Positions 1 to 30,278 of a stretch of 30,278 nt of DNA are shown here, one piece after another; within the stretch, counting starts at the first letter, position 1; each line of letters opens with the position of its first letter. Under the pieces are notes generated by a model. It was not told the DNA's origin. It was given only the letters and a program-made list of their open reading frames with translations, and did not search any database. Position numbers and translations under genes: made by a program. The DNA is from a virus, in the IMG/VR virus record IMGVR_UViG_3300025413_000086, positions 1-30,278 of that record; one strand, given 5' to 3'.

Positions 1-1
1 C

Positions 2-340
2 CACCGTGACAATAGCTTCAATCATGTCGCTACCGTTGATGCGACATGTGAAATTTCTAATGCTCAAGATCATGCAGAAGCTGTTAATTGGGCACTCGAA
101 TATGCTTACCGCTTGACTCAGAACATCGAAGGTTCTTGGTCTCGTGAGCGTGTCCTTGAGATTGATGGAGAGCTTATTGAAAATCCCGACTGGAATAAGC
201 ATGTCACCACGGTAATGCCGCTCGAAATCTATAACGGTGAGGAATACGGTCATCGCTCGAGCATGATGGGTGATCGGATGATCATTGACGGAAAGACTTT
301 TGAAGTTGATTTTTTCGGCTTCAAGGGACTTTGCGATTGA
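2..340 (+). CDS. Hypothetical protein, 5'-truncated by the window edge
   Basis: The reading frame is open from the first complete codon at position 2 to a TGA at 338-340, so the gene begins upstream of the window. About 112 residues are visible and I recognise no family. The fragment is acidic, with aromatic-rich segments such as NWALEYAYRL and a C-terminus ending DFFGFKGLCD. An internal ATG lies at 191 but nothing ribosome-binding-like supports it. The stop codon sits inside the -35 hexamer of the next promoter, so the gene ends exactly where the next transcription unit begins. The function is unknown; the coding call rests on the open frame and the packing with neighbours. Confidence 0.7.
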   Translation, partial: HRDNSFNHVATVDATCEISNAQDHAEAVNWALEYAYRLTQNIEGSWSRERVLEIDGELIENPDWNKHVTTVMPLEIYNGEEYGHRSSMMGDRMIIDGKTFEVDFFGFKGLCD

Positions 341-365
341 CATTTTTATCAAAGTAGATTAGACT
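337..365 (+). promoter_or_regulatory. Promoter P1 (TTGACA-17-TAGACT)
   Basis: The -35 TTGACA (337-342), a 17-nt spacer and the -10 TAGACT (360-365) match the repeated phage promoter of this window. The leader CTATAAGGAATGGAGA follows and supplies the ribosome-binding site of the gene at 392. Confidence 0.9.
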
Positions 366-391
366 AAATCTATAAGGAATGGAGAATGAAT

Positions 392-610
392 ATGCTTATT
401 GGTGCTCTTATCGGTCTTGGTATCTCTCTGATCATGACTTGGATTTCTATGATCAACGCTCAGATGAAGGCTGACCGGCATAATAATGCGCTTGGTGGCA
501 GACTTGCTAGGTTGACTGGTAAAGCCCATGTTACCATCCACTACGGTCCGATTGTAATCAAGGCAGTCACGTTTACGGTGATCGGTGCCATTGTCGGTCA
601 TTTTATCTAA
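392..610 (+). CDS. Small membrane protein, two predicted TM segments
   Basis: This 72-residue protein has a hydrophobic N-terminal segment (about residues 1-20, LIGALIGLGISLIMTWISM), a basic polar middle (ADRHNN, GGRLARLTGK) and a second hydrophobic segment near the C-terminus (VTFTVIGAIVGHFI). It is probably an inner-membrane hairpin protein. I place the start at 392 because the leader's GGAG at 381-384 then lies 7 nt upstream, as in the sister genes; an alternative ATG at 386 is too close. It is transcribed alone from P1 and followed directly by P2. No family is recognised. Confidence 0.7.
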   Translation: MLIGALIGLGISLIMTWISMINAQMKADRHNNALGGRLARLTGKAHVTIHYGPIVIKAVTFTVIGAIVGHFI

Positions 611-616
611 TTTCGG

Positions 617-645
617 TTGACATTTTTCCGAAAGTAGATTAGACT
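617..645 (+). promoter_or_regulatory. Promoter P2 (TTGACA-17-TAGACT)
   Basis: The -35 is at 617-622 and the -10 TAGACT at 640-645. It is followed by the second leader type, ATCAACTGAGGAG. Confidence 0.9.
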
Positions 646-668
646 AAATTATCAACTGAGGAGCTGTT

Positions 669-878
669 ATGAAGACCTTCGGCACTTTTCTTCTTTTCGC
701 GGGGTTTCTTATCCTGGCTGGTACTGTCGGTCAAGACGATTACTGGGAAGCATGTCACCGCGCCGTCAATTGTGTCGCTGGTGAACCCATGAGCTTGTTT
801 CGTGAGTTCATTCAGCTTTCTGTCGGCATTGTCATGATGGCTCTTGGTGCAATGTTCGTTCTCACGGATGGTGAATAA
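669..878 (+). CDS. Small membrane protein, two predicted TM segments
   Basis: This 69-residue protein has a first hydrophobic stretch at residues 5-19 (GTFLLFAGFLILAG), a polar segment with two cysteines (DDYWEACHRAVNC) and a second hydrophobic stretch near the end (LSVGIVMMALGAMFVL). The start follows the strong GAGGAG of the P2 leader. The stop TAA shares its last A with the ATG of the next gene (TAATG), which indicates translational coupling. The family is unknown; by architecture it is a small inner-membrane protein, perhaps with a periplasmic loop. Confidence 0.72.
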   Translation: MKTFGTFLLFAGFLILAGTVGQDDYWEACHRAVNCVAGEPMSLFREFIQLSVGIVMMALGAMFVLTDGE

Positions 879-1081
879 TGCGCACTCAGACATTTCCCGA
901 CATCAATTTTAAGAACCATCATCTGATTGACTTTGTTTGGCGAGTAGTCTCGTCTCGAACTGGTGAAGCATACAAAATTAAACTTACCGAGTATGGCCTT
1001 TCCTGCAATTGTACTGCAGGTTCCATGCGTGGTAAGTGTAAGCATGCTCAACAGATTCATGATCTTTTGGTAGAAGACTAA
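878..1081 (+). CDS. SWIM-type zinc-finger protein
   Basis: This 67-residue protein ends with a CxC...CxH arrangement (SCNCTAGSMRGKCKHAQQIHDLL), the signature of SWIM zinc fingers, which in other proteins mediate DNA or protein contacts. The N-terminal half (FVWRVVSSRTGEAYKIKL) looks like the beta-strand part seen in small stand-alone SWIM proteins of phages. It is coupled to the preceding membrane protein by a TAATG overlap. A role in binding nucleic acid is inferred from the motif only. Confidence 0.75.
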   Translation: MRTQTFPDINFKNHHLIDFVWRVVSSRTGEAYKIKLTEYGLSCNCTAGSMRGKCKHAQQIHDLLVED

Positions 1082-1084
1082 ACT

Positions 1085-1483
1085 ATGACAATGCATCTTC
1101 TTGGTCCTGCTTATACCACTCTTTCGACACGTACTCGTAAGACTAAAGATCTTACTATTACGGCTAAGTTCGCTCAAGAGTTTCGTGACTACAATAAGCA
1201 AATGAAGCGCATTGGTAGTAAGGAAAAGACTATCGACGAGTATATTGCCTATCGGAAAGGCAAGGCGTCAACCAAGACTAAGAGTGCGCCTCTCCCTAAG
1301 TACACAGTGAGTGACCACCGTGAAAAGTATCCTTCTGGTTCTGGCATTGGTGTGAGTTTTGCTAGGACACCAAATCAATATACTGGTACTCTGGTGAAGG
1401 GTATCTCTACTCTCCATAAGAGTAATGCGGTTCCAGTAATTTCTGAAGAAGAAATGTTGGATCATGCAAAGATGCGCCGATAA
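1085..1483 (+). CDS. Conserved-looking phage hypothetical protein
   Basis: This 132-residue basic protein starts 3 nt after the SWIM gene stop and is probably translated by coupling. It is rich in Lys and Thr, with segments such as RKTKDLTITAKFAQEF, a Lys/Ser/Thr linker near residues 60-66 and the C-terminal ISEEEMLDHAKMRR. No enzymatic motif is visible. Composition suggests a soluble protein with a flexible middle. It shares the P2 transcript with the membrane protein and the SWIM protein. Confidence 0.65.
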   Translation: MTMHLLGPAYTTLSTRTRKTKDLTITAKFAQEFRDYNKQMKRIGSKEKTIDEYIAYRKGKASTKTKSAPLPKYTVSDHREKYPSGSGIGVSFARTPNQYTGTLVKGISTLHKSNAVPVISEEEMLDHAKMRR

Positions 1484-1488
1484 AATAG

Positions 1489-1554
1489 AAAGACAGAATA
1501 TGACTTATCCTAAAACTGAAAAAAGACTGAATATGACTTATCCTGAAACTGAAG
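1489..1554 (+). repeat. 33-bp tandem duplication spanning a start codon
   Basis: Two adjacent copies (1489-1521 and 1522-1554) differ at only a few positions. Each contains AAAGACWGAATATGACTTATCC. The unit is 11 codons, so the frame is kept and the duplicated ATGs encode MTYPKTE and MTYPETE. Confidence 0.85.
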
Positions 1555-1850
1555 ACGAACTTATTACAGATTTTCGTGAGTGGTTGCTTACTAAAAATCC
1601 CAAAGAAAAATTCAACTATACGAGCAACTCTAATTGTTGCTTTGCTCAATATCTAAAAAATAAAGGATATTGTTCAAATCCTGCTGTTGGTGGTACGAAT
1701 TGGTTTGATTTTCGCAATTCTCATAAAAAGTTTCCAATTCCTGATAAGATTAGAGACGCACTTCTAAGAGGTAGAACCTTCGGTTCGGTCCTGAAAATTC
1801 TTAATAGGAAAAGTTTTCTAAAAACTTTGTTGACATTTTTCCGAAAGTAG
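1500..1850 (+). CDS. Hypothetical protein with duplicated N-terminus
   Basis: The frame encodes 116 residues from ATG 1500, or 105 from ATG 1533; the two starts lie in a 33-bp tandem repeat and both have only weak AGA-type ribosome binding. The protein contains acidic then aromatic segments (TEDELITDFREWLL, GGTNWFDFRNSHKKF) and a basic hydrophobic tail (LLRGRTFGSVLKILNRK). The last codons run through the P3 -35 box and spacer: the residues LTFFRK and the TAG stop are encoded by promoter DNA. This suggests the tail was acquired when the gene was joined to a promoter module. No function is recognised. Confidence 0.55.
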   Translation: MTYPKTEKRLNMTYPETEDELITDFREWLLTKNPKEKFNYTSNSNCCFAQYLKNKGYCSNPAVGGTNWFDFRNSHKKFPIPDKIRDALLRGRTFGSVLKILNRKSFLKTLLTFFRK

Positions 1851-1858
1851 ATTAGACT
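1830..1858 (+). promoter_or_regulatory. Promoter P3 (TTGACA-17-TAGACT)
   Basis: The -35 is at 1830-1835 and the -10 at 1853-1858. The promoter overlaps the 3' end of the preceding coding region. The leader is CTATAGGGAATGGAGATCGAC. Confidence 0.9.
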
Positions 1859-1882
1859 AATCTATAGGGAATGGAGATCGAC

Positions 1883-2095
1883 ATGATTCATTATGCAGAA
1901 TGGCGTGATAATGGTCTTTGGGTTGATTGGTTCGATACTGGGTCTTTTGATTTTGCCGCAGTATGGAATCCCAAAACCAATCGTTTGATCTTCGAAGGGA
2001 ATGACGATCTCTTTAAGAAAACATTCACTGATGGTAAGCCCAGTGCAGAAACTGCAATTTTGACCATCATGCGGTGGCAGAATTCTGGTTACTGA
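1883..2095 (+). CDS. Small hypothetical protein
   Basis: This 70-residue protein is rich in Trp, Phe and Asp (EWRDNGLWVDWFDTGSFDF) and ends with TIMRWQNSGY. The ATG at 1883 is chosen because GGAG of the promoter leader lies 6 nt upstream; the in-frame ATG at 1871 is inside the ribosome-binding region itself. It is the only gene of the P3 unit. A compact soluble beta-rich protein is plausible from the alternating pattern. No family is recognised. Confidence 0.7.
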   Translation: MIHYAEWRDNGLWVDWFDTGSFDFAAVWNPKTNRLIFEGNDDLFKKTFTDGKPSAETAILTIMRWQNSGY

Positions 2096-2116
2096 AAAAT
2101 CTTTCTTAAAAATAAG

Positions 2117-2145
2117 TTGACATTTTTCTTCTTTTATGGTAGACT
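2117..2145 (+). promoter_or_regulatory. Promoter P4 (TTGACA-17-TAGACT)
   Basis: The -35 is at 2117-2122 and the -10 at 2140-2145, with an ATCAACTGAGGAG leader. Confidence 0.9.
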
Positions 2146-2170
2146 AAATTATCAACTGAGGAGATATTCC

Positions 2171-2527
2171 ATGGCTTATGTGTCGAAGGAAACCAAGGAA
2201 CTGATTGCACCGAAGGTGAAGGAAATCCTCAAGAAGTACAAGATGAAGGGTACTCTGTCCGTTCGGAACTACAGCACTCTGATACTCACTCTGAATGAAG
2301 GGCCACTGAAGTTTGCTCAGGATGATCTGGATGGGTATGCCCAGATGAGCTTCCATCATCTTGATCGCTTTGAAGGTAAAGAACGCTCGTTTATGCGTGA
2401 ACTTCAGGTCGCAATGAATGACGGCAATCACGACCGCAGCGATTCTATGACAGACTACTTTGATGTGGGTTGGTATGCCTATGTTTATGCAGGTCGTTGG
2501 GATAAGCGCTATAAGCTCACTGCATAA
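2171..2527 (+). CDS. Conserved-type phage hypothetical protein
   Basis: This 118-residue protein starts MAYVSKETKELIAPKVKEIL and continues with a beta-type segment (GTLSVRNYSTLILTLNEG), then a C-terminal part rich in Tyr and Asp (DYFDVGWYAYVYAGRWDKRY). The pattern of an N-terminal helix followed by KGTLSVRNYSTLILTL resembles small proteins I have seen in phages and plasmids, but I cannot name a family with certainty. The start follows GAGGAG with 8-9 nt spacing. It is first in a P4 operon that continues through at least 3563. Confidence 0.75.
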   Translation: MAYVSKETKELIAPKVKEILKKYKMKGTLSVRNYSTLILTLNEGPLKFAQDDLDGYAQMSFHHLDRFEGKERSFMRELQVAMNDGNHDRSDSMTDYFDVGWYAYVYAGRWDKRYKLTA

Positions 2528-2537
2528 GGAATTATAC

Positions 2538-2690
2538 ATGGAAAAATATATTGAGCATAAAGGTGTTCTTTTTCATCCTTACGAATGGGCTGGTGGGTTT
2601 AAGCCTACTCATAAAGAGGTTGTGAAAGCACAAGCGGCTCGGCGGCGTGAACTTGCTCGTGGTGAAGCTCATCTAGTAGATGGAGATTAA
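2538..2690 (+). CDS. Small basic hypothetical protein
   Basis: This 50-residue protein begins MEKYIEHKGVLFHPYEWAGG and ends with a helix rich in Ala and Arg (KAQAARRRELARGEAHL). AAGGA upstream of ATG 2538 gives a good ribosome-binding site in the short gap after the previous gene. It is co-transcribed from P4. No function is recognised. Confidence 0.7.
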   Translation: MEKYIEHKGVLFHPYEWAGGFKPTHKEVVKAQAARRRELARGEAHLVDGD

Positions 2691-2691
2691 T

Positions 2692-2796
2692 ATGAATACA
2701 TTTATTAAACTTTGGCTTATGTGCATTTTTCTTACTTTTTTATTTTGGGCTGGGATTGGATATATTGCCTTTCATTTTATCACTAAGTTTTGGTAA
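2692..2796 (+). CDS. 34-residue single-pass membrane peptide
   Basis: The short frame begins 1 nt after the previous stop, behind GGAGATTAAT, and encodes MNTFIKLWLMCIFLTFLFW followed by AGIGYIAFHFITKFW. Nearly the whole peptide is hydrophobic with Lys near both ends, typical of a small single-pass membrane protein. AAGGA directly after its stop serves the next gene, supporting a continuous operon. Confidence 0.6.
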   Translation: MNTFIKLWLMCIFLTFLFWAGIGYIAFHFITKFW

Positions 2797-2807
2797 GGAA
2801 TTAGATT

Positions 2808-3176
2808 ATGGGTTATGAAACTAATTATTCGCTTTATACTGAAAGCAGTGAAATTCTTCAGGAAGTGAAGGGTGTTGATGCAAACGGAAATCCTGCTTCA
2901 GTGTTTATTCAGAAGTTCTATGACGTAGATACGTTTAAGCAAGAGATTTCCGATCTCGCTGGGTATAACTATCTTTGGGGTGAACCGTGTAAGTGGTATG
3001 ATCACGAAAAGGATATGCGCAGTTATTCGAAGAAGTATCCTGCTGTGCTCTTCAAGCTCTTTGGTGAAGGTGAAGATTCGTTTGATATTTGGGTGAAGTA
3101 CTTCAAGAATGGAAAGATGCAAAAGTGCATAGGCATCGTTCAGTATGATCCTTTCGATGAATCTAAGATGAAGTGA
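2808..3176 (+). CDS. Conserved-type phage hypothetical protein
   Basis: This 122-residue protein (MGYETNYSLYTESS...) is rich in aromatic residues and Lys (LFKLFGEGEDSFDIWVKYFKNGKMQ). AAGGAATTAGATT precedes the ATG. The N-terminal MGYETNYSL pattern is common in small phage proteins of unknown role. The middle FYDVDTFKQEISDL and WGEPCKWYDHEKDM suggest a small alpha/beta domain. It is followed 9 nt later by the next gene of the P4 operon. Confidence 0.72.
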   Translation: MGYETNYSLYTESSEILQEVKGVDANGNPASVFIQKFYDVDTFKQEISDLAGYNYLWGEPCKWYDHEKDMRSYSKKYPAVLFKLFGEGEDSFDIWVKYFKNGKMQKCIGIVQYDPFDESKMK

Positions 3177-3185
3177 GGTCTTAAT

Positions 3186-3563
3186 ATGGCTACTCGTGCT
3201 ACAATCGCTCTTGAATTTGCCGACGGTACAGTTCAGGAAATCTATTCTCACTGGGATGGTTATATCTCTGGTGTTGGTTCTATTCTTTTGGAACACTATA
3301 AGACGCCTCAGTCCGTCGCTGAGCTGCTAGCTCAGGGTGATCTGAGTTCTCTAGGTGTGAACCTTGACGAAACCGTATTCTATGCTAGAGACCGCGGAGA
3401 GACTGGTGTTTCTGCTCGGCGCTATGACAGTTACAAAGAATATCTTCAGAATGCGGATTTCCAGGGATATGACTACATCATGCGCGAAGGTGTGTGGTAT
3501 GTCAATCGTAGTGGATTGGTAAAGAATCTGATTGAAGCTTTCCGAGTAGAGGAACGACTTTAA
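3186..3563 (+). CDS. Conserved MATRATIALEFADG-type phage protein
   Basis: This 125-residue protein begins MATRATIALEFADGTVQEIY followed by SHWDGYISGVGSILLEHY. This pattern (N-terminal MATRxTI, then an HWDGY motif) recurs in small uncharacterised phage and bacterial proteins. The rest has VFYARDRGETG and YDYIMREGVWYV. The family has no assigned function that I know of. A GAGG before the ATG gives translation initiation. It is the last gene of the P4 operon; P5 starts 8 nt after its stop. Confidence 0.78.
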   Translation: MATRATIALEFADGTVQEIYSHWDGYISGVGSILLEHYKTPQSVAELLAQGDLSSLGVNLDETVFYARDRGETGVSARRYDSYKEYLQNADFQGYDYIMREGVWYVNRSGLVKNLIEAFRVEERL

Positions 3564-3570
3564 AAATTGG

Positions 3571-3599
3571 TTGACATTTTTCCGAAAATAGATTAGACT
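3571..3599 (+). promoter_or_regulatory. Promoter P5 (TTGACA-17-TAGACT)
   Basis: The -35 is at 3571-3576 and the -10 at 3594-3599, with an ATCAACTGAGGAG leader. Confidence 0.9.
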
Positions 3600-3624
3600 A
3601 AATTATCAACTGAGGAGATAATCC

Positions 3625-3822
3625 GTGGACTATTCTTTTTGTGTTCAAGGTGAAGGTCCTACAGGTCGCCTGTATTCGACTCGATACTTTAACACGCTGA
3701 AAGAAGCCATGGATTATCTCAATCTGCCAGGTGTCCGCTTCGGTACCGTCTATTCTCGCTATGTCGGCGGTCAGGTCATTTTCACAAATGATCCCGAAAT
3801 GATAGACTCAATTAATTTTTAA
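3625..3822 (+). CDS. Small hypothetical protein with GTG start
   Basis: This 65-residue protein (start DYSFCVQGEGPTGRLYSTRY) has a GTG start placed 8 nt after the GAGGAG of the standard leader, with no ATG at the equivalent position. The sequence continues with LKEAMDYLNLPGVRFGTVYSR and a beta-rich end (GGQVIFTNDPEMI). It is transcribed alone from P5. No family is recognised; a small alpha/beta fold is likely. Confidence 0.72.
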   Translation: MDYSFCVQGEGPTGRLYSTRYFNTLKEAMDYLNLPGVRFGTVYSRYVGGQVIFTNDPEMIDSINF

Positions 3823-3828
3823 AATCGG

Positions 3829-3857
3829 TTGACATTTTTCCTGGTCCGTGGTAGTCT
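3829..3857 (+). promoter_or_regulatory. Promoter P6 (TTGACA-17-TAGTCT)
   Basis: The -35 is at 3829-3834 and the -10 TAGTCT at 3852-3857, with a CTATAAGGAATGGAG leader. Confidence 0.9.
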
Positions 3858-3883
3858 AAACTATAAGGAATGGAGATCAATAT

Positions 3884-4732
3884 ATGCCTCGTGGTGTTCC
3901 CGCTTCTGGTTTTCGTAAACCTCGCACTAAGAAGAATGCTGCTCCGGTTGTTCAAGCTCCGGTTGCAGTTGAAACTGATGCTGAAATCTTTCAGCGCATT
4001 ACCGAACGATTTGAAGTTCTTGAGCTCATGACTCAGGCCGCTACCAGCGGTGATGTCACCTCGCTCATTGTCTCGGGACCTGCTGGTCTCGGTAAGTCGT
4101 TCTCGGTTGAAGAAGTTCTTAATGACTGGGACCCTGAAGAACTCAACCACACCATTGTCAAGGGCTACATTCGTCCTCCCTCGCTCTATCGTCTGCTCTA
4201 TCAGCACCGTGAAGCCAATCAGGTTCTCGTGTTCGATGATGCTGACTCGATCTTCTTTGATGAAGTGTCTCTGTCTCTTCTTAAGGCCGCTTGTGACAGC
4301 AACAAGCATCGCCGGATCAGTTACATGACCGAAGGCACTCTCTTTGATGGCGAATCTGATATTCTACCTCGCGGTTTCGACTTCTATGGTAACATCATCT
4401 TCATTACCAATCTCGACTTTGATGCGATGATTGCCAAGGGCCATAAGCTTGCACCTCATCTTGGTGCTATGATTTCTCGGTCGCACTATATCGACCTGGC
4501 AATGAAGACCAAGCGTGATTATCTCATTCGGATCAAGCATGTGATCTCGAAGGGTATGCTCAAGAATGACGGTCTGTCTGAAAAGGCTCAGTCGGATATT
4601 CTCGCCTTTATCTTTGATAACCAGGATAAGATGCGTGAACTCTCGCTCCGTATGGTTCGGAAGGTTGCCGACATCCGCCGCAAGGATAATCCCAACTGGA
4701 CTAAAATCGCAAGGATTACTTGTTGCCATTAA
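3884..4732 (+). CDS. AAA-family ATPase
   Basis: This 282-residue protein has a low-complexity N-terminal tail (PRGVPASGFRKPRTKKNAAP plus an Ala/Val/Pro run), then a P-loop ATPase core: Walker A GPAGLGKS near residues 65-72 and Walker B LVFDDAD near residues 114-120. Downstream, NIIFITNLDFD has the position and ending of a sensor 1 strand, and SLRMVRKVADIRR is an Arg-rich C-terminal segment. Short single-core AAA ATPases of this form occur in large myoviruses; substrate and partner are unknown. It has its own promoter P6 and is followed at once by P7, so it is an independent unit. Confidence 0.88.
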   Translation: MPRGVPASGFRKPRTKKNAAPVVQAPVAVETDAEIFQRITERFEVLELMTQAATSGDVTSLIVSGPAGLGKSFSVEEVLNDWDPEELNHTIVKGYIRPPSLYRLLYQHREANQVLVFDDADSIFFDEVSLSLLKAACDSNKHRRISYMTEGTLFDGESDILPRGFDFYGNIIFITNLDFDAMIAKGHKLAPHLGAMISRSHYIDLAMKTKRDYLIRIKHVISKGMLKNDGLSEKAQSDILAFIFDNQDKMRELSLRMVRKVADIRRKDNPNWTKIARITCCH

Positions 4733-4740
4733 AGTTTTGA

Positions 4741-4769
4741 TTGACATTTTATCAAAACAATGGTAGAAG
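4741..4769 (+). promoter_or_regulatory. Promoter P7 (TTGACA-17-TAGAAG)
   Basis: The -35 is at 4741-4746 and the -10 TAGAAG at 4764-4769, a weaker -10 than its sisters. The leader is CTATAAGGAATGGAGATTGAC. Confidence 0.82.
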
Positions 4770-4793
4770 GGTCTATAAGGAATGGAGATTGAC

Positions 4794-4940
4794 ATGGAAA
4801 AGGATATTGTTGAATTTTATCTGAGCTTGGTGGATTCTGATGATGCAGAAGATCAGACCTGCAATAAGTTCGATATTGACGAAGATACTCTTAACTATAT
4901 TCTTATGTGTGATTTTGTTGAAACCTTTTCGGAGAATTGA
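4794..4940 (+). CDS. 48-residue acidic protein
   Basis: The short frame after the P7 leader encodes MEKDIVEFYLSLVDSDDAED, then QTCNKFDIDEDTLNYILMCD and FVETFSEN. It is strongly acidic (many Asp/Glu) and predicted helical. The ATG at 4794 is 6 nt after GGAG, as in the sister genes. Such acidic small proteins in phage early regions are often inhibitors or adaptors, but nothing here shows a target. The next gene starts 1 nt after its stop (TGATATG). Confidence 0.68.
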   Translation: MEKDIVEFYLSLVDSDDAEDQTCNKFDIDEDTLNYILMCDFVETFSEN

Positions 4941-4941
4941 T

Positions 4942-5295
4942 ATGACTAAGTTTGCTGCATTTGACCGGAAGAATCTTCTTGCTCTTCGTACCGAAATGGA
5001 AGCGGTTCTTGCTAAGTACGGCATCGACTCAAACCTCGAGTTTACTGTTGGTAGCATGAAGTTTGCTGCCGCTGAGGTTGAGATCAAGGTATCTGCCAAG
5101 ATCAAGGGCGCTCGGACTCTTAAGGATTCTCTTCTTGAAGCTCGGGTCAAGACCCTTGGTCTGGTGATGGAAAAGAACGGTGCTCGTCTCGTTCGCTATG
5201 ACACCAAGAAGTACAAGATGCCCTACATCTATGAGAAGGGTGGTAAGCTTTTCAAGACCACGGAAGAACATGCAAAGATTCTTTTTGCTGCATAA
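4942..5295 (+). CDS. Hypothetical protein, basic alpha/beta
   Basis: This 117-residue protein begins MTKFAAFDRKNLLALRTEME and has a beta-type middle (LEFTVGSMKFAAAEVEIKVS) and basic C-terminal half (KNGARLVRYDTKKYKMPYIY). GGAGAATTGAT before ATG 4942 places the start just downstream of the acidic peptide gene, so the two are coupled. The codon choice (GCT, CTT, CGT, AAG) matches the strongly biased genes of this region, which suggests high expression. No family is recognised. Confidence 0.75.
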   Translation: MTKFAAFDRKNLLALRTEMEAVLAKYGIDSNLEFTVGSMKFAAAEVEIKVSAKIKGARTLKDSLLEARVKTLGLVMEKNGARLVRYDTKKYKMPYIYEKGGKLFKTTEEHAKILFAA

Positions 5296-5299
5296 TTGA

Positions 5300-5328
5300 T
5301 TGACATTTTTCCGAAAGTAGATTAGACT
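5300..5328 (+). promoter_or_regulatory. Promoter P8 (TTGACA-17-TAGACT)
   Basis: The -35 is at 5300-5305 and the -10 at 5323-5328, with a CTATAGGGAATGGAGATTGAC leader. Confidence 0.9.
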
Positions 5329-5353
5329 AAATCTATAGGGAATGGAGATTGAC

Positions 5354-5560
5354 ATGATTGCTAAGAAGCTCATTGAAAAGATCCGCTCGACCAAGGGTCC
5401 TATTCTTGCGGGCTTGACAAATTTCTCAGGTGTGATTTATGTTCAGGTGAGCAAAAAGGACTTGCTCCAACAGATCAAGCACGGATTCAAGCCCGACGAA
5501 GAAACTGGGTTCGAGCTTGATGATGAAGGTTTTCTTGATAAAGATTATTCTTCAAATTAA
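5354..5560 (+). CDS. Small hypothetical protein
   Basis: This 68-residue protein (MIAKKLIEKIRSTKGPILAG...) has a basic N-terminal helix, a middle strand (TNFSGVIYVQVSKKDLL) and an acidic tail (ETGFELDDEGFLDKDYSSN). The start at 5354 follows the standard leader; the in-frame ATG at 5342 is part of the ribosome-binding region. It is transcribed alone from P8. The function is unknown. Confidence 0.7.
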   Translation: MIAKKLIEKIRSTKGPILAGLTNFSGVIYVQVSKKDLLQQIKHGFKPDEETGFELDDEGFLDKDYSSN

Positions 5561-5572
5561 TTTTTAAATTGG

Positions 5573-5601
5573 TTGACATTTTTCCGAAAGTAGATTAGAC
5601 T
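5573..5601 (+). promoter_or_regulatory. Promoter P9 (TTGACA-17-TAGACT)
   Basis: The -35 is at 5573-5578 and the -10 at 5596-5601. The leader ATCAACAACGAAGGAAAGG is a variant of the usual form. Confidence 0.9.
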
Positions 5602-5633
5602 AAATTATCAACAACGAAGGAAAGGTTTTTATT

Positions 5634-6599
5634 ATGGCTCACGAACTTGAAATTCTCGAAAATGGTCAGGCCTCGATGGTCTATGCTAATGAAGTCCCCT
5701 GGCATGGTCTGGGTGTGAAGGTTGATGGTGACCTCACCCCTCAGCAGATGCTCGAAGCTGCAGGTCTTGATTGGCGAGTGAACACTCAGCCTTGCTTTAC
5801 CATGATCGATGACAAGCGTGTCAAGATCGGTAAGCAGGCTCTTATTCGTGACCGTGACAACAAGATCCTGGATATCATCTCGGATGACTGGAAGCCCATG
5901 CAGAACGAAGATGCCTTTGCCTTCTTCAATGACTTCATTGCGGCTGGTGACATGAGCATGGAAACTGCCGGTAGTCTTAAGGGCGGCAAGATCGTCTGGG
6001 CTCTTGCGGCTGTCAAGGAATCGTTTGAACTCTTCGGTGGTCGTGACAAGGTTGATGCTTATCTTCACTTCACCAATCCTCACTCTTACGGTCAGTCGAT
6101 CGACGTTCGGTTCACTCCGATCCGTGTGGTGTGCAACAATACTCTGACTCTGTCTCTTCGGACTCAGTCCAAGAACCTTGTCAAGGTGAACCATCGCCGT
6201 GAGTTTGACCCTGAACTGGTCAAGGAAACTCTGGGTGTTGCCAAGAATAAGTTGAATGCATATAAGGAAATGGCTGAATTCCTTTCTACCAAGCGATTCA
6301 CCAACGAGTCCATCGTGGAATACTTCACTCGTGTGTTCCCGGTTGCTTCTTCGAAGGCTGATCCCAAGAAGGAAATCTCGAAGTCGACCAAACTGGCTAT
6401 GGAAGTCATTGACACTCAGCCAGGCGCGGAACTTGGTGAAGGTACCTTCTGGCAGGCATTCAACACTGTCACCTATATGACCGATCATCTCATCGGTCGT
6501 TCACCTGATACTCGCCTTCAGTCGGCTTGGTATGGTACCAATCAGAACCTCAAGACCAAGGCTCTTGAACTTGCTATGGAAATGGCAGAGGCGGCCTAA
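5634..6599 (+). CDS. DUF932 / phage-plasmid-like protein
   Basis: This 321-residue protein opens with ELEILENGQASMVYANEVPW and HGLG, the N-terminal signature of the DUF932 family found widely in phages, plasmids and mobile elements. Other conserved-looking parts are ISDDWKPMQNEDAFAFFNDF, VDAYLHFTNPHSYGQSIDVR and FTPIRVVCNNTL. The length is typical of the family. Its biochemical role is not established. It has its own promoter (P9), strong codon bias suggesting abundant expression, and is followed by a terminator-like hairpin, so it forms a single-gene unit. Family assignment is confident; function is not. Confidence 0.88.
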   Translation: MAHELEILENGQASMVYANEVPWHGLGVKVDGDLTPQQMLEAAGLDWRVNTQPCFTMIDDKRVKIGKQALIRDRDNKILDIISDDWKPMQNEDAFAFFNDFIAAGDMSMETAGSLKGGKIVWALAAVKESFELFGGRDKVDAYLHFTNPHSYGQSIDVRFTPIRVVCNNTLTLSLRTQSKNLVKVNHRREFDPELVKETLGVAKNKLNAYKEMAEFLSTKRFTNESIVEYFTRVFPVASSKADPKKEISKSTKLAMEVIDTQPGAELGEGTFWQAFNTVTYMTDHLIGRSPDTRLQSAWYGTNQNLKTKALELAMEMAEAA

Positions 6600-6605
6600 G
6601 ATACT

Positions 6606-6640
6606 AGATCCCCATCGGTATAACTGGTGGGGATCTTCTT
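6606..6640 (+). terminator. Intrinsic terminator-like hairpin after the DUF932 gene
   Basis: AGATCCCCA (6606-6614) pairs perfectly with TGGGGATCT (6628-6636) around a 13-nt loop and is followed by a short T-rich run (TCTTCTT). The U-tract is interrupted, so termination may be partial. No promoter is visible between here and the next gene, consistent with readthrough into the operon starting at 6658. Confidence 0.6.
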
Positions 6641-6657
6641 CGTGGATTGGATAACTT

Positions 6658-6846
6658 ATGATTGAAACTTCTAACCTCACAATTGACGAACTTTTCGAGC
6701 AGGGCTTCGCTCTTATTCAAGTCGGTAAGTTCCGTCTTATGCAAGAAGGTAAGAATCAAGAAGCTTACGATGAATTTGGTATTGTTCTTAATCTTCTGAT
6801 GGAAGATCGGCAACACCTACGTGAAGTGCATAAGGTGAAATCATGA
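6658..6846 (+). CDS. Small helical hypothetical protein
   Basis: This 62-residue protein starts IETSNLTIDELFEQGFALIQ and is predicted to be two helices (KFRLMQEGKNQEAYDEFGIV, LNLLMEDRQHLREVHKV). Its TGA overlaps the ATG of the next gene (ATGA), so the two are translationally coupled. The ribosome-binding site is weak (GGATT). It is the first gene of an operon leading to the SPFH lipoprotein. No function is recognised. Confidence 0.65.
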   Translation: MIETSNLTIDELFEQGFALIQVGKFRLMQEGKNQEAYDEFGIVLNLLMEDRQHLREVHKVKS

Positions 6847-7193
6847 CAGTCGAAGTTCGAAATAGGTCAATTGAATCGTGGGGACCTCTTGCAGGTACTG
6901 ACGAAAAGACTTTTAATAAAGTGATTAATGGGCGGGATGCCAAGAATAATCTAAAGTCTCTTATCAAGAAACAGAAGAAACTTAAGACTTACAAGGTTAC
7001 GTTTATCAAGCAGCTTGTTTCCGATCAGTTTGAAGTGCAGGCTGAAACTGACTATGATGTATCATCTCAGGCCAGACTGTTCTTTAATGAAAATAAAGAT
7101 ACCATTAAGTTTTCAGAAAAGACTCTGACTGTTTGGGAATCTAAATATCATAATGGTTATGATCAAATATCGTATGTAAAGGTGAAATCATGA
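6843..7193 (+). CDS. Hypothetical protein
   Basis: This 116-residue basic protein contains a Lys-rich stretch (LKSLIKKQKKLKTYKVTFIK) and an alternating beta-like half (SDQFEVQAETDYDVSSQA, KFSEKTLTVWESKYHNG). The middle pattern, KTYKVTFIKQLVSDQFEVQAET followed by D, is a common theme of small beta-sheet phage proteins that I cannot assign. It is joined by ATGA overlaps both to the gene before and to the membrane protein after it, making a coupled trio. Confidence 0.65.
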   Translation: MTVEVRNRSIESWGPLAGTDEKTFNKVINGRDAKNNLKSLIKKQKKLKTYKVTFIKQLVSDQFEVQAETDYDVSSQARLFFNENKDTIKFSEKTLTVWESKYHNGYDQISYVKVKS

Positions 7194-7396
7194 AAGTGTT
7201 TATGTATGGAGCGGCTATTCCGCTTGGTCTATTTGTAGTGTTTTTTGGTCTTCCTCGTCTGTTTGCAGAACTATTTAATTCTCATTCAGACGTGGGACTT
7301 ATCGCAATTGTCATGCTGGCTTGCGGTATTGTCGGTGTAATTGCCAGCAAGATTTATAATGTTGTAAAGAAGGAACTTAATAATGAAGATGCGTAA
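7190..7396 (+). CDS. Two-TM inner-membrane protein
   Basis: This 68-residue protein has hydrophobic segments at about residues 4-28 (MYGAAIPLGLFVVFFGLPRL) and 37-58 (VGLIAIVMLACGIVGVIASK) and a basic/acidic tail. Its 3' end overlaps the start of the SPFH lipoprotein gene by 14 nt, suggesting that the two are translated together and may act together in the membrane. No family is recognised. Confidence 0.68.
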   Translation: MKVFMYGAAIPLGLFVVFFGLPRLFAELFNSHSDVGLIAIVMLACGIVGVIASKIYNVVKKELNNEDA

Positions 7397-8207
7397 TATT
7401 GTTCTGCTTAGTGCCGCTGCTCTTTCACTTGCTGCTTGTTCGCAGGTTGAACCAGGTCATGTCGGTATTCGTGTGAATAACATGGGTTCTGATACTGGTG
7501 TTCGTCCTGAAGCTCTTGGTGTAGGTTATTACTACGCCGGGCCAGGTACCAACATCTATGAATATCCTGTGTATACCAACACCTACACCTGGACTCGTTC
7601 GGCTGATGAAGGTAAGAAGGCAAATGAAGAATTCTCGTTTGCTGACAAGAACGGTCTGACTGTTACCGCTGACGTTTCTGTTAGCTATCACGTGGATGCT
7701 TCTAAGGCTCCTATTCTGTTCCAGACTTATCGTACTGATATGGACGGAATCGTTTCGGGTCCAATGCGTGTTGCAATTCGTAATGCCATTACCACTGAGG
7801 CAAGTCAGATGACTGTCGAGGAAATCTATGGTGCTCGTAAGGCCGAACTGATCGCTAAGGCTCAGGCTGACGTTCAGAAGTTCTTCGAACCTCGTGGTCT
7901 TGTGATTGAACAGGTTTACTGGGCTTCGCCAGTTCGTGTTCCTGATTCGATCATGAAGCAGATCAACCAGAAGATTGCCAACGAACAACAGGCACTTGCT
8001 GCTCAGGCAAACGTTGCTACCGCTGAGGCTGATGCTCGCGCACGAATCGCTAAGGCTGAAGGTGAAGCTAAGGCTACTCAGATTGAAGCTGAGGCTCTTC
8101 GTACCAACCCTCAGATCCTTCAGCAGAAGGCAATCGACAAGTGGGATGGTCACTTCCCTCAGTACATGGGTGGTTCGTCACCACTGCCTTTCATGAAGGT
8201 TCAGTGA
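7383..8207 (+). CDS. SPFH/band-7 (prohibitin-like) lipoprotein
   Basis: This 274-residue protein has an N-terminal lipoprotein signal with lipobox LAAC (cleavage before Cys19), then a band-7/SPFH domain (VEPGHVGIRVNNMGSDTGVR, followed by LTVTADVSVSYHVD). The second half, AELIAKAQADVQKFFEPRGL through ARIAKAEGEAKATQIEAEAL, is the Ala/Glu coiled coil typical of SPFH proteins, which assemble into membrane rings. The start at 7383 follows AAGGAA; ATG 7389 is a possible alternative. It overlaps a two-TM protein and precedes another lipoprotein, so the cassette is envelope-directed. Phage SPFH proteins have been discussed in superinfection or protease-related roles; that is inference here. Confidence 0.9.
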   Translation: MKMRNIVLLSAAALSLAACSQVEPGHVGIRVNNMGSDTGVRPEALGVGYYYAGPGTNIYEYPVYTNTYTWTRSADEGKKANEEFSFADKNGLTVTADVSVSYHVDASKAPILFQTYRTDMDGIVSGPMRVAIRNAITTEASQMTVEEIYGARKAELIAKAQADVQKFFEPRGLVIEQVYWASPVRVPDSIMKQINQKIANEQQALAAQANVATAEADARARIAKAEGEAKATQIEAEALRTNPQILQQKAIDKWDGHFPQYMGGSSPLPFMKVQ

Positions 8208-8211
8208 ACTG

Positions 8212-8547
8212 ATGCGTAAACTCGGTCTTATTGTGATCGGGTTGGGTGTAATGCTGGCGGGATGCAAACAAACTGCTCCCGCCAGTGCTCCACAAGCTAC
8301 CCAGAACACTGAAACACAATCTGACACGACTACTTCGGATACTACTTCAACTGAAGAAACTCAAAGAAGTGGTACTGTACCGGAAAGTAAGATCATCTAC
8401 TGGAAATCTGTTAATAACGCTGATCATCAAAAAGAAAATATTGCAGTAGCCAGAGATACTGAAACTGGTTGTGAATATATTGAATTTGATGATAAGACTG
8501 TTACACCAAGACTTGATAAAGATGGTAAGCCTAGGTGTGGATCATAA
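8212..8547 (+). CDS. Small lipoprotein with Thr/Ser-rich linker
   Basis: This 111-residue protein has a signal sequence with lipobox LAGC (Cys18), a long Ala/Pro/Thr/Ser-rich spacer (about residues 20-60, many TT and TS pairs) and a small C-terminal domain (KIIYWKSVNNAD, TGCEYIEFDDKTVTPRLDKDGK) with two Cys. It starts 4 nt after the SPFH gene stop. The C-terminal YIEF...DGKPRC layout is like that of the lipoprotein at 27354, suggesting one family. Its 3' end overlaps a convergent gene by 6 nt. Confidence 0.8.
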   Translation: MRKLGLIVIGLGVMLAGCKQTAPASAPQATQNTETQSDTTTSDTTSTEETQRSGTVPESKIIYWKSVNNADHQKENIAVARDTETGCEYIEFDDKTVTPRLDKDGKPRCGS

Positions 8548-8739
8548 ATGATAGACGTCACCATCTTCAGATATGATTACTAATGCTCTCTTGCCTTTAG
8601 CACCTTGAACACATGAAGCCAAAGCTAAGGCTTCTTTTTCACTTTTTGTGTTGAATGTAACAAAGAAGATTTCATCTTCCTGACTACATGGGATTGCATA
8701 AAGAACTTTAGTCTTTGTGGGTTGTTTTTTTCTAGCCAT
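8542..8739 (-). CDS. Small basic hypothetical protein
   Basis: This 65-residue reverse-strand protein begins MARKKQPTKTKVLYAIPCSQ and continues with EDEIFFVTFNTKSEKEALAL and ALVIISEDGDVYHL. An AAGGGA on the reverse strand 7 nt from ATG 8739 favours this start over an upstream ATG at 8775. Its stop overlaps the end of the convergent lipoprotein gene. The alternating pattern suggests a small alpha/beta domain. The function is unknown. No copy of the standard phage promoter is visible upstream on this strand. Confidence 0.65.
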   Translation of the reverse strand: MARKKQPTKTKVLYAIPCSQEDEIFFVTFNTKSEKEALALASCVQGAKGKRALVIISEDGDVYHL

Positions 8740-8782
8740 AGCAGTCCCTTTTTTGTTGTTTTTCTTATTTATCAAAAATTCG

Positions 8783-8811
8783 TTGACATTTTATCCGAAA
8801 TCGCTTATATA
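8783..8811 (+). promoter_or_regulatory. Promoter P10 (TTGACA-17-TATATA) of the NAD operon
   Basis: The -35 is at 8783-8788 and the -10 TATATA at 8806-8811, nearer the sigma70 consensus than the usual TAGACT. The leader contains an imperfect hairpin (ACTATGCAG with CTGC-TATATAGT) before AAGGAG. Confidence 0.85.
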
Positions 8812-8866
8812 TAAACTATGCAGTGGATAGACCCCTGCTATATAGTCTCAAAGGAGTTTTGGGCAC

Positions 8867-9967
8867 ATGGAAAAAGAATTTGATCTACTAATTTTTATCG
8901 GCCGCTTTCAACCGTTTCATGTTGAACACAAGCGCATCGTCGATATCGCACTCTCCAAAGCAAAGCATGTTCTAGTTCTCGTAGGATCGGCAGGTAAGGC
9001 TCGTTCGGTCCGTAATCCTTTTACGTTTGAAGAACGCCGTGACATGATCCGGAATAGCTATGCTCTCAATCAAGCCGCAATTGATGACGGGACATACGAC
9101 CGTGAAATTGATCGGCAGCTCATTATCAAGCCTCTGTATGACAAGCTTTACAATGACCCAGCCTGGATCAATCAGGTTCAGACCGTCGTGAAAGAAACTG
9201 CACTTGATGTTATCAACGGTGGAGGGTTTCGTACTGTCGGTCTAAACGACGCTAAGGTGGGTCTGATTGGTATGGCCAAGGATCATACCTCCTACTATCT
9301 CAAGATGTTCCCACAGTTTGCCTCGGTCGATGTACCAATGACCGTACCTATGCACGCCACTGCTCTGCGTGAAGGTTTCATTGACGGTCATATGAAGAAG
9401 CACGAGGTTGCAGTCGGTCAGCTTCCAATGAATGTGGCTAACTTCATGTATAATGAGTTCGCATTCAGCCCTGAGTACCAGCAGCTCCGCCGTGAACTTG
9501 ATCATGTTCGTGTATACAAGAAGGCCTGGGAAGCGGCACCATATCCCGTCAAGCATATGACTGTGGATGCTGTTGTAGAACAGTCTGGACACATTCTTCT
9601 TGTCAAGCGCCGTAGTGAACCTGGTAAGGGTCTGTGGGCTCTCCCTGGTGGTCATCTGGAAGAGTTTGAAAAGCTTGCCGATGGTGTAATCCGTGAACTG
9701 AAGGAAGAAACTGGTATCAAGGTCCCTGACGCAGTTCTTCGTGGTTCCGTTGTGGATACCAATATGTTCGATGATCCGTATCGTTCTACTCTAGGCCGTG
9801 TGATTACTTTTGCACAGCATATCAAGTTGGCCGATGCTACATGGCTTCCGAAGGTCAAAGGTGCAGATGATGCAGAAAAGGCCAAGTGGGTTCCTATTGG
9901 TGATCTTCGTGAAGATATGCTCTTTGATGATCATTTTGCGATCATCAATTATTTCTTGGGACTTTAA
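8867..9967 (+). CDS. nadM: Bifunctional NMN adenylyltransferase (NadM-type) / Nudix hydrolase
   Basis: This 366-residue two-domain enzyme has an N-terminal nucleotidyltransferase domain with GRFQPFHVEH (residues 12-21, GxFxPxHxGH type), which joins NMN to ATP to give NAD+. The C-terminal domain has the Nudix box from GGHLEEFEKLADGVIRELKE into ETGI, which in this fusion family hydrolyses ADP-ribose. The order and length match known NadM-Nudix fusions of bacteria and phages. AAGGAG lies 14 nt before the ATG. With NadV at 12506 it completes a two-step route from nicotinamide to NAD+. Its own promoter (P10) starts the operon that runs to the macro-domain gene. Confidence 0.95.
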   Translation: MEKEFDLLIFIGRFQPFHVEHKRIVDIALSKAKHVLVLVGSAGKARSVRNPFTFEERRDMIRNSYALNQAAIDDGTYDREIDRQLIIKPLYDKLYNDPAWINQVQTVVKETALDVINGGGFRTVGLNDAKVGLIGMAKDHTSYYLKMFPQFASVDVPMTVPMHATALREGFIDGHMKKHEVAVGQLPMNVANFMYNEFAFSPEYQQLRRELDHVRVYKKAWEAAPYPVKHMTVDAVVEQSGHILLVKRRSEPGKGLWALPGGHLEEFEKLADGVIRELKEETGIKVPDAVLRGSVVDTNMFDDPYRSTLGRVITFAQHIKLADATWLPKVKGADDAEKAKWVPIGDLREDMLFDDHFAIINYFLGL

Positions 9968-9969
9968 TT

Positions 9970-10137
9970 ATGAAAGATGCTTACGGCAATGATATGACCG
10001 CAGATTTAGCGGAAGCAAAAAGATGCCGTAAGCGTCTATCAGAAATTTTAAAGATGAATACACTAACATCTGAATTGAACGATGAACGTATTCGTCTCAT
10101 TTTTAAGATCCGAATCCTAGAGGATGATGGGAGGTAA
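9970..10137 (+). CDS. 55-residue basic helical protein
   Basis: The frame opens 2 nt after the nadM stop and encodes MKDAYGNDMTADLAEAKRCR, then KRLSEILKMNTLTSELNDER and IRLIFKIRILEDDGR. It is highly charged and predicted helical. Its last codons, GGG AGG, form the ribosome-binding site of the next gene, which starts 2 nt after its stop. Translation by coupling to nadM is likely. No function is recognised. Confidence 0.62.
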   Translation: MKDAYGNDMTADLAEAKRCRKRLSEILKMNTLTSELNDERIRLIFKIRILEDDGR

Positions 10138-10139
10138 CT

Positions 10140-10406
10140 ATGGCTACTATTGTTGAATACTACGAAGTGATGTATGACTCGGGATTTGAAATTAGTGGTG
10201 CTAATTATGTATGCGCAAAATTCCTAAGCCTTTCGGCAGCAGAAGAATACGCCAAGCTTGAAAAATTTCGTTATGTTTGTAAGACTAAGAAACGAATTGT
10301 AGTTTACGATACTGTCAAAGATCTTGAACTTCATAAACGACAGGATCTTAAAGAGACAGCTCTAAAGAAACTCACACCCGAAGAACGACTGATTCTGGGA
10401 GTTTAA
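10140..10406 (+). CDS. Hypothetical protein
   Basis: This 88-residue protein contains EYYEVMYDSGFEISGANYVC, LSLSAAEEYAKLEKFRYVCK and a charged C-terminal helix ending LTPEERLILGV. The alternation of short strands with an AAEEYAKL helix suggests a small alpha/beta domain. GGGAGG upstream gives a strong ribosome-binding site. It is part of the tightly packed nadM-to-macro operon. The function is unknown. Confidence 0.7.
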   Translation: MATIVEYYEVMYDSGFEISGANYVCAKFLSLSAAEEYAKLEKFRYVCKTKKRIVVYDTVKDLELHKRQDLKETALKKLTPEERLILGV

Positions 10407-10407
10407 G

Positions 10408-10677
10408 ATGCAGTATATTCTTAATGAAGATGAAATGAGCGCTTTTCAAGCGGACCGTGAAGCTCTTAGGGAACTTATGAGGGTCATACCTAATAGAAAT
10501 AAACTTCAGAAGATGTGCACTAAGATCGCTGATGAATGGCCTACATGGAGAGGTTGGGATGGCAAAGATGAAGCTGAGCCTTGGGGCTGTATTCTTACAG
10601 CGAATTATGAGCAATGCTGTGATGAATGTCCAGTGGAAACTATCTGTCCTAATGAACACAAGTCGTGGAGTAAGTGA
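10408..10677 (+). CDS. Cys-rich hypothetical protein
   Basis: This 89-residue protein has an N-terminal helix (DEMSAFQADREALRELMRVI), then WPTWRGWDGKDEAEPWGCIL and a C-terminal cysteine cluster (CCDECPVETICP). Four or five Cys in this spacing could hold a zinc ion or an iron-sulfur centre; I cannot tell which. The start lies 1 nt after the previous stop and its stop overlaps the next ATG (TGATG). Confidence 0.7.
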   Translation: MQYILNEDEMSAFQADREALRELMRVIPNRNKLQKMCTKIADEWPTWRGWDGKDEAEPWGCILTANYEQCCDECPVETICPNEHKSWSK

Positions 10678-10868
10678 TGGTTAAAATTGTAGGTAAAGAC
10701 GAATCATTTGTGAAACGCGTCACCTGCCGAAGCTGTGCTAGTATTCTTGAATATACTCTGAATGAAGTTAGAGAATATCACGGCACAGATTACACCGGCG
10801 GGGCAGATGGACAGGAATGGGTCGATTGTCCAAATTGTGGACGTAAGGCAATTATTAGGAGTTGGTAA
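10677..10868 (+). CDS. Zinc-ribbon protein
   Basis: This 63-residue protein has two CxxC knuckles: CRSC near residue 18 and CPNC near residue 52 (WVDCPNCGRKAIIRSW). The spacing is that of a small zinc ribbon, probably binding nucleic acid or protein. ATG 10677 overlaps the preceding stop as TGATG; its own stop TAA overlaps the next start as TAATG, so both junctions are coupled. An in-frame GTG one codon upstream is less likely. Confidence 0.75.
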   Translation: MVKIVGKDESFVKRVTCRSCASILEYTLNEVREYHGTDYTGGADGQEWVDCPNCGRKAIIRSW

Positions 10869-11245
10869 TGAAAATTCGTTGTAAGAAGACAGGCGAGATC
10901 TATGAAGCTGTTGAAAACTACAGCGGTGGCACATATAAGCAGAAGCTCCATACATTTCGTCCTCTGCCTCTTGAAGAATGGATTGAAAGACATAACGAAT
11001 ATGCCAAGAAACCTAATGAATCTACAGGACTTCCTAAGCCTTGGGATGAAGAAACAGAAGAACGCAAAGAACGTCTTTTGAAGATTCGTGCTACTGAAAT
11101 CTGGGACGGCGGATTTGAATACGTAGATGTTCCTAACATTGTGGTGTTTAATGGATATTTTATTACTAGTAAAACTGGTGGCAACATGGACAAAGGATGG
11201 TGCAAGTTGTTTTCACCTAATGCTGTGGAGATTGTGAATGCCTAA
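10868..11245 (+). CDS. Hypothetical protein
   Basis: This 125-residue protein begins MKIRCKKTGEIYEAVENYSG and contains a charged middle helix (DEETEERKERLLKIRATEIW) and a beta-rich end (VPNIVVFNGYFITSKTG, GWCKLFSPNAVEIV). It could be a small decorated beta barrel; no named family is evident. The start overlaps the zinc-ribbon stop, and its end overlaps the MazG-like gene by 8 nt. Confidence 0.7.
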   Translation: MKIRCKKTGEIYEAVENYSGGTYKQKLHTFRPLPLEEWIERHNEYAKKPNESTGLPKPWDEETEERKERLLKIRATEIWDGGFEYVDVPNIVVFNGYFITSKTGGNMDKGWCKLFSPNAVEIVNA

Positions 11246-11543
11246 GCCATATTGTATTGGTTCCGACGAATGGAATGGACTTTCAAAGCTGATTGAAGAA
11301 CTAGGCGAACTACAGCAGGTCTGTGGTAAGCTTATTGGTTCCGAAGGATCGGAAGATCACTGGTCAGGTAAACTTCGTGAAAAGTTTATTGAAGAAATCG
11401 GTGATGTTCAAGCTTCTATTAACTTCTTTGTAGATATGAATCTTACTAATAAAGATAAAAATCGAATTGCTCGACAATGTGCCGAAAAGTATACTAGGTT
11501 TAAGAAGTGGGATAAGGAAGTTCGTGATGCTGAAGCACGCTAA
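11238..11543 (+). CDS. MazG-like NTP pyrophosphohydrolase
   Basis: This 101-residue protein has the MazG/all-alpha NTP-PPase pattern: LSKLIEELGELQQVCGKLIG (EExxE) followed by EEIGDVQASINFFVDM (ExxD) in the second helix pair. Such enzymes hydrolyse nucleoside triphosphates to monophosphates and pyrophosphate; in phages they may cleanse the nucleotide pool or lower alarmone levels. The acidic metal ligands are present. The length fits a single-domain dimeric form. It sits in the NAD/ADP-ribose operon among nucleotide-handling genes. Confidence 0.8.
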   Translation: MPKPYCIGSDEWNGLSKLIEELGELQQVCGKLIGSEGSEDHWSGKLREKFIEEIGDVQASINFFVDMNLTNKDKNRIARQCAEKYTRFKKWDKEVRDAEAR

Positions 11544-11769
11544 ATTGCAACAGGGACCTAAAAAGATTGTCAATGTTAACTATATCTGTAAAGAATGTGA
11601 GTTTTTAAAAACTGAGTACTGGGTTGAATATCCAGATGGAGAGCGAGATTCAGGAACCAATGCAGATTGTCATGCATTCACTCCACCAAAAAATATCTCT
11701 CCTTATTATAACACTTCACGTATGACTCCAGATTGGTGTCCGTATATTGAAAGAGTTCGTGATGTCTGA
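11527..11769 (+). CDS. Cys-containing hypothetical protein
   Basis: This 80-residue protein starts at ATG 11527, which overlaps the MazG-like gene by 17 nt behind AAGGAAG. It carries CKEC near residue 21, then DCHAF and WCPYIE, a CxxC...C...C spacing that could bind zinc. Tyr and Pro are abundant (YWVEYPDGERDSG, PPKNISPYYNTSRMTPDW). No known family is recognised. The overlap suggests coupling to the upstream gene. Confidence 0.68.
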   Translation: MLKHAKLQQGPKKIVNVNYICKECEFLKTEYWVEYPDGERDSGTNADCHAFTPPKNISPYYNTSRMTPDWCPYIERVRDV

Positions 11770-11944
11770 AATCAGCGTTGATGGACAAAAATTTCCAGTC
11801 CAACTTGGCAATGTTATCATGAGTGCATTAAATGCACTACCAGAAGAAGAATATGCAAACGGTAGAACTGCGGCATACTGGCATATTATGTCAGTTTTAG
11901 ATCGCCATTTAGTTAGAAATCACAATGACACTAATCCATCGTAA
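11762..11944 (+). CDS. Small hypothetical protein
   Basis: This 60-residue protein (MSEISVDGQKFPVQLGNVIM followed by SALNALPEEEYANGRTAAYW) is predicted mostly helical after a short strand. It begins 8 nt before the end of the previous gene and overlaps the start of the macro-domain gene by 20 nt. The tight overlaps indicate an ordered, coupled operon. No function is recognised. Confidence 0.65.
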   Translation: MSEISVDGQKFPVQLGNVIMSALNALPEEEYANGRTAAYWHIMSVLDRHLVRNHNDTNPS

Positions 11945-12425
11945 AGGTAATCTAATTGATATGGCCGAACAAGGTTATTTTGACATTTTAGTTCACGGCT
12001 GCAACTGTCAGAATACAATGGGGTCTGGTATTGCTAAGGAGATTCGTGCTCGGTATCCACTAGCATATACAGCTGATACCAATTTTATGCGACAGATGCC
12101 ACCGGTGTGTAAGTTAGGTATGTGGAGCAATCACAATACAGACGGACATGGTTCGGTCTTTTATGATGTTTCTCCTTTCATTATCATAAACGCCTACACG
12201 CAGGTCAACTATCTACCTCGTGGTGTGGATCATTTTGAATATGAATCCTTCGGTTTGATCTTACGTAAGCTAGCAGCCGTGTATCCTGGGAAACGATTTG
12301 GATTCCCATACATCGGGATGGGCCTTGCTGGTGGCGATTCTAAGCGCATCTTAGCGATGCTAGAATCATTTGCGGTGAATATTACATCAACTGGTGGTTC
12401 TGCAACTTTGGTAGAATTTGGTTGA
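11925..12425 (+). CDS. Macro-domain (ADP-ribose-binding) protein
   Basis: This 166-residue protein has macro-domain motifs: DILVHGCNCQNTMGSGIAKE (the ADP-ribose-binding GCN and GSGIA loops), a YP.A..AD segment, and FGFPYIGMGLAGGDSKRILA near the C-terminus, matching the IG-GLAGG loop of Appr-1''-p-processing enzymes. Such proteins bind ADP-ribose and can remove it from proteins or dephosphorylate ADP-ribose-1''-phosphate. It lies between NadM-Nudix and NadV, which suggests work on ADP-ribose products of NAD+ cleavage or on ADP-ribosylated targets. Its TGA lies inside the -35 of the nadV promoter. Confidence 0.92.
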   Translation: MTLIHRKGNLIDMAEQGYFDILVHGCNCQNTMGSGIAKEIRARYPLAYTADTNFMRQMPPVCKLGMWSNHNTDGHGSVFYDVSPFIIINAYTQVNYLPRGVDHFEYESFGLILRKLAAVYPGKRFGFPYIGMGLAGGDSKRILAMLESFAVNITSTGGSATLVEFG

Positions 12426-12450
12426 CATTTTTATAAGATTGGTATAGACT
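12422..12450 (+). promoter_or_regulatory. Promoter P11 (TTGACA-17-TAGACT) of nadV
   Basis: The -35 is at 12422-12427, containing the macro gene's stop codon, and the -10 is at 12445-12450. Transcription should start near 12457, giving a leader of about 50 nt. Confidence 0.88.
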
Positions 12451-12456
12451 AAAATT

Positions 12457-12508
12457 AACGGCAAGGTGATAGACACCAACGCATCTAAATTTTAAGGAGC
12501 TTAAAATG
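12457..12508 (+). promoter_or_regulatory. Structured nadV leader that encloses the Shine-Dalgarno
   Basis: After the inferred start site there is a hairpin GGTG-ATAGA-CACC (12465-12477), whose loop TAGA can pair with TCTA at 12484-12487 (H-type pseudoknot geometry). Next, ATTTTAAG (12489-12496) pairs perfectly with CTTAAAAT (12500-12507), so AAGGAG lies in the stem and its 3-nt loop and the ATG touches the stem. Pairings are seen in the sequence; regulation is inferred. Confidence 0.5.
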
Positions 12509-13939
12509 ATCAATTATAATCCCATTTTAAATAGTGATTCATATAAATTTTCGCAATGGAATCAGTACCCAGAAGGTACCGAGTACATCTACAGCTACAT
12601 TGAAAGCCGTGGTGGTAAGTTCGACGAGACTGTATTCTTCGGTCTCCAGGCGTTCATCAAGGAATACCTGACTGATCCCGTCACAATGGATATGATTGAT
12701 GAGGCTGAAGCTATCATCACTGCTCATGGTGAGCCCTTCAATCGTGAAGGGTGGGAATATATCCTCCGTGAACACAACGGTTACTTGCCAGTGAAGATCA
12801 ATGCAGTTCCTGAAGGTACTGTGGTTCCCGTCAAGAACATTCTCACTTCGATTATCAATACAGATCCAAAGTGCTACTGGTTGACTTCGTTCCTCGAGAC
12901 TGCTCTTCTTCGTTCGGTCTGGTATCCTACAACTGTGGCTACTAACAGCCGTGAAATTAAGAAGGTAATTCTTGATGCTCTTGAGCGTACTGGTACTTCT
13001 GAAGATATCGCTTTTAAGCTTCATGACTTTGGCGCTCGTGGTGTTAGTTCTCTTGAGTCTGCTGGTATCGGGGGCGCGGCTCACCTGGTTAATTTCATGG
13101 GAACCGACACTGTGGAAGCTCTTGTTTTTGCTCGTCGGTATTACAATGCTGATATGGCTGGTTTCAGCGTTCCTGCTATGGAACACAGCACTGTAACCAG
13201 CTGGGGTCGTGAGAACGAGGTTGCCTCTTATCGCAACATGGTCAAGAAGAATGGTAAACCAGGCGGAATCGTCTCGGCGGTATCTGACAGCTATGATATC
13301 TTCAATGCCTGTAAGCTCTGGGGTACTGAACTCAAGCAGGACATCATCGACTCGGGTGCTACTCTGGTCGTTCGTCCTGACAGTGGTGATCCGGCGGAAG
13401 TCGTTCTTCGTTGTCTGATTATTCTCGATCAGTACTTCGGTAGCACCGTCAATGAAAAGGGATACAAGGTTCTGAACAACGTTCGTGTTCTTCAGGGTGA
13501 CGGTATCACGATTGACTCGATCAAGGAAATCCTGCACTGGGCCATTAAGAAGGGTTTTAGTGCTGACAACCTGGTCTTCGGTCAGGGTGGTGCTCTGCTT
13601 CAGATTGTTAACCGTGATGACCAGAAGTTTGCCATGAAGTGTTCGGCCGCTCTTGTTGATGGTACCTGGGTCGATGTATTCAAGGACCCTATTACTGACA
13701 AGGGTAAGCAGAGCAAGAAGGGCCGTCTCAAGCTGAAGAAGTACAATGTACGATATGCTACTATGGGTCCAGGTAATAATGTAATTTGCCCTGAATCGGA
13801 TCAAGTATCTTATCACACTGTTACAGAACATGACGAAGGTTATAGTGATGTCACGGATATTCTTGAAACTGTGTTTGAGAACGGAAAGATCGTCAAGGAA
13901 TACACCTTTGACGAAGTTCGGGAAAATGCAAAAATTTAA
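12506..13939 (+). CDS. nadV: Nicotinamide phosphoribosyltransferase (NadV/NAMPT)
   Basis: This 477-residue protein is close to the usual NAMPT length. Family landmarks are SDSYKFSQWNQYPEGTEYIY, HDFGARGVSSLESAGIGGAA (active-site loop with the HDFG.RG pattern), VVRPDSGDP (phosphoribosyl-binding) and GQGGALLQIVNRDDQKFAMK. The enzyme forms NMN from nicotinamide and phosphoribosyl pyrophosphate; NadM at 8867 then makes NAD+. Strong codon bias suggests high expression. It has its own promoter P11 and a structured leader. NadV is a common phage auxiliary gene and, with NadM, is the minimum of the NAD+ reconstitution route used against NAD+-consuming defences. Confidence 0.97.
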   Translation: MINYNPILNSDSYKFSQWNQYPEGTEYIYSYIESRGGKFDETVFFGLQAFIKEYLTDPVTMDMIDEAEAIITAHGEPFNREGWEYILREHNGYLPVKINAVPEGTVVPVKNILTSIINTDPKCYWLTSFLETALLRSVWYPTTVATNSREIKKVILDALERTGTSEDIAFKLHDFGARGVSSLESAGIGGAAHLVNFMGTDTVEALVFARRYYNADMAGFSVPAMEHSTVTSWGRENEVASYRNMVKKNGKPGGIVSAVSDSYDIFNACKLWGTELKQDIIDSGATLVVRPDSGDPAEVVLRCLIILDQYFGSTVNEKGYKVLNNVRVLQGDGITIDSIKEILHWAIKKGFSADNLVFGQGGALLQIVNRDDQKFAMKCSAALVDGTWVDVFKDPITDKGKQSKKGRLKLKKYNVRYATMGPGNNVICPESDQVSYHTVTEHDEGYSDVTDILETVFENGKIVKEYTFDEVRENAKI

Positions 13940-14009
13940 AAATATTTTTGTGTAATTTTGTTTCAACCAAGTTTTCTTGTATATATAGTTTACTAACTGA
14001 CATTATCGG

Positions 14010-14038
14010 TTGACATTTTATGTGGATTGGTATAGTCT
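14010..14038 (+). promoter_or_regulatory. Promoter P12 (TTGACA-17-TAGTCT), first of two ahead of the tRNA array
   Basis: The -35 is at 14010-14015 and the -10 TAGTCT at 14033-14038. The leader ATATATGGAATGCAGATTCAC resembles the mRNA leaders, yet no gene follows before P13. I see no terminator, so it should add to transcription of the tRNA array. Confidence 0.85.
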
Positions 14039-14104
14039 AAGAATATATGGAATGCAGATTCACCCTCGGGCCGAAAAACTTTCCAAACAAATTTATTTTT
14101 GGTG

Positions 14105-14133
14105 TTGACATTTTTCTTCGGATATGTTAGACT
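14105..14133 (+). promoter_or_regulatory. Promoter P13 (TTGACA-17-TAGACT), second tRNA-array promoter
   Basis: The -35 is at 14105-14110 and the -10 at 14128-14133. The following ~250 nt hold hairpins and the first tRNAs. A 13-codon frame from ATG 14147 (METNPSLTSLNRD) is too short to call. Confidence 0.87.
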
Positions 14134-14184
14134 AAGAATATAGGGAATGGAAACAAACCCTTCTTTGACATCGTTGAATAGAGA

Positions 14185-14348
14185 TTAAGAGGACTCATGG
14201 TTAGCTTTCGGGTTTACCATGAGTCCTACTTAAGACTTTTTAGAAGAAGACTGATCTTAGGCTGACCTAAGATGGTAAAAACGCAGGTTCAGCCTTCTTC
14301 TAAGAAGTTTTAATGTTGCCATAAGCTCGGATGTACAGTAATGGCAAC
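14185..14348 (+). ncRNA. Three consecutive structured RNA elements at the head of the tRNA array
   Basis: Element 1 (14185-14233) has TTAAG+AGGACTCATGGT pairing with ACCATGAGTCCT-A-CTTAA, 17 bp with one bulged A. Element 2 (14236-14307) has a 14-bp outer stem, CTTTTTAGAAGAAG with CTTCTTCTAAGAAG, enclosing the hairpin ATCTTAGG-CTGA-CCTAAGAT. Element 3 (14315-14348) has GTTGCCAT pairing with ATGGCAAC. None has a T-arm, CCA end or open frame. They could be processing signals, small RNAs or degenerate tRNAs; the structures are clear but the function is unknown. Confidence 0.55.
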
Positions 14349-14383
14349 TGATGGGTGTGGAAACATATTCATCTCTAGTTTAT

Positions 14384-14458
14384 CTGGGTGAGATAGCAAG
14401 TGCTAAACGGCGGTTTGGAGCCATCGGATCGGGGGAGCGTTACCTCCCACCCAGACCA
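14384..14458 (+). tRNA. tRNA-Pro(TGG), variant T-loop
   Basis: The 7-bp acceptor CTGGGTG/CACCCAG, A73 and encoded CCA are clear. The D-arm is TAGC-AAGT-GCTA. The anticodon loop TTTGGAG gives TGG. The T-stem GGGGG/CCTCC closes an unusual loop, AGCGTTA, instead of TTCRANY. C1 at the 5' end agrees with Pro identity. The anticodon stem GGCGG/CCATC has one mismatch. Confidence 0.8.
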
Positions 14459-14464
14459 GTTTAT

Positions 14465-14575
14465 GTATAGTGAAATCCTCTGGTGAGGGAAGCAGATAAA
14501 TCCACAGTACTGGTTAATAATACAGTGCGATAATGGTTTTGCAATGGGTCGGTTCGATTCCGGCACTATACACCA
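14465..14575 (+). tRNA. tRNA-like gene with enlarged middle, anticodon unresolved
   Basis: GTATAGT pairs with ACTATAC, followed by A and CCA, and the T-arm GTCGG-TTCGATT-CCGGC is canonical. Between them lie about 76 nt instead of the usual 40-60. Possible arms are CCTC/GAGG and TACTG/CAGTG. No unambiguous 7-nt anticodon loop is visible; loops containing TTG or TAA were considered. It may be a tRNA with an insertion or a tRNA-like RNA. Confidence 0.6.
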
Positions 14576-14580
14576 GTTTA

Positions 14581-14630
14581 AGGTTCCTTTCAGCATCAAT
14601 TGTTTTGCTTATAACAACCAAGCGGAACCT
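14581..14630 (+). ncRNA. Inter-tRNA structured element, R family copy 1
   Basis: AGGTTCC pairs with GGAACCT (14624-14630) and is flanked by GTTTA on the left and GTAAAATT on the right. The interior starts TTTCAGCATC and ends AAGCG. It shares this layout with the elements at 15686 and 15764. There is no T-arm and no CCA. It sits between a tRNA end and tRNA-Arg(TCT). Confidence 0.5.
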
Positions 14631-14639
14631 GTAAAATTT

Positions 14640-14715
14640 GCGCCTATAGCTCAACTGGATAGAGTTCGGGTCTTCTAAACCTGCGGTCGGGGTTCGAGTC
14701 CTCGTAGGCGCGCCA
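14640..14715 (+). tRNA. tRNA-Arg(TCT)
   Basis: GCGCCTA pairs with TAGGCGC; G73 and CCA are encoded. The D-arm is canonical, with AACTGGATA typical of Arg tRNAs. The anticodon loop is CTTCTAA and the T-loop TTCGAGT. Class I, 76 nt. Confidence 0.95.
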
Positions 14716-14719
14716 GATA

Positions 14720-14820
14720 TTAGGAGTTAGTAGCAATCGGTGGCTAAACTGTGATGGTTTAGATATCGTGGACTAATCACCCACAGCCGAGTACATAATA
14801 TCATTTAGATAGGCTCCTAA
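14720..14820 (+). ncRNA. 101-nt structured RNA closed by a 7-bp stem, no T-arm or CCA
   Basis: TTAGGAG (14720-14726) pairs with CTCCTAA (14814-14820). Inside, CTAAAC-TGTGAT-GGTTTAG forms a hairpin and GTGAT can pair with ATCAC. It lies 4 nt after a tRNA CCA and 10 nt before promoter P14. It is tRNA-sized and tRNA-spaced but not a tRNA. The function is unknown. Confidence 0.5.
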
Positions 14821-14830
14821 TTCATTTTTG

Positions 14831-14859
14831 TTGACATTTATTCTCACTTGGTATAGAGT
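14831..14859 (+). promoter_or_regulatory. Promoter P14 (TTGACA-17-TAGAGT), leaderless arrangement
   Basis: The -35 is at 14831-14836 and the -10 at 14854-14859. The ATG of the next gene begins 6 nt after the -10 (14866), so the mRNA should have no leader. Confidence 0.82.
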
Positions 14860-14865
14860 TGAAAA

Positions 14866-15396
14866 ATGGAAACATTACAAAAACATCTAATCGAACGAGG
14901 TATGGATATTACAAAATATCCAATCGCTTACGATCCTGATGAAGGTATCATTACTTTCTTCTTGTTTAATGGCACTGGTCAGCTTGTTGGTTATCAAAAA
15001 TATAATTTTATGCAACCATCAAAACAGAAAAAGAATGATCCTAAGTCTGGTAGATATTATACGTATCTACCTAAAGAAACTGACGGTGTGTTTGGTCTAG
15101 ATGTTCTTGATCCTACCGACAGGACAATTTATATAGTCGAAGGTGTGTTTAAGGCGGCAGTATTGCACCGACTAGGTTACAATGCTATTGCTGTTTTGAC
15201 TTCTACACCAAAACGACTGCGACCTTGGTTTAAAATTTTACGTCAGACATGGAATCTGGTGGCGATTGGTGATAACGATGAGGCAGGCCGAAAGCTTGTT
15301 AATATCGTGAAACAAGGTTTTCAATCTCCTACTGATCTAGATGAAATGTCAGATGAAGATATACACAGTTTACTCCGCGGGTGCAGTACACCGTAA
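14866..15396 (+). CDS. Toprim-domain protein (primase/topoisomerase-type fragment)
   Basis: This 176-residue protein has a short N-terminal region (MDITKYPIAYDPDEGIITFF) followed by a Toprim fold: IYIVEGVFKAAVLHRLGYNA carries the catalytic Glu strand-turn, and LVAIGDNDEAG carries the DxD motif. It lacks a zinc finger, a primase RNAP-like domain and a helicase domain, so it is much shorter than DnaG or a T7-type primase. It resembles stand-alone Toprim proteins of phages, whose role may be primase-like or nuclease-like. Its ATG coincides with the predicted transcription start of P14 (leaderless). It is inserted in the tRNA array. Confidence 0.82.
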   Translation: METLQKHLIERGMDITKYPIAYDPDEGIITFFLFNGTGQLVGYQKYNFMQPSKQKKNDPKSGRYYTYLPKETDGVFGLDVLDPTDRTIYIVEGVFKAAVLHRLGYNAIAVLTSTPKRLRPWFKILRQTWNLVAIGDNDEAGRKLVNIVKQGFQSPTDLDEMSDEDIHSLLRGCSTP

Positions 15397-15409
15397 GACG
15401 GCAGAGGTA

Positions 15410-15501
15410 GAGGAACGGCAGAGGTCTCAACAGCCTATGTGCTGCAACATATAGACACCTATTGCAGTAGGGTTGATTCGGTGCAAGTCCGGACGTTCCT
15501 C
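15410..15501 (+). tRNA. Degenerate tRNA-like gene, possible Cys(GCA) loop, no CCA
   Basis: GAGGAACG pairs perfectly with CGTTCCTC (8 bp). CTATGTG-CTGCAA-CATATAG makes an anticodon-like hairpin containing GCA. CCTA/TAGG makes a variable-arm-like hairpin, and TTCGG-TGCAAGT-CCGGA resembles a T-arm with T55 changed to G. CCA is not encoded. A canonical Cys tRNA is present elsewhere (23611), so this may be a decayed or specialised copy. Confidence 0.5.
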
Positions 15502-15513
15502 GTTTATTTTAAT

Positions 15514-15589
15514 GGCCTGTTAGCTCAATCGGGAGAGCACTGCACTGTCCATGCAGAGGCAAGGGGATCGAAACCCCTACAGGCCGCCA
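15514..15589 (+). tRNA. tRNA-Asp(GTC)
   Basis: GGCCTGT/ACAGGCC acceptor, G73, CCA. Anticodon arm CTGCA-CTGTCCA-TGCAG. T-loop ATCGAAA closed by GGGG/CCCC. 76 nt, class I; G73 fits Asp. Confidence 0.95.
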
Positions 15590-15596
15590 GTTTCCG

Positions 15597-15658
15597 CTGG
15601 GTTCGATTCCCAGGGTATATAGACGGTCTTCGTCAAGGTTCGACTCCTTGATATATCG
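15597..15658 (+). other. tRNA fragments: an isolated T-arm and a 45-nt mini-tRNA-like unit
   Basis: CTGGG-TTCGATT-CCCAG (15597-15613) is a perfect T-arm with no partner arms. Directly after it, GGTATAT (15614-15620) pairs with ATATATC (15651-15657) around a small hairpin (GACG/CGTC) and a second perfect T-arm, CAAGG-TTCGACT-CCTTG. The unit therefore has acceptor and T-arm but no D- or anticodon arm. These are either decayed tRNAs or minihelix RNAs. Confidence 0.6.
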
Positions 15659-15685
15659 AATAAGCATGGTGGTGGACATAATTTT

Positions 15686-15748
15686 AGAGTTGTTACAGCA
15701 AACCTTTACGCTTAAACAATGGATGTCTTAGCGGACAAAAACAACTCT
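15686..15748 (+). ncRNA. Inter-tRNA structured element, R family copy 2
   Basis: AGAGTTGTT pairs with AACAACTCT; the flanks AATTTTA and TAGAATT continue the helix past a TG bulge to about 15 bp. The interior has ACAGCAAAC near the 5' side and AGCGGA near the 3' side, as in the sister copies. No open frame, T-arm or CCA. Confidence 0.55.
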
Positions 15749-15763
15749 GTAGAATTCAGTTTT

Positions 15764-15820
15764 AGGATCCTTACCGCAACTCAACAAACTTTTTATGTTA
15801 AAAAAGCCAAAGCGGATCCT
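15764..15820 (+). ncRNA. Inter-tRNA structured element, R family copy 3
   Basis: AGGATCC pairs with GGATCCT; the flanks AGTTTTA and TAGAATT extend the helix past a TG bulge. The interior starts TTACCGCAAC and ends CCAAAGC. A further hairpin (15830-15871, GGGTA/TACCC with AAGTGG/CC-GCTT inside) follows it. Confidence 0.55.
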
Positions 15821-15899
15821 GTAGAATTAGGGTAAGTGGAAGGAATCCCGCTTATTAAACGATGGATACCCAAAAGTTATTCGCGCCCTTACAAGTTTA

Positions 15900-16000
15900 G
15901 GAACGGTTCAGCAAACAACCTTATTGGTAGCTCATTGGTAGAGCATCTGACTTCAACTCAGACTGTAGCAGGTTCAAATCCTGTCCAAAACAAACGTTCC
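15900..16000 (+). tRNA. tRNA core with anticodon TCA (reads UGA), nested in an outer stem
   Basis: The core spans 15921-15991: D-arm GCTC-ATTGGTA-GAGC, a perfect anticodon arm TCTGA-CTTCAAC-TCAGA (anticodon TCA at 15953-15955) and T-arm GCAGG-TTCAAAT-CCTGT. Its acceptor TTATTGG/CCAAAAC pairs at only 5 of 7 positions. It is enclosed by a 6-bp helix, GGAACG (15900-15905) with CGTTCC (15995-16000); the 5' joint GTTCAGCAAAC resembles the R-family elements. TCA would decode UGA, as in opal-suppressor or Trp(UCA) tRNAs. Identity and charging are uncertain. Confidence 0.6.
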
Positions 16001-16095
16001 AGTTATTTGATACAATGGAGTAATTACCCGGCGTATCAGTCTCAAGAGGCATAAGATGCGGAGTAATTAACCGATTTTCTTATTAAATATCTCTT

Positions 16096-16168
16096 GCTTC
16101 GTTCGTCTAATGGATAGGACGGCTTCCTGCTCCGGAAAGCAAATACTGGTTCGAATCCAGTACGAAGG
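16096..16168 (+). tRNA. tRNA-Arg, probable CCG anticodon, CCA not encoded
   Basis: CTTCGT pairs with ACGAAG (1-72 would be G-G). The D-arm GTCT-AATGGATA-GGAC is Arg-like and the T-arm ACTGG-TTCGAAT-CCAGT is canonical. The anticodon region contains CTCCGGA, the loop of Arg(CCG), but the stem is irregular (GCTT/AAGC with an enlarged loop). After the acceptor the sequence reads TTACGG, so CCA must be added enzymatically. Confidence 0.65.
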
Positions 16169-16173
16169 TTACG

Positions 16174-16263
16174 GACTTTTTTGATGAGTGCATTACCCTA
16201 CCCAAAGGGTGAACGACAGTGGTTGGAAGGATCGTTCGATCTAGTGCATTCATCTAAACAGTC
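16174..16263 (+). ncRNA. Three-way-junction RNA element between tRNA genes
   Basis: The outer helix is GATGAGTGCA (16183-16192) with TGCATTCATC (16245-16254), one G-T pair, prolonged outward by TTT/AAA and GACT/AGTC. Inside are two hairpins: ACCCT/AGGGT and GAACGA/TCGTTC. The result is a cloverleaf lacking one arm. There is no T-arm, CCA or frame. It ends 2 nt before the split tRNA gene. Confidence 0.55.
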
Positions 16264-16308
16264 TTGCCGGATTAGCTCAGTGGTAGAGCAACCGCCTTTC
16301 TAAAATTT

Positions 16309-16375
16309 CTGGTTTGTATAAATATTATGGTTCACGGGATTGCCGTCCCCAACCATTCTAGAATACAAACAGGAG
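16309..16375 (+). promoter_or_regulatory. Nested hairpin before the endonuclease gene
   Basis: CTGGTTTGTAT pairs with ATACAAACAG (one bulged G). Inside, ATGGTT pairs with AACCAT and ACGG with CCGT. The helix ends against the AGGAG of the gene at 16384, so it could limit its translation. Confidence 0.55.
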
Positions 16376-16383
16376 TTTCCAGC

Positions 16384-17025
16384 ATGGAACTATTTATTTG
16401 CAAGTTTTGCAATTCTGAACGTAAAAATAAGAACTCATGGTTAAATCATGAAAGACTTTGCCCTAAGAATTTAAATCGTAATTATACTCCAGGGATGCTT
16501 GGAAAGAAAGGCAAAGATAATCAATATACAAAAGCAAAAAAGTTAGGATTACCAGTACCCGAAAGTCCTCAAAAAGGTAAACCAGGGGTTAAACCTGCGC
16601 CAAAATCTCCAGAAGCTTTGGAAAAATTAAGTAGATTAGCTAAAGAAAGAGGTCTCGGCGGGGTTACTCAATCAAGATGGATTGAATATAAAGGTAAAAT
16701 TTTAGGTAGTTCTTATGAGCTTTCTGTAGCTAAAAGTTTAGATGAAAATAAAGTTAAATGGGATACTTGTAAAAGAATTAATTATATCGACCCTGAAGGG
16801 AAGAAAAGAACTTATACTCCAGACTTTTATCTTGAAGAATATAATGTTTATCTTGACCCTAAAAATGATTATCTAATAAATAATCCAAATCCAAGTTTAG
16901 GATTTTCAGACCAAGAAAAAATAAATCTAGTTAAAAAACAAAACAATATTAAGATTTTGATTCTTAATAAGAAACAACTAGATTGGAATACCATTAAAGA
17001 ACTGATTAATGCTGAGGTCGGATAG
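16384..17025 (+). CDS. Homing-type endonuclease, Vsr/PD-(D/E)XK-like with N-terminal zinc finger
   Basis: This 213-residue protein has an N-terminal CCHC finger (CKFCNSERKNKNSWLNHERL then C), a Lys/Pro-rich linker, and a C-terminal nuclease-like domain: KILGSSYELSVAKSLDENKV, then RTYTPDFYLEEYNVYLDPKN. The SSYE...TPDFYL...YLDPK layout fits PD-(D/E)XK nucleases related to Vsr and to homing enzymes such as I-Ssp6803I. AGGAG 8 nt before ATG 16384 sets the start. Codons are unusually A/T-rich compared with neighbours, indicating transfer. It interrupts a tRNA gene, and its last 15 nt overlap another tRNA. DNA target and activity are inferred. Confidence 0.82.
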   Translation: MELFICKFCNSERKNKNSWLNHERLCPKNLNRNYTPGMLGKKGKDNQYTKAKKLGLPVPESPQKGKPGVKPAPKSPEALEKLSRLAKERGLGGVTQSRWIEYKGKILGSSYELSVAKSLDENKVKWDTCKRINYIDPEGKKRTYTPDFYLEEYNVYLDPKNDYLINNPNPSLGFSDQEKINLVKKQNNIKILILNKKQLDWNTIKELINAEVG

Positions 17026-17092
17026 CGGCGATTCCACTGCCTTTGTAACGCAGTATTCCACATCGTGGGTTCGAGTCCCACTCTCAGCACCA
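17011..17092 (+). tRNA. tRNA-Thr(TGT), atypical, overlapping the endonuclease stop
   Basis: GCTGAGG/TCTCAGC acceptor, A73, CCA; T-arm GTGGG-TTCGAGT-CCCAC. The anticodon region ACTGC-CTTTGTAAC-GCAGT contains TGT; read with a 7-nt loop it leaves a C-C mismatch. The D-arm is short (GGA/TCC) and the variable region about 10 nt. Its first 15 nt are the end of the endonuclease frame. Confidence 0.75.
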
Positions 17093-17135
17093 TTTAAGCG
17101 GTAGGTCGTGAGTTCAAACCCCACATCCGGCACCA

Positions 17136-17351
17136 GTTTTACCCGTCAATGACAACCAAGACGTTAAATCGTTGTTAGGTTTAGCGATAGTTCATCCTTA
17201 ATAACTATCCGGTGCCGTCTGCTACCGTAATGCTAGACAGTGCCAATCCTACTATAACGGATTTAAAATCCCATGTGGGTGCGCTTGTGTCCGAGCGTTG
17301 GCTAAGCCAAAAACATACGTAATGGTAAATAAGTGGTAGGCAGTAATTTTT
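17136..17351 (+). other. 216-nt gap with structured segments, no gene recognised
   Basis: Contains ACAAC/GTTGT, a perfect hairpin GATAGTT/AACTATC (17186-17209), CGCT/AGCG, and the inverted repeat TTGGCTAAGCCAA. A segment CGGATTTAAAATCC looks like a Leu(TAA) anticodon arm, but no matching acceptor or T-arm was found. Confidence 0.45.
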
Positions 17352-17425
17352 GGGGACGTAAGCTAACGGGAAACTGGCGCCTTTGCAAGGCGCACTTGAG
17401 GGTTCGATTCCCTCCGTCTCCACCA
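17352..17425 (+). tRNA. tRNA-Ala(TGC)
   Basis: GGGGACG/CGTCTCC acceptor, A73, CCA. Perfect anticodon arm GCGCC-TTTGCAA-GGCGC and T-arm GAGGG-TTCGATT-CCCTC. 74 nt, class I. Confidence 0.93.
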
Positions 17426-17426
17426 T

Positions 17427-17502
17427 GGATCTCTGGCGTAGCTGGTGTGCGCGCCCGCCTGAAGAGCGGGAGGTCGGGGTTCGATTCCTCGGGGATCCAC
17501 CA
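17427..17502 (+). tRNA. tRNA-Phe(GAA)
   Basis: GGATCTC/GGGATCC acceptor with one G-T pair, A73, CCA. Anticodon arm CCCGC-CTGAAGA-GCGGG. Only 1 nt separates it from tRNA-Ala. 76 nt. Confidence 0.94.
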
Positions 17503-17510
17503 AAGTTTAT

Positions 17511-17595
17511 GGGGATATGGCGTAATTGGTAGCCGCGGCAGACTTAGAATCTGTTGTTGAGAGACGTGGGGGTTCGAGTCCCTCTATCCCCACCA
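17511..17595 (+). tRNA. tRNA-Leu(TAG), class II
   Basis: GGGGATA/TATCCCC acceptor, A73, CCA. Anticodon arm CAGA-CTTAGAA-TCTG, then a long variable region as expected for Leu. T-loop TTCGAGT. 85 nt. Confidence 0.93.
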
Positions 17596-17596
17596 T

Positions 17597-17672
17597 GCCC
17601 GTGTACGCAAATGGCAAAGCGGCTTGATTTAGAATCAAGTGTCTGGGAGTTCAAGTCTCCCCACGGGTACCA
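17597..17672 (+). tRNA. tRNA with anticodon TAG but class I form
   Basis: GCCCGTG/CACGGGT acceptor (G1-T72), A73, CCA. Perfect anticodon arm CTTGA-TTTAGAA-TCAAG gives TAG, a Leu anticodon, yet the variable loop is only TGTCT. T-arm GGGAG-TTCAAGT-CTCCC. It follows the class II Leu(TAG) gene by 1 nt. Amino-acid identity is doubtful. Confidence 0.85.
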
Positions 17673-17676
17673 AATT

Positions 17677-17747
17677 ATCCGACTTTCTAGATACGTCGGA
17701 GAGACCTGGACCAGACTAACAGAGGGGAACGCTGGTTAATATCGGAT
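17677..17747 (+). other. Structured spacer between tRNAs
   Basis: ATCCGA (17677-17682) pairs with TCGGAT (17742-17747). Inside, ACCAG pairs with CTGGT, and an alternative hairpin CCGAC/GTCGG overlaps the outer helix. Downstream is the palindrome CATTGATCAATG. No frame. Confidence 0.4.
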
Positions 17748-17797
17748 TGCTTACCTCATTGATCAATGGGCTGAACCGATAAGGTGTATAGAATAAT

Positions 17798-17890
17798 GGG
17801 TGTGTTGCAGATATGGCGTGTTCTGCTCCGGACTGTAAATCCGGTCCCATGTGGTAAACAATGTAGGTTCGACTCCTACCACACCCACCA
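17798..17890 (+). tRNA. tRNA-Tyr(GTA)
   Basis: GGGTGTG/CACACCC acceptor, A73, CCA. Anticodon arm CCGGA-CTGTAAA-TCCGG, long variable arm (class II), T-arm GTAGG-TTCGACT-CCTAC. 93 nt. Confidence 0.93.
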
Positions 17891-17942
17891 AAATTTGTTC
17901 TCCTTATAAATAGTAATAAAAACTATTTGCGGGGAGAATATA

Positions 17943-18326
17943 ATGCTATTACATGCAATTCGTCTAGTAAGACACCATGTTGATAAACTTAAGAGAGCAC
18001 ATAAAAGAAGTCCAGCATGGTCAAAGGTTGAGCATGCATATAAAGCAAGTAATCCTTCTTGTGCATGTTGTGGTTCACAAAAGAGACTTCAAGTCCATCA
18101 TTGTAAACCATTCCATTTACATCCAGAATTAGAATTAGATCCTTCTAATCTTATTACGTTGTGTATGGACTTAGATTGCCATCTTTTAGTTGGTCACGGT
18201 GATAACTTTAAAGACTATAATCCAGACGTACGTGAAGACTCTGCTAGAGTCCGAAACAGTTCTGATCTTAAAGCCACACTAAAGGTTGTTGCTGCAGAAG
18301 CTAAAGCAAAACGACTTTCACAATAA
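17943..18326 (+). CDS. HNH endonuclease
   Basis: This 127-residue protein has a basic N-terminal helix (IRLVRHHVDKLKRAHKRS), then the HNH fold: CACCGSQKRLQVHHCKPFHL with a CxxC zinc knuckle and the HH catalytic strand, LELDPSNLITLCMDLDCHLL with the central Asn and second CxxxxC knuckle, and VGHGDNFKDYN with the final His. This set is typical of small phage HNH proteins. GGGGAGAATATA precedes the ATG. It lies between tRNA genes, as mobile nucleases often do. It could be a free-standing homing enzyme or a packaging-related nuclease; the position favours the former. Confidence 0.9.
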   Translation: MLLHAIRLVRHHVDKLKRAHKRSPAWSKVEHAYKASNPSCACCGSQKRLQVHHCKPFHLHPELELDPSNLITLCMDLDCHLLVGHGDNFKDYNPDVREDSARVRNSSDLKATLKVVAAEAKAKRLSQ

Positions 18327-18896
18327 TTAATGTCGGTGAAAGTCTATTGCAGTACTTATGCCGATTATAAATTTCTTTTGATCTAAACCAAGATCAAATT
18401 GCACATTGTTGTGCTTTGGTGGAATCCATGCAATAAAGATTCCATATCTTGGTTTAGTGTCATAATATAGTGACTGAGTGATAGTTAATCTATCTGTTGG
18501 TGTGATGTTAAATTCACCAACATATGTTTGCTGATGTTTTGAAATGATGACATCAGTACCAAGATAAAATAGATTATTCAGTGCTATTTGTGTTGGAACT
18601 TCTGCTACAAGTCCTAGATCTTTATCATAAGACAGTTTAAGAGACACTTTAAGTTTATCTGAATGTGTAATTGAATGCTTGATACCCCAAGAGGTATCGT
18701 CTTTGTCAAGTTCTGTATTCTTAAAGATACCAAATCTTATTTCTTTGGTATCAGTTCCCATTTCGGGTTGCAATGTATATACTGGAACAACCTCGGCGTC
18801 TGATCCAACTCCTGGTCTATCTGCACTTATTTGTTCTTGTGCTGATGCAGTAGTACTACTAAGTAAAAGGCCTATTGCATAAAGAATGGTTTTCAT
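18327..18896 (-). CDS. Exported beta-barrel-like outer-membrane protein
   Basis: This 189-residue protein has an N-terminal signal peptide (TILYAIGLLLSSTTASAQ, cleavage likely after ASA), then ISADRPGVGSDAEVVPVYTL and QPEMGTDTKEIRFGIFKNTE, close to the DRPG...VP...Q.E.G start of transporter-like outer-membrane barrel proteins. The remainder alternates polar and aromatic residues (LTITQSLYYDTKPRYGIFIA) as beta strands do. Its ATG overlaps the stop of the upstream reverse-strand gene (ATGA), so the two are coupled. A phage-encoded surface protein could change adsorption or permeability; that is inference. Confidence 0.7.
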   Translation of the reverse strand: MKTILYAIGLLLSSTTASAQEQISADRPGVGSDAEVVPVYTLQPEMGTDTKEIRFGIFKNTELDKDDTSWGIKHSITHSDKLKVSLKLSYDKDLGLVAEVPTQIALNNLFYLGTDVIISKHQQTYVGEFNITPTDRLTITQSLYYDTKPRYGIFIAWIPPKHNNVQFDLGLDQKKFIIGISTAIDFHRH

Positions 18897-19216
18897 TTAG
18901 CTTTACTTTCAAGTAGAGAATGTAGATCGGCATGAATTTGCTTAAGTTCTTCAAACTCTTTCATAAGTGTTTCATGATCTTGTGATGCTCTTAGTTCTGT
19001 CTTACGGCTTTGAACATCTTGACCGACCATAATAACAGAAAGCAATACAAGTTGAAGGAATGTTTGTGCAATCCATGAGATTGTAGTGGCAGTACCTCCA
19101 TGTAATGCATCTGGTAGACTGATTAGTGCTAAAAGTGCAAAGGCATATGCACACCACATTGTTCCAACTACATTCGTAAGAAGAACGGCAAACTTGTCAT
19201 TGAATGTTTTTAGCAT
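18893..19216 (-). CDS. Two-TM membrane protein with cytoplasmic coiled coil
   Basis: This 107-residue protein has hydrophobic segments near residues 16-34 (VVGTMWCAYAFALLALISL) and 45-63 (TISWIAQTFLQLVLLSVIMV), then a charged helix with heptad-like spacing (ELRASQDHETLMKEFEELKQ). The order resembles the DUF1003-like small membrane proteins, which I cannot confirm. AAGGAAAG on the reverse strand precedes the ATG. It is co-transcribed with the outer-membrane-type protein, opposite to the tRNA array. Confidence 0.72.
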   Translation of the reverse strand: MLKTFNDKFAVLLTNVVGTMWCAYAFALLALISLPDALHGGTATTISWIAQTFLQLVLLSVIMVGQDVQSRKTELRASQDHETLMKEFEELKQIHADLHSLLESKAK

Positions 19217-19250
19217 ATTCTTTCCTTTTTAGTTTTATTTATAAGAAATT

Positions 19251-19324
19251 GCTTTGTTGGCGTAGAGGTAACGTATCTGGCTTCCAACCAGAGGTCACGG
19301 GTTCGATTCCCGTACAAAGCTCCA
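19251..19324 (+). tRNA. tRNA-Gly(TCC)
   Basis: GCTTTGT/ACAAAGC acceptor, T73, CCA. Anticodon arm TCTGG-CTTCCAA-CCAGA. T-arm ACGGG-TTCGATT-CCCGT. 74 nt. U73 is found in bacterial Gly tRNAs. Confidence 0.94.
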
Positions 19325-19327
19325 AGT

Positions 19328-19403
19328 TGCGCGGTGTTCTGAAACGGTATCATACTAGGCTCATAACCTAGAGTTGGGAGTTCGACTCTCCCCTGCGCCT
19401 CCA
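19328..19403 (+). tRNA. tRNA with CAT anticodon, initiator-like 1:72 mismatch
   Basis: Anticodon arm CTAGG-CTCATAA-CCTAG; T-arm GGGAG-TTCGACT-CTCCC; T73, CCA. Acceptor TGCGCGG/CTGCGCC has an unpaired T1-C72, a hallmark of bacterial initiator tRNAs. The three G-C pairs typical of an initiator anticodon stem are not complete (AGG/CCT). Elongator Met and Ile(CAT) remain possible. Confidence 0.85.
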
Positions 19404-19483
19404 ATCTGATGTGGATACAATGCGCTTTGTCGCTGTCGCAGTTCCATACATCGCCGCACAATACGTGAGTGCTGCATTTTAGG

Positions 19484-19512
19484 TTTACATTATTTCTCAC
19501 ATATGGTAGAAC
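19484..19512 (+). promoter_or_regulatory. Promoter P15 (TTTACA-17-TAGAAC), leaderless arrangement
   Basis: The -35 TTTACA is at 19484-19489 and the -10 TAGAAC at 19507-19512; the ATG begins 6 nt after the -10. Confidence 0.75.
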
Positions 19513-19518
19513 AATAAT

Positions 19519-20064
19519 ATGAAGAGCGTAATTGTTTATATCCACGGCTATGGTAGCGGACCTGATAGCAACACTGCTCAGGAACTCAAGAATGCATTTC
19601 CCACTGAAGACTTTATCTGTCCTCAGTTTGATCATTCTCAGGATCCTGACTTTATCAAAGCTCAGGTCGACGAACTTGCCAAACAACTCGCTACCTACAA
19701 TGATGTAATTGTGGTTGGCTCGAGTGCTGGTGGTTTTTGGGCTGATTATCTTGGTTGTGTCTATGGTTTCAAGACGGTTCTTGTAAATCCGTCTTTGTGT
19801 CCTGCGACCAACTTCCGCAAATACAATTTGCCAGAATCTCATTATGATAAATATGATGTCATGCAAAAATGGATTCAAAATCATGCTCGACATCACATGG
19901 TAGCTTTTGCCGGTGATCAGGATGATATTGTTCCGTTGGAACATGTAAAGACTCATTATAACAATCCTATTATGCTTGAAGGTGAAGGTCACAGGCTTAC
20001 TGATTTGACCCCAGTTCTTAAGATGGTTCAAAGTATGATTGGAAACATTCCGGAACACACTTAA
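19519..20064 (+). CDS. YqiA/UPF0227-like alpha/beta-hydrolase esterase
   Basis: This 181-residue protein has VIVYIHGYGSGPDSNTAQEL at the N-terminus (oxyanion loop), a nucleophile elbow VVGSSAGGFWADYLG (Ser in GSSAGG), the acid region AFAGDQDDIVPLEH, and the catalytic His in LEGEGHRLTDL. The short lid-free layout and length match YqiA-type esterases, which hydrolyse short acyl esters. The mRNA is predicted to start at or next to the ATG (leaderless). Its stop overlaps the next start (TAATG). A phage role could be modifying host acyl groups; the substrate is unknown. Confidence 0.87.
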   Translation: MKSVIVYIHGYGSGPDSNTAQELKNAFPTEDFICPQFDHSQDPDFIKAQVDELAKQLATYNDVIVVGSSAGGFWADYLGCVYGFKTVLVNPSLCPATNFRKYNLPESHYDKYDVMQKWIQNHARHHMVAFAGDQDDIVPLEHVKTHYNNPIMLEGEGHRLTDLTPVLKMVQSMIGNIPEHT

Positions 20065-20639
20065 TGTTTACATTCAAAACTTTCTTTACTGAGGCATTTT
20101 CGATTCTTCATCCAGAACATGAAGAAGAAAAGCATAAGCATGCCGAACATGTATTCAATATGGTCCAACATGCTTATAAGTCAATTGGTGGAATCCACGG
20201 ATCTGGTTTTAAAGATCATCATGATATGGTCAAGAACATTCCAGTCTGGAAACTCCATAAAGATCATACTGGTAAAGTAAGAGCGGTTGGTCTTTACAAA
20301 GTTAAGAACGGTAAAACAAAACGAGTTGCAGTAGCGACTGATAATAGTTCTGAAGGTAAGAAAGGTCTTAAACATATTGTTAAGAATGATCTGACTTCAA
20401 AACGTGCGTTTGTTGAAACCTCGGGTCCTTCTCTTAACTTTCACAAAAAAGTTCTCGGTGATGTATCTAAACACGCTTTGACTCATGAGCAAGTTCGTAA
20501 ACACTTACCTGATGATGAGATTAGATCAGCACCACATACCGATCCAGAAGTTCAAAGACACCCAGAACTTAAGCATCATTTCTACCAACGTAAGATTGGT
20601 GGTGAATGGCATACGAAAATTGCGCTGGGCCATCATTAA
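20064..20639 (+). CDS. Phage hypothetical protein, possible GNAT-like fold
   Basis: This 191-residue His/Lys-rich protein is coupled to the esterase gene. The middle segment (VWKLHKDHTGKVRAVGLYKV, KNGKTKRVAVATDNSSEGKK, FVETSGPSLNFHKKVLG) has the strand-helix order and AxxETSGP step of small acetyltransferase-like phage proteins. I see this as a resemblance, not proof. The C-terminus (HHFYQRKIGGEWHTKIALGH) is rich in His. It could equally be an internal virion protein. Confidence 0.6.
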   Translation: MFTFKTFFTEAFSILHPEHEEEKHKHAEHVFNMVQHAYKSIGGIHGSGFKDHHDMVKNIPVWKLHKDHTGKVRAVGLYKVKNGKTKRVAVATDNSSEGKKGLKHIVKNDLTSKRAFVETSGPSLNFHKKVLGDVSKHALTHEQVRKHLPDDEIRSAPHTDPEVQRHPELKHHFYQRKIGGEWHTKIALGHH

Positions 20640-20671
20640 GATATAAATACCATTTAACAAAGGAATCTAAT

Positions 20672-21031
20672 ATGAAAAATCTATCAACTTTTATTTTTGA
20701 GTCCACTACACCAAAAGTCGGAATTACACACGACTTTTCAAAAATTGACGAAAATGGCGGTGGTCATACTAGCCATCAAGAAATAACAAAGGGTGGACAT
20801 AAAATAAAGTCACAGTTTAAACAAAATAATAGAACTGAAGCTATGACTCATTCTGGTACTATTAATGGTAAGAAGTTTAAGTGGTCAACAACACCAGATT
20901 TCTATGAAGAAGGTCCTTCACGTAAGGATAAACTAATTAGTGGTGAACATACTCCAGATGAGCATAAAGCAGTTTTAAGTCATATTAAAAAGACTTCAAG
21001 AGCTATTGATACTCATTTTATGAATATGTAA
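20672..21031 (+). CDS. Hypothetical protein, basic and His-rich
   Basis: This 119-residue protein starts at ATG 20672 behind AAAGGAATC. It begins MKNLSTFIFESTTPKVGITH and contains Lys/His-rich segments (EITKGGHKIKSQFKQNN, EHTPDEHKAVLSHIKKTSRA). Like the gene before, it begins with a short hydrophobic-aromatic stretch ending in a Glu, a feature of some phage proteins trimmed during head assembly. That reading is speculative. No family is recognised. Confidence 0.6.
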   Translation: MKNLSTFIFESTTPKVGITHDFSKIDENGGGHTSHQEITKGGHKIKSQFKQNNRTEAMTHSGTINGKKFKWSTTPDFYEEGPSRKDKLISGEHTPDEHKAVLSHIKKTSRAIDTHFMNM

Positions 21032-21038
21032 AAAATTT

Positions 21039-21131
21039 GGTCCTGTAGCTCAATGGTAGAGCGGTGAGCTTATACCTCATGATCGGCAGATTACCGAACG
21101 GTTGGGGGTTCGAGTCCCTCCGGGACCACCA
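21039..21131 (+). tRNA. tRNA-Ile(TAT) with a long variable arm
   Basis: GGTCCTG/CGGGACC acceptor, A73, CCA; D-arm GCTC/GAGC; anticodon arm GTGAG-CTTATAC-CTCAT gives TAT; T-arm GGGGG-TTCGAGT-CCCTC. The variable region of about 23 nt forms CGG-CAGATTA-CCG, unusual for Ile. 93 nt. Confidence 0.85.
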
Positions 21132-21148
21132 AATTTTTGAAGAGACTT

Positions 21149-21319
21149 ATGAGTGATGATTTTAAATTGAGGCAATACGAATACTGGACAAAAGAAGCTA
21201 GTAAGTATTTGCGTCTATTTGTGGATAAGTCTTTAGATAAAAATATATCCGAATCTGACCTTGATCTATATAAATATGCCATGTGGTATTGTCAAGAACA
21301 GAAACGAAAATACTATTAA
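21149..21319 (+). CDS. 56-residue helical protein between tRNAs
   Basis: MSDDFKLRQYEYWTKEASKY, LRLFVDKSLDKNISESDLDL, then YKYAMWYCQEQKRKYY. The protein is charged and aromatic-rich, probably helical. AAGAGA lies just before ATG 21149; an in-frame TTG at 21137 is less likely. It occupies the gap between tRNA-Ile and tRNA-Arg almost exactly. The function is unknown. Confidence 0.6.
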   Translation: MSDDFKLRQYEYWTKEASKYLRLFVDKSLDKNISESDLDLYKYAMWYCQEQKRKYY

Positions 21320-21325
21320 GTTTAT

Positions 21326-21407
21326 GCCGCAGTATCCCTCTCCGCTACGAACGGAGCCAAAGGTAACTGGAAGTAAGATGCAGGTTCGAATCCTGTCTGC
21401 GGTTCCA
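21326..21407 (+). tRNA. tRNA-Arg(ACG), D-arm absent
   Basis: GCCGCAG/CTGCGGT acceptor (G1-T72), T73, CCA. T-arm GCAGG-TTCGAAT-CCTGT is normal. The anticodon arm CTCCG-CTACGAA-CGGAG is perfect, but only 7 nt separate it from the acceptor, leaving no room for a D-arm. About 23 nt follow before the T-arm. Confidence 0.75.
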
Positions 21408-21434
21408 TATTGAGTCTAGATTGGCTCAAATCTT

Positions 21435-21513
21435 CTCGGTGTAGGAAAGTCTGGTTTAATCCGCCTGGTTTGGGACCAGGAGATCGGGAGTTCGAATCTC
21501 TCCACCGAGACCA
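21435..21513 (+). tRNA. tRNA-Pro(TGG)
   Basis: CTCGGTG/CACCGAG acceptor, A73, CCA. Anticodon arm CCTGG-TTTGGGA-CCAGG with G37, as in Pro tRNAs. T-loop TTCGAAT. 79 nt. Confidence 0.93.
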
Positions 21514-21523
21514 ATTTTTATCG

Positions 21524-21552
21524 TTGACATTTTTCCAAGCCTATGGTAGTCT
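21524..21552 (+). promoter_or_regulatory. Promoter P16 (TTGACA-17-TAGTCT)
   Basis: The -35 is at 21524-21529 and the -10 TAGTCT at 21547-21552, with leader CTATAAGGAATGGAGATCGAC. Confidence 0.9.
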
Positions 21553-21576
21553 AAACTATAAGGAATGGAGATCGAC

Positions 21577-21852
21577 ATGGCTAAGATGAAGTTTATTCCT
21601 GAAGTTTCCACGAAGGATTTCACTTACAATTCTGAAACACGAACTTTTGTGACTGAAGTAAGTAATCTTCGCTTTTCTCCCGGCCGCATCTATGATGATG
21701 CCTGCGATATTGGTTTCTACATGGTGTCTGAAAAGACAGGAAACAAGATTCTTTTTATTGAAACTTCCCCCGAATTTGATGCAGATAATGAACTGATCTG
21801 TTATAACTTTTCTGGGTTTATGGATCTCAAGGTTAAGGTCTTTAATGATTAA
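21577..21852 (+). CDS. Small beta-rich hypothetical protein
   Basis: This 91-residue protein (MAKMKFIPEVSTKDFTYNSE...) has alternating residues consistent with a beta sandwich (TFVTEVSNLRFSPGRIYDD, NKILFIETSPEFDADNELIC). ATG 21577 is used because GGAG of the leader lies 6 nt upstream; ATG 21565 is inside that site. It is a single-gene unit under P16, inserted in the tRNA array. No family is recognised. Confidence 0.72.
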   Translation: MAKMKFIPEVSTKDFTYNSETRTFVTEVSNLRFSPGRIYDDACDIGFYMVSEKTGNKILFIETSPEFDADNELICYNFSGFMDLKVKVFND

Positions 21853-21866
21853 GGATCGAAGGGTCG

Positions 21867-21925
21867 GCCAACCGGACAATAGATAGCATGCATCCAAGCT
21901 GCTTGGGTATCGTACGTGGGTTGGC
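21867..21925 (+). ncRNA. Structured element closed by GCCAACC/GGTTGGC
   Basis: GCCAACC (21867-21873) pairs with GGTTGGC (21919-21925). Inside, CCAAG-CTG-CTTGG forms a hairpin and GATA pairs with TATC below it. There is no CCA or T-arm. It lies between a coding gene and tRNA-Trp. Confidence 0.45.
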
Positions 21926-21963
21926 AGTTTTATGACGGACTTTCTGTAAAAACACGTCTTTAT

Positions 21964-22037
21964 ATCCTCTAAGTGTTACGGTAGCACGACTGGTTCCAAC
22001 CCAGTTAGCGTGGGTTCAACTCCTACAGAGGATGCCA
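21964..22037 (+). tRNA. tRNA-Trp(CCA)
   Basis: ATCCTCT/AGAGGAT acceptor, G73 as in bacterial Trp tRNAs, CCA. Anticodon arm ACTGG-TTCCAAC-CCAGT. T-arm GTGGG-TTCAACT-CCTAC. 74 nt. Confidence 0.88.
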
Positions 22038-22081
22038 GATTCAGTCACGGTGGCTGGATAAATTAACCGATAGGATGTATC

Positions 22082-22525
22082 ATGTATGAAGAGGCAAAAA
22101 AGGCAATTCTAGAATCAAGCCCACAGTCATCTGTGTATATCGGCTGCGATTCTATTCGCCATAAAAAGAACGGTCAGTGGTATGCTAAGTACTCCACTGT
22201 GATTATTGTTCACATGGATTCACAGAAAGGCTGTAGGCTATTTCACGAATCTATCGATATGCCAGACTATGGTAACTTGAAGCAGAGACTTCTAATGGAA
22301 GTTCAACTTGCCGTTTCTGCCGCTACTGAGATTATTGATGTCATTGGAAACCGTCATATGGAAGTACATCTCGACATCAATCCAAACCCAAAGCACAAGT
22401 CTAATGTTGCCGTCAAGGAAGCATTGGGTTGGGTTAAGGGTTCTCTCGGTCTTGATGCTAAGATCAAACCAGCATCATTCGCTGCTACCCACGCAGCTGA
22501 CCATGCGGTGAGACACCTACATTAA
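22082..22525 (+). CDS. YkuK/DUF458 RNase H-like protein
   Basis: This 147-residue protein has the family pattern: SSVYIGCDSIRHKKNGQWYA (first acidic residue), STVIIVHMDSQKGCRLFHES, LKQRLLMEVQLAVSAATEI, HLDINPNPKHKSNVAVKEAL, GWVKGSLGLDAKIKP, and SFAATHAADHAVRH. These match the DUF458/YkuK family, described as RNase H-like by fold. Activity is not established. The length is normal. It sits among tRNA genes, and a role in RNA handling is tempting but unproven. No phage-type promoter precedes it, so it relies on upstream transcription. Confidence 0.88.
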   Translation: MYEEAKKAILESSPQSSVYIGCDSIRHKKNGQWYAKYSTVIIVHMDSQKGCRLFHESIDMPDYGNLKQRLLMEVQLAVSAATEIIDVIGNRHMEVHLDINPNPKHKSNVAVKEALGWVKGSLGLDAKIKPASFAATHAADHAVRHLH

Positions 22526-22548
22526 AATTTCCATTCCGTATGTTTTGA

Positions 22549-22577
22549 TTGACAAATTTCCTTGATTGGTTTAGACT
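22549..22577 (+). promoter_or_regulatory. Promoter P17 (TTGACA-17-TAGACT)
   Basis: The -35 is at 22549-22554 and the -10 at 22572-22577. The leader ATATACGGAATGGAGATTACC supplies the ribosome-binding site. Confidence 0.88.
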
Positions 22578-22601
22578 AAAATATACGGAATGGAGATTAC
22601 C

Positions 22602-22805
22602 ATGCAAAACTGGTTCAAAACTCTCAATGATGCTCTTGAAGCCGAAGGTTTGGTTGAGTTTTGGCCCATGGGTATCAATATCTCCTACAATCAGACGGTT
22701 CAATTTGCATCTAATGGTAAGTGGATTAGCGTCTACCGTGATGAAACTGGCCGATATGAAAGGCCAATTCATTATGCCACTAAGATGGAAAATACTTTTG
22801 GTTGA
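22602..22805 (+). CDS. Small hypothetical protein
   Basis: This 67-residue protein begins MQNWFKTLNDALEAEGLVEF and continues with WPMGINISYNQTVQFASNGK and a Tyr/Arg-rich segment (VYRDETGRYERPIHYATK). The start at ATG 22602 follows the P17 leader. Its TGA stop lies inside the -35 box of P18. A short helix plus beta hairpin is plausible. The function is unknown. Confidence 0.68.
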   Translation: MQNWFKTLNDALEAEGLVEFWPMGINISYNQTVQFASNGKWISVYRDETGRYERPIHYATKMENTFG

Positions 22806-22830
22806 CAAATTTCCTCGCTTGGTATAGACT
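22802..22830 (+). promoter_or_regulatory. Promoter P18 (TTGACA-17-TAGACT)
   Basis: The -35 is at 22802-22807, overlapping the preceding stop codon, and the -10 is at 22825-22830. Confidence 0.88.
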
Positions 22831-22854
22831 AAATTATACCGAATGGAGATTGAC

Positions 22855-23028
22855 ATGTTTAACATCTATCAGACGATCTTGATCAATTTTGGTAATACGA
22901 TTTATTCTGGTAATGCATCACATGAAGCAGCCCAGGCCGCGGAAGCAAGTGGTTTTGAATCACATATTCTGTGTGACGGATCTCTTGTCGGTGTGTATTC
23001 ACCTATCTCTGGTTGGAAGTTTTATTAA
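22855..23028 (+). CDS. Small hypothetical protein
   Basis: This 57-residue protein begins MFNIYQTILINFGNTIYSGN and continues with ASHEAAQAAEASGFESHILC and VGVYSPISGWKFY. It shares with its P17 neighbour a layout of a helix followed by a small beta unit ending in aromatic residues, but there is no clear sequence identity. The start at 22855 follows the standard leader. It ends 8 nt before tRNA-Val. The function is unknown. Confidence 0.66.
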   Translation: MFNIYQTILINFGNTIYSGNASHEAAQAAEASGFESHILCDGSLVGVYSPISGWKFY

Positions 23029-23036
23029 AGTTTAAT

Positions 23037-23112
23037 GCCCGGTTAGCTCAGCGGTAGAAGCAACTCCTTTACACGGAGAAGGTCGGCGGTTCAATCCCGT
23101 CACCGGGTACCA
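23037..23112 (+). tRNA. tRNA-Val(TAC)
   Basis: GCCCGGT/ACCGGGT acceptor (G1-T72), A73, CCA. Anticodon arm ACTCC-TTTACAC-GGAGA has one A-A mismatch. T-arm GGCGG-TTCAATC-CCGTC. 76 nt. Confidence 0.92.
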
Positions 23113-23126
23113 TTTCTAAAATGAAT

Positions 23127-23165
23127 ATATAAGTGTAGGATTACAACTACCAAGAAAACTTATAT
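23127..23165 (+). other. Hairpin between tRNA-Val and tRNA-Asn
   Basis: ATATAAGT (23127-23134) pairs perfectly with ACTTATAT (23158-23165), with an inner GTAG/CTAC stem. No U-tract follows, so it is not an ordinary terminator. Confidence 0.5.
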
Positions 23166-23175
23166 GTTTGTTTAT

Positions 23176-23249
23176 TCCCTAGGGGCCCGACTGGTACGGG
23201 CACGTGACTGTTAATCACGACGTTGCAGGTTCGAGTCCTGCCTAGGGAG
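23176..23249 (+). tRNA. tRNA-Asn(GTT), CCA not encoded
   Basis: TCCCTAG/CTAGGGA acceptor, G73, then CAT rather than CCA. Anticodon arm CGTGA-CTGTTAA-TCACG. T-arm GCAGG-TTCGAGT-CCTGC. G73 fits Asn. Maturation needs a CCA-adding enzyme. Confidence 0.92.
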
Positions 23250-23254
23250 CATAG

Positions 23255-23329
23255 AGTCTAGAAGTTTAAATATGAAGCAAATTGGATAAGTCTTCTTTCT
23301 AAACTTCTAGACTATAAATTCGTCCAATT
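23255..23329 (+). ncRNA. 14-bp hairpin with potential H-type pseudoknot
   Basis: AGTCTAGAAGTTTA (23255-23268) pairs perfectly with TAAACTTCTAGACT (23300-23313). The loop holds an inner GAAG/CTTC pair and AATTGGA (23280-23286), which is complementary to TCCAATT at 23323-23329 just downstream. It lies between tRNA-Asn and tRNA-Lys. Confidence 0.5.
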
Positions 23330-23364
23330 AAGTTTGGACTACAGCCGATACTGAGAGTCATTAC

Positions 23365-23440
23365 GGACCGGTAACTCAGTAGGTAGAGTGTGGGCCTTTT
23401 AAGCCTAAAGTCGTGGGTTCGAACCCCACCCGGTCCTCCA
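23365..23440 (+). tRNA. tRNA-Lys(TTT)
   Basis: GGACCGG/CCGGTCC acceptor, T73, CCA. Anticodon arm TGGGC-CTTTTAA-GCCTA. T-arm GTGGG-TTCGAAC-CCCAC. 76 nt. U73 is unusual for Lys (normally A). Confidence 0.92.
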
Positions 23441-23446
23441 GTTTAT

Positions 23447-23522
23447 GGTGGATGAAGTGTTGATCGATACATGCGGGCCTGTGAAGCCTGAGTAGCCGGA
23501 GCGTTACCGGTCGTCCACCCCA
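23447..23522 (+). tRNA. tRNA-His(GTG), variant T-loop
   Basis: An 8-bp acceptor with the extra G(-1) opposite C73, diagnostic of His: GGTGGATG with CGTCCACC, then CCA. Anticodon arm CGGGC-CTGTGAA-GCCTG. T-stem GCCGG/CCGGT encloses AGCGTTA instead of TTCRANY. Confidence 0.9.
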
Positions 23523-23528
23523 GTTAAT

Positions 23529-23602
23529 GCCCGTGTAATTCAAAGGTAGAATACAGAGCTGATAACTCTGCAACGGTGGATCGATACCACCCTCGGGTAC
23601 CA
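23529..23602 (+). tRNA. tRNA-Ile(GAT)
   Basis: GCCCGTG/CTCGGGT acceptor (G1-T72 and one T-T mismatch), A73, CCA. Anticodon arm CAGAG-CTGATAA-CTCTG. T-loop ATCGATA. 74 nt. Confidence 0.88.
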
Positions 23603-23610
23603 AGTTTAAT

Positions 23611-23688
23611 GCGTCGGTGGCAGAGTGGCCCATTGCAAGAGACTGCAAATCTCTAAAGCCGCCGGTTCAAATCCGGCCCGGCGCTCCA
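23611..23688 (+). tRNA. tRNA-Cys(GCA)
   Basis: GCGTCGG/CCGGCGC acceptor, T73 (the Cys discriminator), CCA. Anticodon arm AGAGA-CTGCAAA-TCTCT. T-arm GCCGG-TTCAAAT-CCGGC. 78 nt. Confidence 0.94.
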
Positions 23689-23702
23689 TTCTAGGATTTG
23701 TT

Positions 23703-23876
23703 ATGAAAGATAAATGCATTGGTGATGCATATGATGATTGCGGCGAACCTGCTGTATACATCCGACACACACAGTTCGCAGGTTCACACCCTTTATGTGA
23801 AAAACATGCAAAAGAAGATAAAGACTTTATGAAAAATTCTTCTTATGCATACTGGGAACTTTTATATATAGATTAA
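23703..23876 (+). CDS. Small Cys/His protein
   Basis: This 57-residue protein (MKDKCIGDAYDDCGEPAVYI...) has Cys at positions 5 and 13 and the later pair LCEKHAKED, a Cx7C...CxxH spacing that may bind zinc. The ATG at 23703 is preferred although its ribosome-binding site is weak. The gene ends 2 nt before tRNA-Gly. No family is recognised. Confidence 0.62.
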   Translation: MKDKCIGDAYDDCGEPAVYIRHTQFAGSHPLCEKHAKEDKDFMKNSSYAYWELLYID

Positions 23877-23878
23877 AT

Positions 23879-23953
23879 GCTTCCGTCGTAGTTTGGGAAC
23901 TATGCTAGATTGCCAGTCTAGAGATGAGGGTTCGATTCCCTTCGGAAGCTCCA
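23879..23953 (+). tRNA. tRNA-Gly(GCC)
   Basis: GCTTCCG/CGGAAGC acceptor, T73, CCA. Anticodon arm CTAGA-TTGCCAG-TCTAG. T-loop TTCGATT. 75 nt. Confidence 0.94.
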
Positions 23954-23960
23954 CTTTTAT

Positions 23961-24035
23961 GGCCCCGTCGTCTAGTGGCTAGGACCTCTGTTTTTCAGGC
24001 AGATGAAGGCGGATCGAAACCGCTCGGGGCTACCA
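23961..24035 (+). tRNA. tRNA-Glu(TTC)
   Basis: GGCCCCG/CGGGGCT acceptor (G1-T72), A73, CCA. D-arm GTCT-AGTGGCTA-GGAC. Anticodon stem TCTGT/GCAGA with TTC. T-loop ATCGAAA, common in Glu tRNAs. 75 nt. Confidence 0.92.
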
Positions 24036-24061
24036 TTTACTTTAACACAGGATATTATATT

Positions 24062-24289
24062 ATGATTGAACGTATTTTGGCAATGTTTGGTGTAAAGTCC
24101 ATTAATCTAATTCTTGATTCTTTTTCAAGAGTCACTAAGGATCTTGAAAACTTTGTTGCTCGTGAAGAAGCAAATGTCTCAAAGATCTTGACTAAGGAAG
24201 CTGAATTGGCTTCTAAGAGAGAAATCAAGCTTAATCACATCGGTCGTGCTAAGACTGTTAAGGGTAAGATTGACGATCTTCTAAGTTAA
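24062..24289 (+). CDS. Helical hypothetical protein
   Basis: This 75-residue protein begins MIERILAMFGVKSINLILDS and continues with a long charged helix (RVTKDLENFVAREEANVSKI, TKEAELASKREIKLNHI) that could form a coiled coil. ATG 24062 follows AGGATATTATAT. The stop TAA is immediately followed by the ATG of the next gene. The function is unknown. Confidence 0.68.
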   Translation: MIERILAMFGVKSINLILDSFSRVTKDLENFVAREEANVSKILTKEAELASKREIKLNHIGRAKTVKGKIDDLLS

Positions 24290-24889
24290 ATGAAGTATGA
24301 ATCAGATTCTGAAGCATGGGTAAACATACCTACTAATAAACTTTGGGTCTTTGATAAACTTCTGTTATCAAAATATCTGGGTTATGTATGCGGTCCTACT
24401 GGTGTAAATGTTCCGAAACCAGGAACATATATAGTAAGACCTTGTATGAATTTATTGGGTATGGGCATCGGTGCTAGGTTTGTAGAACTTACTGACACTA
24501 CTGATCATTTAGAACCAGGTTCATTTTGGTGCGAAGTCTTTAAAGGTCGTCATATCAGTGTCGACTATTATAAAGGTGATCAGATTCTAGCAGTCGAAGG
24601 TAAACGTGACTCTGAGTCGCCATTGTGGAAGTTTAAAAAGTGGATAAAGCTCGACGATAAGATAGAGTTTCCACATAAGTTTTTTGACTTATTTGATGTA
24701 AGTGACTACATTAACATTGAATATGTTGATGGCAAAGTAATTGAGCTTCACTTTCGAACTAATCAGGATTTTAGGCATGGAAATAGTATTGCTATTCCAG
24801 TTTGGTCAGATGATGAATTGAATATCCCTATGGGATATACATATGTGGATGATCCTGATTTTAAGCGTAAAGGCTTCTATATAAAATAA
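24290..24889 (+). CDS. Hypothetical protein, weak ATP-grasp-like features
   Basis: This 199-residue protein has GTYIVRPCMNLLGMGIGARF near residues 46-65 and, near the C-terminus, VIELHFRTNQDFRHGN. These have the look of ATP-grasp substrate- and metal-binding segments, but the central P-loop-like strand pair is not obvious. It starts directly after the stop of the preceding helical gene and is probably coupled to it. A ligase role is possible but only weakly supported. Confidence 0.6.
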   Translation: MKYESDSEAWVNIPTNKLWVFDKLLLSKYLGYVCGPTGVNVPKPGTYIVRPCMNLLGMGIGARFVELTDTTDHLEPGSFWCEVFKGRHISVDYYKGDQILAVEGKRDSESPLWKFKKWIKLDDKIEFPHKFFDLFDVSDYINIEYVDGKVIELHFRTNQDFRHGNSIAIPVWSDDELNIPMGYTYVDDPDFKRKGFYIK

Positions 24890-24894
24890 TTTAC

Positions 24895-24969
24895 TGCCCT
24901 CTGGTGCAATGGTAGCACGTCTGACTCTGACTCAGAAGGTTCAAGGTTCGAGTCCTTGGAGGGCATCCA
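24895..24969 (+). tRNA. tRNA-Gln(CTG)
   Basis: TGCCCTC/GAGGGCA acceptor, T73, CCA; T1 is typical of Gln. Anticodon arm TCTGA-CTCTGAC-TCAGA. T-arm CAAGG-TTCGAGT-CCTTG. 75 nt. Confidence 0.93.
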
Positions 24970-24975
24970 GTTTAT

Positions 24976-25043
24976 GGGCATGTTAGGCAACCACCAACCA
25001 GATGGCGCCAGGTGTGCGGGTTCGAATCCCGTTATGTCCACCA
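24976..25043 (+). tRNA. Compact tRNA-like gene, anticodon unresolved
   Basis: GGGCATG/TATGTCC acceptor, A73, CCA, and T-arm GCGGG-TTCGAAT-CCCGT are good. The 33 nt between acceptor and T-arm contain CACC/GGTG and TGGCGCCA, but no standard D-arm or U33-bearing anticodon loop. 68 nt. Confidence 0.55.
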
Positions 25044-25058
25044 AGTTAAGAGATTTTT

Positions 25059-25211
25059 ATGGATGTTTTTGATCAACCAGACTTTAGAAAAGCATTTTGG
25101 GAATGGTTTGATTCTCTCCCTAAAGAAGAACGAGTCAAGTTCCAGAACTATCCAGCAGATTTTGCCGAACTTAACTTTTATAATAGAATCTGGCGACATA
25201 AAGTGAGATGA
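25059..25211 (+). CDS. 50-residue hypothetical protein
   Basis: The short frame encodes MDVFDQPDFRKAFWEWFDSL, PKEERVKFQNYPADFAELNF and YNRIWRHKVR. It is rich in Phe, Trp and charged residues and likely helical. AAGAGA precedes the ATG. Its TGA overlaps the start of the glycosyltransferase fusion (ATGA), which supports real translation and coupling. The function is unknown. Confidence 0.65.
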   Translation: MDVFDQPDFRKAFWEWFDSLPKEERVKFQNYPADFAELNFYNRIWRHKVR

Positions 25212-26482
25212 AAATGCTAACAAATACCTACATCCTATACATTAATGATGAACGATCTATATCATATAAAGATGATTGTGTTAGGTCTTGTCAGAATTTT
25301 CCAAATCTTAAACCTATTCCGGTAGAAGGTTATAAAGGTCTTTCATATAAAGATCTGAAGATTCCAATCATTCCTTTCTATACCAGTGGTAGTCATGATG
25401 AAAAGACTATTAATGGCGCTGTTTCCTGTTCAGCTGGTCATTATAAGATTTGGAAGCTGATTGTCGAGTCTGGTGAGCCAGGTGTTATTCTAGAACATGA
25501 TGCGATTGTCAAGTACGACTTTAGCGGCATGTCTCCAGAGGATGGTAGTATCCTATGGCTTGGACCAAGGATCGACTTAGAAGGCGACTACGACGTTCCT
25601 AGTGGTGTTGAATGGGTGTATGTGGAAACCGATAGGTTTGAAGGTACACACGCTTATGCAGTCACACCGGCAACGGCACAATATCTTATTGCATGTTTTG
25701 ATCATTATGGCTTCAATGATTCGCTTGATGGTCAGCTTGGTATGCGAAATATGTTTGATCTTAAGATGCTCACTGTCGATCCACCTCCAGTTGTAGCTGT
25801 AGTAGGTAATCGATCATCTTGCATTGAAACCACGGGCAATCCTGGTTTTTGGAATGCTGAAAACACAGAACGATTTCTTCAGTATGTAAGACCTGGCGCT
25901 AAGATTGCACCAGAACGAAAATTGCATTATACTAATAAGTCATTTGATCTTCAGATTCCTGGTCTGACTAATATATTAAATGAGTTTACCGATGGGCGAA
26001 AACTTAATGTTCTTGTTATTGGTGGATATGAAGGTAGATCTACTGTTTGGCTATCTAATCAACTATTAGAACATGATGACAGTAGACTTTTTGTTGTAGG
26101 ACCATTTAGAGGAACTACAGAACAAAAAGAAGGCTATTGGCCTCAGCTTAATCTTGAGAATATCTTTAACTACAATACTTATTTCTCGAAGTATTACTTT
26201 AAACTGAATACTATTCCTTGTGACGATGTATCAGAAGTACTACTTCAGGCTGCATCTGACCCTAGTGTTAAGTTTGATGTAATCTATGTTGATGGTAATC
26301 ACGGAATTAAAGATGTTCTTTCAGATGCCATTCTAAGTTATAATCTATTAAATGAGAATGGATTAATTATTTTTGATGATATGAGCATTGAAAATGTAAA
26401 ACTTTCGGTTGACATATTTGCTAAAATGATTAATAGTAAACCTGGATATAGAGATTCCTTTATATCTGTATATCGTAAATAA
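25208..26482 (+). CDS. Glycosyltransferase family 25-like / class I methyltransferase fusion
   Basis: This 424-residue protein has an N-terminal half with GT25 features: YILYINDERSISYKDDCVRS at the start, GAVSCSAGHYKIWKLIVESG, VILEHDAIVKYDFS (the acidic metal-binding stretch), then FEGTHAYAVTPATAQYLI. The C-terminal part from about residue 270 is a Methyltransf_24-like SAM domain: LNVLVIGGYEGRSTVWLSNQ, then VKFDVIYVDGNHGIKDVLSD and NENGLIIFDD. Sugar addition and methylation in one chain suggest decoration of a glycan, perhaps on virion or host surface. It is coupled to the 50-residue gene before it. Confidence 0.82.
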   Translation: MKMLTNTYILYINDERSISYKDDCVRSCQNFPNLKPIPVEGYKGLSYKDLKIPIIPFYTSGSHDEKTINGAVSCSAGHYKIWKLIVESGEPGVILEHDAIVKYDFSGMSPEDGSILWLGPRIDLEGDYDVPSGVEWVYVETDRFEGTHAYAVTPATAQYLIACFDHYGFNDSLDGQLGMRNMFDLKMLTVDPPPVVAVVGNRSSCIETTGNPGFWNAENTERFLQYVRPGAKIAPERKLHYTNKSFDLQIPGLTNILNEFTDGRKLNVLVIGGYEGRSTVWLSNQLLEHDDSRLFVVGPFRGTTEQKEGYWPQLNLENIFNYNTYFSKYYFKLNTIPCDDVSEVLLQAASDPSVKFDVIYVDGNHGIKDVLSDAILSYNLLNENGLIIFDDMSIENVKLSVDIFAKMINSKPGYRDSFISVYRK

Positions 26483-26486
26483 TCGT

Positions 26487-26560
26487 TGCCCCTTCCTCTA
26501 ATGGTAAGAGAGCGGACTTTGAATCCGTCAATCTTGGTTCGAGCCCAAGGGGGGCATCCA
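26487..26560 (+). tRNA. tRNA-Gln(TTG)
   Basis: TGCCCCT/GGGGGCA acceptor, T73, CCA. Anticodon arm GCGGA-CTTTGAA-TCCGT. T-arm CTTGG-TTCGAGC-CCAAG. 74 nt. Confidence 0.93.
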
Positions 26561-26574
26561 CTGAAAGTTGTAAC

Positions 26575-26742
26575 ATGTTCTTCACTAAACTAACACTTAC
26601 TGGTCATGTACACAATCAACCAGAACGAGTAATTACAAGTTCTGTTTCAGTACCTTTAGGTACTTATAATTTGCTTCGTAATGCTAAAATACAAGCCTTT
26701 AGTAAGGCTTTTACTTTAACTTCTATTCTTGAAACAATCTAA
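26575..26742 (+). CDS. 55-residue hypothetical protein
   Basis: The frame encodes [55 protein letters not shown]. It is beta-rich at first and mildly basic. It fills the gap between tRNA-Gln and the GapR-like gene and starts 14 nt after the tRNA. No ribosome-binding site stronger than GAAAG is seen, so the call is moderate. Confidence 0.5.
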
Positions 26743-26755
26743 AGGATTTTATATT

Positions 26756-26998
26756 ATGACTGATGCTACTACAAGTGATGACCGTCTTCGCCTTCTGATT
26801 GAACGAATTGAAACTCTTCTTGAAGAAAAGAAGGGCATTCAGGATGACATTAAGGATGTCTATAGTGAAGCTAAGGCTACTGGTTACGATACCAAGGCGA
26901 TGAAGGAAGTTATCAAGCTTCGTAAGAAGTCACGTGATGACCGAATGCAGGAAGAGGCAATCCTAGAAACTTATAAGTGTAGCCTGGGTCTCGACTAA
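26756..26998 (+). CDS. GapR/DUF2312-like nucleoid-associated protein
   Basis: This 80-residue protein has [60 protein letters not shown] and [12 protein letters not shown]. This is the full GapR/DUF2312 pattern: a coiled-coil first helix, the KDVYxEAKATGxDTK motif and a basic recognition stretch. GapR is found in Alphaproteobacteria, binds AT-rich overtwisted DNA and helps topoisomerases. A phage copy could compete with or supplement the host protein during replication. AAAGGA precedes ATG 26756. Confidence 0.93.
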
Positions 26999-27004
26999 TT
27001 TTTG

Positions 27005-27033
27005 TTGACATTTTTCTCAAGTTGATATAGACT
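27005..27033 (+). promoter_or_regulatory. Promoter P19 (TTGACA-17-TAGACT)
   Basis: The -35 is at 27005-27010 and the -10 at 27028-27033. Unlike its sisters, the leader is structured (next entry). Confidence 0.88.
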
Positions 27034-27044
27034 AAATCTATAGG

Positions 27045-27121
27045 GAATGAGGAAGTCGTTCGGAAATTGGCAGATACGCCTAGGTTGGCTTCCTTATTCT
27101 TTTAATCAACGGAGATTAAAA
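27045..27121 (+). promoter_or_regulatory. Structured 5' leader with Shine-Dalgarno in a hairpin
   Basis: GAATGAGGAAG (27045-27055) pairs with CTTCCTTATTC (27089-27099), 11 bp with one G-T. Then TTTTAATC (27100-27107) pairs perfectly with GATTAAAA (27114-27121), holding GGAG in or beside the loop and the A of the ATG in the stem. The usual leader ribosome-binding site GGAATG lies at the base of the first helix. Confidence 0.6.
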
Positions 27122-27258
27122 TGCTTTGCGACTTTGATCAAGCATATCTTGAAAAGTTCGGTAAAGAACGCAAAGGGCATTGTTATGGTTGTGCCTTTCT
27201 CCAAAATTTGGAAAATCAAGAAGAAGAACAACCTGAAGAAGATGAAGATTATTTTTAA
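27121..27258 (+). CDS. 45-residue acidic Cys protein
   Basis: The frame encodes MLCDFDQAYLEKFGKERKGH, CYGCAFLQNLENQEEEQPEE, DEDYF. It has a CxxC pair (CYGC) plus Cys3 and a strongly acidic tail. It is the only gene of the P19 unit and ends 1 nt before tRNA-Lys(CTT). The hairpin covering its ribosome-binding site suggests controlled translation. The function is unknown. Confidence 0.6.
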   Translation: MLCDFDQAYLEKFGKERKGHCYGCAFLQNLENQEEEQPEEDEDYF

Positions 27259-27259
27259 T

Positions 27260-27336
27260 GGACCAGTAGCTCAGTAGGTTAGAGCGGCGGACTCTTAATC
27301 CGCAGGTCGTGGGTTCGAATCCCTCCTGGTCTACCA
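27260..27336 (+). tRNA. tRNA-Lys(CTT)
   Basis: GGACCAG/CTGGTCT acceptor (G1-T72), A73, CCA. Anticodon arm GCGGA-CTCTTAA-TCCGC. T-arm GTGGG-TTCGAAT-CCCTC, one mismatch. 77 nt. Confidence 0.93.
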
Positions 27337-27353
27337 TTTTTAAGGAACTTATC

Positions 27354-27533
27354 ATGAAGTATATTATGATTGCAGCTCTTGCTATGTCTCTTGCCGGTTG
27401 TGGTAAGCTTGATCAGATTGAAGCTCACTATACTGGTTACTCAAAGATTTGTGTCGATCAGGTTCAGTACATTCAGTTTACTTCTGGTGCTGCTGTTCAG
27501 GTTGATGCCAACGGTAAGCCAATCGGCTGTTAA
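27354..27533 (+). CDS. Small lipoprotein
   Basis: This 59-residue protein has an N-terminal signal MKYIMIAALAMSLAGCGKLD with lipobox LAGC (Cys16). The mature part (YTGYSKICVDQVQYIQFTSG, AAVQVDANGKPIGC) ends in a Cys that could pair with the inner Cys. The QYIQF...GKPIGC ending resembles the C-terminus of the lipoprotein at 8212. AAGGAAC lies before ATG 27354. It probably sits in the envelope. Confidence 0.82.
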   Translation: MKYIMIAALAMSLAGCGKLDQIEAHYTGYSKICVDQVQYIQFTSGAAVQVDANGKPIGC

Positions 27534-27540
27534 GATTTTT

Positions 27541-27617
27541 GGCCCCATCGTCTAAGGTGGGTAGGATTCGGCACTCTCAACGCCGGGATGAGGGATCGAA
27601 ACCCTCTGGGGTCACCA
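27541..27617 (+). tRNA. tRNA-Glu(CTC)
   Basis: GGCCCCA/TGGGGTC acceptor, A73, CCA. Anticodon region CGGCA-CTCTCAA-CGCCG (one A-C pair). T-loop ATCGAAA as in the Glu(TTC) gene. 77 nt. Confidence 0.9.
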
Positions 27618-27623
27618 ATTTAT

Positions 27624-27817
27624 GGGCACGAATGCTAAAGAGGAATAGCGCCTTAAAGAAGGAAAGGTTGGGGTAACTCCCGGACCAAGACGAAAGTTGT
27701 ACACTGTCTTTTTGTCGGCTCGCGATGAATTCTTAACTGAAGTTACGGCCTGTGGTAATGCTCAGGTTCAAGGTTCTTGCCGGTTCGAATCCGGTTCGAA
27801 TCCGGTCGTGTCCACCA
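27624..27817 (+). tRNA. 194-nt tRNA-like gene with large insertion and duplicated T-arm
   Basis: GGGCACG (27624-27630) pairs with CGTGTCC (27807-27813), followed by A and CCA. A D-arm-like GCT/AGC hairpin follows the acceptor. The 3' end has two copies of TTCGAATCCGG in tandem, so either can form the T-arm. The ~110-nt middle contains several hairpins (for example TAACT/AGTTA and GAC-AAAG/CTTT-GTC). The anticodon was not determined. It may be an intron-bearing, decaying or specialised tRNA. Confidence 0.55.
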
Positions 27818-27878
27818 GTTTAGGTGCCAATCAAGCGGCTTAATCCTACGAGGGTAGGGCCTTTATAAATACAATTTT

Positions 27879-27964
27879 GGAAGGTGCCGAGGTTGGCTCC
27901 TCAAGTAGTCTTGAAAACTACGGGTACCGAAAGGTACATGGTTCGATGCCATCACCTTCCTCCA
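27879..27964 (+). tRNA. tRNA-Ser(TGA)
   Basis: GGAAGGT/ACCTTCC acceptor, T73, CCA. Anticodon arm GTAGT-CTTGAAA-ACTAC. Variable arm GTACC/GGTAC. T-arm CATGG-TTCGATG-CCATC. Class II, 86 nt. Confidence 0.93.
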
Positions 27965-27970
27965 TTTTTG

Positions 27971-27999
27971 TTGACATTTTTACCAGTCTATTATAGACT
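27971..27999 (+). promoter_or_regulatory. Promoter P20 (TTGACA-17-TAGACT)
   Basis: The -35 is at 27971-27976 and the -10 at 27994-27999, with leader CTATAAGGAATGGAGC. Confidence 0.9.
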
Positions 28000-28023
28000 A
28001 AACTATAAGGAATGGAGCTTAAA

Positions 28024-28173
28024 ATGAAGACAAGGAATCCTATCGCTGGAAATGCTTGGAAATACAACAAGGCTAAAGTCGTGCCTCCTAAGAAGGGCAA
28101 GGGTTCTAGCCATCAGCGTGTCTCTCCGGCAAAACTCAAGCACAAGTTGCCTGTAGATCAAGTGGTCGACTGA
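28024..28173 (+). CDS. 49-residue basic protein (DUF7230-like)
   Basis: MKTRNPIAGNAWKYNKAKVV, PPKKGKGSSHQRVSPAKLKH, KLPVDQVVD. The NPIA..A.K.NKA..V start followed by a KKGKGS run resembles short basic phage and bacterial proteins of the RNP-N-KA type; the assignment is tentative. Its high charge suggests RNA or ribosome contact. GGAGCTTAAA precedes the ATG. The last 25 nt of the gene are also the 5' end of tRNA-Met. Confidence 0.65.
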   Translation: MKTRNPIAGNAWKYNKAKVVPPKKGKGSSHQRVSPAKLKHKLPVDQVVD

Positions 28174-28220
28174 CTTTCATACGGTCGGTTTTGTAGGGGC
28201 GGTACCTACTACAGGCACCA
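28149..28220 (+). tRNA. tRNA-Met(CAT), variant T-loop, overlapping a coding end
   Basis: GCCTGTA (28149-28155) pairs with TACAGGC, then A73 and CCA. D-arm GATC/GGTC. Anticodon loop TTCATAC closed by G-T-containing CTGACT/GGTCGG. T-stem GTAGG/CCTAC encloses GGCGGTA. The first 25 nt lie inside the preceding coding region. Confidence 0.78.
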
Positions 28221-28733
28221 TTAAGATTCTTTGAGAGCTTTTCGTATCTGCTCTAGTGGAATTCCATGTTCTTTATAGCCCATTGCTACGGTTTCAATGT
28301 AGTCCTTTGTAGGCTTTTTATGAAGCTTTTCAACTTCAAACGTTGGGTCCATAATATAAGCAATGCAAAGTTCTTCTTTGCCATTCACTGTTACTTCAAC
28401 TGGAAGTCGATTGTAGTCTTTATGTAATGCTTCATAACCATCTAGTTTCTTAAGTTGTGATGATTCAAGTTGCCAGACAACACCTTTAACTGAAGCTCCT
28501 TTATCCATACGGATATTTGCGAATTCTTCAAAATATAACTCAAAATTATACAAAGTTCCGACACCAACTGATTCTGCACTAGGAACTAGTTTTGTTAATG
28601 TTTCAGTATTGGTGTTATGACCGTATGCAAAGATGTGAATTTTCTTAGCTTTTAGTGTCGCTTTCTTCTTAACTGAATGCTCTTTATCCAGTTCGCCTTG
28701 AATGTCGTTCATAAACTGTGTAAGTGATTTCAT
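28221..28733 (-). CDS. Gamma-glutamylcyclotransferase-like protein
   Basis: This 170-residue reverse-strand protein has a Lys-rich N-terminal extension (about residues 1-30), then the GGCT/AIG2-like fold: KIHIFAYGHNTNTETLTKLV (glycine-rich loop after the first strand), VGVGTLYNFELYFEEFANIR, KGVVWQLESSQLKKLDGYEA (with the conserved Glu of the active-site region) and YNRLPVEVTVNG. Such enzymes act on gamma-glutamyl amines or peptides. AGGAAA on the reverse strand precedes the start. Its stop touches the end of tRNA-Met on the other strand. The phage role is unknown. Confidence 0.82.
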   Translation of the reverse strand: MKSLTQFMNDIQGELDKEHSVKKKATLKAKKIHIFAYGHNTNTETLTKLVPSAESVGVGTLYNFELYFEEFANIRMDKGASVKGVVWQLESSQLKKLDGYEALHKDYNRLPVEVTVNGKEELCIAYIMDPTFEVEKLHKKPTKDYIETVAMGYKEHGIPLEQIRKALKES

Positions 28734-28774
28734 GGTTTACTTAATTTCCTAGATTGAATATATTGTATTTATAT

Positions 28775-28851
28775 GGACCCTTAGCTCATTTGGTTAGAGC
28801 GCGGACCTTTTAAGTCTGAGGCCCTGGGTTCGAGTCCCAGAGGGTCCACCA
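28775..28851 (+). tRNA. tRNA-Lys(TTT), second copy
   Basis: GGACCCT/AGGGTCC acceptor, A73, CCA. Anticodon arm CGGAC-CTTTTAA-GTCTG. T-arm CTGGG-TTCGAGT-CCCAG. 77 nt; A73 and sequence differ clearly from the Lys(TTT) at 23365. Confidence 0.94.
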
Positions 28852-28856
28852 TATTT

Positions 28857-28944
28857 GGAGAGTACTGAGGTTGGCTCCTCAACGACCCTGGAAAGGTCGA
28901 GTGACCGGCAACGGTCAGCAGTTCGATGCTGCTACTCTCCTCCA
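28857..28944 (+). tRNA. tRNA-Ser(GGA)
   Basis: GGAGAGT/ACTCTCC acceptor, T73, CCA. Anticodon arm CGACC-CTGGAAA-GGTCG. Variable arm GACCG/CGGTC. T-loop TTCGATG as in Ser(TGA). 88 nt. Confidence 0.94.
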
Positions 28945-28950
28945 GTTTAC

Positions 28951-29038
28951 GGAAGGTCAAGCAGTCGGGTGACTGTCCTGGTTTGCTAAACCAAGGGAGC
29001 CTAGAAATAGGCTTGCGGATCGAGACCGCGGCCTTCCT
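28951..29038 (+). tRNA. tRNA-Ser(GCT), CCA incomplete
   Basis: GGAAGGT/GCCTTCC acceptor, T73. Anticodon loop TTGCTAA. Variable arm GCCTA/TAGGC. T-arm GCGG-ATCGAGA-CCGC. The 3' end reads CC then G, and that G is position 1 of the next tRNA, so the terminal A must be added after cleavage. Confidence 0.9.
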
Positions 29039-29040
29039 CC

Positions 29041-29116
29041 GCTCCTATAGTGATAATGGTTAGCACAAAGTCTTGGTAAGACTTGAGACGAGGTTCAATT
29101 CCTCGTAGGAGCACCA
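29041..29116 (+). tRNA. tRNA-Thr(GGT)
   Basis: GCTCCTA/TAGGAGC acceptor, A73, CCA. Anticodon arm AAGTC-TTGGTAA-GACTT. T-arm CGAGG-TTCAATT-CCTCG. It begins with no gap after the CC of tRNA-Ser(GCT). 76 nt. Confidence 0.94.
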
Positions 29117-29131
29117 ATAAATATGATACAT

Positions 29132-29208
29132 GGCCATATAGCCCAATCGGAAGAGGCAACCCGCTCAAAATGGGTACAGTGTCAGTTCGAATCTGACTAT
29201 GGCTACCA
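29132..29208 (+). tRNA. tRNA with anticodon CAA but class I form
   Basis: GGCCATA/TATGGCT acceptor (G1-T72), A73, CCA. Anticodon arm ACCCG-CTCAAAA-TGGGT gives CAA, a Leu anticodon, but the variable loop is only ACAGT. T-arm GTCAG-TTCGAAT-CTGAC. 77 nt. Identity as Leu is therefore uncertain. Confidence 0.85.
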
Positions 29209-29224
29209 ACTAAAGGATCTTATT

Positions 29225-29383
29225 ATGGATGACGATTTCAAGTGGGGTTTGATTATTATAGCAGGTATTTTCACAATTGGTATTGTTGCCATCGGCATTA
29301 GTGAATACGAAAAAGGTCAGTGTCGTATTTCTGCCATTCAGAATCATGCTAGTGATTTTATTATGGCTCAGTGCGATAAGTAA
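29225..29383 (+). CDS. 52-residue single-pass membrane protein
   Basis: MDDDFKWGLIIIAGIFTIGI, VAIGISEYEKGQCRISAIQN, HASDFIMAQCDK. A single hydrophobic segment (residues 7-25) follows an acidic N-terminus; the exported or cytoplasmic tail has two Cys. AAGGATC lies before ATG 29225. It fits the gap between two tRNA genes. The function is unknown. Confidence 0.65.
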   Translation: MDDDFKWGLIIIAGIFTIGIVAIGISEYEKGQCRISAIQNHASDFIMAQCDK

Positions 29384-29390
29384 TAACTTT

Positions 29391-29482
29391 GCCCAGGTGG
29401 TGGAACGGTATACACGCAACGCTGAGGTCGTTGTCCTGTTGATATATTCAGGGTGGGAGTTCGAATCTCCCCTTGGGCACCA
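29391..29482 (+). tRNA. tRNA-Leu(GAG), class II
   Basis: GCCCAGG/CTTGGGC acceptor, A73, CCA. Anticodon arm CAACG-CTGAGGT-CGTTG. Long variable arm. T-arm GGGAG-TTCGAAT-CTCCC. 92 nt. Confidence 0.94.
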
Positions 29483-29483
29483 T

Positions 29484-29559
29484 GCACGGTTAACTCAGCT
29501 GGTAGAGTGCCACCCCGACACGGTGGAAGTCATAGGTTCAATCCCTATACCGTGCACCA
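29484..29559 (+). tRNA. tRNA-Val(GAC) with C33
   Basis: GCACGGT/ACCGTGC acceptor, A73, CCA. Anticodon arm CCACC-CCGACAC-GGTGG is perfect, but position 33 is C instead of the near-universal T. T-arm ATAGG-TTCAATC-CCTAT. 76 nt. Confidence 0.9.
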
Positions 29560-29575
29560 TCTCTATTCAATCACT

Positions 29576-29663
29576 GGAGAGTAAACCAGTTGAGAACTGG
29601 CACCGTTTCGAAAGCGGATGGGACCTTCACGGGTCTGGATGGCGGGAATCCTGCTCTCCTCCA
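29576..29663 (+). tRNA. tRNA-Ser(CGA), variant T-loop
   Basis: GGAGAGT/GCTCTCC acceptor, T73, CCA. Anticodon loop TTCGAAA gives CGA. A variable arm is present (class II). T-stem TGGAT/ATCCT (one mismatch) encloses GGCGGGA. 88 nt. Confidence 0.85.
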
Positions 29664-29679
29664 GAATAAATAAGACTAT

Positions 29680-29767
29680 GGGGGCATGGCGTAACTGGTA
29701 AGCCGCGCAAGACTTAAAATTTTGTGGATTTAGTTCCGTGTGGGTTCGAGTCCCACTGCCCCTACCA
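29680..29767 (+). tRNA. tRNA-Leu(TAA), class II
   Basis: GGGGGCA/TGCCCCT acceptor (G1-T72), A73, CCA. Anticodon arm CAAGA-CTTAAAA-TTTTG. Long variable region. T-arm GTGGG-TTCGAGT-CCCAC. 88 nt, the last tRNA before the CCA-adding enzyme gene. Confidence 0.94.
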
Positions 29768-29781
29768 TTCTAAAATAATTG

Positions 29782-29810
29782 TTTACATATTTCTCATTCT
29801 GTGGTAGTCT
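29782..29810 (+). promoter_or_regulatory. Promoter P21 (TTTACA-17-TAGTCT)
   Basis: The -35 TTTACA is at 29782-29787 and the -10 TAGTCT at 29805-29810. GAGGAG of the short leader lies 7 nt before the ATG. Confidence 0.85.
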
Positions 29811-29830
29811 AAACCATGAGGAGTGAATCT

Positions 29831-30278
29831 ATGATCTTTACTGAAAATCTTCAAAAACTCGGAACCGCTTTCCGTCAGCACGGCTTTCAACTTAGGGTCG
29901 TCGGGGGAGCGGTCCGAGATAGCATGCTTGGTCTTGAGCCTAAAGACATCGATCTTTGCACTGACGCAACTCCTACTGAAATGATCGAACTTGTCGAGGA
30001 TATGGGCTTTGCTTATATTCCTACTGGTCTTCAACATGGTACGATCACAATCATTGTGAATGATGAACAGTTCGAAGTGACTACTCTGCGAGTTGATACT
30101 GAAACTGATGGTCGTCATGCTGTTGTGGAATATACTCGAGACTTTCAAGCCGATGCTGCCCGTCGAGATCTGACTATCAATGCAATGTCGATGGATTTCT
30201 CTGGTAAGATCTACGACTACTTTGGTGGTCTGGGCGACTTGGCCGCTGCTAGAGTTCGGTTTGTGGGCAACCCTGATG
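29831..30278 (+). CDS. cca: CCA-adding enzyme (tRNA nucleotidyltransferase), 3'-truncated by window end
   Basis: The 149 visible residues form the class II nucleotidyltransferase head domain: RVVGGAVRDSMLGLEPKDID (GGxVRD then the catalytic DxD as DIDLCTDATP), the GTITIIVNDEQFEVTTLR strand pair, and ARRDLTINAMSMDFSGKIYD (the conserved RRDxTxNA motif). The frame stays open to the last base. These enzymes add or repair the 3' CCA of tRNAs; a polyA polymerase shares this head, but the D-TP and RRD context and the position directly after a tRNA array lacking some CCA ends favour the CCA-adding role. The gene has its own promoter, P21. Confidence 0.95.
   Translation, partial: MIFTENLQKLGTAFRQHGFQLRVVGGAVRDSMLGLEPKDIDLCTDATPTEMIELVEDMGFAYIPTGLQHGTITIIVNDEQFEVTTLRVDTETDGRHAVVEYTRDFQADAARRDLTINAMSMDFSGKIYDYFGGLGDLAAARVRFVGNPD

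Follow-up and report, generated by a model that had tools for sequence, protein, structure and literature searches.

Homing endonuclease genes (HEGs) spare their hosts because they reside in introns, inteins or gaps, or because the pieces of the gene that they split still function. All of these locations, split genes included, have been described for phage HEGs (PMC2988022, PMC10448857), and HEGs located in tRNA arrays, such as SegB, spread neighboring tRNA genes (PMC6409571, PMC13096335). In addition, HNH genes have been tied to tRNA diversity in cluster M mycobacteriophages (Pope et al. 2014, as summarized in PMC5966550). A search of PubMed Central, which covered Pope et al. 2014 only via PMC5966550, returned no report of an HEG accompanied by a replacement tRNA.

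The closest precedent is the mobile ORFs of fungal mitochondria (PMC3630166), found in atp6 of Allomyces macrogynus and in atp6, atp9, cox2 and nad3 of Glomus, where the inserted endonuclease gene brings a divergent stand-in for the part that it cuts off, and the old part persists downstream. Their stand-in is a C-terminal piece that creates a hybrid protein gene, whereas the locus described here, in a phage, contains an additional, entire tRNA gene of the same isoacceptor. T4 SegB and other free-standing phage HEGs (PMC2988022, PMC13096335) resemble our HEG in being free-standing within a T4-type tRNA array; SegB, however, is a GIY-YIG enzyme with a tRNA intergenic region as its listed target, and anticodon splitting combined with a carried isoacceptor is not described for it. 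The intron-less mobE in nrdA of phage Aeh1 (PMC2988022) also splits an important gene whose function is kept, but there the protein pieces assemble, whereas here a second complete gene is supplied. The same type of target, the anticodon region of a tRNA gene, is attributed to an endonuclease for tRNA-fMet (Bonocora and Shub 2001, as cited in PMC3984707), although the home of that enzyme is, in the citing review, a self-splicing group I intron, and our locus is without an intron. Finally, the nuclease domain matches the profile of the T7 endonuclease I family (Pfam Phage_endo_I); unlike that family, the enzymes studied here add an N-terminal zinc finger and a NUMOD-like region, and sit in tRNA genes. 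We take the tRNA-fMet enzyme to be I-Ssp6803I, a PD-(D/E)XK endonuclease.

The locus belongs to a virus record from IMG/VR (30,278 nt), the whole of which we call the window and in which 33 tRNA genes are predicted. Its features are as follows.

16266..16298, + strand: 5' half of the resident tRNA (acceptor, D arm, 5' anticodon stem, loop bases CTT)
16299..17094, + strand: inserted cassette, 796 nt (from comparison with the intact loop CTTGTAA and junction enumeration)
16305..16375, + strand: RNA hairpin, its 3' arm holding the endonuclease ribosome-binding site (RBS) AGGAG (fold -23.7 kcal/mol, z -3.1)
16317..16324, + strand: T4-type late promoter TATAAATA in the 5' arm of the hairpin (from the sequence)
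16384..17025, + strand: homing-type endonuclease gene, 213 aa (from the family profile, alignment and AlphaFold model)
17011..17092, + strand: complete carried tRNA-Thr(UGU), anticodon at 17044-17046 (ARAGORN; Rfam, 45.6 bits)
17095..17135, + strand: 3' half of the resident tRNA (TAA, 3' anticodon stem, T arm, acceptor, CCA)

A preliminary description of this DNA had proposed a tRNA gene split within its anticodon loop, and both halves were indeed found at these positions and are homologous to intact tRNA-Thr(UGU) genes. The 5' half reads GCCGGAT TA GCTC AGTGGTA GAGC A ACCGC CTT (16266-16298) and the 3' half TAA GCGGT AGGTC GTGAG TTCAAAC CCCAC ATCCGGC ACCA (17095-17135). The perfect complementarity claimed for the halves holds for the acceptor (7/7 bp) and the anticodon stem (5/5 bp), but the T stem contains a single A52.C62 mismatch, owing to which the locus escaped our first automatic split-tRNA scan, and which is also present in an intact relative, L038. 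A search of viral contigs with the first 24 nt of the 5' half found 46 stretches, most of them intact tRNA-Thr(UGU) genes, so the halves are not a chance resemblance. The intact homologues have the anticodon loop CTTGTAA; that of L038 is identical to the 5' half over 33/33 nt and differs from the 3' half at two of 41 nt, both outside the loop. Judged by these tRNA homologues, the resident gene is a tRNA-Thr(UGU). The tRNA-Lys(UUU) that naive joining of the halves would produce (CTTTTAA) was ruled out as the resident, because the intact homologues are Thr(UGU). An assembly chimera or artefact is unlikely, since a separate IMG/VR contig of 8171 nt (L048) shows the same arrangement and is 100% identical to window positions 11738-19908.

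The ends of the cassette are uncertain by 1-2 nt, and the resident anticodon base 35 was lost or changed. Its contents are one endonuclease ORF and one complete tRNA-Thr(UGU), different from the resident. The perfectly complementary halves and the anticodon loop, the classical intron position, would suit an unusual intron or a trans-joined tRNA, in which a working tRNA is made by ligation of the halves once the RNA of the 796-nt insert has been excised or skipped; moreover, in CkP1, AC4 and AsFcp_1, which have related endonucleases (see below), exact joining of the halves would give the correct tRNA-Met loop CTCATAA with the anticodon CAU. However, a permissive Rfam search of 16170-17250 (E<=10) found no group I or group II intron and no catalytic RNA, in agreement with the earlier remark that a group I core is lacking, and the search does work, since the real group I intron in the tRNA-Asn of phage contig L044 was recovered at 59.8 bits. 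In addition, when every junction of two resident ends was enumerated, none yielded UGU: loops of seven bases have UUU or UUC as their anticodon, and the other junctions give loops of the wrong size. As no ligation of the ends can give UGU, the split gene in the window is a broken gene, and an archaeal-type bulge-helix-bulge intron is unlikely for the same reason. A replacement tRNA, furthermore, is already there. Among the options left side by side in the preliminary description, disruption thus stands, whereas removal or joining in RNA is extremely unlikely at this locus. The cassette does not behave as an integrase-type tRNA-targeting element either: its only ORF is the endonuclease, and the resident tRNA is not restored.

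The intron that served as the control is an observation in its own right. It lies at 4150-4348 (reverse strand) of L044, in the anticodon loop of a tRNA-Asn(GUU) gene, belongs to RF00028 and contains no ORF; in a 2014 review, every phage intron then known sat in protein genes (PMC3984707).

The encoded protein has a C2H2-like zinc finger at its N-terminus, followed by a NUMOD-like middle region and a PD-(D/E)XK nuclease of the T7 endonuclease I type. The family profile matched T7 endonuclease I structures in the PDB (E 3e-7), Pfam matches to Phage_endo_I and NUMOD3 were obtained for 12/23 and 3/23 family members, respectively, and the catalytic positions E112, D147, D158 and K160 are retained in the alignment. 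The AlphaFold model of the window endonuclease (pLDDT 83) had no Foldseek match below E 0.001, the best plausible ones being Vsr and AbaSI-like. The enzyme had been labeled Vsr/PD-(D/E)XK-like; the T7 endonuclease I profile bears out the second part of this label, and the first is fair at the level of the fold, where the Foldseek matches are weak. The combination of a nuclease with DNA-binding accessory motifs (the zinc finger, and NUMOD3 in some members) is that of a homing endonuclease. The cyanophage enzyme F-CphI, considered as a relative, was rejected, as it uses an Endo VII motif (PMC6083498).

Upstream of the ORF, the late promoter lies within a hairpin predicted to hide the RBS, an I-TevI type of regulation as judged by sequence and folding, which has been reported for segB, mobE and I-Tev genes (PMC2988022). 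The exact TATAAATA occurs upstream of 13/40 family members, against 0.93 expected from mononucleotide shuffling, and equivalents of the 16305-16375 hairpin were found in L060, L061 and L147. The enzyme is probably made late, from the TATAAATA promoter, while the hairpin would hide the RBS in early read-through RNA.

The complete Thr tRNA that had been noted across the endonuclease stop was called by both ARAGORN and Rfam, and shares its first 15 nt with the end of the ORF. It has the same isoacceptor identity as the resident with a greatly different sequence, and is the sole intact Thr(UGU) predicted in the window; a free-standing relative is present in phage contig L058 (85% identity). The gene has some oddities, namely a 31-39 C.C mismatch or a 9-nt loop, and a variable region of ~11 nt. 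The insert therefore contains a divergent copy of the very gene that it disrupts, Thr/Thr in this case and Leu, Met, Asn, Arg or Thr at other loci. Phage tRNA arrays are crowded, and two adjacent tRNA-Thr genes, with the endonuclease gene falling into the first and the second never having been in the insert, would produce a similar picture, particularly at loci without a resident 3' half (PhaxI, L107). In the window, in L030 and at several HNH-Leu loci, however, the inner tRNA is followed by the resident 3' half, and only one tRNA-Met exists in dinky, the relative of PhaxI with the empty site. The carried tRNA is positioned between the resident halves and hence arrived within the insert; because of this nesting we reject a tandem duplication, which is very improbable.

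It is very likely, in our judgment, that an HEG cut the tRNA-Thr(UGU) gene and was inserted together with a replacement isoacceptor tRNA. The enzyme would cut the empty phage tRNA gene in the anticodon region, and during mixed infection the break would be repaired from the HEG-bearing phage, with the cassette copied in by recombination. Homing of this kind would destroy the resident tRNA-Thr(UGU), and the divergent carried tRNA-Thr(UGU), presumably not recognized by the enzyme, would be charged and used in its stead, so that the codon is still served. The divergent isoacceptor should also shield the carrier from its own enzyme. With a spare in place, the resident halves would be free to decay, as in PhaxI.

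Relatives of the endonuclease were gathered from GenBank phages and viral contigs, and those with a profile score >100 were regarded as full-length. Most of these lie within tRNA arrays, the ORF end being followed within ~50 nt by a tRNA or an orphan 3' half, whereas short relatives without the N-terminal part were not near tRNAs. The family is hosted by genes for tRNA-Met, Asn, Arg and Thr; a complete tRNA of matching type often comes after the HEG, and the loci were found in three states. In the first, spanning three T4-like genera (CkP1, the AC4 group and AsFcp_1), the HEG sits at C34^A35 of tRNA-Met with intact halves and nothing carried; the carriage of a replacement is thus not obligatory. 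In the second, a complete isoacceptor is nested along with the HEG, as in the window (Thr/Thr) and in L073 (Asn/Asn; read by eye, the inner tRNA not being called by ARAGORN, with the resident 3' half found). In the third, the HEG and the isoacceptor are present and the resident 3' half is eroded: Met/Met in PhaxI, cp19, SP-9-14 and L068, Arg(UCU) in L107 and F25/IME341, and Asn/Asn in L070 and L082 (L068 and the F25/IME341 fragment were assigned by eye). The HEG stop is a conserved TAG/TAA at positions 8-10 of the carried tRNA in the tRNA-Met cases L064, L065, L068, L151 and L152.

Occupied and empty alleles of the same site are both present in this family. The tRNA-Met halves of CkP1 are identical to the uninterrupted gene of KMB20 (Karamvirus), with a clean insert exactly at C34^A35, and the AC4 group carries the HEG where Stupor and AB-Navy1 are empty with an intact tRNA. 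In Lazarusvirus, nine records contain the HEG and many close relatives have an intact tRNA-Met at the same place. In Kuttervirus, the site of the single intact tRNA-Met of dinky is occupied in PhaxI by a 5' remnant, the HEG and another, unlike tRNA-Met; one tRNA-Met(CAU) was exchanged for another, and the intact count stays at one. This count was obtained from matches to an anticodon-to-T-arm pattern in each genome: PhaxI and dinky have exactly one each, whereas AC4 and CkP1 lost theirs compared with Stupor and KMB20, respectively (AC4 and Stupor share a further match at an identical position, which probably does not represent a tRNA). An uninterrupted homologue in related phages, which the preliminary description had suggested looking for, thus exists in the sense that the same kinds of tRNA are intact at the empty sites of the family, but none is close to the window phage: no empty site was found in a close relative, nor any close DNA relative of the window region among GenBank phages.

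F25 and PP01 have different units of an HEG plus tRNA-Arg(UCU) at the same spot. At 887-1632 of L158 and 2501-3240 of L153, the same place in two T4-like phages, alternative units of this kind were seen: segB (GIY-YIG) ends 3 nt before a tRNA-Arg(UCU) in the former, and the PD-(D/E)XK HEG overlaps a different tRNA-Arg(UCU) in the latter.

The tRNA-Met loci with nothing carried might be maintained in another way, in that the cut tRNA-Met of CkP1, the AC4 group, AsFcp_1 and PX29 could be rejoined as RNA without a ribozyme, for example by phage repair enzymes of the Pnkp/Rnl1 type. We assign this only a slim chance. In Angelvirus (AsFcp_4 and PX29), the split tRNA-Met halves are intact beside a frameshifted HEG, but the flanking DNA is just as identical. 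As the flanks are as well conserved, intact halves beside a frameshifted HEG are no proof of selection. If the tRNA-Met were rejoined, an HEG inserted in the anticodon would be a protein-spliced intron in a bacterial virus, and the window element would represent a later stage with a carried tRNA in place of repair.

Beside or just downstream of the HEG in L081, L085, L088, L100 and L108, we observed a conserved tRNA-Met(CAU)-like gene that ARAGORN missed, with no normal D arm and a long variable arm (TATCGGCT..CTCATAA..GAAACCGTAATYGGTYACA). D-armless tRNA-Arg(UCU)-like genes are present in L084 and L089.

Similar arrangements were found with unrelated endonucleases. An HNH gene from L029 led to 25 viral loci, at most of which the HEG lies between the 5' remnant of one tRNA-Leu and a complete tRNA-Leu(UAG) or (UAA) that differs from it, and the resident acceptor 3' strand lies beyond the inner tRNA-Leu in L163, L167, L174, L179, L181 and L182. 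These HNH-Leu loci, though many, may be one lineage, and in the phages Ursula and K6 no annotated tRNA-Leu follows the HNH relatives. With another HNH gene (L030/L187), a tRNA-Thr(UGU) is nested in a tRNA-Thr(UGU). At ~3918-3948 of L030 (reverse strand), an inverted copy (GCCTTGTAAGC / GCTTTACAAGGC) stands right after the broken anticodon arm of the tRNA-Thr and, as it adjoins that arm, the remnant can form a hairpin.

The resident was typed blind to the carried tRNA by matching each remnant against 817 tRNA 5' ends from other loci and taking the commonest isotype among the seven best matches. By this automated nearest-neighbour typing, the resident isotype equaled that of the carried tRNA in 23/25 loci, with two weak cases among the matches, L087 (remnant 158 nt upstream) and L069 (a three-way tie). 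As for the mismatches, that of L147 is an artefact, since its tRNA-Cys lies outside the insert, and Kuja (L064) has a 24-nt remnant, too short for the typing to settle. The loci were collapsed by family and isotype to eight lineages (window Thr, Ackermannviridae Met, Asn, L107 Arg, L069 Thr, Leu-UAG, Leu-UAA and L187 Thr); under the assumption that the lineages are independent, all eight matched in 12 of 40320 permutations (~3e-4). On these sequence comparisons, isoacceptor replacement is a recurring pattern across three HEG types and not an accident.

Such a match could also come from hitch-hiking, if the donor site of the HEG lay beside a resistant isoacceptor allele and shared recombination flanks brought the two along with no benefit. 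HEGs do co-convert tRNA genes that flank them, SegB being an example (PMC2988022, PMC6409571), and the specificity of the enzyme by itself could favour the company of an isoacceptor. On the other hand, the carried tRNA is the only intact Thr(UGU) that the window has left, the resident and inner tRNAs have diverged greatly, replacement is seen again in three HEG types, and PhaxI retains exactly one tRNA-Met. Hitch-hiking is therefore an unlikely account, and we favour insertion together with a replacement. HEGs would then have a further route by which to avoid harm, breaking a tRNA gene and supplying an equivalent spare, which looks like a natural counterpart of an engineered home-and-rescue gene drive and would have arisen in several unrelated endonuclease types. 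It would also offer a concrete route for swapping phage tRNA genes with foreign ones of equal specificity, and would account for many of the broken tRNA pieces in phage tRNA arrays.

The rest of the array in the window contains several further irregular elements. The ORF at 14866-15396 matches only positions 148-334 of the 435 of the phage primase family phrog_849, and is probably a primase fragment. An HNH endonuclease gene (17943-18326) immediately follows the tRNA-Tyr. At 15921-15992, ARAGORN called a tRNA-SeC with the anticodon UCA, which has only 72 nt and a poor acceptor stem, and may be a damaged gene or act as an opal suppressor. Finally, T arms without a complete tRNA lie at 14548-14572, 15597-15621, 15634-15658, 25016-25040 and 27779-27814; the one at 27779 is a partial tandem duplication, and such orphan T arms are perhaps remnants of older insertions.
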